Origin: Rhodanobacter sp. ANJX3
GTDB lineage: Bacteria; Pseudomonadota; Gammaproteobacteria; Xanthomonadales; Rhodanobacteraceae
Direction of reading: 5' to 3'
Length of the DNA: 64,000 nt
Assembly (NCBI RefSeq): GCF_014200755.1
Contig: NZ_JACHCM010000001.1
Span: forward strand, 708,367 to 772,366
Shown here: positions 1-64,000 of the stretch, in pieces
Position numbering within the stretch: the first letter of the stretch is position 1
How the letters are laid out: each line of letters starts with the position of its first letter
The notes under the pieces: model-generated
Databases searched by the model: none
Seen by the model: the letters and a program-made list of their open reading frames with translations, nothing else
Told to the model about the DNA's origin: nothing
Translations under genes and position numbers: made by a program

Positions 1-86
1 AAGCGCATGGCCTCTTTCGACAGCTCGCCGTCGAGGCCGGCGGAAAGGTCTTCGTTGGCGTTCGGGGTCATGTCTGGCTTGTTCAT
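1..86 (-). CDS. rseA: Anti-sigma-E factor RseA, N-terminal part (cut by window edge)
   Basis: Only the first 28 or so codons are in the window. They read MNKPDMTPNANEDLSAGLDG and continue ELSKEAMR, which fits the N-terminal sigma-binding helix of RseA (the LSAL-DGEL type motif). The start codon overlaps the rpoE stop as ATGA, which implies translational coupling. In this family RseA is an inner-membrane protein that holds RpoE inactive until regulated proteolysis. The call rests on this short motif and on position directly after rpoE; the membrane and periplasmic parts lie outside the window. Confidence 0.8.
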   Translation of the reverse strand, partial: MNKPDMTPNANEDLSAGLDGELSKEAMR

Positions 87-706
87 GTCTTGTCCTCGCG
101 GTCCGACAATAGCGGCCGCAGCTTTTCATCGATCGCTTCACGTGCCCGGAAGATGCGCGAACGCACCGTACCGATCGGGCAACCCATCGCCTCTGCGATT
201 TCGTCATAACTCAGACCGTCCACTTCGCGAAGCGTGATGGCGGTACGCAGTTCTTCGGGCAAGGCTTGGACAGTGGAAAATACGGATTGTTCAATTTCCT
301 GGCGCATCATTTCGCGTTCGGGCGTGGCGCTGTCATGCATGCGCTCGGCGCCTGCCATGAAAACCGCATCCTCGGCGTCCACATCGTCGGTCGGCGGACG
401 GCGGCCCATCGCCACCAGATGGTTTTTGGCCGTATTTACCGCAATCTTGTACAGCCACGTATAAAACGCGCTGTCGCCGCGGAACGAACCGAGGGCCCGC
501 CACGCGCGAATAAACGACTCCTGCGCAATATCCTCGCACTCGGCGTGGCTGCGCACGTAGCGGGATACCAGGGCGATGACCTTATGCTGGTACTTGCGCA
601 CCAAGAGGTCGAAAGCTCGCTTGTCCCCGTTCTGAACACGCTCGACCAGCGCGCGATCCAGTTCGTTTTCGCCCATTCGGGCTGTATCCATCGTCAATGC
701 CGTCAT
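83..706 (-). CDS. rpoE: RNA polymerase sigma factor RpoE (sigma-E, ECF family)
   Basis: This 207-residue protein is an ECF sigma factor that directs RNA polymerase to envelope-stress promoters. Sigma region 2 is visible around residues 25-95 (the RAFDLLVRKYQHKV and CEDIAQESFIRAWRAL segments, then FYTWLYKIAVNTAKN). Region 4 is near 140-195 (LPEELRTAITLREVDGLSYD, then a helix-turn-helix with GCPIGTVRSRIFRAR). Length matches E. coli RpoE-type factors. The start is uncertain: Met1, Met6 and Met11 are all possible and none has a strong ribosome site, while homologues usually begin close to the GENELDRALV segment. It is followed with a 4-bp overlap by rseA. Confidence 0.95.
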   Translation of the reverse strand: MTALTMDTARMGENELDRALVERVQNGDKRAFDLLVRKYQHKVIALVSRYVRSHAECEDIAQESFIRAWRALGSFRGDSAFYTWLYKIAVNTAKNHLVAMGRRPPTDDVDAEDAVFMAGAERMHDSATPEREMMRQEIEQSVFSTVQALPEELRTAITLREVDGLSYDEIAEAMGCPIGTVRSRIFRAREAIDEKLRPLLSDREDKT

Positions 707-886
707 CCGCTGCGGGAACTGGGTTAAAACTGGACACGCGGGTCAGACAGCAACCTGCCGGTCAAGTTCAGCGTGTGCGTGATTATTCCGTCAAACATAG
801 CGCAACGCCCGTTGGAAGATTGTCAGACCAGACCCGGCCTGCACGCATATCCGCTTGGCAGGGTTATGGGGACAGCCGAGCCGGGC

Positions 887-3445
887 TCAAGCCGCCACCG
901 TCGTGCGCTCATCCAGCAGTCGCTGACGTTCGGCCAGCAGGCTGCCGAAATGGAGCGGCGGCTGGGGCCGGCAGAAAAGATAGCCCTGCAGCTCATCGCA
1001 CCGATGCTCACGCAGAAATTCGAAATGCTGCTCGGTCTCGACGCCCTCGGCCACTACGGCGCGATTGAGCCGATGCGCCATGTCGATGGTCGCGCGCACG
1101 ATCGCCTCGTCGTCCGGATCGACGCCGATATTGCGGACGAAACTCTGGTCGATCTTGATGCGATCGGTCGGCAGCCGCCGCAGGTAATCCAGCGAAGCCG
1201 CTCCGGTACCGAAATCGTCGATCGCGATGTGACAGCCGAGCCGGTGCAGCGCGTTGAGATTCTCGATCAGGTTTGGCGCCGCCTTGATGCTGATGCTTTC
1301 GGTAATCTCCAGCTCCAGGAGATCTGGATCGAGCCCGGTGTCGGTCAGCACCCTCGCCACGGTATCCAGAAGATGCGGCTCCATCAGCTGCACGGCGGAC
1401 AGATTCACGCCCAGGCGCAGGCGCAGCCCGTACTGTCGCTCCCATTCCTGCGCCTGCCGGCAGGCGGTGCGCATGACCCATTCGCCGATCGAGACGATCA
1501 AGCCGGTTTCCTCGGCCAGCGGAATGAAAACCGCGGGACTGATCATGCCGAGCTCCGGATGCTCCCAGCGCACCAGCGCCTCCATGCCGACGATGTCTTC
1601 GCTGCCTGTATCCACCTGCGGCTGGTAGACCACGCGCAGCTCGCCGTTGCCCTCGGCGTGACGCAGACGCGAACGCAGCACGGTGCCATGCTGCTTCGCG
1701 TATTCCGGGCTCATCTCGTAGATCTTGAAGGTATTTCGACCCTGCTTCTTGGCCGCATACATCGCCTCGTCCGCGTGCCGGAGCAGGATTTCGGTGTCAC
1801 CGGCATCGTCGGGGAAAAAGCTCAGCCCCATCGACACTGTGACATTCAGCGTAACGCCCGTATCCAGATTCAGCGGCGTGCTCATCGCCTGCACGATCTT
1901 TTCGGCCACACGCTGCACGTCGTCGTTCTTGACGATATGCCGCAGCACGATGATGAACTCGTCACCGGCATAGCGCGCTACCGTATCGGACGCACGCACG
2001 CTGGCGATCAGCCGCTGGGCGACCACGCGCAGCACCTGATCGCCCGCCGCATGGCCGTGGCTGTCGTTGATCGCCTTGAACTGATCGAGATCGACAAAGA
2101 GCACGGCGAAGCATTCGCCGCTGCGCGTCGCCTCGCTGAGGATCGTGTCGAGCCGGTCGTTGAACAGCAGGCGGTTGGGCAAGCCGGTGAGCGCGTCGAC
2201 GAGACCCTCGGCGCGCGCCTGTGCGCGCGTGCGGTTCAACTCGATGACCTGTGCGAAACGTGCCGCCGCACAGCGCAACACCGGTTCGATGATTGCCATT
2301 TCGCCAAAGGCTTTGCGGCTGCCGGCCAGCATCGCACCGAGCACGGTGTGGCGCTCGTCGTACAACGGCAGGCCGGCAAACCCGGTCAACCCTAGCTGCA
2401 GCAACAGCGGGTCCGGCGATGCCAGGGCAAGCGCATCGCTACGGTAGAGAAACGCTTTGCCGGCCAGCACCGACTGCAGCGACGTCTGCCACTGCGCCGC
2501 AGGCCATTCGAGGTCATCGCCGCTCCACAGCTGCAGCAGCTGATTCGGGGCGTCGATGGCGCCGGTGCGCACCGACCACACGGTCAGGTAATCCAGCCCC
2601 AGCTCATCGAACAGCAGGCGGGCCGCCGCGATCTGCGTGTCCACGCCGCTGGTCGAAATAAACATGCGTGACAGCAGCGCCAGCGCGGCTTCCGCGCGCA
2701 GGTCGGCGCGGTCGCTGCGAAACATCAGTGCCAGCGCCGCGCTCCCCGCGTGAGGAATGCGACGTACGTTGGCCTGGCCGGTATCGTCGCCCTGCGCGGA
2801 CTTTCGCTGGCACGGATACCAGCGCCGGTCGGCATCGAGCAATACCTGCTCGATGCCGACGCCTTCAAAACGCAGCATCTCGGCCAGCGGCATGCCCTCC
2901 CACTGGCTGGCGTGCAGGCGGCTGTGCCGCACCACGGTGGAACTGACTTCAAGCACGCATTGCGACGTCGGGTCGACGATCAGCCACTCGCTATCGCTCT
3001 CGTCGAACAGGTAACGATAATCGCCCTGCCCGTCGGTGCTAGGCGATCGGTTGTTTGCGCCCGCAGGCAGCCGGGTTTGCAGACGCCGCCAGCGCGTCGC
3101 CAGCTCACTGGCGATTTGCGTCACGTGAAGCCAGTCGCAAACGCAGGACGGCAGCTCGCTGGGATCGAAGGATGCGCTCTCGCCCAGCACGGCGAGCAAC
3201 GGCGTATCCAAACCACCGGGCAAAGTTTGCATCTGCTCGCAGGTCAGCTGCGCCTGCTGCTCGTCACCATCTAGTACCGCGATAATCAGCTGCAGCGCCG
3301 GCCGACCTTCCAGCAGGATCGCTGCGTGCGTCACATCGCGGGCGCTGTGGATGCAGGGATAGCCCGCCTGATCCAACGCATCGAACAACTGGCGGCGCAG
3401 ATTGCGCTCGGCCGCGACCACCAGAATGCCGGAATGCAAATTCAT
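887..3445 (-). CDS. Multidomain GGDEF-EAL cyclic-di-GMP regulator with receiver-like, PAS and GAF-like N-terminus
   Basis: This 852-residue protein probably makes and/or degrades c-di-GMP. The N-terminus (about 1-110) is receiver-like (ILVVAAERNLRRQLFDAL; LIIAVLDGDE). PAS-like and GAF-like regions follow to about 405. The diguanylate cyclase domain carries AGDEF at residues 493-497 with an RxxD inhibitory site (RASD) five residues before it. The EAL domain starts at Glu622 (EALVRW) and keeps the metal and catalytic motifs LEITES, DDFGTG, KIDQSF and EGVET, so phosphodiesterase activity is likely. The first Gly of GGDEF is Ala, a change tolerated in some active cyclases. I chose the ATG at 3445 because GAGG lies 8 bases upstream and the preceding gene ends 10 bp before it. 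Confidence 0.93.
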   Translation of the reverse strand: MNLHSGILVVAAERNLRRQLFDALDQAGYPCIHSARDVTHAAILLEGRPALQLIIAVLDGDEQQAQLTCEQMQTLPGGLDTPLLAVLGESASFDPSELPSCVCDWLHVTQIASELATRWRRLQTRLPAGANNRSPSTDGQGDYRYLFDESDSEWLIVDPTSQCVLEVSSTVVRHSRLHASQWEGMPLAEMLRFEGVGIEQVLLDADRRWYPCQRKSAQGDDTGQANVRRIPHAGSAALALMFRSDRADLRAEAALALLSRMFISTSGVDTQIAAARLLFDELGLDYLTVWSVRTGAIDAPNQLLQLWSGDDLEWPAAQWQTSLQSVLAGKAFLYRSDALALASPDPLLLQLGLTGFAGLPLYDERHTVLGAMLAGSRKAFGEMAIIEPVLRCAAARFAQVIELNRTRAQARAEGLVDALTGLPNRLLFNDRLDTILSEATRSGECFAVLFVDLDQFKAINDSHGHAAGDQVLRVVAQRLIASVRASDTVARYAGDEFIIVLRHIVKNDDVQRVAEKIVQAMSTPLNLDTGVTLNVTVSMGLSFFPDDAGDTEILLRHADEAMYAAKKQGRNTFKIYEMSPEYAKQHGTVLRSRLRHAEGNGELRVVYQPQVDTGSEDIVGMEALVRWEHPELGMISPAVFIPLAEETGLIVSIGEWVMRTACRQAQEWERQYGLRLRLGVNLSAVQLMEPHLLDTVARVLTDTGLDPDLLELEITESISIKAAPNLIENLNALHRLGCHIAIDDFGTGAASLDYLRRLPTDRIKIDQSFVRNIGVDPDDEAIVRATIDMAHRLNRAVVAEGVETEQHFEFLREHRCDELQGYLFCRPQPPLHFGSLLAERQRLLDERTTVAA

Positions 3446-3455
3446 GCGTGCGGCC

Positions 3456-3950
3456 TCATGCCAGCCAGCGGCCGTCACGCAGACGCAAGTGTCTGGGAGA
3501 GTTGTCGGCACTGTTCAGGCGTACGGCCAATTCGCCCAGGTGGTCGGCCAGAGCCGCCGGCGCATCGATAAGCACAACCCGCCGCAGATGCTCCCTCGGC
3601 ATGCGCGCCAGCTGGCGCAATAAAGTGGCATCCATCGCCGACAGCGGCAACTCCAGGCCCACCAGAAAGTAGATGCCGAAATGGATGCTCTGCTGCATGT
3701 ACCGCAGCGCATTGCCCAGGCGTTGGCAGTCGGGCACACGCACATGCACGTCGCGCAGGCTTCCCAGACCGGTGTCGGGCTGCCACAGGTACATGGCCTG
3801 ACCGGTACTGCGCGACACCGCGCGGAACTGCGCGATCAGGCTCAGCGGGTCGGCGCCATCCAGCAGCACGAGTCCGCTGGACGCATCGATAATGCGGTCG
3901 AGAATTTCCGCAGCCGCCTGCGGCGTCGAGGCGGTCATAGCGGACGACAT
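3456..3950 (-). CDS. Hypothetical protein, 164 residues, co-transcribed with the GGDEF-EAL gene
   Basis: I do not recognise the family with certainty. The protein has no signal peptide or membrane segment and alternates hydrophobic strands and helices: GLVLLDGADPLSLIAQF, then AMYLWQPDTGLGSL, then FGIYFLVGLELPL, then LRRVVLIDAP. This order resembles the region in front of the P-loop in Ycf46-type AAA ATPases (an E/D-x-D-PL strand, a W-x-T-x-GL turn, a strand ending in LP), but there is no Walker A or B motif. The ATG at 3950 has AAGGA upstream. It ends 10 bp before the c-di-GMP gene, so a regulatory partnership is inferred from context only. Confidence 0.75.
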   Translation of the reverse strand: MSSAMTASTPQAAAEILDRIIDASSGLVLLDGADPLSLIAQFRAVSRSTGQAMYLWQPDTGLGSLRDVHVRVPDCQRLGNALRYMQQSIHFGIYFLVGLELPLSAMDATLLRQLARMPREHLRRVVLIDAPAALADHLGELAVRLNSADNSPRHLRLRDGRWLA

Positions 3951-4235
3951 GAGTTGCCCATCCTTCGAACGGCGGTGGCATATGCCGCGTTCAATCGTGG
4001 ACTGGCCGAAAACTTGACCGGGTATCGCGCTTGCGCTGTAGAAGCACGGCACATCGATGTTTTCTTCTTTTTCAGTAGCCGATCGGGGCGCAGGCTGCGC
4101 CCATACCCGCGCAGAACAGCTCTGGCGTGCCGTTCAGCGATACAACCCACAGGAATGACGAGAGCGATTTCACACTGCCTTTACTTTACGGTCAAGTGCA
4201 CCGGTCACATCTCGCAATCAAGGCGGCGGAACGGT

Positions 4236-6365
4236 ATGGTTCCTACCTCTCCCACTGACGTTTGCATGCTTATGTTCGAAGGACTGCGTTTCAACCATTG
4301 GAAGACCAGCCAGAGCGACGACGGCATTGTCACCCTGAGCATGGACCGCGAAGGCAGCAGCGTTAACGCGATTTCGCGCGCGGTGCTCAACGAACTGGAG
4401 CAGATCGTCGAGCGTCTGGCGATCGAGAAGCCGGCCGGCGTGATCATCCATTCGGCCAAGCCCGCAGGGTTCGCCGTCGGCGCGGACATCAAGGCATTTC
4501 TGGAATATGCCAAGAACGATACCGTGCTGGAAAACATCGAGCACGGCCAGCGCGTCTACGAGGCGCTGGCAAAACTTCCCTGCCCCACGGTGGCGGCGAT
4601 CCACGGGGCATGCATGGGCGGCGGCACGGAGCTGATTCTCGCCTGCCGTCAGCGCATTGCGGCCGACGATGAAAAGACCAAGATCGGTTTGCCCGAAGTG
4701 ATGCTCGGCATCCACCCCGGCTGGGGTGGCACCGCACGACTGCCCCGACTGATCGGCGCGACCGAAGCGATGCCGATCATGCTGACCGGCCGCGCGCTGT
4801 CGGCCAAGCGCGCCTTCAGCATGGGCGTCGTCGATCGCCTGTGCCGGCCCGAGGAGTTGCTGGCCGAGGCCAAGCACTTGCTGCGTCGACCGCAACAACG
4901 CCCGTTTGCGCTGCGCGCGAAGGCGTGGGCAACCAACACCTGGCTCGCCCGTCAGATTCTTGCACCGGTGATGATCAAGCAGACCGCCGCCAAAGTGCGC
5001 AAAGAGCATTACCCCGCGCCCTTCGCCATGATCGACGTGTGGAAGCGCGGTGGCCCCGGCATCACCCAGCGGCTGAAGCTTGAGGCGCGTTCGGTTGCCA
5101 AACTGTCGAAAACATCGACGGCGCAGAATCTGATCCGCATCTTCTTTTTGCAGGAGCGACTCAAGAGCCAGGGCGCCGGCGTGGATGCCGCGATCAAGCA
5201 CGTGCATGTGGTCGGTGCCGGCGTGATGGGTGGCGACATCGCCGCCTGGGCAGCCTTCCGCGGATTCGAAGTGACCTTGCAGGATCGCGAGATGAAGTTC
5301 ATCCAGCCCGCGCTGGATCGTGCGCGCCAACTGTACGAGAAGAAGCTCAAGACGCCGGAAAAAATAGAGCAGACCACGCGTCGCCTGCGCGCCGATGTCG
5401 AAGGCACAGGCGTGGCCAGCGCCGATCTGGCCATCGAAGCGATTTTTGAAAACGCCGATGCCAAACGCGAGCTCTACGGCAAAATCGAGCCGCAGTTCCA
5501 AGGCAGCCAGATACTTGCGACCAACACCTCCAGTATTCCGCTCGACGAACTGCGCACGGGGCTGGCTGCACCGCAGCGTTTCCTCGGTCTGCACTTTTTC
5601 AATCCGGTGGCGCAAATGCCGCTGGTCGAAGTCGTGCGGCACGACCAGCTGGATCCGACCGTCGAGAAACGCGCACTGGCGTTCTGCAAGGCGATCGGCA
5701 AGCTGCCCGTTGCCGTAAAAGGCACGCCGGGTTTTCTGGTCAACCGCATTCTGATGCCCTACCTGCTCGAAGCGATGCGGCTCTACAGCGAAGGTGTGCC
5801 CGGCCCCGTGCTGGATCGCGAAGCGAAGAAATTCGGCATGCCGATGGGTCCGATCGAACTGGCCGATACCGTCGGTCTGGACGTCTGCGCATCGGTCGGC
5901 AAGGAGCTGGCGCCCTTCCTTAAGCTGGAAGTCCCGCCGGGTCTGGAAGACAAGATGGAAGTCGGCAAGCGCGGCAAGAAGGACGGCCAGGGCCTGTATA
6001 CCTGGAGCGAAGGCAAGCCGCAGAAGCCCGAGGTCGACAAGGAGTACATCATGCCGCCCGACCTGCAGGAGCGCATGATTCTGCCGATGGTCAACGAAGC
6101 GATCGCCTGTCTCGCCGATGGCGTGGTCGACGACGCCGACCTGCTCGACGCCGGCGTGATCTTCGGCACCGGCTTTGCGCCGTTCCGAGGCGGCCCGATC
6201 CAGTACGTTCGCACCGAAGGCGCCGACAAGCTCAAGCAGCGGCTGGAACAACTGGCCAAACGCTACGGCGATCGCTTTCTTCCCAAGCAGGGCTGGGATC
6301 ATCCCGCGCTCGCCCCACAGACGCTCGATCAGCAGGCCGCATCGTTGGCTACGGCAGCGGCCTGA
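4236..6365 (+). CDS. Fatty acid oxidation fusion enzyme: enoyl-CoA hydratase / 3-hydroxyacyl-CoA dehydrogenase (FadB/FadJ type)
   Basis: This 709-residue protein should hydrate 2-enoyl-CoA and then oxidise L-3-hydroxyacyl-CoA with NAD in cytosolic beta-oxidation. The crotonase domain (about 20-300) has the oxyanion-hole GFAVGADIKAF segment and the two catalytic glutamates, E132 in GGGTE and E154 in GLPE. The dehydrogenase begins with the Rossmann motif GAGVMGGDIAAW, has the catalytic histidine H453 in GLHFFNPV, and a C-terminal domain with MGPIELADTVGLDV. Length fits FadB/FadJ. I chose ATG 4236, just after AAGGCGGCGG; ATG 4266 and 4272 are alternatives. No thiolase (FadA) gene is adjacent, which is why I give no symbol. 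Confidence 0.93.
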   Translation: MVPTSPTDVCMLMFEGLRFNHWKTSQSDDGIVTLSMDREGSSVNAISRAVLNELEQIVERLAIEKPAGVIIHSAKPAGFAVGADIKAFLEYAKNDTVLENIEHGQRVYEALAKLPCPTVAAIHGACMGGGTELILACRQRIAADDEKTKIGLPEVMLGIHPGWGGTARLPRLIGATEAMPIMLTGRALSAKRAFSMGVVDRLCRPEELLAEAKHLLRRPQQRPFALRAKAWATNTWLARQILAPVMIKQTAAKVRKEHYPAPFAMIDVWKRGGPGITQRLKLEARSVAKLSKTSTAQNLIRIFFLQERLKSQGAGVDAAIKHVHVVGAGVMGGDIAAWAAFRGFEVTLQDREMKFIQPALDRARQLYEKKLKTPEKIEQTTRRLRADVEGTGVASADLAIEAIFENADAKRELYGKIEPQFQGSQILATNTSSIPLDELRTGLAAPQRFLGLHFFNPVAQMPLVEVVRHDQLDPTVEKRALAFCKAIGKLPVAVKGTPGFLVNRILMPYLLEAMRLYSEGVPGPVLDREAKKFGMPMGPIELADTVGLDVCASVGKELAPFLKLEVPPGLEDKMEVGKRGKKDGQGLYTWSEGKPQKPEVDKEYIMPPDLQERMILPMVNEAIACLADGVVDDADLLDAGVIFGTGFAPFRGGPIQYVRTEGADKLKQRLEQLAKRYGDRFLPKQGWDHPALAPQTLDQQAASLATAAA

Positions 6366-6380
6366 TTGGCATCGATCATC

Positions 6381-6417
6381 CAATAAAGAGCCCGGCCATG
6401 CGCCGGGCGGTTTATTG
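6381..6417. terminator. Bidirectional intrinsic terminator between convergent genes
   Basis: The arms caataaa...gcccggc and gccgggc...tttattg pair around a CATGC loop with one internal mismatch pair. T-rich or A-rich ends lie on both sides. It sits between the fatty-acid oxidation gene (plus strand) and the DUF2058 gene (minus strand). Confidence 0.75.
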
Positions 6418-6434
6418 AGAGCGATTGGCGCCGC

Positions 6435-7031
6435 TCACCACATCAGGTCGTCGGGCACGCCGTCTTCGGCAATGCCGCCCGTGCTGCCCGGTTCGACCAG
6501 CAGTGCCAGCTGCTGCGGATCGATCGCACGCACCTGTTCGGCAATATCGCGCGTAACCAGAAAATAGCGACCCGCCTGCTGCACCACGCCGAGCTCGCCG
6601 GCATTGAGCGCCACCAGCTGAGCGTCATCCACGTGCACGCGACGGATCTTGCCGCCGTACTCGAAATTGCGCGGCTGATCGGCATCGGGCTTGTTGAGCG
6701 TCTTGCCTTCGAGCAACTGCTGAATCTTCAGCTTGCGCTCGCGCTTCAGCCGAGCCTGCTCGGCGGCCGCCTGCTCGATGCGCTTGCGCTCGCTGGCTTC
6801 GGTTTGCGCGCGGATTGCGTAAGCCTTGGCCAGATCGATGTCGCTTTGATCCTTGCTCGGCGGTCGCGACGTGTTTTTATTCTGCGACGAATGCGACTTT
6901 CCCCCGGCGTTCGCCGGCTTGGCACCCTTGTGTGCAGGCCGGCCGCTTTGCGGCGGCGGCTTGGGCTTGCTGTCGTGCAGCTGTTTGACGATGCCGCTTT
7001 TCAGCAGCAGGTCGCGGAGAGAATCGGCCAT
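6435..7031 (-). CDS. DUF2058 family protein (YaiL-like)
   Basis: This 198-residue protein starts MADSLRDLLLKSGIVKQL, the hallmark N-terminus of DUF2058 proteins. A basic, Gln/Ser/Pro-rich linker (about 20-60) and a charged helix (ERKRIEQAAAEQARLKRERK) follow. The C-terminal domain has FEYGGKIRRVHV and RYFLV segments. The molecular function of this family is not established. The upstream-extended reading frame to 7235 is a shadow of slyX; MADSL at 7031 is the natural start. It lies 46 bp after slyX in the same direction, so it is probably the last gene of the ugd-slyX unit. Confidence 0.9.
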   Translation of the reverse strand: MADSLRDLLLKSGIVKQLHDSKPKPPPQSGRPAHKGAKPANAGGKSHSSQNKNTSRPPSKDQSDIDLAKAYAIRAQTEASERKRIEQAAAEQARLKRERKLKIQQLLEGKTLNKPDADQPRNFEYGGKIRRVHVDDAQLVALNAGELGVVQQAGRYFLVTRDIAEQVRAIDPQQLALLVEPGSTGGIAEDGVPDDLMW

Positions 7032-7077
7032 GCTGGCTATCCGTGATCGAAGTCGAGGGTCTGGGCGTTGTCTGAAA

Positions 7078-7302
7078 TCAATAATGCGGCGGTGGCGGCT
7101 CGCTGTGCGGGTCGTCCGCGTTGCCGATGCGCATCGATGAAAGCTCGCCGCGCAAATCGCGCAGCGCGCGTTCCAGCGAAGCGATGCGCACGGACTGATC
7201 GGCGTCGGCCGATGCCAGCGCGTGCACCGTGTCATCGATAAAGGTGAGCTTGACCTCCATGTCGGTCAGCCGCTGTTCGAGCGTATCGTTAGATGCATTC
7301 AT
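7078..7302 (-). CDS. slyX: SlyX family protein
   Basis: This 74-residue coiled-coil protein has the SlyX pattern: heptad repeat LEQRLTDMEVKLTFIDDTVH, a second helix SLERALRDLRGELSSM, and the diagnostic C-terminus EPPPPHY. SlyX is small and cytoplasmic; its role is poorly understood. The gene starts 4 bp after the ugd stop, so it is almost certainly in the same transcript. Confidence 0.92.
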   Translation of the reverse strand: MNASNDTLEQRLTDMEVKLTFIDDTVHALASADADQSVRIASLERALRDLRGELSSMRIGNADDPHSEPPPPHY

Positions 7303-7306
7303 GAGT

Positions 7307-8656
7307 TCATACCTGCGCGTTCGATTGCAGACTGCGGCCGCGACCGATGCCGTAATACGCTAAGCCGGCATCTTCCACTGCGGCCGGGTCGTAGAGATTG
7401 CGTCCATCGAAAATCGCCCGCTCGGCGAGCAGGCTGCCGATGCGCTGAAAATCCGGGCTGCGAAACGCTTTCCATTCGGTGACCACGGCCAGTACGTCGG
7501 CACCTTGCAGCGCCTCGTACGCGTTTGGGCAAAGCACCAGATCGGCACGATCGCCATACAGCCGCTGCGTTTCCTCGCTAGCCTGCGGATCGAACGCGCG
7601 AACCTTAGCGCCCGCCTTCCACAGGGCCTCCATCAGAAAGCGGCTGGAGGCTTCACGCATGTCGTCGGTATTGGGCTTGAACGCCAGCCCCCACAAGGCA
7701 ATGGTGCGTCCGTTCAACGCGCCATTGAAATGGCGCGCGATCAGCTCAAACAATTTGTCCTTCTGCTGCCGATTGACCGCTTCCACGGCCGTCAGCAGCT
7801 GCGCGTCGTAACCGTAGCTGCGGGCGGTGCGCTCGAGCGCCTGCACGTCCTTGGGAAAACACGAGCCGCCGTAGCCCGCGCCGGGGTAAATGAAGTGGTA
7901 GCCGATACGTGGATCCGAACCGATGCCCTGACGCACCAGCTCCACGTCGGCACCGACGCGCTCGGCGATGTTGGCGATCTCGTTCATGAAACTGATCTTG
8001 GTTGCCAGCATCGCGTTGGCGGCGTACTTGGTCAGCTCGGCCGAACGCTCATCCATCACCACCATGCGGTCGTGATTGCGATTGAACGGCGCATACAGTT
8101 TGCGCAGCACCGCCACGGCGCGCTCGCTGGACGCGCCCACGATGATGCGGTCAGGGCGCAGGCAGTCCTCCACCGCCGCGCCTTCTTTCAGGAATTCCGG
8201 GTTGGATACCACGTCGAACTCGACATTGGCGTCGCGCGTGGCTAGCTCGGCACGGACGGCAATACGCACGCGATCGGCAGTGCCAACCGGCACCGTCGAC
8301 TTGTTGACCACGACCGCGTAGCGATTCAGATGGCTGCCGATCGAACGAGCCACCTCCAGCACATAGCTCAGATCGGCGCTGCCATCCTCATCCGGCGGCG
8401 TACCCACCGCGATAAAAATGATGTCGCCATGGGCAATGGCCGACGCCGCTTCGGTAGTGAAATCCAGCTGGCCGCTGGCGTGGTTGCGCCTGACGATGGC
8501 TTCCAGGCCTGGCTCGTAGATCGGAATTTCACCGTGCTTCAAGCGTTCGACCTTTGCCCTATCGATGTCGACGCAAACAACCTGATTGCCCATTTCGGCC
8601 AGGCAGGCGCCGGTGACGAGTCCCACATAGCCGGTACCGAAAATGGTGATCTTCAT
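7307..8656 (-). CDS. ugd: UDP-glucose 6-dehydrogenase
   Basis: This 449-residue enzyme oxidises UDP-glucose twice with NAD to UDP-glucuronate, a precursor for exopolysaccharide and lipid A modification. The N-terminal Rossmann motif is [35 protein letters not shown] and [10 protein letters not shown] are family motifs. The catalytic cysteine is C266 in GGSCFPKD, and the C-terminal UDP-binding domain has [18 protein letters not shown]. Two ATGs stand in tandem (8659 and 8656); I used the second because homologues begin MKITIFG. First gene of the ugd-slyX-DUF2058 unit. Confidence 0.97.
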
Positions 8657-8734
8657 CATGAGTGGGGCGACTTCTCTAAAGTTTCAGCCCGACATTCTAC
8701 CCAGCTGCGGTTAACGCATCGAATGACTGCCGGC

Positions 8735-8769
8735 CAAAAAGCAAAGGGCGCGAATCGCTTCGCGCCCTT
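8735..8769 (-). terminator. Intrinsic terminator of the FKBP isomerase gene
   Basis: A 10-bp perfect stem (aagggcgcga / tcgcgccctt, 8744-8769) with a 6-base loop is followed on the minus strand by a short TTTTT run. It lies 36 bp after the fkp stop and before ugd, so it insulates the ugd operon. Confidence 0.75.
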
Positions 8770-8804
8770 GCCGTTTCGAGTTTGGTCAAACTCGGATCTG
8801 TTAC

Positions 8805-9587
8805 TTACTGACCGCCTGGAGCCGGAGGTGCGGCACCCGGTGCGGCACCAGCCGGCGTCGGGCCCGTCTTGACCAGGGTCACGTCGAAGATCAGCGTGGC
8901 GTTCGGCGGCATCGGCGGCTGCGGCTCGGCGCCATAGGCCAGCGTGGACGGGATGAAAAGCTTGTAATGACCGCCAACCTGCATCAGCTGCAGACCTTCG
9001 CGGAAGCCGGGGATCACGCCAGCGAGCGGAATCGAAGCCGGGCCCGGCGGGTTGTGCTTAGCCGAGGCATCGAAGACCTGACCGTTGACAAACGTGCCGG
9101 TGTACTCGATCTGCACGGTGTCATTCGGACCCGGGCGAGCGCCCGTACCCTGGCTGATCACCTGATACTGCAGGCCCGACGCCGTGGTCTTTACACCCGG
9201 CGCGCTCTTGTTCTTGGCAAGGAAAGCATCGCCTTCGGCCTTGTTCTTGGCACCGACACGAACCATCTCGGCCTGATACTTGGCCTGGATCTTGGCCATG
9301 AAGGCATCGTGCACCTGCTTGGCCTCGGCATCGCTCATGGTCGGCTTCTGACCGGACAGCGCAGACTGCACGGCACGACCGACGGCCGCTGCATCCAGCT
9401 CATCGCGCATGATCGGTGGAACCTGGGAAGCGATCTCCCAACCCACAACGTAGCTGGCCTTTGCCTTGTCGACCGTGCCCGTGGCGGCGGCGCCGGGTTT
9501 GGCAGCCTGGGCGTACACGCTCGCAGTCATGCCCAGCGCAACGGCCATTGCGGCCGCTGTCAGCGTGGGACGCAGAAATTGCTTCAT
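8805..9587 (-). CDS. Periplasmic FKBP-type peptidyl-prolyl cis-trans isomerase (FkpA/Mip-like)
   Basis: This 260-residue exported chaperone isomerises proline peptide bonds in envelope proteins. Residues 1-27 form a Sec signal peptide (MKQFLRPTLTAAAMAVALGM, cleavage after VYAQA). An N-terminal helical dimerisation domain (about 35-130) begins KASYVVGWEIASQVP. The FKBP domain (about 135-240) shows SGLQYQVISQGTGARPG, VQIEYTGTFVNGQVFDAS, PGFREGLQLMQVGG and IPSTLAYG. A low-complexity Pro/Ala/Gly tail ends the protein. ATG 9587 has GGAG 8 bases upstream. A strong hairpin terminator follows. Confidence 0.93.
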   Translation of the reverse strand: MKQFLRPTLTAAAMAVALGMTASVYAQAAKPGAAATGTVDKAKASYVVGWEIASQVPPIMRDELDAAAVGRAVQSALSGQKPTMSDAEAKQVHDAFMAKIQAKYQAEMVRVGAKNKAEGDAFLAKNKSAPGVKTTASGLQYQVISQGTGARPGPNDTVQIEYTGTFVNGQVFDASAKHNPPGPASIPLAGVIPGFREGLQLMQVGGHYKLFIPSTLAYGAEPQPPMPPNATLIFDVTLVKTGPTPAGAAPGAAPPAPGGQ

Positions 9588-9772
9588 TCGTAACTCCCTC
9601 GTGTTTGGTTTTGCCGGCATTGCCAACCGGGCCCCCCCAATGGAGGCAGGCCCCACATTGTGAGGCGCTAGTCCAATCTTGGCAACGTCGCCATGCAGTG
9701 ACCGTCAGTCAGCATAAAGGTTCACGGTGCGTCCCCCGGCGTGCGTGGGGCAGTCGTCACCACGACTTAACT

Positions 9773-11524
9773 TCACGGCGGCGCCGGCTTCTCCAACGTC
9801 TCTTTCAGCGCCGCCTGCAATCGCGCGTGCATCTTCACCATGCCTCGCCACAGCACTATCGCCAAGACCAGCCCGACCAGCACCAGCGAGAGCGCCACGC
9901 CGCGAGGCGGCAGAATCGCCGAACCTAGCGCCCCGACCAGCAGCGCCAGCGCGAACAGGGTTGCCAGTGGAATGATTCGCGCCAGCACGCTGCGAATCGC
10001 CTGCGTATAAGAGCCGGTAAAGCGCTCGCGTATGCCGAGCTCGGCCAGCAGCATGCCCAACGCTTCGGCCTTGCGATACACGGCTATCAGCATCGGCAGC
10101 GACAGAAAAAGCGCGCAGGCCCAGATCACCGTATGCCGCAGATCGCGTCCGATGCCGAACAGCGAGAACCAGTCCCAGTTGTGCGCGTTGATGTAGGCAC
10201 CACCGATGAAAAGCGCCACGACCAGCAGCACATTCACCGCGATATGCCAGAGCAATCGCCGAAAGATCGCCGCGATGGCGGCGTTTTCATTGACGGGTTT
10301 CAGGTTTTCCAGCCAACCGCTGTAACTCGTGGCCAGCAGCCGCACCGATCGCGGAGTGACCGTGCGAAGGCCATTGGCCAGCGCATCGGCCGAACGCGAC
10401 AGGTACGGCGAAGCCGCCATACAGACCACCGATACGGCAACTGCGATCGGATAGATAAAGTCGCTGATAACGTGCAGCGACAGCCCCAGGGTGGCAATCA
10501 CAAAGGAAAATTCGCCGATCTGCGCCATGCCCAAACCCGAACGCAGTGAGGTGCGTGCATCATGGCCAACGATAAAGATGCCGAGGCTGCAGGCCAGCGT
10601 TTTGCCGACGATGACGACTACGGCAATCAGCAGTGCGGGCAGCGCGTACTGCACCAGCATCACCGGATCGATCTTCAGGCCGATCGCCACGAAAAATAGC
10701 GCAGCGAACATGTCGCGCAAGGGCTCGATCAGCCGCATCACCCGATTGACGCTCTGCGACTCCGCTACCACCGCGCCGGCCAGAAAGGCACCCAGCGCCA
10801 CGCTGAAGCCCATCCACACCGCAAGCAGGCTCGCGCCGAAACAGATGCCGAGCACGCTGACCAGCAGCGTTTCGTCGCGGCCGAAACCGGCGACATAGTC
10901 CACCAGCCGCGGCAGCAGCAGCAGACCGAGAATCATACCGACCACGACGAAAAGCCCCAGATGGCCGATCAGCGTGAATGCGGTTTCCGCCTTGACCGAG
11001 CCGCCGATCGCGACGGCGGTGAGCAGGGTCAGCATCACGATGGTGAGCATGTCCTCGGCCACCAGCAGCCCCACTACCAGCTTGGCAAACGGCTTGTGCC
11101 GCTGGCCGCTCTCGGACAAGGTGCGCGTCGCCACCATGGTCGAGGACAGCGCGATAACCGCGCCGAGAAACAGCGCGTCCATCCCCTTCCAGCCGAACAG
11201 GCCACCGAGGCCGACGCCGATCCACATCATCAGGCCGACTTCCGCGACCGCGACCGCGAGCACGCTGACGCCGACCTCGCGCAGCTTGCGCACGCTGAAC
11301 TCCAGACCCAGCGTAAACATCAGCAGCACGACACCGAGATTGGAAATATCGTCGATCGCCTGCGGATCGGCCACCAGCATGCCGGGTGTATGCGGACCGA
11401 TCAGCACGCCGGCCAGGATGTATCCCAGCAGGACGGGTTGCCGCAGGCGCTGAAAAAGAATTGTCGTGGCGCCGGCCACGAGCATCACCATGGCAAGGTC
11501 GCGAATAAAACCGATTTCGTGCAT
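9773..11524 (-). CDS. CPA2 family cation:proton antiporter (KefB/YbaL-like) without RCK domain
   Basis: This 583-residue inner-membrane protein has about a dozen transmembrane segments of the Na+/H+ exchanger fold. Family motifs are LRQPVLLGYILAGVLIGPHT near the N-terminus, ALSSTMVATRTL, LLVAEDMLTIVML (carrying the transport-site Asp), and GLGMAQIGEFSFVIATLGL. The usual cytosolic TrkA-N/RCK gating domain is absent. Instead, after about residue 400 there are extra hydrophobic segments (LLWHIAVNVLLVVALFIGGA and others). It probably exchanges K+ or Na+ for H+. It stands alone between the fkp gene and the tRNA cluster. Confidence 0.9.
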   Translation of the reverse strand: MHEIGFIRDLAMVMLVAGATTILFQRLRQPVLLGYILAGVLIGPHTPGMLVADPQAIDDISNLGVVLLMFTLGLEFSVRKLREVGVSVLAVAVAEVGLMMWIGVGLGGLFGWKGMDALFLGAVIALSSTMVATRTLSESGQRHKPFAKLVVGLLVAEDMLTIVMLTLLTAVAIGGSVKAETAFTLIGHLGLFVVVGMILGLLLLPRLVDYVAGFGRDETLLVSVLGICFGASLLAVWMGFSVALGAFLAGAVVAESQSVNRVMRLIEPLRDMFAALFFVAIGLKIDPVMLVQYALPALLIAVVVIVGKTLACSLGIFIVGHDARTSLRSGLGMAQIGEFSFVIATLGLSLHVISDFIYPIAVAVSVVCMAASPYLSRSADALANGLRTVTPRSVRLLATSYSGWLENLKPVNENAAIAAIFRRLLWHIAVNVLLVVALFIGGAYINAHNWDWFSLFGIGRDLRHTVIWACALFLSLPMLIAVYRKAEALGMLLAELGIRERFTGSYTQAIRSVLARIIPLATLFALALLVGALGSAILPPRGVALSLVLVGLVLAIVLWRGMVKMHARLQAALKETLEKPAPP

Positions 11525-11715
11525 GCCTTGTCCGCAACATCCAAAGTCACTGGCAGCTTAAACGAAGTGCTGCGTTTTGGTCTTTGGTCGTGAGCATCGT
11601 CAGCGACTCTGATGGATCGACGCGCCGCAGGGCCGATTTCATTTCTTCATCGCCGAACGTAAAAAAGTCTTGACGGATATGTGACTCGGACCTATTCTTC
11701 CGGGCTTCCAGCAGC

Positions 11716-11791
11716 GGGGCCATAGCTCAGCTGGGAGAGCGCCTGCATGGCATGCAGGAGGTCGGCGGTTCGATCCCGCCTGGCTCCACCA
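11716..11791 (+). tRNA. tRNA-Ala (anticodon GGC)
   Basis: Cloverleaf seen directly: acceptor GGGGCCA pairs with TGGCTCC, anticodon arm CTGCATGGCATGCAG with GGC in the loop, and GGTTCGATCC T arm. The CCA end is encoded. 76 nt; first of a three-tRNA cluster. Confidence 0.96.
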
Positions 11792-11800
11792 ACTTGAATT

Positions 11801-11876
11801 GTCCCCATCGTCTAGAGGCCTAGGACATCACCCTTTCACGGTGGCGACCGGGGTTCGAATCCCCGTGGGGACGCCA
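11801..11876 (+). tRNA. tRNA-Glu (anticodon TTC)
   Basis: Acceptor GTCCCCA pairs with TGGGGAC; the anticodon loop is CTTTCAC with TTC; the T arm contains GGTTCGAATCC; CCA is encoded. It follows tRNA-Ala by 9 bp. Confidence 0.96.
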
Positions 11877-11942
11877 AGTTGACTCGCAAGTGCTGGAAGA
11901 TGTTGTAAATGCTGTTGCTGGAAAGTAGCTGTTGGAAACTGG

Positions 11943-12019
11943 GGAGCGGTAGTTCAGTTGGTTAGAATGCTGGCCTGTCACGCCGGAGGTCGCGGGTTCG
12001 AGTCCCGTCCGCTCCGCCA
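11943..12019 (+). tRNA. tRNA-Asp (anticodon GTC)
   Basis: Acceptor GGAGCGG pairs with CCGCTCC; the anticodon loop CTGTCAC holds GTC; the T arm has GGGTTCGAGTCCC; CCA is encoded. Last of the cluster, followed by a terminator. Confidence 0.96.
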
Positions 12020-12030
12020 CCAATGGAAAG

Positions 12031-12051
12031 CCCGCCTAGCGCGGGTTTTTT
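12031..12051 (+). terminator. Intrinsic terminator of the tRNA cluster
   Basis: Stem CCCGC/GCGGG with loop CTAGC followed by TTTTTT, 11 bp after the CCA of tRNA-Asp. Confidence 0.85.
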
Positions 12052-12099
12052 GTTGCGCGCCATTTGGGCTCCTGCGGGGCAACTCGACGTCACGTCCCC

Positions 12100-12567
12100 T
12101 CAGATGTCCGACTCCTGGCGAACCAGCGTCCCGATCGAATGCCCCTGCTCGCTCAGATACTCCAGCCAGCGCGACAGAAAACTGTTCATCCGCAGGCGAT
12201 GCTGAAAAACGGTCGTGGCCGCCGGAAATGGACCGAGCACTTGCCATAGATGCCGCCCCGGATGGCAATGCAGCGCTTCGGCCACGTGTGCGTCGGTATA
12301 CATGCGCAGCTGCGCCGACGGCGAACGCTGACCCGTGTGCGCGTCGACAAAGTCGTAGGTGAGCTCAAGCTCCATCGTATACGGGTGCACCTCCTGAAGA
12401 TGCAGATGCACATCCAAGTGGTCGTCCACATTCGAGATGTAGTGCCCGGGGCTCAGATCCTGCGGCCCGAACAGCCGCGCCAGCCGATGATAATTTTCCG
12501 CATACAGCCCCATCAGGAACTCGAAGCGCCCGGGCAGCAGATGGGGTCGGCGGGGTGAGGCAATCAT
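12100..12567 (-). CDS. DUF1249 family protein (YqiB-like)
   Basis: This 155-residue cytosolic protein matches DUF1249: FEFLMGLYAENYHRLARLFG, an acidic/His-rich strand (VDDHLDVHLHLQEVHPYTME), and LTYDF, LRMYTDAHVAE and a C-terminal NSFLSRWLEYLSEQGHS. The biochemical role is unknown; in E. coli the homologue lies near cpdA. Here it follows ppsR by 44 bp on the same strand and may share its transcript. Confidence 0.88.
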   Translation of the reverse strand: MIASPRRPHLLPGRFEFLMGLYAENYHRLARLFGPQDLSPGHYISNVDDHLDVHLHLQEVHPYTMELELTYDFVDAHTGQRSPSAQLRMYTDAHVAEALHCHPGRHLWQVLGPFPAATTVFQHRLRMNSFLSRWLEYLSEQGHSIGTLVRQESDI

Positions 12568-12611
12568 CGGTATCGGAAATTCCTTGGCGGCTGCAGATCC
12601 ATGCGGCCTGA

Positions 12612-13427
12612 TCAGAACATGGTCCGCTCGATGCCGAAGCGGGAGAAGATCTTGCTGGCGATTTCCTCGATCGACACGTGCGTCGTATTGAGGCTGGAGA
12701 TGCCCGCGTGGCGCATCAGCTTGTCAGCCTGCTCCAGCTCCCAGCGACACTGCTTGAGCGTGGCGTACTGGCTACCCGCGAGGCGCTGCTCGCGAATCTG
12801 CGCCAATCGCTGTGGATCGATGGTGAGGCCGAACAGTTTGTCTTTGTGCGGCACGAGCCGACGCGGCAGCTCGAGTTTGTCCAGATCGTCATCGGTGAGC
12901 GGATAGTTGGCGGCGCTGACACCGTAATGCAAGGCCATGTAGAGACAGGTCGGCGTTTTGCCCGAGCGCGACACGCCCACCAAAATCAAATCCGCCTTGC
13001 TGTAGTCGAAATCCCTGCCGTCGTCGTGGGTCAGGGCATAGTTGGTCGCATTGATGCGCGCCTCGTACTTTTCGAAATCGACCATGCCGTGCGAGCGATT
13101 CACAGCACCGGAGCGCTTCGCGCCCAGCTCTTCTTCCAGCGGACCGATAAACGGCGCAAAGACATCTAGCATCAGTGCGCCGCTTTCAGCGACCAGGTCG
13201 CATAGCGCACGATCGGCCATGGTGTTGACCACAATCGGCCGCTCGCCGGTCTGCGCGTAGTGCGTCTTGATCCGCAGCGACGCCGCCTCGGCTTTGCGTG
13301 CGTCATCGATGAAGGCCAGCCGATGCTTGTCGAACTGCACGCCCTCGAATTGCGCCAGGATGCTGTTGCCGATGGTCTCTGCCGTGATACCAGTGGAGTC
13401 GGAGATGAAGAAAACGGTTCGCTGCAT
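12612..13427 (-). CDS. ppsR: Phosphoenolpyruvate synthase regulatory protein (bifunctional kinase/phosphorylase)
   Basis: This 271-residue protein (DUF299 family) switches PEP synthase off and on by ADP-dependent phosphorylation of a threonine and Pi-dependent dephosphorylation. The N-terminus MQRTVFFISDSTGITAETIG and the P-loop-like VGVSRSGKTPTCLYMA are diagnostic. I chose ATG 13427 over the longer frame because homologues start RTVFFISD. It is divergent from its target ppsA, with about 230 bp between the two starts, which allows shared control. Confidence 0.95.
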   Translation of the reverse strand: MQRTVFFISDSTGITAETIGNSILAQFEGVQFDKHRLAFIDDARKAEAASLRIKTHYAQTGERPIVVNTMADRALCDLVAESGALMLDVFAPFIGPLEEELGAKRSGAVNRSHGMVDFEKYEARINATNYALTHDDGRDFDYSKADLILVGVSRSGKTPTCLYMALHYGVSAANYPLTDDDLDKLELPRRLVPHKDKLFGLTIDPQRLAQIREQRLAGSQYATLKQCRWELEQADKLMRHAGISSLNTTHVSIEEIASKIFSRFGIERTMF

Positions 13428-13656
13428 GGCCACGCCTGATCGATTTGATGAGCCTGTTCGCACCTTAGCGCAAGCACCAAAGGCTGTCGCCGATTGACTG
13501 TGCGCTGACTGGTATGCAGTTGGAGTGGCCCGTCAATAGAATGGTCTTCTTGTGCTGCGCATCACCGGCAGCGGACAATACCAGTCCTTTGCAGCCCGCT
13601 TTGTAACTGCATCCTGCACCAATCCCACTTTTTACCGCGCTCTTGAGGAGACACCC

Positions 13657-16029
13657 TTGAACGATCTGGTGCTATGGCTTGACCAACTGCGTATGACCGA
13701 CCTGGGCAAGGTCGGCGGCAAGAACGCATCCCTCGGCGAAATGATCGGCAACCTTGCCAAGCTTGGCGTCTCGGTCCCGGGTGGTTTCGCCACGACGGCC
13801 GACGCCTTCCAGCAGTATCTGGAAAAGAGCGGACTGGCCAAACGCATCCAGCAGCGCCTGGACGGTCTGGACGTCGATCACGTCGATACGTTGGTGGCCG
13901 CCGGCAAGGAAATCCGCAGCTGGATCGTCGACACGGCGCTGCCCGCAGAACTCGAACAGGCGATTCGCGATGCTTACATCAAGCTTTGCAAGGACGCCGG
14001 AAGCGACGACATCGCTGTCGCTGTACGCTCCTCCGCCACCGCGGAAGATCTTCCGGACGCCTCGTTCGCCGGTCAGCAGGAAACCTTTCTCAACGTGGTC
14101 GGCATCGACGACGTGCTGCACAAGGTGAAGGAAGTCTTCGCCTCGCTCTACAACGACCGCGCGATTTCCTATCGCGTACACCAGGGCTTCAAGCACGACG
14201 ACGTGTTTCTGTCGGCCGGCGTGCAGCTGATGGTGCGCTCGGACGTGGGCGCGTCGGGCGTGCTGTTTACGCTGGACACCGAGTCGGGTTTCCGTGATGT
14301 GGTGTTCATCACCGGCTCGTATGGCCTGGGCGAAATGGTCGTGCAGGGTGCGGTCAATCCCGACGAATTTTATGTATTCAAGCCGACGTTGAACGCGGGC
14401 AAGCCGGCGGTGCTGCGTCGCAACCTCGGCTCCAAGCAGCTGCGCATGGTCTATTCCAGCGCAGCCGGCGAACGCGTGCGCACCGAAGACACGCCGGCCG
14501 AACTGCGCAACAAGTTCTGCATCGCCGACAGCGACGTCGAGGAGCTCGCGCGGCAGTCGCTGATCATCGAAAAGCACTACGGTCGCCCGATGGATATCGA
14601 GTGGGCGAAGGACGGCAACACCGGCAAGCTGTACATCGTGCAGGCACGCCCGGAAACGGTGAAGTCGCGCGCGCATGCTACCCAGCTGGAGCGTTTCCAC
14701 CTCGGCGAAAAGGGCAAGGTGCTGGCCGAAGGTCGTTCGATCGGCCAGAAGATCGGCGCCGGCAAGGCACGCGTCATCCGCACCCTGGCCGACATGAACA
14801 AGGTGCAGCCGGGCGACGTGCTGATCGCCGACATGACCGATCCCGACTGGGAACCGGTGATGAAGCGTGCTGCGGCGATCGTCACCAATCGCGGCGGTCG
14901 CACCTGCCACGCCGCGATCATCGCGCGCGAACTGGGCGTGCCGGCCGTGGTAGGCACCGGCAACGCGCTGGAGAAGATTCCCGACGGCGCCGACGTCACT
15001 GTCTCCTGTGCCGAGGGCGATACCGGCACGATCTACGAGGGCATTCTGAAGTTCGAGCGGATCACCGCCGATCTGGGCGACATGCCCGAGGCGCCGCTGA
15101 AGATCATGATGAATGTGGCCAACCCCGATCGCGCGTTCGACTTCGGCATGCTGCCGAACGCCGGCATCGGCCTGGCGCGGCTGGAGATGATCATCGCCAG
15201 CCATATCGGCGTACATCCCAAGGCGCTACTCGAATATGCCAAACAGGATGCCGCGACTAAGGCCAAGATCGACGAGCGTATCGCCGGTTATGCGGATCCC
15301 GTGAGCTTCTACGTCGATCGTCTGGCCGAAGGCATCTCCACCATCGCCGCCTCGGTTTATCCGAAAACGGTGATCGTCCGCATGTCGGACTTCAAGTCGA
15401 ACGAATACGCCAACCTTCTCGGTGGCTCGCGTTACGAACCGCACGAAGAGAACCCGATGATCGGCTTCCGCGGCGCCAGTCGTTACGTCGACCCAAGCTT
15501 TGCCAATGCCTTTGGCCTCGAGTGCAAGGCGGTCAAGCACGTGCGCGAAGTGATGGGCCTGGACAACGTCTGGGTGATGATTCCGTTCGTGCGCACGCTG
15601 GACGAAGGCAAGAAGGTCATCGAGGTTCTGAAGAAGAACGGACTCGTCCAGGGCGAGCACGGCCTCAAGGTGATCATGATGTGCGAGGTCCCATCCAACG
15701 CACTGTTGGCTGATGAGTTCCTCGACATCTTCGACGGCTTCTCGATCGGCTCCAATGACCTGACCCAGCTCACGCTCGGCCTCGATCGCGACTCCAGCAT
15801 CGTCGCCGGCCTGTTCGACGAGCGCGATCCGGCGGTCAAGAAGCTGCTCGCCATGGCGATCAAGACGGCCCGAGCGAAGGGCAAGTACATCGGCATCTGC
15901 GGCCAGGGCCCGTCCGATCACCCGGATCTAGCCGAATGGCTGATGGATCAGGGCATCGAATCGGTGTCGCTGAATCCCGATACCGTGGTCGACACGTGGC
16001 TGCGGCTGGCCAAAAAGAAGGCTGGCTGA
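13657..16029 (+). CDS. ppsA: Phosphoenolpyruvate synthase
   Basis: This 790-residue enzyme converts pyruvate and ATP to PEP, AMP and Pi for gluconeogenesis. The ATP-grasp domain comes first ([37 protein letters not shown]). The swivelling phosphohistidine domain has the catalytic H418 in GGRTCHAA. The C-terminal PEP/pyruvate barrel ends with [12 protein letters not shown] (C748) and [10 protein letters not shown] infer a TTG start at 13657: GAGGAG lies 6 bases upstream, homologues begin at this point ([12 protein letters not shown]), and there is no in-frame ATG before it. Divergent from ppsR. Confidence 0.97.
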
Positions 16030-16074
16030 GCGAAAACCGGCTGTAACTGAACCGACTTATCGCTGCACCGCAAC

Positions 16075-16104
16075 AAGGGATGAGCTTGGGCTCATCCCTT
16101 TTTT
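16075..16104 (+). terminator. Intrinsic terminator of ppsA
   Basis: An 11-bp perfect stem (aagggatgagc / gctcatccctt) with a TTGG loop followed by TTTT, 45 bp after the ppsA stop. Confidence 0.88.
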
Positions 16105-16256
16105 CTGCCCGACTGAACGCGCTGGAGCCCATCTCGCCCCGGCATCGCTTGCACAGCGGCATTTTCAGGAATCGGCAACGCGGGCAAGGCCTTGCGAGCC
16201 GCTTTGAAAGACTTTAGTGCGCTGCAGCTTGCTGCCAAAGGATGCGCCATTTAACG

Positions 16257-16274
16257 TTCACACACATGTTTGAA
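16257..16274. promoter_or_regulatory. Candidate PsrA-type operator upstream of the TetR gene
   Basis: TTCACAC-ACAT-GTTTGAA is an inverted repeat of 7-bp arms with one mismatch and a 4-base spacer. It fits the known PsrA consensus (G/C)AAAC-N2-4-GTTT(G/C) except for the one mismatch. It lies 60-75 bp before the TetR start, so autoregulation is inferred. Confidence 0.5.
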
Positions 16275-16332
16275 TCCGAGATTTGAATGCCATGCCGATA
16301 CGTGTACGCCAGCACTCAGGGACAGCGGCCGC

Positions 16333-17133
16333 GTGAGCGCGCCGCTGCGCTCCAGTGCGAGCGATACGCGCAGGCGCTTGCTCGAAGCGGCCGAGGCACT
16401 GTTTATCGAATGCGGGTACGAGGCGATGTCGCTGCGCCAGGTCACGGCCAAGGCGCACGCCAATCTCGCCGCGGTGAACTACCACTTCGGCAGCAAGGAA
16501 GCCTTGATGCACGAGCTGCTTTCGCAGCGGCTCGACCGCCTGAATCTCGAACGGCTGAATCTACTGAGCAGTTGCGAAAAACAGTGGCCGCAGGACACGG
16601 ATGCCACCGCCGTATTCGCCATGCTGTTCATTCCGGCGTTTCGGATCAGCCATGAGAGCGTCGGCGGCAAATCGTTCATGCGCCTGCTCGGTCGCGTCTA
16701 CAGCGATCGCTCACCGTTTATCCGCGCCTATTTACAGGAGCATTATCGGCCAATTTTCGGGCGTTTTTTCGAAGCCTTTTCGCGCACCCTGCCCGACCTG
16801 CCGCGCAGTGAACTCGGCCTACGGCTGCATTTTGGCCTGAAGGCGCTGTCGGGCATTCTTGCCGGCGAAGACATGCAGAAGCTGATCGACGACCTCAGCA
16901 TGGGCGAGACGATCAATGATGGCGAACTGCTCGCCCGTTTGATCTCGCTCATCTCACCCATACTCACCGCACCGTTCGGCAGCCCGGCCCAGATCCGGGT
17001 CATCGAACAGGTGCTGCAACTCGATGACGCGACCGCCGAAGCCGCTCGCAAGGCAATCGCGGAACCCGGCAGCGACACGCAGCCGACGCCGGGCGTTCTG
17101 GAATGGCTCAAGGAAGGGAGGCTGGCCCTCTAA
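16333..17133 (+). CDS. PsrA-like TetR family transcriptional regulator
   Basis: This 266-residue repressor has an N-terminal helix-turn-helix (about 10-60: RRRLLEAAEALFIECGYEAM, then SLRQVTAKAHANLAAVNYHFGSKEAL). That recognition region closely resembles PsrA (NLAAVNYHFGSK), the fatty-acid-responsive regulator of Pseudomonas. The ligand domain also shows PsrA-like FMRLLGRVYSD and IRAYLQEHYRPIFGRFF. There is no ATG near the conserved start; I use the GTG at 16333 (AGGGA upstream), with a TTG at 16270 as alternative. It is followed by fadL, which supports a role in fatty-acid sensing. Confidence 0.85.
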   Translation: MSAPLRSSASDTRRRLLEAAEALFIECGYEAMSLRQVTAKAHANLAAVNYHFGSKEALMHELLSQRLDRLNLERLNLLSSCEKQWPQDTDATAVFAMLFIPAFRISHESVGGKSFMRLLGRVYSDRSPFIRAYLQEHYRPIFGRFFEAFSRTLPDLPRSELGLRLHFGLKALSGILAGEDMQKLIDDLSMGETINDGELLARLISLISPILTAPFGSPAQIRVIEQVLQLDDATAEAARKAIAEPGSDTQPTPGVLEWLKEGRLAL

Positions 17134-17146
17134 ATAAAAACAATAG

Positions 17147-17161
17147 TTCAAACGCTTGTAA
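17147..17161. promoter_or_regulatory. Candidate regulatory half-palindrome upstream of fadL
   Basis: TTCAAACGCTTGTAA shares the TTCAAAC arm with the repeat upstream of the TetR gene and forms an imperfect palindrome CAAACGCTTG. It lies about 110 bp before the fadL start. Binding by the neighbouring TetR is inferred. Confidence 0.4.
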
Positions 17162-17270
17162 GCGACGATGCTACCGCTGACCCCGTCGCCTGCTCCCCAA
17201 TCGTTTCAGTCCCACCACACGACTTTTGTTCTGGAGCATCACTTCAGATTGTCGTCACAGGAGAACCACC

Positions 17271-18662
17271 GTGAACCGTCAAACCTCGCAAAGCTTCATC
17301 CGCTTCGGCGCAAAGGCCAGTCTCGCCCTCGCCGTCGTTTCCGCGCTGTCGCTGCCGCTCTGCGCGCAGGCCGGCTCCTTCCAGCTGCCGACCACCAACG
17401 CAGCCGGCTGGGGCCGCGCCGGCGCCGGTGGCTCGCTGTTCCCCGATGACGTCACCGCCGCCTACAACAACCCTGCCGCCATGGCGTTCTTCGATGCGCC
17501 CATGATTCAGGTCACCGGCACCGGCATTCGTCCGAGCGCGGAATTCCAGGGTCAGTTCAAGGATCAGCAGGGCAATCCGACCACGGGCAACAATCCGAAC
17601 GGCTTTGGCCGTTTCATTCCGTTCCCGGATATCGCCTGGGCGCTTCCGGTCAATGACCGACTGACCATTGGCGGCAGTGTTACCGTCCCCTACGGTCTGG
17701 TCAGCAAGTACAACCCGACTTGGCAGGGCCGCTACTTCGGCACCTATACCAGTCTCCAGTCCATTGCCGTGAGCCTATCGGCCGGTTTCAAGGTCAATGA
17801 CGAGTTTTCAATCGGTGCGGGCATCGAAGGACAGCGAACCAAGGCGCAGCTCAACACCCAGCTCGACCCTTACGGTTCGGCCGCAGCCCTGTTCGGCGCC
17901 CCGATTCTCGGCGCCCCTCAGAGCGGCGACGTGCAGCTGAACGTCGATGTGAAAAAGCGCTTCGCTTTCGGCTACTTCGGCGGCTTCGAGTGGAAGCCGA
18001 CCCAGCAGGACAGCATCGACGTCAATTATCACTCGCGCGTGCAGCAGACGCTCAGCGGCAATTACAAACTGTACGGTCCCGCCGCCAGCCTGCAGTTGCT
18101 CACGCTTGCTCCCGTCGTGTTTCCGAACGCCGGTTTGCCGACGCTGAATCCGGCCGGCGCATCGGCCAGCGCACCGCTGGATACGCCAGCCTTCGCCGGC
18201 GTCGACTGGCTGCACAAGTTCAACGACCAGTTCAGCCTCGCCGCATCGGTGAACTGGACAGACTGGTCCAACTTCGCGCAGCTGAATCTGATTTCGGAAG
18301 GTCAGACCCTCGTATCCCTGCCGGAAAAATACAAGGACACGTTCAGCTACTCCATCGGCGGCGACTATAAACTCAACGATCAGTGGACGCTGCGTGCCGG
18401 CGTCGGCTACGACGAATCGCCGACCAATATCATCAGCCGCGACCCACGCATCCCTGACGGTTCGCGCCGCATCGTCGGCCTGGGCGTCGGCTATCAGGCC
18501 ACGCAACGTGTGTCGTTCGATCTTGGCTATCAGCACCAGTTCGTCAGCAACACGCCGATCAACCTCACCAACCCGGTCGCCCTGGGTGCCGGTACTGCCG
18601 TGGGCTACTTCAAGGATCACGGCGATGTGGTCAGTCTGACCGGTACGTACGCGTTCAAGTAA
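17271..18662 (+). CDS. fadL: FadL-family long-chain fatty acid outer-membrane transporter
   Basis: This 463-residue outer-membrane beta-barrel imports long-chain fatty acids. A signal peptide covers about residues 1-36 (KASLALAVVSALSLPLCAQA, cleaved before GSFQLP). The hatch region carries AAGWGRAGAGGS and the NPA-type motif AAYNNPAAMAFF typical of FadL. Repeating amphipathic strands follow and the last residues are TGTYAFK. The start is GTG 17271 with AGGAG 7 bases upstream. The gene follows the PsrA-like TetR on the same strand and ends at a strong bidirectional terminator. Confidence 0.93.
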   Translation: MNRQTSQSFIRFGAKASLALAVVSALSLPLCAQAGSFQLPTTNAAGWGRAGAGGSLFPDDVTAAYNNPAAMAFFDAPMIQVTGTGIRPSAEFQGQFKDQQGNPTTGNNPNGFGRFIPFPDIAWALPVNDRLTIGGSVTVPYGLVSKYNPTWQGRYFGTYTSLQSIAVSLSAGFKVNDEFSIGAGIEGQRTKAQLNTQLDPYGSAAALFGAPILGAPQSGDVQLNVDVKKRFAFGYFGGFEWKPTQQDSIDVNYHSRVQQTLSGNYKLYGPAASLQLLTLAPVVFPNAGLPTLNPAGASASAPLDTPAFAGVDWLHKFNDQFSLAASVNWTDWSNFAQLNLISEGQTLVSLPEKYKDTFSYSIGGDYKLNDQWTLRAGVGYDESPTNIISRDPRIPDGSRRIVGLGVGYQATQRVSFDLGYQHQFVSNTPINLTNPVALGAGTAVGYFKDHGDVVSLTGTYAFK

Positions 18663-18680
18663 GCCGCTACTCGTCGCAAA

Positions 18681-18716
18681 AAAAAAGAAGGGCCGCGAAA
18701 GCGGCCCTTCTTTTTA
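18681..18716. terminator. Bidirectional terminator between fadL and the HU-like gene
   Basis: Stem aaaaagaagggccgc / gcggcccttcttttt with a GAAA tetraloop; A-tract and T-tract flanks work in both directions. Confidence 0.9.
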
Positions 18717-18797
18717 TGGGCCTGACGACCCAGCTTCGCGACCTGCCCATCTGGCAGCCTCTATCGAATTGACAGATCAGCGGCGCAGACGGATTTC

Positions 18798-19178
18798 TCA
18801 GGCAGCGGCGTCCTTCAGCTTCTTCAGCGGACGCACCTTGATCTTGATCGATGCCGGCTTGGCCGCGAACCACTGCTCTTCCTTGGTGAAGGGGTTGATG
18901 CCCTTGCGCTTGGCCTTGGCCGGCACGTGCACGGCGGAGATCTTCAGCAGGCCCGGCAGGGTGAACGAACCGGCGCCTTTCTTGTGCACCGAGCCCGCTA
19001 CCGCACCTTCGAGTGCCGCCAACACGGCGCGAACGTCTTTGGGCACCACGCCGCTCGTTTCGGAAATATGGGCAACCAGGCCAGTCTTGTTCAAGACTTC
19101 CTTGATGGGTTTGTGAGCAGCCGGCGACGCGCTCTTGGTCGCGGCTTTTGCAGGTGCAGCTTTCTTAGCTTTTGCCAT
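18798..19178 (-). CDS. HU-family histone-like DNA-binding protein with Lys/Ala-rich N-terminal extension
   Basis: This 126-residue protein has a basic AK-rich N-terminal tail (residues 1-22, MAKAKKAAPAKAATKSASPA). An HU/IHF fold follows: IKEVLNKTGLVAHISETSGV, then VRAVLAALEGAV, GAGSFTLPGLLKIS, and the arm segment with KGINPFTKEEQWFAAKPASI. The arm contains GINPFT instead of the usual R-NPQTG-type tip, so it is a divergent relative. It likely binds and compacts DNA. GGGGA lies upstream of the ATG. A 19.2-19.5 kb gap separates it from prpD on the other strand. Confidence 0.9.
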   Translation of the reverse strand: MAKAKKAAPAKAATKSASPAAHKPIKEVLNKTGLVAHISETSGVVPKDVRAVLAALEGAVAGSVHKKGAGSFTLPGLLKISAVHVPAKAKRKGINPFTKEEQWFAAKPASIKIKVRPLKKLKDAAA

Positions 19179-19570
19179 GTGATTCCCCGGGATTTATAGG
19201 TTCAATGAGCCACTTTTGCGGCTAGCGCAATGTAGGACAACTTGGGTTGTTTTCCAAACGGATAAAACGCCATGAAGGGCTCAACGCCCGGTTTTTCGCT
19301 CGGAACCGCAAGATTAGCGAGTGAGCCGCCAAGAAGCGAGTGGATGCGCAGCTATCCGTACATCGCGCTTGGCTCCCGTTTTGGAATGCCCAGTGTGCAG
19401 TCGATCATCGTGCTCGCAGAGTCCGTAGCTCGCCAGGTCGAATCCGGCGCCGCACTGTATTGAATCGCACATCGATGGCAAAATTGCGTATCCGGTGGCG
19501 CGGCGCCTTGGCTAGCTCTTCCCACGCCTGTGCCAGCTGCATCCACTGTTTCCGTATCCGAAGGACACCC

Positions 19571-21022
19571 ATGACCAGCCACATCAGCAACGTCAGACCC
19601 GACTGGGACCAAGTCCTGGTCGACATCGTCGACTACGCGCTCGACTACAGCGTCAACTCCACGCTGGCCTATGACACTGCGCGCAATATTCTCATCGACA
19701 CGCTCGGTTGCGGCCTGGAAGCGCTTGAATATCCGGCCTGCACCAAGTTGCTCGGACCGGTTGTACCGGGCACCACGGTGCCAAACGGCGCCAAGGTGCC
19801 GGGTACGCAGTTCCAGCTCGATCCCATCCAGGCCGCCTTCAATATTGGTGCGATGATCCGCTGGCTCGATTTCAACGACACCTGGCTGGCTGCCGAATGG
19901 GGCCACCCCTCGGACAATCTCGGCGGCATTCTGGCTGTGGCCGACTGGATCAGTCGCAACAATATCGCCGCGGGCAAGCCGCCGCTGGTCATGCGCGACG
20001 TGCTCACCGGCATCATCAAGGCGCACGAAATCCAGGGCGTGATCGCGCTGGAAAACTCGTTCAACCGCGTGGGACTCGATCACGTGGTGCTGGTCAAGGT
20101 TGCCTCCACCGCCGTGGTGTCGAGCCTGCTTGGTCTAACGCGCGAGGAAACACTGGCGGCCGTGTCGCTGGCCTGGGTCGATGGGCAGAGCCTGCGCACC
20201 TATCGCCACGCACCGAACGCTGGCAGCCGCAAGAGCTGGGCGGCCGGCGATGCCACCAGCCGCGCCGTGCGACTGGCGCTGATCGCCAAGACCGGTGAGA
20301 TGGGCTACCCCTCGGTGCTGACCGCGCCGACCTGGGGCTTTTACGATGTGCTGTTCAAGGGCAAGCCCTTCGCTTTCCAGCGCACGTACGGCAGCTACGT
20401 GTCGGAAAACGTGCTGTTCAAGATCAGCTTTCCGGCCGAGTTCCACAGCCAGACCGCGGTGGAGGCCGCCGTCACCCTGCATGGGCAACTTGCCAAAGCC
20501 GGCAAGACCGTCGACGACATCAAGAAGATCACCATCCGCACGCACGAAGCGTGCATCCGCATCATCGACAAGAAAGGCCCACTCAACAATCCAGCCGATC
20601 GCGATCACTGCATCCAGTACATGGTGGCCGTGCCGCTGATCTTCGGCAACCTCACCGCCAGCGACTACGAAGACGGAGTGGCGGCTGATCCTCGCATCGA
20701 CGTGCTGCGCGACAAGATCGACTGCGTGGAAGACGTGCAGTTCACGAAGGACTACCACGACCCGGACAAGCGCAGCATCGCCAACGCACTGACCGTGGAA
20801 TTCAACGACGGCAGCCGACTGGACGAAATCGTGGTGGAGTATCCGATCGGGCACCGCCGCCGCCGCGCCGACGGCATTCCGCTGCTGGAGAAAAAATTCC
20901 GCATCAATCTGGCGCGGCGCTTTCCCGCCAAACAGCAGCAGGCCATCCTCGACGTGTCGCTCGACCAGAAGAAGCTCGAGGCGCTTCCGGTCAACGCCTA
21001 CATGGATATGTACGTCATCTAA
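19571..21022 (+). CDS. prpD: 2-methylcitrate dehydratase
   Basis: This 483-residue enzyme of the MmgE/PrpD family dehydrates 2-methylcitrate to 2-methyl-cis-aconitate in propionate breakdown. Length equals that of E. coli PrpD, and long stretches match it by eye ([51 protein letters not shown] near the end). ATG 19571 has AAGGA 6 bases upstream; the longer frame has no ribosome site. No prpB, prpC or regulator is adjacent within the window, so it stands alone. Confidence 0.95.
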
Positions 21023-21060
21023 CGAGCGCAGCCGCCCACCAGCGCAAAGCTCATAAAGCA

Positions 21061-21095
21061 CGAAGGATCCCGGCGACTGCCGGGATCCTTCGTTT
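21061..21095 (+). terminator. Intrinsic terminator of prpD
   Basis: A 14-bp perfect stem (cgaaggatcccggc / gccgggatccttcg) with a GACT loop followed by TTTG, 38 bp after the stop. Confidence 0.85.
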
Positions 21096-21402
21096 GTCTG
21101 CTGCCTTTTTTACTGTCCGGCCATCCAACACCAGAGTCTTGCGGTTGCCGCCGAACAGCAGGCTGACGTATTCAATCCGGTTTGGTGCCTTGCGGCGAGA
21201 GTGGATTGTGGGCGCGCACCGACGACGAGGCATCGTGGGTCGGCGTCGAGAAACAGTATCGACTGCTCGAACCGCAACCGTAGCGGCGACCACGAATCGA
21301 TTGGCACGGCGGACGGCAGCACGGAAGGAATAGCCGCGCTGCCGCGTGCGCGTTCGGTCGGCAGACGCCGCATGAAAGACCGCGGCTGTCATCAATCGAC
21401 AT
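21096..21402. other. Intergenic stretch without a supported gene
   Basis: Several overlapping short frames exist on both strands, but none has a recognisable motif together with a ribosome site. The stretch lies between two converging terminators, which fits non-coding DNA. Confidence 0.5.
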
Positions 21403-21429
21403 AAAAAACGCCCCGGCAGAGCCGGGGCG
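21403..21429 (-). terminator. Intrinsic terminator of the large TonB receptor gene
   Basis: On the minus strand, stem cgccccggc / gccggggcg with a TCT loop is followed by TTTTTTAT. It starts 26 bp after the receptor stop. Confidence 0.88.
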
Positions 21430-21454
21430 CGGGAGGATATCCAACCAGCAAGGA

Positions 21455-24400
21455 TCAGTTGAACTTGTAATCGAACGTCAGGAACATTTCGCGACCGGTG
21501 TATTCATCCGCGGACTGGTTCGTCGGGACGTACTCGAAGCCGCCGGCGTAATACGGGATCGACGCAACCTTGTTGAAGACGTTGGACACCGTGAAGCTGA
21601 CCTTGGTCCCGGGGTTGATTTGCCAGCTGATCGCGGTATTCCAGGTGATCCACGGCGGGATGCGCCCCGTGTACGTGGTGTCCGCAACAGGCACGGTGTT
21701 GCCATCCTGCTGCACCGTGCAAACACCGGTGCTGTAGACCGTGCCGTTAGCCGCCGTGGCTGTGACCGCGCCCGGCTGGATACCGTTGGGCAACGTGTCG
21801 CAACCGCCGTAGTTGGGAGCACGCACGCTGCCCACTCGCACGCCAGAGAGCGAGAAGTTCCAGTCACCCTTGTGCCAATTGCCGATCCACGAAACCCGGC
21901 TCGCCGGATTCTGATAACGCGTGTTCAACAGCGGATCGGAGGCCAGCACGCGCTGCTTGAACGCGAGATTGTCGGTGTAGTTGATGCCGGTGGTGAAGTC
22001 GCCATAATCGTCGCTGTGCCACTTGTAGTCCAGCGAGGCGTCTATGCCGCTCACGTACAGCGAAGCCTCATTGATCGGACCGGATTGTTCCGAGATGATC
22101 TGGCCGGCCGCATTGCGCTGAACCATCTGGGTCACCATCGAGCAGTACGCCGAACCCTGCACGTGCGCGGTGTACGGCGACAAACCGGACGAACCGTTCG
22201 GCTGCAAGCCGGTAAGGCAACCCGCCTCGTCGTTCAGCACGGTAGCCTTGTCGAGGTACTCGATGGCGTTGTCCACGCCCATATGCCAGTAGTCGGCGGA
22301 TGCAGACAGGCCTTCCACGCCCGGCACCTGCCATACGAAACCATACGTCCAGGAATGCCCTGTCTCCGGCTCCAGCAGACGGCTGCCTTGCGTGGACAAG
22401 GTGTAGTACTGCGATGACGGGCGCTGCACGGTGCTGCACCACGTACTGTTGTTTATGCCCGCCTTGATGTCATTGATGCATCGCAACGGATCGGTATAGT
22501 CGCCCACAGGGGACGTCGAACCGGTCGCGTAAACAGCTTGCATATCCGGCGCCTTGAAGTTGGTGCCGTAGCTGCCGCGGAGCAGCAAGCCATTATACGG
22601 ACGCCACTCGAGACCCGTACCCCAGGTGCGCGCCACGTCGGCACGGCTGGCGTCGTTGTACTTGTCCAATCGACCGGAGATGGTCCAGGTCAGCGAATCC
22701 AGCACCGGCACGCGGAACTCCGTACCCAGCGAATAGCGCTGGCGGGTGCCCCCACCGGTATTGTCTGAAAAGAACGGGTTCACGAAAGTCGCCGGATTCG
22801 CCGCCCGCGCATCAGGCGAAAGCAGATACCCGTTGTGCGCGGCTTCCAGCACCGCGGCCCAGCCCACCGACTGGTCCACCCACGGCAGCTTGAACAGGTC
22901 GCCGTTGACGCGAAGCTGCACCTGGTCCAGCCACGACGAGGCAGTGTCCTCGCCATTGACCGCGAACTGGCTGTACTGCTGCGGCGTGATGGGGTTCCAC
23001 CACTGCTGCCAGTTAAAGGCATAAATAGGCAGACCGGCGGCGGTGGTGCCCAGTTGCTTGCCGAGGAAGAAATTGTTCGTGGCCGTCTGGTTGAAGGCCG
23101 TGTAATCCTCGCGCACGGTGTACTTCTGGGTATTGAGGCTCAAGTCCCAGTTGAACTTGCCGTCGAACACGGTGCCGCGCAGGCCGGTCGTGATGTTCCA
23201 GTTCTCCTCACGATCATGCGTGTTGCCCGACGTGCCGATCTCCTGCGCGGTAAACTGGCGGACGGCATTGCTGATGACCTGCCCCGTGGTCTGATCGTAG
23301 AATTGGCCCGTACTCTCGCCCCACAACTGGGTATTGGAAGTACCCACCGTCTCGTACAGAGCCGCCGAGCCGTAAAGCTGCAGACCATTGGCGAAATCAT
23401 ATTCGCCTGATAGGTAACCATTGTTGCTGCGGCTACCCGGCGTCAAAACCCAGTCCTGCCACAATGTGGGCTGCGAACAGTAATAGCCATTATTGGTCAC
23501 GCCGGTGATCTGTGTCCCATTGGTGGACACCGAATGCGACTGGCTCAGCTGCGAGTTGGTGAACTTGCCACAGGTGCCCGTGGGCGGCGTGATGTACTGG
23601 CCGTTGCCGTCCTTCACGGAAAGGGCAACGGCGCTGGCCGCATCGTACTGATAGCCGAACATGCGCGAAGCCGGGCTCCATGAACCGTAGCCGGCATCGG
23701 CCACCGAATCCTGGTAGGAACGATCCCTGCCCCACAACGGCGTACGGTTGGACTTTTCCACGTTGTAGAGGATTTTCCAGTTGTCGCCGGACTGACCGCC
23801 GAAGAAGTTGACGTCGCCGTAGGCACGCCCACCGCGCTGCGCGCCACCACCGGTCACCTGCAGGTCGCTGCCCTGATAGTTCTTCTTCAGGATCACGTTG
23901 ACTACGCCCGCCACCGCGTCCGAACCGTAAATCGATGAAGCGCCGGAAGCGAGGATCTCGACACGTTCAACCATGCCGGTGGGAATGTTGCTGTAGTTCT
24001 GGAAGTTGCTGTGTGCGTAAAACGGCTGCGGGTAATCCACCACACGATGGCCATCGATCAGCAGCAAGCTAAACTGCGGGCCCAGGCCACGCAAGTTGAG
24101 CGGGCGCGCATTAACTGCCGTGGCGCCATATGAAGACGCGTCCTGCACCTGAGGCCCCATCTGCGGCAACGAATCCAGGAACTCCCACAGCGTCGTGAAG
24201 CCCTGCTGCTTGATCTGCGCGCCGGTGTAAGTAACCACGGGCGCATTGCCCTCGATATCCACACGCGGAATCATCGATCCGGTGACAATCACCTTGTCCA
24301 GCGTGGTGGGCTTGGACTTTTTCGCCGAAGCATCTTGTTGCGTGGCCGGCTGATCGCCGGACGGTGAAGCTGACGTCTGCGCAAAGGCCAGCGGTGTCGC

Positions 24401-24457
24401 CAGCGCCAACGCCAACGAACTGGCAAGAACCCTGCGGGTGCAGCAAAAGCGTTTCAT
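21455..24457 (-). CDS. TonB-dependent receptor, 1000 residues (Caulobacter/Xanthomonas-type)
   Basis: This outer-membrane active transporter has a signal peptide (MKRFCCTRRVLASSLALALA, then TPLAFAQ). A TonB-box-like segment (LDKVIVTGSMI, about 55-65) follows. The plug (about 70-200) has LWEFLDSLPQMGP, RPLNLRGLGPQFSLLLIDGH and VERVEILASGASSIYGSDAV. A large beta-barrel ends with EMFLTFDYKFN. Receptors of this RPLNLRGLG/GASSIYGSDAV class are often oligosaccharide or peptide importers. ATG 24457 has GGAGG 7 bases upstream. The adjacent GH92 remnant hints at an ancestral mannose-glycan locus. Confidence 0.93.
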   Translation of the reverse strand: MKRFCCTRRVLASSLALALATPLAFAQTSASPSGDQPATQQDASAKKSKPTTLDKVIVTGSMIPRVDIEGNAPVVTYTGAQIKQQGFTTLWEFLDSLPQMGPQVQDASSYGATAVNARPLNLRGLGPQFSLLLIDGHRVVDYPQPFYAHSNFQNYSNIPTGMVERVEILASGASSIYGSDAVAGVVNVILKKNYQGSDLQVTGGGAQRGGRAYGDVNFFGGQSGDNWKILYNVEKSNRTPLWGRDRSYQDSVADAGYGSWSPASRMFGYQYDAASAVALSVKDGNGQYITPPTGTCGKFTNSQLSQSHSVSTNGTQITGVTNNGYYCSQPTLWQDWVLTPGSRSNNGYLSGEYDFANGLQLYGSAALYETVGTSNTQLWGESTGQFYDQTTGQVISNAVRQFTAQEIGTSGNTHDREENWNITTGLRGTVFDGKFNWDLSLNTQKYTVREDYTAFNQTATNNFFLGKQLGTTAAGLPIYAFNWQQWWNPITPQQYSQFAVNGEDTASSWLDQVQLRVNGDLFKLPWVDQSVGWAAVLEAAHNGYLLSPDARAANPATFVNPFFSDNTGGGTRQRYSLGTEFRVPVLDSLTWTISGRLDKYNDASRADVARTWGTGLEWRPYNGLLLRGSYGTNFKAPDMQAVYATGSTSPVGDYTDPLRCINDIKAGINNSTWCSTVQRPSSQYYTLSTQGSRLLEPETGHSWTYGFVWQVPGVEGLSASADYWHMGVDNAIEYLDKATVLNDEAGCLTGLQPNGSSGLSPYTAHVQGSAYCSMVTQMVQRNAAGQIISEQSGPINEASLYVSGIDASLDYKWHSDDYGDFTTGINYTDNLAFKQRVLASDPLLNTRYQNPASRVSWIGNWHKGDWNFSLSGVRVGSVRAPNYGGCDTLPNGIQPGAVTATAANGTVYSTGVCTVQQDGNTVPVADTTYTGRIPPWITWNTAISWQINPGTKVSFTVSNVFNKVASIPYYAGGFEYVPTNQSADEYTGREMFLTFDYKFN

Positions 24458-25051
24458 GATTGACACCTCCCCGTGAAAATCTATTGTGTTTTATGGTGTT
24501 TGCCGGCCTCGATCCCGAATCGAAGCCGGCCCTTGAATGCCTTGCGGCGCCCTGCAAACTTTTTCGTTTTTTATGCGATGGCTATGGCAGCCGCACATGA
24601 CGAGCCCCACGCGTCATGCAGACGCCAGCATCCGGCCGAGCGGCACGTATGTCCCCCGCACACGTCATTTAAATATAAATACAGAATTCATATTTGCTGA
24701 TGACGAGCATAAAGCTTTCGTTTGGATCGTGGCAAGCCCCACCGCAGCAGAGCTATCGATCCGCGCAGAACCAGGAAAATGCAGGGGCGGGATGCGCTGT
24801 CGCAACAGCAGTGCCTCCCGACCGGTCAGAGTCCAGCTCGGCCGAAAGAACCTGCACTCTGCCGCAGAGCCATAGTGTTCGTCACAGCATTGCCGTTGAT
24901 GGGATGGCTGCGCGCAGGAACCACGCTCATGCCTTCCATGGAATGCCCTGCGACCGCCGACTGGCCGAAAGCAGGCGGACGATCCGCGGGATCGATGCCG
25001 GCGACAATTGGGCAAAGCCCCCGCCTGTAAAACTCCGGCGTGCCGCCGATC
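24458..25051. other. Non-coding or decayed region upstream of the TonB receptor
   Basis: No intact frame is convincing. Part of it, next to the GH92 remnant, may be the decayed 3' end of that gene. The AT-rich stretch at about 24,660-24,720 (aaatataaatacagaattcatatttg) is the best promoter-like segment for the receptor, though no clear -35/-10 pair can be assigned. Confidence 0.45.
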
Positions 25052-25400
25052 GACCGCATACAGACTCCATGCGCTCATCCGGCCACAGTCCTCGTTGCCG
25101 GCAAGGCCATCCGCGGCCATCAACGACCTGACGCGAGCCTGGGTCTTGTGATGCGCGCCGATGTAGGCATACAGGTAATGGCTGGGCTCGTTGCCGTGCG
25201 CGTACTGACCGACCATGCCGGCAATGTCCGGCGGCGCATCCGCGGGGCAGTACCGAACTGGTAGTGAAAAGCTCGTCCAGCTTGCGCTCGAAAAATCCGC
25301 GGCCCGCCGAACAACTGCATGTAGGCATAGATGTCGCGCTGGTTGAGCTGGCTGGCAAACGCCAGCGCCTGATCGCACGCAGCGAGCCCTGCCTTTAAAC
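25052..25400 (-). pseudogene. Frameshifted remnant of a GH92 alpha-mannosidase
   Basis: Three minus-strand frames join into one GH92-like C-terminal segment. The first ends YAYMQLFGG near 25303. The second continues RGFFERKLDELFTT (25301-25248). The third gives PADAPPDIAGMVGQYAHGNE, then PSHYLYAYIGAHHKTQARVR, SLMAADGLAGNEDCGRMSAW (25246-25052). GNEPSH and GNEDCG-MSAW are the catalytic signature motifs of GH92 exo-alpha-mannosidases. Two frameshifts (about 25302 and 25247) and a short internal deletion before DGLAGNED show decay. Only about 115 of some 750 residues are recognisable. It lies upstream of the TonB receptor in the same direction. Confidence 0.85.
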
Positions 25401-25665
25401 TGCATGCCACGCTATCATTTCCTGAAATTTGTCCGCGGCCGGCCTTCACTCGCAACCCGTGGTCACTACGAGGGCTCGGCTTGCGTGCGGGCGCGGGCGC
25501 GCGGTGGATGACGACTTTTCCCATAGTCACCAGCAAGGATGTCGCCAACGATCCTCCCGCAGGCACTCGTTACCCTTTGGCCTACCCTCACCCACTCGCG
25601 ACTCTCACAGGTTCAGCCTGTATCGCACCCAGTGACATCACATGATGCCCAGGCAAGGAATCGAC

Positions 25666-28059
25666 ATGCACGGCTTACAACGAACGCGAAAAACTCCCAC
25701 CGTCACCGGCATCGTCTTTATCCTCATCGGGATGGCGCTGACCGGCGGTGGCGCCTGGCTCATCGCCCTCGGTGGCTCGCTGTTCTATGCCATCGCAGGC
25801 CTCGGTATCGTGCTTACGGGCGCGTTGCTCATCGCGCGGCGCCGTTCGGCGCTGTGGCTGTATGCCCTCGTCGTCGCCGGCTCCGTGCTGTGGTCGATCA
25901 GCGACATCCGCTTCGACTGGTGGCCGCTGGCTGCGCGCCTGGATGTGATCTTTCCGCTGGGACTGTGGCTGCTGACGCCGTGGGTCACTCGAGGTCTGGA
26001 TAACGGTAATCGCTCTCCTTCGCGAGCTTCGACCCTGCCCCTGTGGGGCGCCTCGCTGCTGAGCATCGTGGTGCTAGGCATCGGTCTATGCTCCGATTAC
26101 CACGACATCGACGGCAGCCTGCCGGCCGCTGTGGCCGCCGCTGCATCGTTGCCGTCCAACGACGACAAGCAGCCGGACGAAGACTGGCGCGACTACGGCC
26201 GTACTCAGTTCGGCCAGCGCTATTCGCCGCTGAAGCAGATCACCCCGGCCAACGTCAAAAACCTGAAGGTCGCCTGGACCTTTCGCACCGGCGACCTGCC
26301 GGGCAAGAACGATCCGGTGGAAACCACCTTTGAAGTCACCCCGATCAAGGTGAACGACACCCTGTACCTGTGCTCGCAGCATCAGCGGCTGTTCGCGCTC
26401 GACGCCAGGACCGGCAAGCTGCGCTGGTCGTACGACCCCAAGGTGCAGGACAACCCGACCTTTCAGCATCTGACTTGCCGCGGCGTGTCGTATCACGAAA
26501 CCGTGGCCGGCGCGCTCAATGCCGACGGTACACCGGCGCCGACCGACTGCCCGCGCACGATCTTTCTGCCGGTCAACGACGGCCGCATGATCGCGCTCGA
26601 TGCCGACAGCGGCAAACCGTGCGAGAGCTTCGGCGAGCACGGCACGCTCAATCTGCAGGTCGGCATGGGCGAACACACGCCAGGCTTCTACGAGCCGACC
26701 TCGCCGCCGATCGTCAGCGACAAGATTCTCGTCGTCGCCGGCGCCGTGATCGACAACTACTCCACGCGCGAGCCGTCCGGCGTGATCCGCGGTTTCGACA
26801 TCCACACCGGCAAGTTGGTCTGGGCCTGGGATTCGGGCGCGCAGGACGAAAACGCCCTGCCCTCGGCCACGCACACCTATACCAACAATTCGCCCAACTC
26901 CTGGATGACCGCGTCGTACGATCCCAAGCTCGGCCTGGTCTATATGCCGATGGGCGTGCAGACGCCGGACATCTGGGCGGGCAACCGCACGGCGCTGGCC
27001 GAGCGCTATTCCAGCGCCTTGGTCGCCCTCGACATCAACACCGGCAAGCGCGTGTGGTCGTACCAGACGGTGCATCACGATCTGTGGGATATGGATCTGC
27101 CCTCGCAGCCGACGCTGGCCGATCTGCCGACGGCCAATGGCGTGGTGCCGGCGATTCTGCAGCCCGCCAAGACCGGCAACCTGTTCGTGCTCGACCGGCG
27201 CACCGGCGTGCCGATCGTGCCGGCGCCGGAGCGTCCGGTGCCGCAGGGCGCGGCGCCCGGCGATCGCACCTCGCCGACCCAGCCGTTCTCCGAACTGACT
27301 TTCCGCCCCGAGGCCAAGCTCACCGGCGCCGACATGTGGGGCGCCACAATCTTCGACCAGCTGGCCTGCCGCATCACCTTCCATCGGCTGCGCTATGAGG
27401 GCACGTTCACCCCGCCGTCCTTGCAGGGCACGCTGGTGTTCCCCGGCAACCTGGGCATGTTCGAGTGGGGCGGCATCGCGGTGGACCCGACACGCAACAT
27501 CGCCATCGCCAATCCGATGGCGATCCCGTTCGTGTCGACGCTGATCCCGCGCGGGCCGAACAACCCGTCCGCGCCGAACGACGCGCATCCGTCGGGCACC
27601 GAAAACGGCGTGCAGCCGATGTACGGCACGCCGTACGGCGTCGACCTGCACGCGCTGCTCTCGCCAGTCGGCATTCCGTGCATGCGCCCGCCGTGGGGTT
27701 ACATGGCCGGCATCGATCTGACGACCAAGAAGATCGTCTGGATGCACAAGAACGGGACGATCCGCGACAGCTCGCCGATCCCGCTACCGTTCAAGCTCGG
27801 CGTGCCCACGCTCGGCGGCCCGATGACCACTGCCGGTGGCGTCACCTTCCTCACCTCGACGCTGGACTATTACATCCGCGCCTACGACGTCACGACGGGC
27901 GAGCAGCTCTGGCAGGACCGCCTGCCGGCCGGTGGCCAGTCCACGCCGATGACCTACGCCATCGATGGACAGCAGTATGTGATTACCGCGGCCGGTGGGC
28001 ATGGATCGTTCGGCACGAAGATTGGCGACTATGTGATTGCTTATAAGTTGTCGAATTAA
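25666..28059 (+). CDS. gcd: Membrane-bound PQQ-dependent glucose dehydrogenase
   Basis: This 797-residue quinoprotein oxidises D-glucose to gluconolactone in the periplasm and passes electrons to ubiquinone. Residues 1-140 contain about five transmembrane helices (GIVFILIGMALTGGGAWLIA and others). The eight-bladed PQQ propeller follows (EDWRDYGRTQFGQRYSPLKQ; VKNLKVAWTFRTGDLPG; RTGKLRWSYDPKV; VHHDLWDMDLPSQPTL; GNLGMFEWGGIAVDPTRNI; TAGGVTFLTSTLDYYIRAYD). I chose ATG 25666 with AAGGA 6 bases upstream. No pqq biosynthesis genes are in the window. Ends at a terminator. Confidence 0.95.
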   Translation: MHGLQRTRKTPTVTGIVFILIGMALTGGGAWLIALGGSLFYAIAGLGIVLTGALLIARRRSALWLYALVVAGSVLWSISDIRFDWWPLAARLDVIFPLGLWLLTPWVTRGLDNGNRSPSRASTLPLWGASLLSIVVLGIGLCSDYHDIDGSLPAAVAAAASLPSNDDKQPDEDWRDYGRTQFGQRYSPLKQITPANVKNLKVAWTFRTGDLPGKNDPVETTFEVTPIKVNDTLYLCSQHQRLFALDARTGKLRWSYDPKVQDNPTFQHLTCRGVSYHETVAGALNADGTPAPTDCPRTIFLPVNDGRMIALDADSGKPCESFGEHGTLNLQVGMGEHTPGFYEPTSPPIVSDKILVVAGAVIDNYSTREPSGVIRGFDIHTGKLVWAWDSGAQDENALPSATHTYTNNSPNSWMTASYDPKLGLVYMPMGVQTPDIWAGNRTALAERYSSALVALDINTGKRVWSYQTVHHDLWDMDLPSQPTLADLPTANGVVPAILQPAKTGNLFVLDRRTGVPIVPAPERPVPQGAAPGDRTSPTQPFSELTFRPEAKLTGADMWGATIFDQLACRITFHRLRYEGTFTPPSLQGTLVFPGNLGMFEWGGIAVDPTRNIAIANPMAIPFVSTLIPRGPNNPSAPNDAHPSGTENGVQPMYGTPYGVDLHALLSPVGIPCMRPPWGYMAGIDLTTKKIVWMHKNGTIRDSSPIPLPFKLGVPTLGGPMTTAGGVTFLTSTLDYYIRAYDVTTGEQLWQDRLPAGGQSTPMTYAIDGQQYVITAAGGHGSFGTKIGDYVIAYKLSN

Positions 28060-28077
28060 GCACTGAGCTGAGGTGTT

Positions 28078-28125
28078 AAAAAGACCCAAAGTTCGCCGGA
28101 TCGCCGGTGAACCTTGGGTCTTTTC
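28078..28125 (+). terminator. Intrinsic terminator of gcd
   Basis: Long stem aaaagacccaaagttc... / ...gaaccttgggtctttt with an inner CCGG-atc-CCGG pairing, 19 bp after the stop, followed by a T-rich tail. Confidence 0.8.
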
Positions 28126-28356
28126 TTTGGCCGAGAGCCCCAATCCAGACATCAATGCTGTGGGCCGCGACAACAAAGACTCCGACTCACGGATAAGATG
28201 TCAGCTCCGTCTTGCTAGCGATACCGGCATCTCTGACAAGAAGCTTGCTTAAAGCCATCGAGGCCGCGGCTCTGGGCGAACGCCTCCTGATAAACGCGCT
28301 GTACCGCCCCTGCCGGAATGTCTCACAGGCCAAGCCGACGACAAAGCTCTTACAGA

Positions 28357-29826
28357 TTAGTGTTTAATACCGTGTAGACGCCGCATGCCCGACAGCAATC
28401 GGTGAAGTACGTCTTCGGGTCCCCGCTCGCTGACAGGAACCTCGCTCAGCAATTGAGCGGCCTTGGCCTCATAGGTCATCAGCGATTCGAGCATGCTTTT
28501 CGCGACCTCTGGATTTTGCTGGAGGATCGGCGTTAACGCGTCCTTATGCAATAAGACAATGGAAACCTTGCTGACAGCGCGCAGAATGATAGGCCTGCTG
28601 ATACCGGTCAGAATACCGGCGCGGCCGATGGAATCGCCGGGCGACAACCGACGCAGCTCCACGTTTTTTCCATCATGCGGGCTCTCTAGCGCCGCCACGC
28701 CGGAAGCCACGATATACAGCGCACGCCGCTCGTCAGGACAAAGAACATCGACCTGATAAATAAGCTGGCCGGGCGAAAAATGCTGGCTGACCAGGGCTTC
28801 TGCCAACAGCGAAAATTGTTCATCCGTCAGGGCATGAAACATCTCGACATCGCGAAGCAGCCTCTCCTGGGACGACATGCCACTGGCACCTTTTGCGCCC
28901 CTGCGCAGGCCGATGCCATGCGTCTTGAGATGGCGATACGCTTGATCGATGATTTCGTTGCGCGCCTGTGTTTTTTCGGCTGACGATGCGACATACACGA
29001 GTATGGTGTACTCAATGTACTTTCGCCGCACCGTAGTGGCACTGACCGAAGCCTTAGGCGATGCCAGTATGCCGGCGGTACTGATCACCGCGTCGTTCAA
29101 AGAAGCAATCACGGCGGCGGGCCTAAACCTTGGCGAGAGGCGTATCGCCACCTCCAAACCATGCATTCTCGGCGGCAGGCTCTGATTGACGATACTGGCT
29201 TTGGCGGCAAGACTGTTGGGTACGACGACAAAGTTGCCTTGGCCATTGAGTAGCGTTGTAGCCCTCCAGTTGCTCTCGATCACCTCACCTTGAATATCGC
29301 CGATGGCGACTGAGTCACCGATGCGAAAGGGCTGAGTAGCGTTGAGCACCACGCCGGAGAAGACGTCGCTCAACGTGCTTTGAACCGCCAGGCCGATGAT
29401 AAGAGCTAACACACCTGAGGTTGCCAGCAACCCCTTGACGGGTAGATCGAGCACATAGCCAATCGCTGCTACAAAGGCGGCCAAAAATATCAGCGCACGA
29501 AACACATCCTGAAACAATCGCGCTCGATTCATCCTAGACGGCAAAAAAGCACCGCCTGCAAGCGCCGTGGTCACCTGCGCCGCCTGTAGCCACCACAGCA
29601 ACTCAAGCACCTGAGCCAGAAGATGCAAGGAGGGATCATCTGTCCAAGGCGCAACATGGAATGGAATCATTCCCGTTGCCCAAAGCACGTAGCTGAGAGC
29701 CAGGAAAAGAGCGATCCGAACGCCAAGACGAAGCCGAGAATCGTCAGCCCTGTAGAAGCGCCACGCAAAAATATAAAGCAGCAAAACGCCTACCCCAAGC
29801 GCAATGCCTTTATCAAAAAGATTCAT
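28357..29826 (-). CDS. MscS-family mechanosensitive channel with C-terminal cyclic-nucleotide-binding-like domain
   Basis: This 489-residue inner-membrane protein has about five N-terminal helices. The MscS core follows: VKGLLATSGVLALIIGLAVQ, STLSDVFSGVVLNATQPFRI, GDSVAIGDIQGEVIESNWRA, then LLNGQGNFVVVPNSLAAKAS. The C-terminal third (about 350-470) is a CNB-like fold (YIVASGVAALES; LSPGDSIGRAGILTGISRPI). In canonical cyclic-nucleotide sites this cassette has GE; here Glu is replaced by Arg (R402). The start is uncertain: ATG 29826 is used, but in-frame ATG 29859 and GTG 29886 lie upstream and the GTG has a better AGGGG site. Confidence 0.88.
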   Translation of the reverse strand: MNLFDKGIALGVGVLLLYIFAWRFYRADDSRLRLGVRIALFLALSYVLWATGMIPFHVAPWTDDPSLHLLAQVLELLWWLQAAQVTTALAGGAFLPSRMNRARLFQDVFRALIFLAAFVAAIGYVLDLPVKGLLATSGVLALIIGLAVQSTLSDVFSGVVLNATQPFRIGDSVAIGDIQGEVIESNWRATTLLNGQGNFVVVPNSLAAKASIVNQSLPPRMHGLEVAIRLSPRFRPAAVIASLNDAVISTAGILASPKASVSATTVRRKYIEYTILVYVASSAEKTQARNEIIDQAYRHLKTHGIGLRRGAKGASGMSSQERLLRDVEMFHALTDEQFSLLAEALVSQHFSPGQLIYQVDVLCPDERRALYIVASGVAALESPHDGKNVELRRLSPGDSIGRAGILTGISRPIILRAVSKVSIVLLHKDALTPILQQNPEVAKSMLESLMTYEAKAAQLLSEVPVSERGPEDVLHRLLSGMRRLHGIKH

Positions 29827-30004
29827 GTTGGCGTCCCAAAACACAGCCGGTCGAAACATTACGATCGACGCGGGCACCAGCGTCACCTTTTTCCCCTGCA
29901 ATCGTCAATTCCCACCGAGCGGCGGCGAAACCCAACGGTCACCGTTTAGCGAAAACTACACTCGGACATGATGATTCAATGCAAATGGAGAGCGTCGCTT
30001 CACG

Positions 30005-30523
30005 CTAGGCTTCCTGGCATGATTCAAACAGAAACCAGACGCGACGTTCGGCTTCGTCGATCCAGTTTTCCAACAGGCTGGTCGTTGCGACATCGCCATA
30101 ACGGTCGCTCACGGTGTGGGCTTCCTGCATGAAGGAGATCATCTTGGCGTTGTCATTGCGCAGCTCGACGAGCATGCCTACGGACGTCGTGGCATGGCTG
30201 TCGTTGTCCCGGAGTCGCTGAAGGCGGCCTACGTGACCAATCGATCGAATGGTTGAACTACCCAGCTTGCGGACGCGCTCGGCGATGGGATCAATCGTTG
30301 CAAAAATCTGATCGGCCTGCTCATCCAGTAAAAGATGGTATTCGCGAAAATGTGGCCCCGAGACATGCCAATGAAAATTTTTTGTCTTGACGTACAACGC
30401 AAAAAAGTCGGCCAACAACGCATTCAACAGTGTCGAAATTTCGACGCGCGCTTTAATTTCTGGACACGCAATGCCGGTCGTTTCCATCGGAGCTAACTGA
30501 TCGATTTCGGTGGATTCAAGCAT
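30005..30523 (-). CDS. dps: Dps-family ferritin-like DNA-protecting protein
   Basis: This 172-residue protein belongs to the Dps mini-ferritins, which store iron by oxidising Fe2+ with H2O2 and protect DNA. The dimer-interface ferroxidase motif is clear: KTKNFHWHVSGPHFREYHLL, followed by DEQADQIFATIDPIAERVR. C-terminal helices include LLENWIDEAERRVWFLFES. I chose ATG 30523 (AAGG upstream); the frame extends further with no family similarity. It lies next to other stress genes, catalase being 2 kb away. Confidence 0.93.
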   Translation of the reverse strand: MLESTEIDQLAPMETTGIACPEIKARVEISTLLNALLADFFALYVKTKNFHWHVSGPHFREYHLLLDEQADQIFATIDPIAERVRKLGSSTIRSIGHVGRLQRLRDNDSHATTSVGMLVELRNDNAKMISFMQEAHTVSDRYGDVATTSLLENWIDEAERRVWFLFESCQEA

Positions 30524-31053
30524 AGCGGTCTGGCCTTCTTCGGTTGAGTAATACGGACATGGATAACTTGCCAGCCGGTGGCCGCAGCGCTCCAGCGTTC
30601 TAGCCAAAAGCGAAAACAAATTGCGATAACGCGGCTTGCTTGACGAGCGGCTGCAGTCTGGCGTCCATTAGCTGGACGTGATAGCAAACGCACCTCGGGG
30701 ATAATTTGACGAGAGACTCGCGCGGCCGATTGATCGTTTTACCCAGCAAGAATACAAAACCAACATGAATTCGTGGCGATTGGGCTCATGCAACCAAAAT
30801 GCCTCGCTGCTGTGCCTGGAGATCCGGGTAACGAGTGCAAGATGGTCTTTTGGGGTTAACGCAAAAACCTGCAATCAATCCAGATAAGAAGATCGATTAG
30901 AGACAAGTCTTGATGCAAGAGGGAGCGGAGCCTAGAAAACATCGCCGCCGAGTGCCTCACGGACTGGACAGAGAAAATTTTCTCTTCCAGAAATGCGTTG
31001 ATGTTTTGTCACGCCGGCCTCGTGCGCCATCTGTCCCCTCAATGGAGTGCGCC
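30524..31053. other. Intergenic region between divergent dps and HD-domain genes
   Basis: I see no gene here. The segment must hold the promoters of both divergent units. I could not assign a clear -35/-10 pair or an OxyR site by eye. Confidence 0.45.
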
Positions 31054-31695
31054 ATGGCCCCCCTTATCAACGGCATCCACGTTCCCGACAGTCAGCTCGC
31101 CCGAGAGATCACCGAGCTGGTGCGCGACGCGAGTACGGAGCTTTTATTCAATCATTCGTCACGCGTCTACTATTTCGGCGCACTTCAGGGGAACCGCCAG
31201 GGACTGAAGTTCGATCCTGAACTTCTCTACGCGGGCGCCATGTTTCACGATATGGGCCTGCTTAGGTCTTATAGTTCGGACACCGAACGTTTCGAAGTTG
31301 ACGGCGCCAACGCCGCGCGTGACTTCCTGACCCGTCATGGCATCGACAAATCGGATATCGATCTGGTGTGGACGGGCATCGCCCTCCACACTACGCCGGG
31401 CGTTCCCTGCCACATGCATCCGGTCATCGCTCTGGTCACCGCCGGCGTCGAAATGGACGTGCTTGGCCTGACTTACGCCGAGTTCGCCCCCGAAGAGCGT
31501 GACCAGGTCGTTCGGGCGTACCCACGAACGCTGAAGTTCAAGGAAGACATCATCCAGGCGTTTTATGATGGCATCAAGCACAAGCCTGAGACAACGTTTG
31601 GCAACGTAAAGGCCGATGTATTGGCCGATAAGGATCCCAACTTCGTCCGCGGCAATTTCTGCCAAGTCATTCGCCAGTCTGGCTGGCCCGCCTAA
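31054..31695 (+). CDS. HD-domain protein, cyanamide hydratase (Ddi2)-like
   Basis: This 213-residue protein has the HD metal-site layout. The first His is in FNHSSRVYYFGAL (about residue 34), the HD pair in LYAGAMFHDMGLL (about 65), and a further His cluster is in TGIALHTTPGVPCHMHPVIA. The HSSRVYYFG and FHDMG segments resemble cyanamide hydratases and related HD enzymes. The substrate cannot be told from sequence. ATG 31054 has GGAG 6 bases upstream. It ends 20 bp before the SDR gene, so the two are probably one operon. Confidence 0.82.
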   Translation: MAPLINGIHVPDSQLAREITELVRDASTELLFNHSSRVYYFGALQGNRQGLKFDPELLYAGAMFHDMGLLRSYSSDTERFEVDGANAARDFLTRHGIDKSDIDLVWTGIALHTTPGVPCHMHPVIALVTAGVEMDVLGLTYAEFAPEERDQVVRAYPRTLKFKEDIIQAFYDGIKHKPETTFGNVKADVLADKDPNFVRGNFCQVIRQSGWPA

Positions 31696-31715
31696 TATCA
31701 CCGGAAGCTTTTGTC

Positions 31716-32468
31716 ATGGAATTGACCGGGAACACGGTCCTTATCACCGGCGGCCGCTCGGGCATCGGTGCGGGATTGGCCAAGGCATTTCACGAGCTTG
31801 GCAATCAGGTGGTCGTGGCGGGACGCCGACGCGATCAGCTCGATGCGGTCGCGCATGCCCATCCAGGCATGGCGACACTCGAACTCGATATCACCGATCC
31901 ATCATCGGTGACTGAAGCAAGTGCCGCGCTTTTGCGAGATCACCCCAAGCTCAATGTACTCATCAATAGCTCCGCGACCATGCTTGGTGATGACCCCGGA
32001 CATCGCATGGATGAGGCTGACACCACCACGCAAGTTGCGGTTAATCTGCTCGGGCCCGTCCGTCTCACATCGGCGCTAATGCCGCACCTGCGGCGCCAGC
32101 CCAGAGCACACATCGTCTATACAAGCTCTACCCTGGGCTTTGCGCCAATTGCGCTGTTTGCCATCTACTCGGCCACAAAGGCGGCGCTGCATTCATATAT
32201 CCTCTCGCAGCGTTTTTTGCTCAAGGAAAGCTCAGTCACGGTCCAGGAGATCATCCCGCCCTGGGTGGGAAACGGCCTCGCCGGATCTCCCGATCATCCT
32301 TTGGCAATGCCGCTAGACTCGTTTATCGCGCAGACCATGCAAATGCTTGCCACGGACGCGGCTGAAGTGCTGGTGAAAGAAGCAGCAGCTTGCCGCAACA
32401 ATGCCGGCCCTGATGAGCATGGTTTTGTCGATCGGCTCAATACGTTGTTTCTGGCACAGTCTTATTAG
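31716..32468 (+). CDS. Short-chain dehydrogenase/reductase (DltE-like)
   Basis: This 250-residue NAD(P)-dependent oxidoreductase has the cofactor motif TGGRSGIGAGLAKAF (residues 10-24), an NSSA strand in place of NNAG, and the catalytic YSATK (about residue 150) preceded by a serine in YTSSTLGF. The SDR substrate is unknown. Replacement of NNAG by NSSA is seen in DltE-type members. It follows the HD-domain gene by 20 bp and converges on the catalase gene across a bidirectional terminator. Confidence 0.9.
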   Translation: MELTGNTVLITGGRSGIGAGLAKAFHELGNQVVVAGRRRDQLDAVAHAHPGMATLELDITDPSSVTEASAALLRDHPKLNVLINSSATMLGDDPGHRMDEADTTTQVAVNLLGPVRLTSALMPHLRRQPRAHIVYTSSTLGFAPIALFAIYSATKAALHSYILSQRFLLKESSVTVQEIIPPWVGNGLAGSPDHPLAMPLDSFIAQTMQMLATDAAEVLVKEAAACRNNAGPDEHGFVDRLNTLFLAQSY

Positions 32469-32550
32469 TCCTGAGTGGTCTGTTGGCACGAACCACTTAT
32501 CTCCTATAAGCACTGTCTATATTGAACATCAATGCTTTAAGCATGTTGCA

Positions 32551-32594
32551 AAACGAAAGAAGGCCGCAGGCAAGGCGAGCTTCTTTCGTTTTTT
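32551..32594. terminator. Bidirectional terminator between the SDR and catalase genes
   Basis: Stem aaacgaaagaag / cttctttcgttt (12 bp) with an inner GC-rich loop, followed by TTTT on the plus strand and A-tract/T-tract on the other. Confidence 0.8.
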
Positions 32595-32604
32595 CGTTCT
32601 GCAG

Positions 32605-34038
32605 CTAGACAATCCTGGCCAACGCATTCGCCACACCCGTCCCGTAATCAGCGTGGACACGAGTGCAGTTGTCCACATGACGTTGCTTGACGGGTGCGCT
32701 TGCTCCCTGCATCGCACGCGCAGTGTTCTCGAAGAGACGTTCCCGTTCGCTCTGACTCAGCAACTCGAACAGACGCCTGGGCTGCGAGTAGTAGTCGGTA
32801 TCTTCGCGATGGTTCCAGCGGGTAGCAACCTGGCCTGCAGCGAACGCAGGCTCCGCAAATGCCGGCTGCGGCTGCAGCGCGCCTCGGCTGTTAGGTGAAT
32901 AATGCGTAGCCCCACCGCCGTTGCCATCAACTCGCATGGCGCCGTCGCGATGATAGGAGTGGACTGGGCAACGCGCCGCGTTGACAGGTATCTGAGCGTA
33001 GTTGACACCTAGCCTGTAGCGTTGCGCGTCGCCGTACGAGAACAGCCGGCCTTGCAGCATCTTGTCCGGAGAGAAGCCAATGCCCGGCACAACAACGGCC
33101 GGCGCAAAAGCAACTTGTTCAATATCTTGAAAGTAGTTCTCCGCATTCCGATTCAACTCAAAAAAACCCACTTCGATCAGCGGGTAATCCGCGTGTGGCC
33201 ACACCTTTGTCAGATCGAACGGGTTATAGGAAACCCTCTCCGCGTCACCTTCGGGCATGATCTGGACATACATCGTCCAGCGAGGAAAATCCTTTTTCTC
33301 GATGGCTTCGTAAAGATCCCGCTGATTGCTTTCGCGATCGCCGCTGATGACTTGGGCTGCTTCGTCATCAGTGAGATTCTCGATGCCCTGCTGAGTCTTC
33401 AAGGTAAATTTCACCCAGAAGCGTTCATTGGCGGCATTGATAAAGCTGAAAGTGTGACTTCCAAACCCATGCATATGCCTAAACGACCGCGGTATGCCGC
33501 GGTCGCTCATCACCACGGTGATCTGATGGATCGCCTCGGGGAGCAGCGTCCAGTAGTCCCAGTTGTTGTCCGCGCTGCGCAGGCCGGTGCGCGGGTCGCG
33601 CTTGATCGCATGGTTGAGGTCGGGAAACTTCAGGGGATCACGAATAAAAAACACCGGCGTGTTGTTACCGACCAGATCCCAGTTACCCTCTTCCGTGTAG
33701 AACTTCAGCGCAAATCCGCGAATATCGCGCTCGGCATCCGCTGCACCGCGCTCTCCAGCCACTGTGGAAAAACGTGCAACCATATCGGTCTTCTTGCCCA
33801 CTTCGGAAAACAGCTTCGCACGGGTATAACGCGTAATGTCGTGCGTGACGGTAAAAGTACCGAAGGCTCCAGCCCCCTTGGCGTGCATGCGTCGTTCAGG
33901 AATGACTTCCCGATCGAAGTGGGCCATCTTTTCGAGAAACCAGACATCTTGAAGAAGCACCGGACCGCGCGATCCCGCGGTCATGGTATTGTCATCGTCG
34001 GGTACCGGTGCGCCGAAAGCAGTCGTGAGCTTGTCCAC
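32605..34038 (-). CDS. katA: Small-subunit heme catalase (KatA type)
   Basis: This 477-residue monofunctional catalase disproportionates H2O2. The active-site His is in [12 protein letters not shown], the distal Asn in [12 protein letters not shown], and the proximal heme Tyr in [21 protein letters not shown]. Family signatures [20 protein letters not shown] and [14 protein letters not shown]-like text ([14 protein letters not shown]) are present. Length fits clade 3 enzymes that lack the flavodoxin domain. There is no signal peptide, so it is cytosolic. No catalase-specific regulator is adjacent. Confidence 0.96.
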
Positions 34039-34175
34039 GGGGTTCTCCTCAAGTAAAGCGGCCGTCGCTCATCGACGAACCGAGCCAGACTCAAGATGGC
34101 TCCGTCTCCGTCTTTCTTCTTGACTGGAAAAGCTGCGTTGATCCAAACCGGGCAACTTTGAGTCAATCAGCGCGA

Positions 34176-34808
34176 TCAGGGATCAATGATTCCGCGCTTG
34201 ATCGCGATGGCCACAGCATGTGCACGATCGTACGTCCCGAGCTTGGCAGCTATGTTCTTCATATGCTGTTTGACGGTTTCGAGGCTGACGGAAAGTAGCT
34301 GGGCAGCGTCGGAGTTGGAATTACCCTCGGCCACCACCTTTAGCACTGCAATTTCGCGCCCAGTCAAGGCGTCATCATTGACGTGAGTCGCAATGGCTTC
34401 CGCGATCACCTCCGACACATACCGGCGTCCAGCATGCACTGCGCGCACGGTCTTGGTCAGGTCCGAAGAAAGCGTGTCTTTGAGGAGGTAGCCGCGCGCT
34501 CCTGCACGAAGCGCGCGGATCGCCTGGACGTCTGTCTTGAACGTCGAGAGCACCACCACTACCGCGCCGGGAAACTCTTGCCGAATGGCCTCGATAGCTT
34601 CGACGCCAGTCTTGACCGGTAATTGCAGATCCATCAGCGTGACATCGGGGCGCAGGTCGCGGAATTGGCTGATCGCCGTTTCACCATCCCCTGCTTCACC
34701 CACAACAATCATGTCGGGACAGGACGACAGCACCGATCGGACCCCCTCACGCATAAGAGGATGATCATCGACGATAAGGATGCGAATGGGATCATTGATG
34801 GATGTCAC
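34176..34808 (-). CDS. NarL/FixJ-type response regulator (orphan)
   Basis: This 210-residue protein has an intact receiver: acidic pair in ILIVDDHPLMREGV, phospho-acceptor Asp in VTLMDLQLPVKTG, switch Ser/Thr in VVVLSTFKTD, Lys in YLLKDTL. The C-terminal LuxR helix-turn-helix is LTGREIAVLKVVAEGNSNSD, then SLETVKQHMKNIAAKL. The GTG start overlaps the stop of the upstream AraC gene as GTGA, so the two are translationally coupled. No kinase is adjacent. It is clearly paralogous to the regulator at 51.6-52.3 kb. Confidence 0.92.
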   Translation of the reverse strand: MTSINDPIRILIVDDHPLMREGVRSVLSSCPDMIVVGEAGDGETAISQFRDLRPDVTLMDLQLPVKTGVEAIEAIRQEFPGAVVVVLSTFKTDVQAIRALRAGARGYLLKDTLSSDLTKTVRAVHAGRRYVSEVIAEAIATHVNDDALTGREIAVLKVVAEGNSNSDAAQLLSVSLETVKQHMKNIAAKLGTYDRAHAVAIAIKRGIIDP

Positions 34809-35380
34809 GCCATCTCACCGTCCAGAATATGCGTTGAAGCTTCGATCTGTGCGCGCTGTTTTCGCCATGCGCTCGGGCTGATTCCGACCCGCTTGAGAAA
34901 AGTGTGATTGAAGTGGCTTTGTTCTGCAAACCCGCATTCGATCGCAATAGTGGTAAGGGACAGTGTTGTTTCATGCATGAGTTTCTTGGCACGTTCGATG
35001 CGCGCATCAAGCCGCCATTGTTGCGGCGACTGACCAAATTGAGCTTTGAACGCTCGAGAAAATTGCGTTGTTGTGACACCGCAGGCGACAGCAATGGTCT
35101 GAATCGTAGTTCGATCGCTAGATGGGGCGAGCAACAGCCCGGTGGCCATGATTTCTTGCCAAGGCTGAAGCGACTGGTCAGTTCGAGAAGGTAATCGTTC
35201 GGATATATGTGTTTCCCGCACACGGGCGTTGATCGCATCCAAAATGTGGTTAGTGGCCTTGGCGCTGGAACGATTCAGCCGTAGACAATCGAGCAGAATG
35301 CTACCCAATTCCTCAAGAACGGGATCGATGGCTTCGTCTTGACGAGGAAGATAGACCGGCTGGTGATCCGTCGTGCTCAT
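34805..35380 (-). CDS. AraC-family transcriptional regulator, 191 residues
   Basis: The C-terminal half (about 85-180) is a two-helix-turn-helix AraC domain: IQTIAVACGVTTTQFSRAFK, then AQFGQSPQQWRLDARIERAK, and LTTIAIECGFAEQSHFNHTF with KRVGISPSAWRKQR. The N-terminal 80 residues do not match a sugar-binding cupin and are short for a sensor. ATG 35380 has GAGGAG 6 bases upstream. It starts 33 bp after the second AraC gene and overlaps the NarL-type gene downstream. Confidence 0.9.
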   Translation of the reverse strand: MSTTDHQPVYLPRQDEAIDPVLEELGSILLDCLRLNRSSAKATNHILDAINARVRETHISERLPSRTDQSLQPWQEIMATGLLLAPSSDRTTIQTIAVACGVTTTQFSRAFKAQFGQSPQQWRLDARIERAKKLMHETTLSLTTIAIECGFAEQSHFNHTFLKRVGISPSAWRKQRAQIEASTHILDGEMA

Positions 35381-35413
35381 CGAAAACTCCTCAGCTCGTG
35401 GTTTTTGTAGGCC

Positions 35414-35950
35414 TTATTTGACAAAAGCTGCATTGCCGGCTTTTGACGCGCTCTGGAACACACGCCTCCATTCGCTCGGGCTCATACCGGTGGACTGGAT
35501 AAAAACACGACTGAAATGGCTCTGCACAACAAAGCCTGCCTCTCGCGAAATATGTGCCAGAGGCCTGTTGGTCTCAACCAATTCTTTGCGGCAAAACTGC
35601 AGCCGCCTTTCCTGTCGCCACTGCCGCGGCGATACGCCAGTACAGGTTCGGAATGCCCGACGCAGATGACCTTCAGAGATACCGCACGCATTGGCCACCT
35701 CCGGCATATGGATGGGCCGACTCAGCTCCGAAGACAATATTTCTTTGGCTATGCGCAAGATCTTTGCCGAGAGTACGCACTCTTCGGCAGGGCGTTTTTT
35801 TCGCAAGGCAAACTCGAGCACGCGGGCAGCCTTTTGGACGTGATCGCCTATAGCCGAAGAAGGCGATGATTCAAGCGAAAGCCGAGCGGCAAGCGTTTGA
35901 AGTCGCGCGCTAACCATCGCCTCACACGTCGGCTCCAGATCACTTTTCAT
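35414..35950 (-). CDS. AraC-family transcriptional regulator, 178 residues
   Basis: The protein has an AraC DNA-binding domain at its C-terminus: MPEVANACGISEGHLRRAFR, then TCTGVSPRQWRQERRLQFCR, and AHISREAGFVVQSHFSRVFI with STGMSPSEWRRVFQS. It is a paralogue of the next gene. The start is uncertain. I use ATG 35950, preceded by a G-run ribosome-like site; ATG 36001 (MSLVLYV) would add 17 residues, and the frame stays open to 36184. The N-terminal half is of unknown type. Confidence 0.82.
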   Translation of the reverse strand: MKSDLEPTCEAMVSARLQTLAARLSLESSPSSAIGDHVQKAARVLEFALRKKRPAEECVLSAKILRIAKEILSSELSRPIHMPEVANACGISEGHLRRAFRTCTGVSPRQWRQERRLQFCRKELVETNRPLAHISREAGFVVQSHFSRVFIQSTGMSPSEWRRVFQSASKAGNAAFVK

Positions 35951-36430
35951 AAGGCGCCCCCCGACAATCCGCTGATCACTGACATAAAGGACCAGGCTCA
36001 TAAGGCAGCCTGCGTCAGTCTTCGTCAGGTAGGCCACCGCGTTGGATCCATTTACTCTCGCCGGGCGAGTTGGCGGCATATTTGCAATAAGGCGCACAGA
36101 AAGCCTCCAGAAGCTATTCGTCTGTAAAAAAACAATAAAATCTGGGGGCCTTTGCCGCCATCCCCTCCTGGGGATTGTTTGCATCCCTCAAATGAGGTTC
36201 TACGAATTTCCGAGATCTTTCGTGTACAGGTGCGCAAAAAATCATAACGAACGGTTACCAATTTCGTTATGAGGGTGAGCGAGCATCGATCGATGAGGCG
36301 TTCGTGCCGACGACTTTCTGAGCTCACCTCTCCGATTCCGATCGAATAGGCGCGCTGGATTCAAATTGCACAAGCCCATCAGGAACGCGCTACGCAAAAT
36401 AAGATCACAGTCAATCATTGGGGACGACCG
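35951..36430. other. Intergenic region between the AraC gene and the small MbcA/ParS-like gene
   Basis: It probably carries the promoter for the leftward AraC-AraC-NarL unit and for the rightward small gene. An AT-rich part lies at about 36,110-36,270. I see no other gene. Confidence 0.45.
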
Positions 36431-36721
36431 ATGACCACTTCTGTCCGTCGCCTAGACGGTCTCCACCGTCTATTCCAAGATTTGCAGCTCAAGGAAGATA
36501 TTCAGCCATCGCACTCGCGGGAACGCGTCACCATCCTGCAACTGGCGGCGCGCGTCGAGGAAAGCCTCGAGCTTCGTAGCCAGTGGTTTACCGACGACCG
36601 TATCGATTCTCTAGGTGGACTCACCGCTGCTGAGCTGGTCGCTCTCGGCCAGGGCGAACAGGTCAAGCAATTTCTCCACCGCATCATTTACTGCGACCGT
36701 CAGCGCGCACCGATTTATTGA
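36431..36721 (+). CDS. Small protein with MbcA/ParS (DUF2384)-like C-terminus, no toxin partner
   Basis: This 96-residue protein is not firmly recognised. The segment SQWFTDDRIDSLGGLTAAEL, then VALGQGEQVKQFLHRI, resembles the toxin-binding domain of Xre/MbcA/ParS antitoxins (W-x6-LGG-T-x-x-EL-x6-G-x-x-V-x-x-LxRI). The N-terminal 50 residues are charged and helical but show no clear Xre helix-turn-helix. The start has GGGGA 6 bases before ATG. No RES-domain or other toxin gene is next to it, so it would be an orphan. Confidence 0.55.
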   Translation: MTTSVRRLDGLHRLFQDLQLKEDIQPSHSRERVTILQLAARVEESLELRSQWFTDDRIDSLGGLTAAELVALGQGEQVKQFLHRIIYCDRQRAPIY

Positions 36722-36887
36722 AGGGCTGCGCCAACACGGGCGCGTTCGGTGTCCCAGCGTGAATCACCTTCATCGAATTCTATCTTCGACACGCGCCATT
36801 CCCGCACGCGTTCGCCCATCTAGAATCCAGGAAAGCGCGATGAAGACTGTATCCAAGCAAATCCGCCCGCCTGACCTTCGGTAAGTC

Positions 36888-37544
36888 TTACTGGGCCGAA
36901 CGGGCCATCATCGATCTTACCTCTACGCCCCATTGCGTCAGTCCAAGCATGGAAGCCATGCGGACGAGGTCAGCCAGCGATTGCGCCTTCATCTTGTGCA
37001 TCAGCCGACCGCGGTGCGCCTGAAGGGTGGACTGGCTGATGCCAAGTTCCCAGGCCGACTGTTTGTTGAGCTTTCCTTCTACCACGAGCTTAAATACTTG
37101 AACTTCGCGCGACGTCAGTCGCATTTGGCGTTGTCGCAGCACCCGCAACTCTTGCTGAAGGAACCGTTCCTCACGATCACGCGATAAACCTTCGTGGACT
37201 GCCGCCAGCAACGCATCCTTCGACACCGGACGAGTGAGAACATCGATAGCTCCTGCCCGCATTACCCGCACGGCCGACAGAACGTCCGCGCCACGCGTGA
37301 TGTAGACGATCGGCGGACACCTAAGATTAGCTTCTTGACAGCGGGCGTTGAGCTCACTCGGCGTAGGTGAACAAGAGCCAAGGATCAGACAACCGGGCAG
37401 ATCCGGTCGCGCCTCGGCAAAGAACGTGTCGACTTCGTCGAAGGCAACTGCGCTCATGGCATAAGCTGCCAACAGCCTGAGCAAGTGCCCACGCATGCGC
37501 GGGTCGCTATCAATGACATAGATGCAGTGGTCTATCTCGCTCAT
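36888..37544 (-). CDS. FixJ-like regulator with degenerate receiver domain
   Basis: This 218-residue protein has a receiver fold (IYVIDSDPRMRGHLLRLLAA; PPIVYITRGADVLSAVRVMR; GAIDVLTRPVSKDALLAAVH) and a LuxR helix-turn-helix (LTSREVQVFKLVVEGKLNKQ; LGISQSTLQAHRGRLMHKM). At the phospho-acceptor position the family's LDVRMP text reads LGSCSP, so Asp is replaced by Gly (G56). The acidic pair and the Lys-equivalent turn (TRP instead of TKP) are also altered or weak. It should not be phosphorylated in the normal way. No kinase is adjacent. Confidence 0.9.
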   Translation of the reverse strand: MSEIDHCIYVIDSDPRMRGHLLRLLAAYAMSAVAFDEVDTFFAEARPDLPGCLILGSCSPTPSELNARCQEANLRCPPIVYITRGADVLSAVRVMRAGAIDVLTRPVSKDALLAAVHEGLSRDREERFLQQELRVLRQRQMRLTSREVQVFKLVVEGKLNKQSAWELGISQSTLQAHRGRLMHKMKAQSLADLVRMASMLGLTQWGVEVRSMMARSAQ

Positions 37545-37960
37545 GACAAAACCTGCCCGATCTTTCGATGTGTTCCCTACCCGTTTCCGAAATGGACCGT
37601 GACAACCATCGCCAAAAGTCCGGTGCGATCATTGGTTTTCCTCAAATTTGCTTTCAGAAACGCAGGTTGCCAACACATCTATTCTGCCTCCAAAAAAAGA
37701 TTGGAGCGTTACTCGTTTGAGGGAGACATCGCCGATAGATGATGAGTTCTTTGGCCGCACAACATGCCATCACCACTCAAACAACGTTGCAAATATGCCA
37801 GAAACGGGTTGTTCTCCCATGAGTCATGTATCAGCTGGCTGAAATCGTGCCTGAGGCACTCGCGTACACGTCTGACAAAGCTCGACGTCATTGAGGACAT
37901 AGACGATCTGCTTTTCATTGAACCTCGATACACTCATGCAGCGCTTCTTCGATAGAAACT
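37545..37960. other. Intergenic region between two orphan regulators
   Basis: Short frames on both strands carry no recognisable motif. It is fairly AT-rich and probably holds the promoter for the FixJ-like gene. Confidence 0.4.
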
Positions 37961-38749
37961 CTACTTCTGACCAGCTCTTAGCATCAAAGACGCTTTCGGT
38001 TTATTTGTACTCATACGACCCAGTGAGGAGCGCAATGCAGGGACGTACTCCGGAGGGACCAATCCAAAACAACCCTTGTAAGGAATCGTTTGAAGCAGTG
38101 GCTGAGAAAACGGTTTGTCAACGGCGCTGCGGAGCGTGTAAATGTGGGAACGAAGCGTATCGGTGTCTGGCGGGGTGTCACCCCAAATTTCACGCTCGAT
38201 CTCTTCCCGTGTCACATAGTTAGGTGACTTACGCATCAAGATTTTAAGCAGCCTTAAACCCATGGGCGACAGAGTGAGGAATTTACCTGCACGCGTTACG
38301 ACTCCGGTTGAACTATCGAGCGTCATATCAGCCACGGTAAATACGCCGGTGACCACCTGTCCACGGTAGCGCCGAATCAGAGCTCGAACACGGCCTTCCA
38401 ACTCAGCCAGATCAAAAGGCTTGACCAGATAGTCATCCGCCCCAGCCTCCAATCCGGCGATCTTGTCGTCAAGCGTATCGCGGCCGCTCAGCATCAGTAT
38501 GGGAGTGGATTTTTTATGAACCTGTCGCAGCTTTTGACATAACTCCAATCCGTTGATTCCCGGCAAAGTCAGGTCAAGTATTATTGCTTCGTAGAGACCG
38601 CAGACGGCCAAATGAAGCCCAGTCGTTCCATCTGAAGCGTAGTCGACCGAATAATTCCTCTGTTCAAACGTTTCGCCGATGACACGTGCGACAAGTTGGT
38701 GATCCTCCACGATGAGTGTCAACCCATTTTTACCGGTTCGCGTGCGCAT
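37961..38749 (-). CDS. OmpR-type response regulator (orphan)
   Basis: This 262-residue protein has an intact receiver (LTLIVEDHQLVARVIGETF; phospho-Asp in AIILDLTLPGINGLEL; PILMLSGRD; Lys in DYLVKPFDLAELEGRV). The winged-helix output domain follows (LTLSPMGLRLLKILMRKSPN; VTREEIEREIWGDTPPDTDT; LRSHIYTLRSAVDKPF). A basic 25-residue tail follows. GGAGG lies 4-5 bases before ATG. No sensor kinase gene is beside it; the nearest kinase is 2.5 kb to the right on the other strand. Confidence 0.92.
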   Translation of the reverse strand: MRTRTGKNGLTLIVEDHQLVARVIGETFEQRNYSVDYASDGTTGLHLAVCGLYEAIILDLTLPGINGLELCQKLRQVHKKSTPILMLSGRDTLDDKIAGLEAGADDYLVKPFDLAELEGRVRALIRRYRGQVVTGVFTVADMTLDSSTGVVTRAGKFLTLSPMGLRLLKILMRKSPNYVTREEIEREIWGDTPPDTDTLRSHIYTLRSAVDKPFSQPLLQTIPYKGCFGLVPPEYVPALRSSLGRMSTNKPKASLMLRAGQK

Positions 38750-39468
38750 GACACCTCCCTTCGAATGTCAGTTCTGACCGATTTTCTTGGCGCCATTATT
38801 GAAATGGGCGCACAAACCGTTCTGATAGGACGTTGCTTATCACTGCGCTGACTTTTTCATGGCCAACCAACCCTTTTCGCTCGGTCGAAGAATCGCTGAG
38901 CACTTTTGTCTAGCGTTAACGGTAGGCAATCCGGTACGCCTTGGTCGGCTCAATAAAGCGGAAACGACAGTTGGCTTTTGGCTGCAGCTACTGTCAACAC
39001 CAAATACGTTTTTGGCGAAACCGTCACGCTAATCAACACTGGCCATCTCGTTGCTCATCGCTCCCAAGCGCGGTCGGGATCCGACTATCACTCGCCACGA
39101 TTGCGCCTTCAATCCCTCGTTTGGGTATACCGACGCAGCGAAGATTGATCGTGATCATTTTCGCCACGTATCGACAAAACGAACAAGAATCCCGTAGCCC
39201 CTTAGTCACAATGCATGAGGCGATTGGAGCGACCACGTTTATCGGAACAGGACAGTCGCAGAGTATCCCCGTCGAAGGAACTCCGCTCGAAGACATAACG
39301 GTCCAACGAGGAATGGTTTTTCGCATCCTCAAGCAAGTTGCGCCCGGAACTGAACCCGGTCGAGCTAAAACCGTAGCACGGCGTCAGCGAGCGGGCACGT
39401 GACATATAAGACCGCGGCCGAATCAATCAAAATCATCAATCCCAAAACGAGGGAAAAGGAAACATTCG
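38750..39468. other. Long intergenic region upstream of the YWTD-propeller gene
   Basis: A 153-codon frame (38941-39402, plus) lacks a ribosome site, a known motif and normal amino-acid composition, and I reject it as a gene. The region is otherwise empty as far as I can see. Confidence 0.4.
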
Positions 39469-40380
39469 ATGACCAACGCGCCATCCAACGCCAACGTAAA
39501 TAGCCTTTTTGCCCTGCAAGGCTATCCGCCTCAAATTCTGGCTATAGATACCGATGAGAAATCCGCCAGAATCATTGCTTCGAACCTGGACGGAGTCCTG
39601 GATGGCGTGCAAATAGACCAACCTGGCAATTCCATCTACTGGACGAATATGGGATCTCGTCCAAATACCGGCGAGAAATTCTTTGATCGAGACGGCACGA
39701 TTGAACGCTGTGACCTCGATGGTTCAAATCACGCGGTCCTGGTTAAAAAAGGACAAATCGTTACGCCAAAGCAGTTGCAGCTTGATGCCGACAATGGGCT
39801 GCTTTACTTCTGTGATCGCGAAGGGATGGCGGTCATGCGATGCCGGACCGACGGCAGCGAGCTAACGGTACTCCTGCACACAGGGCGATGGCCCAATGAG
39901 AGCGCAGACGATCTGCGTCACTGTGTCGGCATCGCGTTGGATCGCCTCAACGGCTACGTATATTGGACGCAGAAGGGATCGCCAGATGCCGGGCTGGGAC
40001 GCATTTTTCGCATGCAGCTAGACATGCCGCACAATGCGACCGCCGAAACACGTCAAGATGTCGAACTGCTAATCGACAGACTTCCTGAGCCCATTGACCT
40101 CGAAATCGATCACGAACGTCATCATCTTTACTGGACAGACAGAGGCAACCTCGAAGGAGGTAATAGCGTGAACCGAGCAGCTATTACCCCTGACGGTTTG
40201 ATGGATCACGTGGTCCTGGCAATCGGTCTTCAGGAAGGCATTGGCTTGGCCATCAACAAGGCGGAACGAAAAGTCTACGTGGGTGACCTGAGCGGACGAA
40301 TATACAGGGTGCCTTTTAACGGAGGCTCTCTGAAAGAAATTTACCGATGTCCGGGAATTGTCACCGGGCTGGCCTTCTAG
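39469..40380 (+). CDS. YWTD / LDL-receptor class B-like beta-propeller protein
   Basis: This 303-residue protein is made of repeating blades with YWTD-type motifs: IYWTNMGSRPN, LYFCDREGMAVMRC, VYWTQKGSPDAGLGRIFRM, LYWTDRGNLEGGNSVNR, VYVGDLSGRIYRVPF, each followed by a G-x-L-style strand. Such six-bladed propellers bind ligands or act as lactonase-like enzymes; none of the residues proves catalysis. No signal peptide or membrane segment is seen, so it is predicted cytosolic. AAGGA lies 8 bases before ATG. It stands alone. Confidence 0.82.
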   Translation: MTNAPSNANVNSLFALQGYPPQILAIDTDEKSARIIASNLDGVLDGVQIDQPGNSIYWTNMGSRPNTGEKFFDRDGTIERCDLDGSNHAVLVKKGQIVTPKQLQLDADNGLLYFCDREGMAVMRCRTDGSELTVLLHTGRWPNESADDLRHCVGIALDRLNGYVYWTQKGSPDAGLGRIFRMQLDMPHNATAETRQDVELLIDRLPEPIDLEIDHERHHLYWTDRGNLEGGNSVNRAAITPDGLMDHVVLAIGLQEGIGLAINKAERKVYVGDLSGRIYRVPFNGGSLKEIYRCPGIVTGLAF

Positions 40381-41257
40381 GCTCTCTGGCCGTCGCAGCA
40401 ATGCTGACGCTGCCTTGATGCAAGAAATACAAGATGCCCCAGTCAACATTTTACTCAGGCGACATCGCGCAGGATGATTAAAATACTCATTTTAGGACTG
40501 CCATATCACAGAAATCTTCGTGCCAAATATCGACGTTCATCTCACGATAACTATCCACCGATCTTCTGATTTCTTTCTCCAGTCTTCGGATGCTTATTTT
40601 ACCGACGACGCTAAAAGACATTTAGCACCGCCTTCGACGTACAAAATCTCCTCATCACTCCACCATAGAGGACATATGGCGCTGAAGGATTGAATCGCAC
40701 ATTTGCCGTGAATATGGCGCGTCACCATCAAGTGACGAGATACTTGCGTTGCAGCATCTGGCTGCGCTTACATGCCGAAATGCGCCAAAATGAGCCGGAC
40801 GGGACACCCATATGTCTTCGTCAACGGCGGACGCCACGCACTACGCATAACGAAAACGCCTCGTGGCCACCGTCCGGGTACGCCATGACCCAGTTTCCCA
40901 TTCGTCCATCGGATCGGGCCTTCTCCAGCCATCAAATGAGAGCTTTTCTGCGCCGCGAATATCCGAGGGATGACGTGGATAGTCGATCTGGAGTACCCCG
41001 AGTGGGGGATGCGCCAACTCGCTATCTCACGTCACAGTGCCGGCGTTTAACGACATAACTTCGGAGCTGGAGCACTGCGCAAAAACGTAGACAAGTTTCC
41101 CGCGTTTTCGTCATCGGGTATTTAGTCAGTTGCCAGTAAAATCGGTCGTTCTACAGCGAGTTGGGCTTTTTCTGCGCCTGAAATAACTGATGTCCTTATC
41201 CGATCATTCAACCACGTCAGCTCCCGTTGGAGCTTTTGGTATGTCGGGGGCAAAAGG
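40381..41257. other. 877-bp region without a supported gene
   Basis: Several frames (for example 40690-41058, plus) are open, but composition is arginine/threonine-rich without motifs and no good ribosome site is present. It may be decayed sequence, or a long leader or promoter region of the kinase gene that follows. Confidence 0.4.
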
Positions 41258-44200
41258 ATGGGGTTTGCTAGGGTTCTGGGTCTTGTACGACACGCATCAA
41301 CGGCATGGTTGCTGGCGTGCTTCGTCACTGCTGCGCCTCTTTGTGTCCGTGCAGACCCATCGCTCCAGCTATCGATCGCCGCGCCGGTGGATTTGCAACG
41401 ATCACTCGTAGAGCACCTGAACCGACCCCTGAAAGATTTCACGGTTACCGAGTACGGGCCTAGAGAGGGGGCGCCAGGCCAAGTGAATGTCATCGCACAA
41501 ACCTCCGATGGACTGCTCTGGCTGGGTTGTCCGGACGGTTTGGTTAGGTTCGATGGCGTGACATTTGATCGACCTTTCAACACAACCTTACCTCAGCAAA
41601 ACATCAGCGCTCTCTGGGTCGATCCCGACGGCAGCCTCTGGGTGGGATACACGTTTGGTGGGATAAGCCGATTACACGAGAGTCAGATATCTGATTTGTC
41701 GAATGGCTTGCCAGATAATACCGTTTACTCGATTGTAAGAGACGCTGATAAGACTCTTTGGGCAACCACACCGAAAGGCGTCTATTATCTCTCCGGCGCA
41801 AAGTGGGAACAAATAGGGCCACAACAGGGATATGAAGGGAATAGCTATTTCTTGTCGATGGGATTGCTGCGCGATGGCTCGCTCTGGATAGATGGCGGGC
41901 CACACGCATGGATGAAGAAACCGGGCAAACCCGGCTTCGTGCCTGTAGAACCAAAAAAATTGCTAGCATCAATCTACAACATCGATGACACGAATAAGTC
42001 AGGTAAAGCTCACGATCTTATTGAAGAACTGTCCAACTACTTCGAAATACATCCACGGTTTGTAAATGGCAAGGTTATAGAAGACTCATCAGGATCCATC
42101 TGGTCGTTGACAAGTGATGCCCTCGATCATTTCCGATGGACAACTCAAGCATCCAACGAAAAATCATTGTCATCCGATTCATTAGCACGTCAGGGCACAC
42201 CGTACGGCGAGGCTATTAACGCATTATTCGAGGATCGAGAGGGAAATATCTGGGCGGGTGAGATTGGCGGACTTTTACAGTTTCGACCTAGCAAACTACG
42301 CACGGTTGAAAGCTACGGTAAAATCCTGGCCCCGACTATTGCACCGGATTTACACGGTGGCGTATGGATTGGTTCGTCAAAAAATGACGGCGTAATGAGT
42401 GTCAACGGCGATGTCGAAACGCCATGGCCGTCTCTTCACGGGGCGACATCGTTTATAGCAAGCGGAAATGACGAAACCACCTGGCTTCTATCCCGAGTCG
42501 CGTTCAATACACCTTATAAATCGGCTGGCTGTATCCACCGGCTGAAAGAAGGAAAGATCGATTGCATCGCCTATCCTGATGATGTCGACCCCAGGTCGGC
42601 AGTGAGTATGCTGCCAGACCCACGCGGTGGTTATATTTTTTTGTCTATACAAGGCATTTATCGATTCATGGGTAACGCCTGGTTGCCGGGTACTGGGCTT
42701 CCTGGACTGGCTCAAGCCCCCCCTTTAAGGATGTTCTCTGGGGAGAATGGCGATATATGGTTCACCTATCCCGATAATCATATTGCCGTTATCACTAAAT
42801 CAGGCGTCAGGAATTACACGGCGGCAAATGGCCTTTCCATTGGCGCCATCCTGGCGCTTAGCGTGCAGCACGGAGATGTCTGGGCTGCCGGCACGAAAGG
42901 GGTGGAACATCTGCTTAGCCAACAATTCGTGCCTCTACGCTCAGCAGATCCAACAACCTTCGCAAGCGCCGACGGGATCGCTCAGACAGCGCAGGGAGAT
43001 TTATGGATCAATGCTTCGTCAGGGCTGTTTCTGATAAAACACAGTGAACTGAAGTTCACCGAAAAAGACCCAACGCACAAGGTAAGCGTTGAGCTATTTG
43101 ACCAGAACGACGGATTGCTAGGCGGTACGATAGGCTTCCGTTCGGGTCCATCGCTTGTTCAAAGTGGAGGGCGCATCTGGGCTGCGCGTGCCCAAGGTGT
43201 ATCGTGGGTCGACCCCGGGAAAATGATTCGCAACGAGATAGCCCCGGTCGCGGTAGTGGTTTCGATCGCTTCGGACGGCATACTGCACGGCATTTCGCCA
43301 GCGCCCCGATTCCCTGCGCTGGTTCATGCGGTGCGCTTCATGTATACGGCAGCGTCGCTGACAAGACCGGATAAAGTGAATTTCCGCTATCGCCTTGAAG
43401 GTTCCGACCCCGACTGGATCACCGTGGGCGACCGGCGCGCGACGACGTATACCGACCTTCGCCCTGGCACTTACCAGTTTGAAGTCGAGGCGGAAAACGA
43501 AGATGGCGTCTGGAGCGTTCGTCCGTCAGTGGCAAGCTTTACTATCGCGCCGGCGTTCTACCAGACAGGATGGTTCAAGACACTCTGTATGGCATCCCTG
43601 TTGCTCGCGCTATGGGGTTTATTCGCGTGGCGCTCTAAGCGACTTCGTGCACGTGTCCACTCGCGGCTGGAGGCCGTTCACGATGAGCGGGATCGGATAG
43701 CGCGCGAGTTGCACGACACGCTAATGCAATCCATGCAGGGCCTTATACTGCAAATCCAGGCGTGGTCGCAGGACGGTCTGGATCGACGCCATCTGGAAAT
43801 GGAGCGTGCGGCAAACTCCGCAACGACTGCCCTGCGTGAGGGCCGTGAGCGTATTCTCGCGCTTCGCCTTACGAGTTCTGACAAGCCCAACCTTTTGAGT
43901 GAGTTGCGGAAAGCGGGCGAGTACTGGGCACTCAGGGTGACCTCCGTGTTCGACATACGGGTGAAGGGCGAGTTCCGGGAACTTCAAACGAAAGCTTTCG
44001 AAGAGATTGTGGAGATCGCGCGAGAAGCTATACGTAACGCAGCGATACACTCCAAGGCCTGCCATATATTAGTCGCTCTTGAATATGCATCACACGCATT
44101 GACACTCACGGTAAGTGACGATGGCGAAGGACTACCGGCCTACGTATTGGCGGCAGGAATATTGCCAGGACACTGGGGTCTTGTCGGCATGAAAGAACGA

Positions 44201-44338
44201 GCGAAGGCTCTAGAGGCCAAACTCTCACTTCACAATCGCCCACAAGGGGGCGCAGAAATGAAATTAGTGGTTCCGTGCAAGCAGGCTTACGGTAAGGAGG
44301 TGCCGAGCAAGTGGGCGATAGTCAAGCGGACATACTAA
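41258..44338 (+). CDS. Hybrid-type periplasmic propeller sensor histidine kinase (HisKA_3), no adjacent regulator
   Basis: This 1026-residue inner-membrane kinase has a signal peptide (about 1-32). A large periplasmic sensor of two-component propeller repeats follows (GLLWLGCPDGLVRFDG; GSLWVGYTFGGISRLHE; GNIWAGEIGGLLQF; DLWINASSGLFLI). Then come a Y_Y_Y domain (VNFRYRLEGSDPDWITVGDR; TYQFEVEAENEDGVWS), one transmembrane helix (about 770-790) and a HisKA_3 domain with H819 in ARELHDTLMQS. The HATPase has an N-box EAIRNAAIHSKA, DDGEGLP, and GHWGLVGMKERA. It is paralogous to the kinase at 52.3-55.3 kb. The ATG has AAAAGG directly in front, so the exact start is uncertain. Confidence 0.92.
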   Translation: MGFARVLGLVRHASTAWLLACFVTAAPLCVRADPSLQLSIAAPVDLQRSLVEHLNRPLKDFTVTEYGPREGAPGQVNVIAQTSDGLLWLGCPDGLVRFDGVTFDRPFNTTLPQQNISALWVDPDGSLWVGYTFGGISRLHESQISDLSNGLPDNTVYSIVRDADKTLWATTPKGVYYLSGAKWEQIGPQQGYEGNSYFLSMGLLRDGSLWIDGGPHAWMKKPGKPGFVPVEPKKLLASIYNIDDTNKSGKAHDLIEELSNYFEIHPRFVNGKVIEDSSGSIWSLTSDALDHFRWTTQASNEKSLSSDSLARQGTPYGEAINALFEDREGNIWAGEIGGLLQFRPSKLRTVESYGKILAPTIAPDLHGGVWIGSSKNDGVMSVNGDVETPWPSLHGATSFIASGNDETTWLLSRVAFNTPYKSAGCIHRLKEGKIDCIAYPDDVDPRSAVSMLPDPRGGYIFLSIQGIYRFMGNAWLPGTGLPGLAQAPPLRMFSGENGDIWFTYPDNHIAVITKSGVRNYTAANGLSIGAILALSVQHGDVWAAGTKGVEHLLSQQFVPLRSADPTTFASADGIAQTAQGDLWINASSGLFLIKHSELKFTEKDPTHKVSVELFDQNDGLLGGTIGFRSGPSLVQSGGRIWAARAQGVSWVDPGKMIRNEIAPVAVVVSIASDGILHGISPAPRFPALVHAVRFMYTAASLTRPDKVNFRYRLEGSDPDWITVGDRRATTYTDLRPGTYQFEVEAENEDGVWSVRPSVASFTIAPAFYQTGWFKTLCMASLLLALWGLFAWRSKRLRARVHSRLEAVHDERDRIARELHDTLMQSMQGLILQIQAWSQDGLDRRHLEMERAANSATTALREGRERILALRLTSSDKPNLLSELRKAGEYWALRVTSVFDIRVKGEFRELQTKAFEEIVEIAREAIRNAAIHSKACHILVALEYASHALTLTVSDDGEGLPAYVLAAGILPGHWGLVGMKERAKALEAKLSLHNRPQGGAEMKLVVPCKQAYGKEVPSKWAIVKRTY

Positions 44339-44805
44339 TTTTTGGTCTGATTGCCATTTTTGGATACACCAGCAGGATGAATATGGACGTAGAACGCTGA
44401 CCGAATCCGCAATCGCGATACCATAAAACTATCGGGCTATAGTCACTGCTGTCCTGCGCGCGTGCAGTTGCCGGACCCAGTCAGAATCCTACTTGCATGG
44501 AGAAGGCTTTAGCCCTGCCGCCTTTATGCTGCAATATTCGCCTTTGGTTGCCTGATTTTATCTGACGCGGATCAAACCGGGATTCTCGAATAGGAGGTGG
44601 CGGTACAAAGGATCACACGTCACTCGCTACTATTTGCTTTACGCAGACTATCGAGAAGCAGCGCATTCGTTGCATGAGACCCGAGAGATTAGAATCGAAA
44701 TATTTCGTTGACCTTTTGCCAATGATCGCCAAATGTGGCCACTCCATTCTCTAACGACAGACCGATCGAACATCGAGCCTGCCTAAAACGCTACGGTTTC
44801 CAACG
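44339..44805. other. Intergenic region, no gene seen
   Basis: AT-rich, no recognisable frame. It lies between the 3' ends of the kinase gene and the leftward hydrolase gene. Its length is unusual for a convergent gap. Confidence 0.4.
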
Positions 44806-44836
44806 CAAAAAAAGAAGGCTCCTTTCGGAGCCTTCT
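44806..44836 (-). terminator. Intrinsic terminator of the exported alpha/beta hydrolase gene
   Basis: On the minus strand, stem agaaggctcc / ggagccttct with a 4-base loop is followed by TTTTTTTGC. It starts 15 bp after the stop. Confidence 0.9.
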
Positions 44837-44851
44837 GCACCACCCGAAAAC

Positions 44852-45625
44852 TTACTTCGCGCCTGCTTCTACATGCTTTGCCGCCTGTTCGATGATCCCG
44901 GCAACAACCTTGGGGTTCGACATATAGATGGCGTGGTTTCCCTTGACGTTCGTCACCGTCGCATTCATCTGCTTGGCCATGGCGCGCTGCGCCTCAACCG
45001 GGATCATGTGATCACCATCGACGACAAGATAAAAGTCCGGTTTGGATTTCCATGCAGGCGTAGAGATGACGCCACCGATCGCCGCAACATTCCAAGGCAC
45101 CTGAGAATCAGCCATGAATTGCGCGGTCTTTGGCGGCAGATCAGCAGCAAAAGCCGCGGCGAATTTTGCATTATCCAGCAACAACCAGCCATTGTCCGGC
45201 GGGAGGATCGGCGGCGGCGCCGCGCCCGGAACGGGATGGGAGATCAGCGTCTGGACGGACTCACCAGCGTTGGGAGCAAAGGCCGTAATGTAGACAAGCG
45301 CCTTAACATTATCAGCGGTGCCGGCTTCAGTAATCACCGCACCGCCGTAAGAATGACCGACGAGCACGACCGGTCCGGTCTGCTTATCGAGAACTCGTTT
45401 GGTGTACGCAACGTCGTCCGACAGCGAGCTGGTGGGGATTTGTACGATGCTGACCTTGTAGCCGTCGTGGGTGAGAATGTCGTAGACACTCTTCCAGCCC
45501 GAGCCATCAACGAATGCGCCGTGAACCAGAACCACCGAAGGACGGGTATCGGCAGCTTGAGCTGCGCCGCCTGCGATGACCGCGCCACCCACCATGGTGG
45601 CGGCGAGAAATTTACTCAGATTCAT
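44852..45625 (-). CDS. Exported alpha/beta hydrolase
   Basis: This 257-residue protein has a signal peptide (MNLSKFLAATMVGGAVIAGG, then AAQAAD) and an alpha/beta hydrolase fold. The oxyanion strand is VVLVHGAFVDGSGW, the nucleophile elbow GHSYGG, the acid DGDHMIP and the histidine GNHAIYMSNP. It resembles the small periplasmic esterases related to plant MES/HNL-type hydrolases. The substrate is unknown. ATG 45625 has GGAG 8 bases upstream; longer frames lack family similarity. Confidence 0.9.
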   Translation of the reverse strand: MNLSKFLAATMVGGAVIAGGAAQAADTRPSVVLVHGAFVDGSGWKSVYDILTHDGYKVSIVQIPTSSLSDDVAYTKRVLDKQTGPVVLVGHSYGGAVITEAGTADNVKALVYITAFAPNAGESVQTLISHPVPGAAPPPILPPDNGWLLLDNAKFAAAFAADLPPKTAQFMADSQVPWNVAAIGGVISTPAWKSKPDFYLVVDGDHMIPVEAQRAMAKQMNATVTNVKGNHAIYMSNPKVVAGIIEQAAKHVEAGAK

Positions 45626-46203
45626 ACGTGAAGCTCCTGCAGCGCGTGAATACATACGGTCAGCGGCGCTGTATCGCTGCCCGCATGTGGCCCATGAAAG
45701 GTGCCTGTTGGTCCTCGGAAATTTCGTCCTATTACGCCTGGCCCGCTTCAGAGCCAATAGTCGAACTCCTACAAGCACAAGTCTTGTCGAAGGCGATGTG
45801 CGGTTCTTGCTTATTTGGGACGGCCGGCTTGAATTCGGACAATGACCTAGCAACCGCTGTGTGCGCGATCGCTCTTGCGCCAACGGAGCGGGAAAATTCG
45901 CCGACCTTGCGTGATCACTTTTCAGGCGCAGTTGTCTTTGCGAGGAAACAGTGGTGGCATGAGTTAACGGCTGCTCCGGCAGAAGAATGCCGTTTGGCGG
46001 ATCGGCGTTCTAACAGCTAGGTTTAAGCAGTGTGCACGTCCAGGATCGTGCCGCCCATTCTCGGCTCTCTGAGGCTAGGTGATTCTCGCGCTCATCATCG
46101 TTGGCTTGGCGCAGATATCGCGGCGTCTGCGAAACGCAGCGAGTACGCCAAAGGCCATCCATGGCCTCTTCGTCGCTCCAGCAAAACAAAAAGCTAAAAG
46201 TTT
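45626..46203. other. Intergenic region, no gene seen
   Basis: One open frame (45628-46020, plus) lacks any motif and ribosome site. The region probably carries the promoter of the leftward exported hydrolase gene. Confidence 0.4.
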
Positions 46204-46989
46204 TCAGTGAACCACGCGGTCGCGGACAAACTCAGTGATAAGGTTGGCGACTTCGGCGGGCGATTCCAGCGGTGACAAGTGGCCCGTGCCGGCCAGCACC
46301 TCCATTTGAGCATGAGCAATATGCGGCAGCAGATGCGATTTGAGCATCTCTACGCTGTCGACCTTATCGAGTTCGCCGGCGATAACCAGCGTCGGAACAT
46401 TGATGGCATGCACCTGGGCAGAAATGTCCTCAAGGATGGTGGCACGAGGCCACGCCACCTTGGCCTGCGGCGCGCCGCGCAGACTGTCTTCAATCACCTG
46501 CGCGCGATCCTCCACAGAAAGTACCCGTCCCGTCAGCACGTGATCGATCGTTGCACCTACCGACTCAGCCGTGAGATAGGCACCGGCCATTGCCTCCGCC
46601 ATCTCCTGCGGCAGCACGACCGCAGGCGGTGGCGAGGGTGCGACAAGGACCAGGCCCGCCAGGCCAGCGGGTCGGCGCGATGCGATGAGCTGCGCCACCT
46701 TGCCGCCCATCGAGTGGCCGACCAACACGTACTTCTTGAGGTTGAGCGCATTGATGACGCTCTCCGCATCAGCCGCCAGATCGGCGAAGCCGTATCCGCT
46801 CACCGGAGCGTCAGAAACTCCCCATCCGCGGTGATCGGTCGTAATCGTCCGGTAGCTGCCGGAAAGCTTATCTACGACGTGGCGCCAGGTTTTATGCGAA
46901 CCGCCCCAGTGGTGAAGAAAGACCAGCGGAAGGTCGCCCTCACCCTGCTCTTCAACAAAGATTTGAATACCGTTGGCTGCAATTTTCAT
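46204..46989 (-). CDS. Cytosolic alpha/beta hydrolase
   Basis: This 261-residue enzyme has the full triad setting: VFLHHWGGSHKTW (oxyanion, with HHWGG), DHRGWGVSDAP, nucleophile GHSMGG (about residue 92), acid in VIAGELDKVDSVEML, and histidine in GTGHLSPLESP. It resembles esterases, haloperoxidase-like enzymes and homoserine-lactone lyases; the substrate is not deducible. ATG 46989 has GAGGA 6 bases upstream. It is transcribed divergently from a LysR gene, which likely controls it. Confidence 0.9.
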   Translation of the reverse strand: MKIAANGIQIFVEEQGEGDLPLVFLHHWGGSHKTWRHVVDKLSGSYRTITTDHRGWGVSDAPVSGYGFADLAADAESVINALNLKKYVLVGHSMGGKVAQLIASRRPAGLAGLVLVAPSPPPAVVLPQEMAEAMAGAYLTAESVGATIDHVLTGRVLSVEDRAQVIEDSLRGAPQAKVAWPRATILEDISAQVHAINVPTLVIAGELDKVDSVEMLKSHLLPHIAHAQMEVLAGTGHLSPLESPAEVANLITEFVRDRVVH

Positions 46990-47074
46990 GATCTGTCCTC
47001 GTTTGTGGATGCCGCAATCGGCGAATGACTGCGGCTCGACAACCAAAATAGATCTCGCTCGCACAGTCGACAAT

Positions 47075-47096
47075 GAGTGATTTACTATCATCACTC
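47075..47096. promoter_or_regulatory. Inverted repeat in hydrolase-LysR intergenic region
   Basis: GAGTGAT-ttactatc-ATCACTC has perfect 7-bp arms and an 8-base spacer (22 bp). It sits between the divergent starts, where a LysR regulator normally binds. Its role is inferred from position. Confidence 0.55.
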
Positions 47097-47110
47097 GATA
47101 AAAAATCGAG
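47094..47110. promoter_or_regulatory. Second inverted repeat next to the LysR start
   Basis: CTCGAT-aaaaa-ATCGAG has perfect 6-bp arms. It begins at the last three bases of the first repeat and ends 16 bp before the LysR ATG. It could be an operator subsite or part of the promoter. Confidence 0.45.
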
Positions 47111-47126
47111 ATAATCAGGCCGGGCC

Positions 47127-48032
47127 ATGGACCGTTTTATAAGCTTTGGTGTTTTTGTCGCTGCTGCCGCCGAGGGCAGCCTGGCGGCAGCAGCGCGCAA
47201 GTTTGGCTTGTCGCCCTCAATGGCGAGCAAGCACGTGAGTGCGCTTGAGGCCGAACTCGGTGTGCGGCTTATGCAGCGCTCGACGCGAAAGCTCACATTG
47301 ACTGATGCAGGGCGCGCTTATTACCTGCGCTGCCAGCGAATTCTCGAGGAAGTCGACGAGGCGAACCGTGAAGCCAGCGACGCCCAGATTGTCGTTCGCG
47401 GACCGCTGCGAGTGGCGGCGCCGGTGACCTTTGGCGCGATGCATCTAGGCGGCGTCGTTGCCCGCTATCTGGATCAGCATCCGGAAGTCACGATCGATGT
47501 AAGACTCGACGATCAGTATGTGGACCTGCTGGCCGGTGGTATCGATGTGGCCATCCGCATCGGCAAACTATTGGACTCCGATCTGGTTGCAAGACGCCTG
47601 GCGCCTTGCCGCATGGTTTTCTGCGCCGCGCCGGAATTTCTCACTCGTCATCGGTTGAAACATACGCTGGATGACATACGCCAAGCGCCACGCCTGGTGT
47701 TCAGTAACGCGGTATCGCAAGGCGACTGGACGGCAACCGATGCGAAGGGAGAGACGCATACTTTCGATGGACCAATCCGGCTCTCCAGTGACAATACCCA
47801 AATGTTGCTCGCCGCCGCACTCGAAGGTGCGGGCATCACTTACGGCCCGAGTTTTGTATTCGGCGAGCATTTGGCGCGCGGCGACCTTGTCACCCTGCTA
47901 CCCAAGTTTCAAACCGTCTCGCTGGCCATCCACGCGGTGTATCCGTCCGCCCGTCATGTGACGTTGAAGCTGCGCCGGTTTATCGATCATCTGGTAGCCA
48001 GTTTTGGCGATACGCCGCCCTGGCCTGCATGA
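47127..48032 (+). CDS. LysR-family transcriptional regulator
   Basis: This 301-residue protein has an N-terminal winged helix (residues 1-60: FISFGVFVAAAAEGSLAAAA, KFGLSPSMASKHVSALEAEL, LMQRSTRKLTLTDAG) and a periplasmic-binding-like effector domain (from about 90, GPLRVAAPVTFGAMHLG; LLAGGIDVAIRIG; ITYGPSFVFGEHLARGDLV). It is of the DNA-binding type that commonly activates a divergent catabolic gene, here the alpha/beta hydrolase. The inducer is unknown. Confidence 0.94.
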   Translation: MDRFISFGVFVAAAAEGSLAAAARKFGLSPSMASKHVSALEAELGVRLMQRSTRKLTLTDAGRAYYLRCQRILEEVDEANREASDAQIVVRGPLRVAAPVTFGAMHLGGVVARYLDQHPEVTIDVRLDDQYVDLLAGGIDVAIRIGKLLDSDLVARRLAPCRMVFCAAPEFLTRHRLKHTLDDIRQAPRLVFSNAVSQGDWTATDAKGETHTFDGPIRLSSDNTQMLLAAALEGAGITYGPSFVFGEHLARGDLVTLLPKFQTVSLAIHAVYPSARHVTLKLRRFIDHLVASFGDTPPWPA

Positions 48033-48363
48033 AGCAACGGCGCAAAGTCAGACATGCGTCCCGAACTAAGGCTCTGTGAGCTGACGCTACCCTGCTTTTG
48101 TATGGCACAAATCAGTTCTGGCGACACACTTCCGATGGACCCGGCGCGAGCGTCGTTGCCGGGCCAGGTATCGGCATGCCAATGTCATGGCCTCGCAAAG
48201 CAATACCCCAACTGGGGCATGAAACCAGACGCTAGCAGTAATACAAAGACGGTTGATCAGACTGCTTAACCCCCTCTCATTCCCCGTTCTCGTGCATGAA
48301 CTTTTGCTGCTTGCGCTTTGCCTAGCGAAAGCAGCCTTATCGAACACTTTCCAAGTTGAGCTC
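48033..48363. other. Intergenic region upstream of the protease gene
   Basis: No gene seen. The 331 bp between the LysR stop and the protease start should carry the protease promoter. Confidence 0.4.
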
Positions 48364-50520
48364 ATGAACCGTCCCTACCGTTCGATTTCGCTTTGCGTTC
48401 TGTTATCACTGACAGCGCTGTGCTTTCGGCCCGCTTTGGCCGACGGCACCGGCCAGGCACAGGCCCCCATTCATCTGTCTCCAAGCCCGGTCGAGCCAGA
48501 AGCCGCGAAAGTCGTTAGCTTGCTCTTCACACGTTTTCATTATCGGCCCCAACCGCTCGATCAGTCGTTTTCGAAAGTCGTTTTTGATCATCTGCTCGAG
48601 AATCTCGATCCGGAGCGTTCGTCATTCACGCGCGCTGACATCGACAGCTTCGCCCCCGAAGCAAACGCGCTGGCTCCGTCGACGTTAAACGGCGAGCTCT
48701 CGCCAGCGTTCTTCATTGTGAATCGCTACCTCAACCGTGCGCTCGAGCAATATCAATACGCTCAGACCCTGCTCCCCCATGGCTTCGACTTTACCTCGAA
48801 AGAATCCGTCCAGATCGAGCGCAAAGACGCGCCGTGGCCCAGCTTGACCGATGAGCTGCACGACCTGTGGCGCAAGCATGCAGAAGACGATTGGCTGCGA
48901 TTGAAGCTCGCCGGACAGAATGATGAAGCAATCCGCCAGACGCTGACGCATCGTTACCAACGTGTCACGGAGAGGCTCAAAAAGACAACGCCTGAAGATG
49001 CTTTTCAGATTTATATGACAGCCTTCAGCGAATCCATGGATCCCCACACGGATTATTTCGTCCCCAAAACTGCGCTCGAATTCAATACGCAGATGTCGCT
49101 GTCTCTCGTCGGTATAGGCGCGTACCTGCGCGAACACGACGAATACGTGCAGATCAGCGAGCTCGTACCAGGAGGCCCTGCGGGAACATCGGGCAAAGTC
49201 CACGTGGGCGATCGTATCGTTGCGGTGGGTCAAGGCGACAAGGCGGGTTTGGTCGACGTGGTGGGTTGGCGCGCCGATGATGTGGTGGGGCTGATTCGCG
49301 GCGCGGTAGGGACGTCTGTTCGCATCGAGCTTTTGTCTGATGAGCGCAAAGGCGATTCCGTCACGCGTACGGTCGTCCTTCAACGGCGAAAGGTGTCGAT
49401 CGCGGATGAGGCAGCACGTTCATCCGTCATCGAAACTGCCGATCAGGGGCATCGACAGAGGATCGGCGTCATCAGCGTACCGTCGTTCTATGAGGACTTC
49501 GAAGGAAGGCGTGACGGTGACCCCGGTTACAGCAGCGTCAGTCGCGACGTCAAACGCATGCTCACCGAATTCAACGAGAAACATGTCGATGGTGTTCTCA
49601 TCGATCTTCGTAACAACGGCGGCGGGTCTCTGACCGAAGCGACGGCGCTAGCCGGCCTTTTTTCCGGATCAGGTCCTGTTGTGCAGGTTCGAGACGCCCG
49701 GGGGAACGTTGAAGTCGACGGCGCGCCTAACGACCAGGCGGTCTGGACAGGACCACTCGGCGTATTGGTCAATCATGGATCGGCTTCCGCTTCTGAAATC
49801 TTTGCGGCCGCCATCCAGGACAAAAAGCGCGGCCTCATCATCGGCGAGACCACGTTCGGCAAGGGCACGGTTCAAAATCTTGTAGACCTTGACTCAGTAG
49901 TTGGACGCGATGGGAGCAACAAGCTGGGCGAACTTAAAATGACCATCGCCCAGTTTTACCGCGTCAATGGCGTGAGCACCCAACTGGTCGGTGTACGGCC
50001 GGATATTTCCTTCCCTTCCACCGGCCAGGAAAAATTGTTCGGCGAATCGATTTATAAGAACGCCCTGCCTGCCTCTAGCATTTCCGCACTTCCGCGCAAG
50101 GCCGGCGCAGCACAAGCGCGCTTCGTCAGCGTGCTAGAAGAGACACACGAGAAACGCGTGGCAGACTCGCCCGCCTGGCAGCTCATGCTGGATGAGATCA
50201 ACGCTTTCCAAAGAGCGTCATCGCGCACATCGGTTTCGCTCAACCTTGCTGTGAGAAAGGCTGACCGTGATGCCGATATTGCGGTTACCAAGGCCTTCCA
50301 AGACCGTCGTCGAAATATAGATAAAGCAGCTGGGGTTCCAGCTGACTCCGATGATGCGGCAATTGCCGATGACGGACTCGACCCGTCTGAGCGAGCGTTG
50401 TCACCGGAGAAGACGCCCTCCTCCTCCAAGATGCTCAAGGATCCAGGCCTGCAAGAAGCCGCTCAGATCGTCGCCGACGAGTCGCGCCTGCTGATCATGT
50501 TTGCTGCGGCTACTGGCTGA
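48364..50520 (+). CDS. prc: Tail-specific carboxy-terminal protease (Prc/Tsp, S41 family)
   Basis: This 718-residue periplasmic protease degrades proteins with non-polar C-termini and can shape peptidoglycan hydrolase levels. The signal peptide is MNRPYRSISLCVLLSLTALC, then FRPALAD. An N-terminal helical domain is followed by a PDZ domain (about 230-310: LVGIGAYLREHDEYVQISEL; GKVHVGDRIVAVGQG). The S41 core holds VDGVLIDLRNNGGGSLTEAT, the serine in NHGSASASEIFAAA and the lysine in TTFGKGTVQNL. The last 150 residues form the Prc C-terminal domain. ATG 48364 was chosen for the signal peptide. Confidence 0.93.
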   Translation: MNRPYRSISLCVLLSLTALCFRPALADGTGQAQAPIHLSPSPVEPEAAKVVSLLFTRFHYRPQPLDQSFSKVVFDHLLENLDPERSSFTRADIDSFAPEANALAPSTLNGELSPAFFIVNRYLNRALEQYQYAQTLLPHGFDFTSKESVQIERKDAPWPSLTDELHDLWRKHAEDDWLRLKLAGQNDEAIRQTLTHRYQRVTERLKKTTPEDAFQIYMTAFSESMDPHTDYFVPKTALEFNTQMSLSLVGIGAYLREHDEYVQISELVPGGPAGTSGKVHVGDRIVAVGQGDKAGLVDVVGWRADDVVGLIRGAVGTSVRIELLSDERKGDSVTRTVVLQRRKVSIADEAARSSVIETADQGHRQRIGVISVPSFYEDFEGRRDGDPGYSSVSRDVKRMLTEFNEKHVDGVLIDLRNNGGGSLTEATALAGLFSGSGPVVQVRDARGNVEVDGAPNDQAVWTGPLGVLVNHGSASASEIFAAAIQDKKRGLIIGETTFGKGTVQNLVDLDSVVGRDGSNKLGELKMTIAQFYRVNGVSTQLVGVRPDISFPSTGQEKLFGESIYKNALPASSISALPRKAGAAQARFVSVLEETHEKRVADSPAWQLMLDEINAFQRASSRTSVSLNLAVRKADRDADIAVTKAFQDRRRNIDKAAGVPADSDDAAIADDGLDPSERALSPEKTPSSSKMLKDPGLQEAAQIVADESRLLIMFAAATG

Positions 50521-50647
50521 TTTACCATTGGACATAGGCCTTCGTTGGTCGAGACCTCGCGTGTTGCAAGCGAGTAGATGGCAATATTCGATACGACGTC
50601 GCTACGATATCGTCGGTTAGCGGAATCATTCCAAAAAAGAGCTAAAA

Positions 50648-51559
50648 GTGGCGTCAGTCCATCGAGCAAGATCGTTGAGAACATTGGGCCGACGTGTGGG
50701 ATTGGCACTTGTTGTTCCGTGCTTGGCCGCTGCTATCGCAGCCGTACTCATTGTCTATATGCAAGGCAAAGCTCGCGTCCAGCACGGCGCCCAGTATGTA
50801 GCGCTCGGCAGCTCATTTTCCTCCGGACCCGGCATTCCTCATCAAAGCGCAGGTAGCCCTTTGCTGTGCGCGCGGTCCGATCACAATTACGCGCACATGC
50901 TTGCTCGCAAGCGAGGCCTTACGCTGGTCGACGTGTCTTGTGCCGGCGCTACTACTAACGATATTTTGAAAGGCGGGCAGTATTTTCAAAGCCCTCAAGT
51001 GGATGCGATTGGTCCTTCGACGACTCTGGTGACGATAACGATCGGCGGCAACGATGTGCAGTATCTCTCCAATCTCGTTGCTAAAAGCTGTTCAAGCGAC
51101 CATTCGATTGTCAGTTTTGTTTTGAGGGCGTGTGTCATTACACCGACACGCCTAGTCGACAAACATTTTGGCGAACTCGGGGCTCATCTTCGAGACATCG
51201 CTAAGGAAATTCGAGCGCGTTCTCAGAGAGCGCACATCGTTTTTGTCGGTTATCTAGATGTCTTACCCGCCGAAGGGAGCTGCGAGTCACTCGGTCTAAG
51301 CGACAAAGACATCGTGCAGATGCGTGGAATCGCCAAGCGCCTCAAGGAAGCCACACGTGCTGCAGCGATCGCGAGCAGTGCAGCATACGTCGATCCCAAC
51401 GATCAGACGACCGACCATAGCGCATGCTCAGCCCAAGCCTGGGTTAACGGCCGCTTTCCAAGCGCTCGTTGGACAGCGCCATTTCATCCTAACGTTGAGG
51501 GAATGCGGGCAGTCGCACTCGCGATAGATGCCTCGCTGGGTTCTGGCGTATCTTATTGA
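50648..51559 (+). CDS. Membrane-anchored or exported SGNH-family hydrolase
   Basis: This 303-residue protein has an N-terminal hydrophobic helix (about 15-43: VGLALVVPCLAAAIAAVLIV) acting as signal anchor. SGNH blocks follow: YVALGSSFSSGPGIP (Ser nucleophile; the usual GDS is GSS), AGATT (Gly), ITIGGNDVQYL (Asn) and PFHPNVEGM (His). Many esterases of this branch resemble streptomycete lipases. The start is GTG 50648 with only a weak site, so it is uncertain. It follows the protease by 127 bp. Confidence 0.85.
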   Translation: MASVHRARSLRTLGRRVGLALVVPCLAAAIAAVLIVYMQGKARVQHGAQYVALGSSFSSGPGIPHQSAGSPLLCARSDHNYAHMLARKRGLTLVDVSCAGATTNDILKGGQYFQSPQVDAIGPSTTLVTITIGGNDVQYLSNLVAKSCSSDHSIVSFVLRACVITPTRLVDKHFGELGAHLRDIAKEIRARSQRAHIVFVGYLDVLPAEGSCESLGLSDKDIVQMRGIAKRLKEATRAAAIASSAAYVDPNDQTTDHSACSAQAWVNGRFPSARWTAPFHPNVEGMRAVALAIDASLGSGVSY

Positions 51560-51623
51560 ACGTGGGAGCCCTGGGTTGTTGCTGCGTTGGCCTCATAAAC
51601 GACGTAAGCAACTATGATCGGAT

Positions 51624-52256
51624 TCAGCCCTGGATAATTCCGCGATTGACCGCAATCATGACCGCATGGGTCCGGTCTTTGGCACCGAGCTTGGACAGAA
51701 TGCCCTTCATATGCGCCTTGACCGTTTCTTCGCTGATGCCCAACATGTTTGCCACGTTCTTGTTGGAGTTGCCCGCTGCGACCTGCTTGAGCACCTGCGT
51801 CTCACGCATGGTTAGTTCGTCGTCGATGGCGTGATCGGCGATCTGGGCCGCTATTTCAGGAACGATGCATCGCTTGCCTGCATGGAGTTTGCGGATGGTA
51901 TCGACCATCTCCTTACGCAATACACTCTTGAGTAGAAACCCCCTCGCGCCCGCTTTCAGGGCATTGACTGCCTGGACGTCTCCTTTATAAGTCGTCAAGA
52001 CAAGAATAACCGCGGCAGGAAACTCCCGGCATATCTGGTTGATCGCCTCAACTCCCGTCATACCCGGCATCTGGATATCCATAAGAGTCACATCGGGCCG
52101 GTACTGCCGAAACTTTTCAACGGCTTCATAGCCATCGCTTGCCTCAGCTACCAGAACCATATCGGGCTGCGTTTCGATAACCGCTGCGATGCCATCGCGC
52201 AGCATGGGGTGATCGTCGACGGTGAGAATTCGGATAAGGTTATCTTCGGATTGCAT
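51624..52256 (-). CDS. NarL/FixJ-type response regulator paired with the propeller kinase
   Basis: This 210-residue regulator has a complete receiver (ILTVDDHPMLRDGIAAVI; Asp in VTLMDIQMPGMTG; VLTTYKGD; Lys in FLLKSVL) and a LuxR domain (LTMRETQVLKQVAAGNSNKN; ISEETVKAHMKGILSKLGAK). It begins 3 bp after the stop of the sensor kinase, so the two form one operon and are very likely cognate. Its paralogue without a kinase is at 34.2-34.8 kb. Confidence 0.95.
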   Translation of the reverse strand: MQSEDNLIRILTVDDHPMLRDGIAAVIETQPDMVLVAEASDGYEAVEKFRQYRPDVTLMDIQMPGMTGVEAINQICREFPAAVILVLTTYKGDVQAVNALKAGARGFLLKSVLRKEMVDTIRKLHAGKRCIVPEIAAQIADHAIDDELTMRETQVLKQVAAGNSNKNVANMLGISEETVKAHMKGILSKLGAKDRTHAVMIAVNRGIIQG

Positions 52257-52259
52257 AGG

Positions 52260-55200
52260 TTATCTTCCACCCTTGACCAGACGCCGCAGAATATGACGAA
52301 ACGATGGGCGGGTATCTCCATACGCAACCGCAGCAGGAATTTTCAGCTCAATTTCTGTACCCAGATCGGGCCCGCCCCAAACGACGAGACTGCCGCCCAT
52401 TTGAACAGCGCGCTCGCGCATTCCCACCAGTCCCCAATGCCCAGGCCGGCCCCCACTAAGGGTGACGCCCTCGCCTATCCCGCGACCGTTATCCCGAAAC
52501 CGCACTCTGAGCTCATCGCTATCGTGACTGATCTCGATCTCAATCGCGTCGGCATCCGAATGCCGGTAGGAATTAAGAATTGCCTCCCGACCAATACGAT
52601 AAATTTCCTCTCGAACCATCGGATCGACCGGATGTTCCAGTCCCTCAACCAGGATCTGAAAAGATACATTAGCGTCCTTACCCAACTCTTCGCCGATTAG
52701 TGCAAAAGCGCGGGGTAGATTACGGGCCTGTTCGGCGGTTGTCCTTAGGTCAAGCAGACGGTCGCGCCCTTCAACCAGTACGTCGTCGGCCCTATCAAGG
52801 GCTTTATCAATCATTGCTCTTGCCGGTTCGCCCATGGGGACTCGCTGGGCGGCCGCTTGAACGCTCAATATCAGTCCTTGCACCGATTGCAACAGCGTAT
52901 CGTGCAGCTCTCGAGCGATCCGTTCCCGTTCGGCGTAGCGCTCATTCAGCCGACTGCGTACGTTGTCGGCGACCTGACGAAGCCTCATTCCGAATAACAA
53001 GGCTGTGATGATCAAGACAGCTGCCACACAAGCAATGATAAACAGGTTTGTCTGATAGAACATGCGCGGTATGGTCACCCCCACCGACGCTGGATAAGTG
53101 CTCCACACACCGTCTTCATTTTCAGCTTCGACTTGAAATGTATAGGTACCCGGCGAAAGGTTGGCGTAAAAAGCTTCCCTGCGTGTACCCACATCTTGCC
53201 AAACCTCGTCCACACCATCGAGCCTGCATCGAAAGCGCGTACCCTCCGGAACAGACAGACTTGTAGCAGAGTATTCAATCGCTAAATTGGACGTTCTTTT
53301 CGGTAACTGCATCACCGAAAGATCATTCCTAGTCTCACCATCGGCGTGCGGCTCTGGCAGGTAGTGCCGGCCATTGCTCGACACGTCCACAATTTCCACG
53401 GTTGGTGGTACGCGATTCAGATGAGTATGCCGCGGGTCGATCCAGGCAATACCAAGATTCGTAGCGACCCATATCTGGCCATCCCTATCCACCCATGCCG
53501 TTGGCAGCGACTTCGATTGCAGTGCGAAACCGGGCAATCCATCGCGATACTGAAACAATTTATAGGTGGGACTGTAATTGCTATCGTCAAACGCTTTTTT
53601 TAATTCCAGAGCACTGATTCTAAGCACTCCTTGGCCCGTATTAAGCCAAAACATTCCCTCCGACTGCACGATGCCGGAAATACCGCTGATCGGGCTGGCA
53701 CCAATCGACGAAAGCGTTTGGAACTTGCCGTTCTCGAAACGGGCCAGCCCCAGTTCGCCTCCCACGAGCTTCAGTGATGTCGCCACATTGAAGGAGCTCA
53801 CCGCGCCGATGCCGACACCATCTTTCGAAGAGAATAACCGTGCGCTGTGTGCGTCCTCCACCACAACCCGGTTATTGGTAAAACCAACCCACAGGCCTTC
53901 GTTGGCCAGAGCTAAAGCCGTCGGCGTATCTCGAATCAAGGAATCGCTGCTAACGCTCCATCGTCCCGATGACCAATGAAACAATCGACCGTTGACGAAA
54001 GACGCCCATATTCCGCCCGCATGGTCCGAAGTAAAAGCCGCCAACGAGGCGTTGGTGACTCCCGCCGGCAAGGGAATGGACTGCGTAACGCCGTCCTTAT
54101 AACGATATATCCCAGTTTCTGATTCAAACCAAAGCGAACCATCTTCGGTGCCGGCCAGATCGTGGACGGTTTCCGGCATCTTGATGACAGAATGAAGTAC
54201 GGCGTTCTCAACCCGATATATCGATCTTCCGTTCAGTATCCAGACATTCCCCGCGCTGTCGACAGTCCCGTTGAAGTCTACGCCTGGAATCACCTCCAAC
54301 CCGGGAACGACGGAAACGTTGCTGCTTCTGAAGCTATCAAGTCCAAAATTTGTGCCAACCCAGACGTTGCCTTCGCGATCGTTCAACAGAGGGTCTGTCA
54401 AATCTGAAGTCAGACCATTTTTCCGATTCACCACGTATGAGAGATCGCTGCTCTGTAAAGAACGGCCATCCGCAACAGTCTTGGGGTCAAGCACGATATA
54501 GACGCCACCCGATTGAGAATCGGTGCCCCACATGTGCCCGTTACGGTCAAAAAGCATTCGGTTGGACGTTATGAAGTTCTGTGAAAGTAACTTGGGCGCG
54601 ATCGAAAGGCTCGGATGAAGAACCGTCACGCCGGGGAGCGAACGCGTACCATGAACCTTGTCGGACACCCATAGACCATCATCACGATCCAATGCCAGCA
54701 CCGCGCCAGAGCCCAGCGCAATATGAGTGTCCTGGAATCGATGAGAGCCTTTGGCGAGAAAAAGAAGCGACGAGGGGCCCGACGCCCACAAGGTTCCCTC
54801 CTTATCGACCAGCACCCATCCAGCACTGTTCGGAGGAAAGCCCCAATCATTGCCTATCGTGGTCCACCGCCCATTCTCGTACCGGGCCAATCCATGCCTC
54901 GCAGCTGCCCAGATGACACCATCCTGGGTTTGCGCAAATGCCAAAACCCACCCGCTGGGAAAACCGTCGTCTTTTCCATAGGTCGTGGCATGGCCCTGTT
55001 TGATAAGCGTCATGCCACCCAGATAAAAGCCGGCCAAAATTTCCCCGGTCGGCAGAACGCTCAGTGACGTGATGTTGGACGATGAAAATGATTTATCAAA
55101 CTGTATGGCAGATCTGAATTTGACTCCGTCGAACTGATACAGCCCAGCGCCCGTACCCAGCCATAGAGAACCATCGACTCCCTGCGCGATCGACCAGACA

Positions 55201-55331
55201 TCACGCGGCGCTCCCGTTGCTGCACTCCAAGCCGAGTGATGGAACTGATCCATCGGGGAGGCGGTAATGTCGAAGGATCTAGCCATCCCTGTCAGAATAA
55301 AAAAAAGACATCCCGCCAGCAGGCAGGACAT
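52260..55331 (-). CDS. Propeller-type sensor histidine kinase (HisKA_3), partner of the adjacent NarL-type regulator
   Basis: This 1023-residue protein has a signal peptide (MSCLLAGCLFFILTGMARS). Periplasmic propeller repeats follow (GSLWLGTGAGLYQFDGVKF; GVIWAAARHGLARYENGRW; GNVWVGTNFGLDSF; GQIWVATNLGIAWIDP). Next are a Y_Y_Y domain (TRFRCRLDGVDEVWQDVGTR; TFQVEAENEDGVWSTYP), one transmembrane helix (LFIIACVAAVLIITALLFGM), and a HisKA_3 domain with H810 in ARELHDTLLQSVQG. The HATPase has EAILNSYRHSDA, DNGRGIG and GHWGLVGMRERA. An upstream TTG start (55403) would add 24 residues. The stop lies 3 bp before the response regulator. Confidence 0.93.
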   Translation of the reverse strand: MSCLLAGCLFFILTGMARSFDITASPMDQFHHSAWSAATGAPRDVWSIAQGVDGSLWLGTGAGLYQFDGVKFRSAIQFDKSFSSSNITSLSVLPTGEILAGFYLGGMTLIKQGHATTYGKDDGFPSGWVLAFAQTQDGVIWAAARHGLARYENGRWTTIGNDWGFPPNSAGWVLVDKEGTLWASGPSSLLFLAKGSHRFQDTHIALGSGAVLALDRDDGLWVSDKVHGTRSLPGVTVLHPSLSIAPKLLSQNFITSNRMLFDRNGHMWGTDSQSGGVYIVLDPKTVADGRSLQSSDLSYVVNRKNGLTSDLTDPLLNDREGNVWVGTNFGLDSFRSSNVSVVPGLEVIPGVDFNGTVDSAGNVWILNGRSIYRVENAVLHSVIKMPETVHDLAGTEDGSLWFESETGIYRYKDGVTQSIPLPAGVTNASLAAFTSDHAGGIWASFVNGRLFHWSSGRWSVSSDSLIRDTPTALALANEGLWVGFTNNRVVVEDAHSARLFSSKDGVGIGAVSSFNVATSLKLVGGELGLARFENGKFQTLSSIGASPISGISGIVQSEGMFWLNTGQGVLRISALELKKAFDDSNYSPTYKLFQYRDGLPGFALQSKSLPTAWVDRDGQIWVATNLGIAWIDPRHTHLNRVPPTVEIVDVSSNGRHYLPEPHADGETRNDLSVMQLPKRTSNLAIEYSATSLSVPEGTRFRCRLDGVDEVWQDVGTRREAFYANLSPGTYTFQVEAENEDGVWSTYPASVGVTIPRMFYQTNLFIIACVAAVLIITALLFGMRLRQVADNVRSRLNERYAERERIARELHDTLLQSVQGLILSVQAAAQRVPMGEPARAMIDKALDRADDVLVEGRDRLLDLRTTAEQARNLPRAFALIGEELGKDANVSFQILVEGLEHPVDPMVREEIYRIGREAILNSYRHSDADAIEIEISHDSDELRVRFRDNGRGIGEGVTLSGGRPGHWGLVGMRERAVQMGGSLVVWGGPDLGTEIELKIPAAVAYGDTRPSFRHILRRLVKGGR

Positions 55332-55499
55332 ACCTCTGTTGAGCAACTCATGTCTACCTAAATGCCGCAATGGCTCAGGCCTCCACGGCCAGCAAGTGTT
55401 CAATAACCATAAAGTTCCCGGTCAATCACCCGAAAGGGTGTCGCATGCACATCTCTTAAAGAAGATTCTGATCGCGTATAAAGCCACCAGGCTTCTGCC

Positions 55500-55874
55500 G
55501 TGCAACGACTATATTCCATGTTTCCACACGGTGGCCCCGGCATTGGCCTACTGCTGTTACGTATTGCGCTGGCTCTAGGCCTTCTGCTGGGTTACTGCGC
55601 GCCAGCCAGTCACGCTGGTACGGTTTTACTGATTGGACTGGTGCTTGTCTGCATCGCGTTAGTCATCGGATTTTTAACGCCCGTTTTTTCCTGCTTGGTT
55701 GTGCTCTCGGGTATAGCCGGGATATTACGCTTGAGCGGCTTGGGTCAGAGCGTTTCGGCTATCACCATAACGCTGGGCGTGGCCCTGTTTCTACTGGGCC
55801 CTGGGGCTTACTCGCTCGATGCCCTGATCTATGGCCGGCGCGTACTGAATCTTGAACGAAATCGCGACGATTGA
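55500..55874 (+). CDS. Small DoxX-like membrane protein
   Basis: This 124-residue protein has four hydrophobic segments (GPGIGLLLLRIALALGLLLG; AGTVLLIGLVLVCIALVIGF; FSCLVVLSGIAGILRL; AITITLGVALFLLGPGAYSL) and a C-terminal DALIYGRRVLNLER. The LLLLRIALA start and the GPGAYSLDALIYGRR end resemble the DoxX superfamily. Function unknown. The start could be GTG 55500 or ATG 55518; neither has a clear ribosome site. Confidence 0.65.
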   Translation: MQRLYSMFPHGGPGIGLLLLRIALALGLLLGYCAPASHAGTVLLIGLVLVCIALVIGFLTPVFSCLVVLSGIAGILRLSGLGQSVSAITITLGVALFLLGPGAYSLDALIYGRRVLNLERNRDD

Positions 55875-56018
55875 TGCCGAAGTTTTTTGCGAAAGCAACA
55901 TCATTTTGGCGATTTCTGCACGGAAAATTATAAAACTAGCTATGACCAAACCGGTTGTGCCATACGCCTGAAGAACGACGCGCTCCGGTTGATCCAAGCT
56001 ATGCCGTTCAAGATTGGG

Positions 56019-56810
56019 CTAGACCCTCATGGCTTCGACCACAAGTGGGCGCATAACGTCGTACCCCGCCCGATTAGGGTGAAGCCCATCATTCGTATAT
56101 CGCGGAGGGAGCGAACGGTCTTCGGCAGCCAGTGCGCTGAAGTAATCAATAAAAACCGCACCGCGCTCGTTTGCGGTATGGCGCAACCAGTCGTTCAACT
56201 CGGCAATACGCGCGATCGGCCTAACCTGAGGGCTATGCGTAAACCCCGCGGCAGGTGTGATGCTGCCCAGCAGGACATTGATACCGTTGACTTGCGCGAT
56301 GTCGAGCATGGCCAGAATATTGTTCTTGTAGTCTTGCGGCGTCGTTGCGCCGGTGTTGCCGGCAATGTCGTTGCTGCCGCAAAGGATGTGCACCGCCTGT
56401 GGCCTCAACGCCACCACGTCGGGATAAAAGCGGATCAACGTCTGCGGCGTCGTCTGGCCACTGATACCTCGGCCGATGATACCGTTCGTAAAAAAGCCTG
56501 GATCGGCGTAACGCCATATCTCAGTGATGGAGTCGCCAATGAAAACCACTTTCGGACAACCCTCTTTTCGTACAGTCTCGTTCTCTCCGCGATACAGGCC
56601 GAGAAAGGGCCAGTCGCGCGAGCGCTGTCCTACTTCTGCGGCGGTGTAAGCGGCGCGAGCCTCTGGGTCAGTAACAAGAGCTATCAGCTCCGGCCCCGCT
56701 GGACCCGAACCAAGCAGGAACTTAAGTAATGCCTGCTCGAATGGCGAATGTCTACGCGGCGTCGGATCAAGCCGATCCACCATGCCGACGGGTGTTTGCG
56801 CCTGGGTCAT
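56019..56810 (-). CDS. SGNH/GDSL-family hydrolase (cytosolic)
   Basis: This 263-residue protein has the four GDSL blocks: VVFIGDSITEIW (Ser, about residue 94), GRGISGQTTPQTLIRF (Gly), ILCGSNDIAGNTG (Asn) and NDGLHPNRAGYDVM (catalytic Asp and His). It resembles PAF-acetylhydrolase-like and acylhydrolase members of the family. It has no signal peptide but an N-terminal extension of about 80 residues. GAAGGA lies 8 bases before ATG. It is a separate lineage from the hydrolase at 50.6 kb. Confidence 0.9.
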   Translation of the reverse strand: MTQAQTPVGMVDRLDPTPRRHSPFEQALLKFLLGSGPAGPELIALVTDPEARAAYTAAEVGQRSRDWPFLGLYRGENETVRKEGCPKVVFIGDSITEIWRYADPGFFTNGIIGRGISGQTTPQTLIRFYPDVVALRPQAVHILCGSNDIAGNTGATTPQDYKNNILAMLDIAQVNGINVLLGSITPAAGFTHSPQVRPIARIAELNDWLRHTANERGAVFIDYFSALAAEDRSLPPRYTNDGLHPNRAGYDVMRPLVVEAMRV

Positions 56811-57406
56811 TGGTCACATCCTTCAGTGGAAGTTGATGAAAGCTCGTCGCGGATAAAAGCAAACGGGTAGCTCGTCCGAGTCAAACCGTTCGGCCGCTGA
56901 CGATCTGGATCTTCTAAGGCGAATTGGCCAAATCATCATTGCGCGCCACGATTTTTCAACGTTCATCGGCGCAAAATATGCTGTCGATCGAACCGCGCAC
57001 CTCGCCACTCAAACAAACCGTGGCAATTGGGACGAGGGCTTCAAAGTCGAGGAACAGCTGCTGTCTTCACGCCAGAGATGGTGCATCGACATCCGCATAC
57101 CACCACCATTCGTGATTCTTGCTCGATGCGCACTCATTCTCGGCGTAGTCGTCGCACGAATCGAGTAAGCGTCTTGCCGTGTGCAGCGCGGGATAAAAAT
57201 GGCCACGCAGGGAAACTTCGACCCAGCCATGTGCTTCTGCACCGACCCGTCCTACCTGACCCGAAGCAGCCGCGCCAACATCGAAATCACTCCCCCACCA
57301 AGTACTGAACATGTCGATTCTCACACACGCCAACCAACAAGACGGCCGACAAAATCAGCCCCTCATGAGTTGTCACGTTAACGTGACTTAAGGCGCAGTG
57401 CAAGCG
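56811..57406. other. 596-bp region without a supported gene
   Basis: Short frames on both strands overlap. A minus-strand stretch near 57,070-57,220 reads plausibly for about 50 residues (AHGWVEVSLRGHFYPALHTA), but I recognise no family and no ribosome site. It may be decayed coding DNA. Confidence 0.4.
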
Positions 57407-58030
57407 TCAACGAGCGCGTTTGAGTTTTGCCACAGCGTCGGCACCTGCCACAGCGACGGTGGTGTAAATCGAGACAATTTCATCCAGCGTTGCGACTTTG
57501 AGCCCCAGCGCGTCCACCGCGCCACGCAGCGCCGCCAGATACATTCTCGCCACCACGTCCGCTCTTGCCTTTGGAATAGCGTGCGAGTTACGCAGTACTG
57601 CAGCCCAGTCCTTGACTGCAAGGTCATGAACTTCTTTGGCGATGTCTGGAAACACCGCATCGTCGGAAAACATTTTTGACAACAAAGGCCCACGCTCGCG
57701 CGCAAGTTCTAGCCACACCTGGATATTGGCGCTGACGAGTTGGCGTAAATCCGGTTTGGCAGGCAGGATCGCGCGAGCTCGGCTACCAGCCTCTCTCATC
57801 TCTTGATTTAGCAGGGCTCGAAGCAACTCTTCACGGTTGGTGAAGTAACGATAGCCCAGGCGCTTGTTGACCCCCGTGCGGGCAGCTACCTCCTCCATCG
57901 TAACTGCCGGGAGCCCCTGCTCCACGACGATGGCAGCTGCCGCCTCAAGAAACTTGCTGCGTCGTTCGGCGGCGGACAGTCTCGATTTCGTCATTGCCTT
58001 ACGTGGATTGGCTGCAGCAGGCTTGTTCAT
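57407..58030 (-). CDS. TetR-family transcriptional regulator
   Basis: This 207-residue repressor has a helix-turn-helix at about 20-68 (RRSKFLEAAAAIVVEQGLPA; VTMEEVAARTGVNKRLGYRYF; TNREELLRALL) and an all-helical ligand domain. ATG 58030 is supported by an AAAGG site 7 bases upstream; the frame is open further to 58261 without family similarity. It faces the TonB receptor at 58.9 kb across about 840 bp, so it is a candidate regulator of that locus. Confidence 0.92.
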   Translation of the reverse strand: MNKPAAANPRKAMTKSRLSAAERRSKFLEAAAAIVVEQGLPAVTMEEVAARTGVNKRLGYRYFTNREELLRALLNQEMREAGSRARAILPAKPDLRQLVSANIQVWLELARERGPLLSKMFSDDAVFPDIAKEVHDLAVKDWAAVLRNSHAIPKARADVVARMYLAALRGAVDALGLKVATLDEIVSIYTTVAVAGADAVAKLKRAR

Positions 58031-58751
58031 GATGTTTACCTTTCCTCCATTTGGGGACGACTCTAGCGCGTCGATCAGTCCCGACGTGCCCAATGGAACG
58101 GTACGAAAGCAGCCCGGTTGCACAGAAAGCCCTAGCGCAGGGCAAGTTGAGCCGAGCATAAGTCTCGATACCGTGACTAGCCAAATAGAATAGCGTGAGC
58201 ACGGATGACATTGCCTTCCTGAGACATGCGCGTTCTGACGAACCAACGCGCGCGACCACATATTTCTACTGCAACCCTCTCATGCCGCGCGTATGGGTCT
58301 CGAGCACGGCAAGCATGAAATCCAATGCCGACATCCAGCACAGTATGTCCTTTAGCGCGATGGCAGCCGACGCTCCCCACCGCGAGAACGGCAGTTCAAC
58401 AACGTATTACGAAAACAAATCAAACCACTTTTGTACTACGCAGATTGTCTCGGAAAGAGCTGCCCTCTGACGAAAATTTGGTTCGGGAAAATAATCGATG
58501 TTGCGCTGCACACGCTGATTTCCCCCTTGTCTATCTGCGCTTTCCTCAGCCGCGCAAAGCATCGATGACGTACTGAAACGCCCTGGCCATTAAAGATAGT
58601 CAATGTCGACTTGATCAGCGAAACGGCTTGAAGAAGAGCTATCACTCGCAGCGTACGATTGAACAATCGCTCGCCGCCAAGCCTATTTGGCTTCGCATAT
58701 CGCATGGCATTCCGCGCTAGGCCTCAGCATCTAGTTCGTTGCATCGCACCA
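58031..58751. other. Long intergenic region between the TetR and TonB receptor genes
   Basis: No convincing gene. A frame on the minus strand (58436-58705) is open but carries no motif. The segment should hold the TetR promoter at its left end. The receptor's promoter and operator are annotated just to the right. Confidence 0.4.
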
Positions 58752-58773
58752 ACAAACAGACTTGCCTGTTTGT
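58752..58773. promoter_or_regulatory. Perfect 22-bp palindromic operator candidate upstream of the TonB receptor
   Basis: ACAAACAG-acttgc-CTGTTTGT has perfect 8-bp arms and a 6-base spacer, the size expected of a TetR-family operator. It overlaps the -35 box of the best promoter in the region. Two TetR genes flank the receptor; which one binds is not determined. Confidence 0.65.
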
Positions 58774-58790
58774 AAATATGTCCCTATCTT
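58762..58790 (+). promoter_or_regulatory. Sigma70-like promoter of the TonB receptor-TetR-GH1 unit
   Basis: TTGCCT (58762-58767) and TATCTT (58785-58790) are separated by 17 bases. The receptor start lies about 80 bp downstream. The palindrome covers the -35 box, which fits repression. Confidence 0.6.
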
Positions 58791-58869
58791 TCGGCCACGC
58801 TTTGTAATTGCCGCCCGACAGCAGCGTTGATGAAGAGCGCCACCACTAGAATCGTTGGAGGGGTACCTT

Positions 58870-61233
58870 GTGCGCACTTCTTATCTCATCATGCTCGCCT
58901 GCAGCAGCGCTTTGATATCGGTCACCGCGCCGGTGTACGCGCTGGAGACATCTTTCGGTTTGGATTCGGCACAGGCATCGAACGCTCAGTCCACTGCTGG
59001 CACAAAAGCAGCTAGAGGGATCGAGAAGACACAGGAAACCGATAACGCGTCGCCCCAAAAGGCGGCCAATCTCTCGCAAGTCATGGTGACTGCAACAAAA
59101 CGCGCGGAGTCGATTCAGTCGGTGCCGGTGACCGTGACGGTGATCAATGCTGCGCAATTGCAGAATCAAGGCTTGAACGAAGTGCAGGATCTCACCCATG
59201 CTGTCCCTGCATTGACGGCTCAAAAAAGCCAACCTACGACGCTGCAGATTCGCGGCATTGGCGTACCGCAAAATGCTCAAACCGCAGAGCCTAGTGTAGG
59301 CGTCGTGGTGGATGGTGTATCGCTGGGTAATGCTACCGCGGCATCCCCGCAATTGTTCGATGTGTCGCGGGTAGAGGTGCTTGAGGGACCTCAGGACACC
59401 CTGTTCGGGCGCAGCACCTCTGCTGGCGTGCTCAATATCACCACCAACGCACCGGATCCCAGCAAGACTGAGTTGACTCTCCACTCGGACCAGGGAAGTC
59501 GGGACAGCTACACCGACCAAGCAGTGCTTAATCTGCCTGTGTCAACCTACTCTGCGCTGCGCCTGTCGGTGGCGGATACGCGACAACCAGACACGATTTA
59601 CAACGCATACCAGCACATCTGGGACGACAACAAGGCACGCAGTGCACGTATTCGTTACCTGTGGCAGCCCACGGACAAACTCACCTTCAACATCATCGCC
59701 GACTATAGTCGCGTCACCTCAAAGGTCAGCGATACCGACTTCCCGGTATTCCAGGCAACACCCGGCGGCGTTCTGAGCAATTTGCTTGCCACGTGCGGGA
59801 TCGTGCCAAATCAAGACAACAATCGCACCTGCTCGGATGGCCCGAACCGCAGCACGGCAAAGTCAGATGGATTATCCAGCCAAGTCGACTATGACTTCGG
59901 CGCAACCACCTTGTCGTCGATTACCGCCGTACGCCACCTTCGAGCGGCTGACGGTGGCGATGCCGACAGCGCTCCGGTGGATCTGGTCAATACCAACACC
60001 AAAGACATCAATCTGCGCACGCAGAGCCAAGAATTTCGACTGACGTCATCTAACAACGATTTCCTGGATTATGTCGGCGGCCTCTACTACTACCACAGCA
60101 CGAATGTCACCAGCACCGTAGAGGAAGGTATGCCGCTGCTGGAGGACGGCCTGCCGTTCCTGCTCGGTCAATCGTCGCTCACGCAGTCGCGTGAACGCAG
60201 TTACGCGGCTTACGGTGAAGCGACGTTGAAATTCACGCCGACGTTCCGCGGCATTATTGGCCTACGCTACGGCGACGACGATGTCTCAGCCACTACGCTG
60301 CGTCAGCTCGCGCCAGGGGCGATTTTCCCCATCACAAGCACCGCGGACATCCACGGTCGTACGGAAAACAAATACAACTCCTTCCGCTTGGGCATACAGA
60401 ACGATCTGACCTCCAATGCCATGGGATACATCACGTTTACCAAGGGCTACAAAGGTCCTGCGGTCAATGACCAGGCCACCAGCACCGACGTTCCACTCTT
60501 GGTTAAGCCAGAAATTCCCATCGCTTGGGAAGCTGGTCTCAAGACGACGTGGCTCGATGGCCGCGTCGGCGTGAATGGGTCGATCTATCACACGCATATT
60601 GAAAACTTCCAGGCGCTCTACTTCGATCCCACATCGGCAACCTTTGTCTACGGCAATGCACCGACGGTCACGATCAAGGGCGTCGAACTGAGCGCCTTTG
60701 GACATCTCAATGACAACTTCACGCTCAACTTCGGCACGCTGTATAACAACGGCAAGTACGGCAACGGTTACTTCGTCGGCTGTGCGCCCAACTTTCAGAC
60801 CGACGCCGACGGGTGCCACGCGGTGCCCGGCAAGACGACGAGAGAGTCCGATGCCGGAGGCAATCAGTTGGTCGCTTCGCCCAAATGGAAAGTCACCCTC
60901 AACGGAACTTACAGCCGCGCCCTGAATGCAACGCTGGACGGTTTCGTTTCGGCCGACGGCGTGTACACGTCGCGCATTTATTTCGATCAGGCCTATGATC
61001 CCACCGACACTACGGGTAGCCACGTGTTGTTCGGAGCAAAAATAGGTGTCCGCTCACACGATGGCCGATGGGGTATCTATGTCTATGGTCGCAATCTGAC
61101 CGATGAGCGCGTGCCACAATTTCGTTTTGTGACACCCATAGGCACGACGCTGGGCGACACGAATACTTACAGCCAGACTTTCGGTGCCGATGCATTCCGT
61201 ACGATCGGCGTTTCGTTCGACGCAAAATTTTAA
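58870..61233 (+). CDS. TonB-dependent receptor, 787 residues
   Basis: This outer-membrane transporter has a signal peptide (MRTSYLIMLACSSALISVTA, cleaved after PVYA). A TonB-box region is at about 70-85 (LSQVMVTATKRAESIQSVPV). The plug has QIRGIGVPQNAQ, GVVVDGVSLGN, VSRVEVLEGPQDTLFGRSTS and GVLNITTN. The beta-barrel ends IGVSFDAKF with a terminal Phe. The TKR-ESIQ-VP and GPQ-TLFGR signatures belong to the FyuA/FecA-like receptors common in sphingomonads and xanthomonads. GTG 58870 is preferred: GGAGGGG lies 6 bases upstream. It is followed by TetR and GH1 genes on the same strand. Confidence 0.94.
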   Translation: MRTSYLIMLACSSALISVTAPVYALETSFGLDSAQASNAQSTAGTKAARGIEKTQETDNASPQKAANLSQVMVTATKRAESIQSVPVTVTVINAAQLQNQGLNEVQDLTHAVPALTAQKSQPTTLQIRGIGVPQNAQTAEPSVGVVVDGVSLGNATAASPQLFDVSRVEVLEGPQDTLFGRSTSAGVLNITTNAPDPSKTELTLHSDQGSRDSYTDQAVLNLPVSTYSALRLSVADTRQPDTIYNAYQHIWDDNKARSARIRYLWQPTDKLTFNIIADYSRVTSKVSDTDFPVFQATPGGVLSNLLATCGIVPNQDNNRTCSDGPNRSTAKSDGLSSQVDYDFGATTLSSITAVRHLRAADGGDADSAPVDLVNTNTKDINLRTQSQEFRLTSSNNDFLDYVGGLYYYHSTNVTSTVEEGMPLLEDGLPFLLGQSSLTQSRERSYAAYGEATLKFTPTFRGIIGLRYGDDDVSATTLRQLAPGAIFPITSTADIHGRTENKYNSFRLGIQNDLTSNAMGYITFTKGYKGPAVNDQATSTDVPLLVKPEIPIAWEAGLKTTWLDGRVGVNGSIYHTHIENFQALYFDPTSATFVYGNAPTVTIKGVELSAFGHLNDNFTLNFGTLYNNGKYGNGYFVGCAPNFQTDADGCHAVPGKTTRESDAGGNQLVASPKWKVTLNGTYSRALNATLDGFVSADGVYTSRIYFDQAYDPTDTTGSHVLFGAKIGVRSHDGRWGIYVYGRNLTDERVPQFRFVTPIGTTLGDTNTYSQTFGADAFRTIGVSFDAKF

Positions 61234-61293
61234 TAGGTAACGATCTTTCTAAACAGCGCGCCTTCTGGCAAAACACGCCGCTGTATTGAGCAG

Positions 61294-62040
61294 ATGTTGA
61301 CCAATAGAGAGATTCTCTTGACGAAGAAAACTCAAGCCAAACGGAGTGCCCCGGTCTCGCCAGCCCATGCAAATACGGGTTCTTCGTCGACGCCTTTGCG
61401 GCGGCCGCAGGCACAACGCAGCGCCGATACACAAGCGAAACTGATCGACGCGGCAATTGCTTGCCTTCATCGCGTCGGCTATAGCGCTACGACGGTCACC
61501 ATGGTGGCAGAGGAGGCCAAGGTTAGTCGCGGCGCCATGTCCCATCAGTTCCCTGCAAAAACCGACCTGATGCTGGCGGTCGTCGAGGCAGTGTTCGAAG
61601 CGGACGCGAAGTATTACCAGTCAACCGTCATGGCAAAGTCACCCAAGCAGTGGGTTCTCGATCTTCCGGCAACGGTCTGGGAGGCGGTCAGCCGTCCATC
61701 GGGCACCGCAGTCATGGAAATCATGCTCGCATCGCGTTCCGACAGCGAACTGGCAGACAAGCTGCGCGCAAAGCAACAGGCCATCGATGCCCGATCGCAC
61801 GACTGGATTATTGAGCGACTCGCCGCTGCGGGCCTACACGATCGGCCGAATGGAGAAGCCGTCCACCGGCTATTCGTTGCAGCTATCCGCGGCCTATCGA
61901 TGGAAGCCTTGTTCCGTCGTGATAAGGCCGATAGTGAAAACTCTCTGGCGGTGCTCGGTGAAATTCTCGGCCTGCTCTATCCCGCCAGAGACACTAAATC
62001 ATCAAAACGCAAAGCACCATCAAAAGGCAAAGCACATTGA
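61294..62040 (+). CDS. TetR-family transcriptional regulator overlapping the GH1 gene
   Basis: This 248-residue protein has a basic N-terminal tail of about 40 residues, a helix-turn-helix (about 45-95: TQAKLIDAAIACLHRVGYSA; VTMVAEEAKVSRGAMSHQFP; AKTDLMLAVV) and a helical ligand domain. It ends with a Lys-rich tail. Two starts are possible: ATG 61294 and a TTG at 61318 that has a better AGAGAG site. The stop TGA shares bases with the GH1 TTG start (TTGA), so the two are translationally coupled. Position within the unit suggests feedback by the imported sugar or its aglycone. Confidence 0.9.
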   Translation: MLTNREILLTKKTQAKRSAPVSPAHANTGSSSTPLRRPQAQRSADTQAKLIDAAIACLHRVGYSATTVTMVAEEAKVSRGAMSHQFPAKTDLMLAVVEAVFEADAKYYQSTVMAKSPKQWVLDLPATVWEAVSRPSGTAVMEIMLASRSDSELADKLRAKQQAIDARSHDWIIERLAAAGLHDRPNGEAVHRLFVAAIRGLSMEALFRRDKADSENSLAVLGEILGLLYPARDTKSSKRKAPSKGKAH

Positions 62041-63269
62041 ACGAGGCACCTCGTCCCGCTCCTAAAAATTTCCTTTGGGGTGTAGCTATCTCCGCGCACC
62101 AGAGCGAAGGCAACAATACCAATTCCGACATCTGGCTCGCCGAGAATGTCACGCCGACACTCTTCGTTGATCCTTCCGGAAAAGCCTGCGACAGCTACCA
62201 CCGTTTTGCCGAAGACATTGCGATTGCTGCCGACCTCGGATTCAACTGCTATCGATTTGGCATCGAGTGGGCGCGCATCGAGCCAGAGCCTGGAAAGTTT
62301 TCGATGGCCGAACTCGACCGCTATTCACGCATGCTTGATTTATGCGCGCAGCGCGGGCTCGCACCCATGGTGACTTTCAGCCATTTCTCCGTACCACTCT
62401 GGTTTGCGGCGCGCGGCGGTTTCGAGGTAGCCGACGGTGCCGATCTGTTCGCTCGGTTTGCCGAGAAAGCCACCGAGCGGTTGGGTGATCGCATGGCTGC
62501 GGCTACCACGTTCAACGAAGCGAATGTGCAGCGGCTACTTGCCCTGATCCGCACGTCCGATGCGCAACCTGGGATTGACGCGATGTTGGAAGCATGTGCC
62601 AGGCGATGCGGCTCAGCGCGTTTTTCATCGCTAGTATTTACCGATTTCAAAAAGACCGAGCCGGTGCTGCTGGACGCGCACCGCAAGGCGATGGCCGCGA
62701 TCAAGGCCGGACCAGGCCGTTTTCCCGTCGGCATCTCGCTGACCATGCAGGACGTTCAGGGTGTTGGCTGGATCAACTTGGCAAAGGTCGTCACCGACCG
62801 ACTTTACGGCCCGTGGCTGGATGAGGCCAAAGGCGCCGACTTCATCGGTGTACAGACCTACACGCGCGTACAGATAGGGCTACGTGGACGCATCGACCCA
62901 CCAGCGGATGCCGAGATGACGACTGCCGGCTACGAGTTTTATCCGCAAGCGCTGGGCGCCACAATACGATTGGCTGCCGCTCGCACCGGGAAGCCGGTCT
63001 ACGTGACCGAGAGCGGCGTCGCCACCGACGATGATTCGCGTCGCATTGCCTACATCGACGCGGCACTGGCTGAAGTAAAGGCATGCATCGATGAAGGCAT
63101 TGATGTCCGCAGCTTTATCCAGTGGTCACTACTGGATAACTATGAATGGACTGCCGGTTACGGTCAGCGATTCGGCTTGGTCGAAGTCGACTTTGACACG
63201 TTCGAACGCAAGCCCCGGCCAAGCGCTTTTCATCTCGGGTCGCGTGCGCGCCAAAACCTTTTTGGGTAA
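62037..63269 (+). CDS. Divergent family 1 glycoside hydrolase (beta-glucosidase-like)
   Basis: This 410-residue cytosolic enzyme has a GH1 TIM barrel: FLWGVAISAHQSEGN, FNCYRFGIEWARIEPEPGKF, MVTFSHFSVPLWFA, TTFNEANVQ with the acid/base E161, YVTESGVATDD with the nucleophile E325, and SLLDNYEWTAGYGQRFGLVE near the end. Both catalytic glutamates are kept, but the canonical NEP reads NEA and TENG reads TESG. It is about 40 residues shorter than typical GH1 enzymes. The start is TTG 62037, overlapping the TetR stop. It probably cleaves a glycoside imported by the upstream TonB receptor; the aglycone is not predictable. Confidence 0.9.
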   Translation: MNEAPRPAPKNFLWGVAISAHQSEGNNTNSDIWLAENVTPTLFVDPSGKACDSYHRFAEDIAIAADLGFNCYRFGIEWARIEPEPGKFSMAELDRYSRMLDLCAQRGLAPMVTFSHFSVPLWFAARGGFEVADGADLFARFAEKATERLGDRMAAATTFNEANVQRLLALIRTSDAQPGIDAMLEACARRCGSARFSSLVFTDFKKTEPVLLDAHRKAMAAIKAGPGRFPVGISLTMQDVQGVGWINLAKVVTDRLYGPWLDEAKGADFIGVQTYTRVQIGLRGRIDPPADAEMTTAGYEFYPQALGATIRLAAARTGKPVYVTESGVATDDDSRRIAYIDAALAEVKACIDEGIDVRSFIQWSLLDNYEWTAGYGQRFGLVEVDFDTFERKPRPSAFHLGSRARQNLFG

Positions 63270-63758
63270 CGCAGGCTTTTGTAATACGAATCTGAGTCCT
63301 GGCGGCTTCCGTCTCGAGCAAACTTCAAACAGGGACCGATTCAACGGACTGGGCATGCGCTCATTAATGACGCAAAAGTTCGGTCGCGAGCGCCCCTGAT
63401 CGAAATGCCTTACCAAAGCCTGCACATCTTTCCGTCGTTACGATGGAGTCGCACTGAGAGGCTCACTTTGATGGAAGCTTGGCGCTAACCTCAGGCGCCT
63501 GCTGGCCATATGTCAAAGAGACGAAGAACTTTGTCCATGTCGAGCAAACAGTCTCTCCATCCATTGGAATGTGGACTGCCTTTCCCATACCCAAGGAATT
63601 TAAGCCGAGCCAAGTCGGCCCAACTCGATTCGAGGACCTAAGCTGAAGGCATTGGGAAGCCGTATTGGTTGCATGGCAATCGTCGATTGCCGCTAAGGGG
63701 GAGACTGGACGCGATTTCGGATCGAAAGCTCGCTGACGCCCACGAGTGAAAAAACCAT
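63270..63758. other. Intergenic region between the GH1 gene and a convergent dehydrogenase
   Basis: No convincing gene. A 99-codon minus-strand frame (63463-63762) lacks motifs and overlaps the end of the next gene. Confidence 0.4.
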
Positions 63759-64000
63759 TCATGGCGCGACAAACTCTTGGTTGCGTAACGCCAGCAAACC
63801 AAGCAACACCTCATCACGTTCCGAAACAAGCTGGGCAAATGGACGGTTATGGAGTTCTTCTGTTGCACCCTGGGCAATCATCGCGCAAAGCTCAGGTGTA
63901 AGAACGGGGGAACCGAGCGCACTCCATAAAGCATTCATCGGACCGGTGAACTGTTCAAGAAAATGCGCGATGCCGCCTTCCCCACCTCCTAGATTGAATA
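63759..64000 (-). CDS. 3-hydroxyacyl-CoA / L-carnitine dehydrogenase-like protein, C-terminal part (cut by window edge)
   Basis: Reading the minus strand from the window edge gives an open frame of 79 residues: FNLGGGEGGIAHFLEQFTGP, then MNALWSALGSPVLTPELCAM, and ends RNQEFVAP. The LGGGEGG-IxHFLxQF segment and the following PxLTPEL region resemble the C-terminus of L-carnitine dehydrogenases and related 3-hydroxyacyl-CoA dehydrogenases. The NAD-binding N-terminus lies outside the window. The likely role is oxidation of a beta-hydroxy acid such as carnitine; the substrate is uncertain. Confidence 0.7.
   Translation of the reverse strand, partial: FNLGGGEGGIAHFLEQFTGPMNALWSALGSPVLTPELCAMIAQGATEELHNRPFAQLVSERDEVLLGLLALRNQEFVAP

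Follow-up and report, generated by a model that had tools for sequence, protein, structure and literature searches.

A predicted TetR operator conserved across three proteobacterial classes in a TonB receptor and GH1 glycosidase locus of Rhodanobacter sp. ANJX3

Near the end of the window, that is, the whole stretch of 64,000 nucleotides of Rhodanobacter sp. ANJX3 that was analysed, two TetR-type regulators stand around one TonB-dependent receptor and one GH1 glycosidase. This raises the question of which regulator acts at the palindrome in front of the receptor gene, and on which substrate the enzymes work. An earlier note on this DNA had described TetR, TonB receptor, TetR and GH1 as one unit with a TTGA overlap, and all four genes were found in place. 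That unit was nevertheless incomplete, since it overlooked a GDSL hydrolase gene (56019-56810) whose relatives lie 3' of GH1 in three orthologous loci. The features of the locus are the following:

56019-56810, minus strand: GDSL acylhydrolase (Pfam GDSL), a relocated member of the gene set
56968-57243, minus strand: decayed GH2 beta-mannosidase-like N-terminal fragment with an in-frame stop inside, between the GDSL gene and TetR1
57407-58030, minus strand: TetR1, a TetR_N protein (Pfam TetR_N), divergent from the receptor gene
58752-58773, no strand: operator ACAAACAGACTTGCCTGTTTGT, the predicted TetR2 site; an exact palindrome, conserved upstream of TonB, MFS or GH1 genes where a TetR2 homologue is present
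58762-58790, plus strand: putative promoter of sigma-70 type ahead of the receptor operon, predicted from sequence, with TTGCCT (58762-58767), 17 bp and TATCTT (58785-58790)
58870-61233, plus strand: TonB-dependent receptor (Pfam Plug and TonB barrel), whose 43-64% identical orthologues adjoin TetR2 and GH1
61294-62040, plus strand: TetR2 (TetR_N PF00440, 49 bits, cut-off 24), predicted repressor binding the operator
62037-63269, plus strand: GH1 glycosidase, cytosolic-type (Pfam GH1 PF00232, 210 bits)

The receptor gene most likely starts with the GTG at 58870, ahead of which lies GGAGGGG (58857-58863), and the TTGA shared by the TetR2 and GH1 genes (62037-62040) probably serves translational coupling. 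Both catalytic glutamate motifs of GH1, acid/base and nucleophile, are present (TFNEA at 158 and YVTESG at 322), and its closest solved structure is 6ier, beta-glucosidase 1317. The relatives of the GDSL protein directly 3' of GH1 share 62%, 51% and 51% identity with it in loci L017, L016 and L021, respectively. The GH2 fragment is 36% identical over 86 aa to the GH2 of L021 and 35% over 96 aa to that of L019 (E about 4e-10).

The palindrome reads ACAAACAG-ACTTGC-CTGTTTGT, a perfect 8+6+8 arrangement of 22 bases. Even with up to 3 mismatches allowed, the window has no second copy of it, and no other exact copy exists in the genome. Its symmetry alone is unremarkable, with at least one perfect 8+8 palindrome in 16% of shuffles of the 839-bp intergenic stretch; its significance therefore lies in its conservation. 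The earlier note had placed a perfect 8+8 bp palindrome at 58752-58773 over the -35 box of a well-formed promoter. The palindrome is exact and correctly positioned, and the -35 box TTGCCT does fall inside the operator, but the promoter is only moderate, matching 8 of 12 consensus bases, under the scanner's threshold of 9/12. Genome-wide, the best second match has 2 mismatches and lies inside a gene reading as a transposase (C16). No further regulon members are claimed in this genome, where matches at up to 3 mismatches are as many as in the backwards-read control, and neither the GDSL nor the TetR1 promoter has an operator copy within 3 mismatches.

Species genomes searched with GH1 yielded 80 loci. 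Nine of the ten nearest (L016-L019 and L021-L025) contain receptor, TetR2 and GH1, as the core TonB-TetR2-GH1 in L016-L019, L021, L022, L024 and L025 and in a rearranged form in L023; L020, from Burkholderia, is a short contig holding TetR2 and GH1. The unit is found in Nevskia, Dyella, Collimonas, Caulobacter and Sphingomonas, and the core is spread over Alpha-, Beta- and Gammaproteobacteria, the named locus closest in protein identity being that of Dyella sp. RRB7. TetR2 orthologues in L016-L025 are 56-68% identical, and the recognition region VSRGA is kept in all aligned members, including Sphingobium homologues of 34-37% identity. Two observations had been named beforehand as fatal to the proposed unit: receptor and GH1 genes never co-occurring elsewhere, and a palindrome not conserved upstream of orthologous receptors. 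Neither was made, as the two genes co-occur in many genomes and the palindrome is conserved at that position.

The site upstream of the TonB gene is ACAAACAGACTGTACGTTCTGT in L016 and L019, ACAAGCAGGCTTGACTGTTTGT in L021 and ACAAAAAGGATGTACGTTTTGT in L022, with close variants in L024 and L025. On the Burkholderia contig L020, two sites precede GH1 and a third separates TetR2 from an MFS_2 gene. In the Sphingobium loci, where a 34-37% TetR2 homologue is divergent from TonB, ACAATCAGGATTGACTGTTTGT or close variants lie between both genes. Of the 14 loci with a TetR2 homologue, 11 have the operator upstream of TonB with at most 3 mismatches; of the 39 comparison loci, which were TonB-plus-GH1 loci without such a homologue, none has it (Fisher p = 5e-9, an optimistic value, the sequences being related). 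The TetR2-bearing exceptions are L018 (4 mismatches), L023 (5 mismatches, degraded) and L017 of Dyella sp. RRB7. The last has no operator because a Tn3-family transposase gene landed immediately 5' of TonB and the region was removed (L017 1783-4743, ending about 60 bp ahead of the receptor gene); after this loss the receptor may be constitutive or transposon-driven. Mean information per column falls from 1.20 bits within the operator to 0.27-0.30 in its flanks, and across 14 whole genomes the operator is nearly restricted to TetR2/TonB/GH1-type loci. The 22-mer of Nevskia (G425) recurs without a mismatch on another contig, where it precedes MFS_2-GH2-Abhydrolase_3. Chance conservation is implausible, because the operator spans three proteobacterial classes and has few other genomic copies.

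As an independent test, homologues were sought by TetR2 alone in 399 genomes of one sphingomonad family. All seven new homologues (37-45% identity) flank a TonB receptor, with GH1 within about 8 kb in five. The operator upstream of TonB has 1 mismatch in L187 and L188 and 4 mismatches in L184 and L185; L186, L189 and L190, with a TetR2-type regulator near TonB and GH1, have no good match upstream of TonB, and such distant homologues may use other sites. The locus has a predicted palindromic operator overlapping its target promoter, namely a conserved 22-mer over the predicted -35 box, with predicted TetR2 binding. Taken together, the comparisons argue strongly for TetR2 as the most likely owner of the operator. 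Operator conservation and the co-occurrence of receptor and GH1 genes also support the earlier proposal that a repressor at the palindrome controls import and intracellular deglycosylation.

The pair of TetR proteins had been read in the earlier note as a sign of two signals, for example a glycoside and its aglycone. Two signals would control the receptor if TetR1 owned the operator or if both regulators shared the site. About 720 bp separate the divergent TetR1 from the palindrome, and a 40% identical relative adjoins GH2 in a Burkholderia genome whose TetR2 contig carries three operator copies. However, the operator-bearing loci contain no TetR1 homologue: none occurs in the ten nearest orthologous loci (L016-L025), and at E<=1e-8 it is absent from 10 of the 14 genomes with operator-bearing loci. 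Moreover, the operator adjoins TetR2-type genes even in the distant Sphingobium loci, and no copy within 3 mismatches lies near the Burkholderia TetR1 relative, which makes control of the receptor by TetR1 very unlikely. It is TetR2 that the operator tracks, not TetR1, a gene missing from most orthologous loci. The glycoside and aglycone as two signals for two regulators are unproven.

A different role for TetR1 is suggested by its closest homologue among locus-bearing genomes, that of Burkholderia 4M9327F10 (40%). This gene lies directly 5' of the N-terminal half of a GH2 gene at a contig end, and the C-terminal half of a GH2 gene opens contig L020, the one with TetR2 and GH1. The two halves are presumably one gene split by assembly, which would give a two-TetR locus there too, the one counterpart of this arrangement. 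The orientation, TetR1 before GH2, is the same in Burkholderia and in the window, where GH2 is a fragment. From these two loci, TetR1 appears more likely to have once regulated GH2 than to control the receptor as a second regulator. No palindrome common to the window and the Burkholderia relative was found as a candidate TetR1 operator.

We consider it likely that TonB-TetR2-GH1 is a horizontally acquired, TetR2-repressed scavenging operon of a partial CUT type. Acylated beta-mannosides are its most likely substrate, because in relatives the same operator precedes a symporter, GH2 and an esterase. Gene content, operator conservation and TetR2 co-occurrence were established by comparison, and we infer the binding, the direction of regulation, the ligand and the substrate. 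TetR2 would be a local autoregulating repressor, whose dimer would sit on 58752-58773 when no ligand is present, covering the -35 box and blocking transcription of the whole operon. Either the substrate that is taken up or one of its hydrolysis products is the probable ligand; its entry would release TetR2, so that receptor and GH1 could be made, and GH1 would then cleave the glycoside within the cytosol. Copies of the operator in relatives also stand ahead of genes for a GPH-type symporter of the inner membrane, for GH2 beta-mannosidase and for an esterase.

The genes around close orthologues bear on the nature of the substrate. They encode an Abhydrolase_3 protein, a beta-lactamase-fold esterase, an MFS_2 protein (GPH symporter), GH2 and GH130, as well as ROK or PfkB sugar kinases (fructokinase-like) and a D-mannose isomerase-like protein. 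The GH2 of the relatives has beta-mannosidase 5n6u as its best PDB match (500 bits). Their GH130 is nearest to BT3780-type beta-1,2-mannosidases and aligns with a Lys and two Glu that are candidates for the linkage determinant and base in those enzymes (PMC4599007), the residue numbers being matched to that paper by an inferred constant crystal-construct offset. Since GH2, GH130, mannose isomerase and esterase genes are neighbours, mannoside catabolism with deacylation is the best-supported class. With moderate confidence, we take an acylated beta-mannoside to be the most likely natural substrate; its linkages may be of the beta-1,2 type.

The earlier note had thought instead of plant glycosides. 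Under such a reading, the substrate would be a plant beta-glucoside or phenolic glycoside and the mannoside-type neighbours elsewhere would be incidental. The GH1 of the window is in fact closest to beta-glucosidases, and an alpha-L-rhamnosidase, an enzyme typical of flavonoid rutinosides or naringin, adjoins distant Sphingobium members. In the Sphingobium version (L056 9363-12320), this GH78 enzyme lies 3' of GH1 and suggests rhamnosyl glycosides as a differing substrate under a related TetR. Together with the kinship of GH1 to beta-glucosidases, it points to probable shifts of specificity within the wider family. Against a plant glucoside, GH2 beta-mannosidase, GH130, mannose isomerase and fructokinase recur near close orthologues, a mannoside-specific enzyme (GH2) stands in an operon behind an identical operator in Nevskia, and the window itself retains GH2, as a fragment only. 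The neighbours of orthologous operons thus indicate beta-mannoside rather than plant glucoside catabolism, and we regard the plant-glucoside alternative as possible but distinctly the less probable. A broader scheme would be a so far undescribed TetR regulon, spread horizontally among Proteobacteria associated with soil and plants, that serves to import acylated beta-1,2-mannosides (glycans of fungal or yeast type) and to break them down in the cytosol, with TetR2 governing uptake and GH1, TetR1 governing GH2 and each reading a different intermediate; this remains speculative and, in our judgement, improbable.

How the TonB-TetR2-GH1 operon came to be in this genome can be addressed by its distribution. 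The locus is absent from the 35 other congeneric species sampled, the region has a GC content of about 55% versus 60-66% outside, and a class-wide TetR2 search (369 genomes) returned only its own copy. In a plasmid collection, all receptor matches were below 60% identity. Owing to the absence from congeners, the low GC and the want of a class-wide TetR2 orthologue, the TonB-TetR2-GH1 unit was most likely acquired horizontally. The locus is a reduced version of the gene set, with a GH2 fragment, no GH130 and no convincing symporter partner. The genome of the window has no GH130, and no inner-membrane transporter lies within the window locus, whereas orthologous loci have one. The best MFS_2 match of the genome lies elsewhere, only just clears the cut-off and is not closely related to the symporter of the regulon, and the sole full GH2 of beta-mannosidase-like kind is 35% identical and outside the locus.

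Such reduction could mean that the locus is the remnant of a decaying island and that the operon is non-functional in strain ANJX3. The GH2 gene cut to a fragment with a stop, the displaced and inverted GDSL gene, the missing GH130 and the weak MFS_2 match would all fit decay. Yet TonB, TetR2, GH1 and GDSL are intact open frames, the GH1 catalytic motifs are present, the operator is perfect, and the ribosome-binding site and gene overlap are kept, so that a non-functional operon seems unlikely.

Comparison with known systems places the acquired operon near the CUT loci, carbohydrate utilization loci containing a TonB-dependent receptor, such as sux of Xanthomonas campestris, which combine receptor, enzyme, transporter and regulator (PMC1790865). 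As in sux, the genes of a TonB receptor, a degradative enzyme and a repressor stand together, an inner-membrane transporter is present in relatives of the window locus, and induction by the imported sugar serves as the model. In the window, the receptor and an adjacent degradative enzyme (GH1) were found, TetR2 provides a regulator through the conserved operator with a predicted sugar response, and no transporter gene was found; since the transporter is missing from the window, the locus is only a partial CUT locus (PMC1790865). Unlike in sux, the regulator is TetR-type and its gene overlaps that of the enzyme, the predicted substrate is a beta-mannoside, and the operator can be traced over three proteobacterial classes.

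BT3780-type GH130 beta-1,2-mannosidases of Bacteroides act on yeast mannan, and the hydrolases are secreted (PMC4599007). The GH130 of window-locus relatives resembles them in the aligned Lys and two Glu, but these relatives are proteobacterial and TonB/TetR-based, inspection by eye shows no obvious signal peptide on their GH130, and the genome of the window is without GH130. Beta-glucosidase 1317 (6ier) matches the window GH1 over its full length and has the same short GH1 architecture, but is known only as an isolated enzyme. Among open-access papers, no TetR/TonB/GH1 or GH130 regulon of this kind was found described; the parts are known, and the combination and the operator are new. For a TetR subfamily that spans three proteobacterial classes, this gives a predicted operator, predicted targets and a predicted type of ligand. 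Such bacteria have many TonB receptors, few of them with known substrates, and the substrate of this receptor is directly testable because the operator links receptor, symporter and glycosidases.

The low-GC stretch extends from about 28000 to 64000 and on to about 67100 (L126), some 39 kb with 52-59% GC versus 60-66% on both sides, and is a probable genomic island. Besides a catalase and alpha/beta hydrolases, it encodes a tail-specific protease and two sensor kinases of the Reg_prop/Y_Y_Y kind. The latter are large proteins with a beta-propeller and Y_Y_Y (41258-44338 and 52260-55403), accompanied by a probable regulator (51624-52256). At or just past the window end, on the opposite strand 3' of GH1, lie a 3-hydroxyacyl-CoA dehydrogenase-like gene (L126 8126-9070) and a weakly PagL-like gene (L126 9215-9793).
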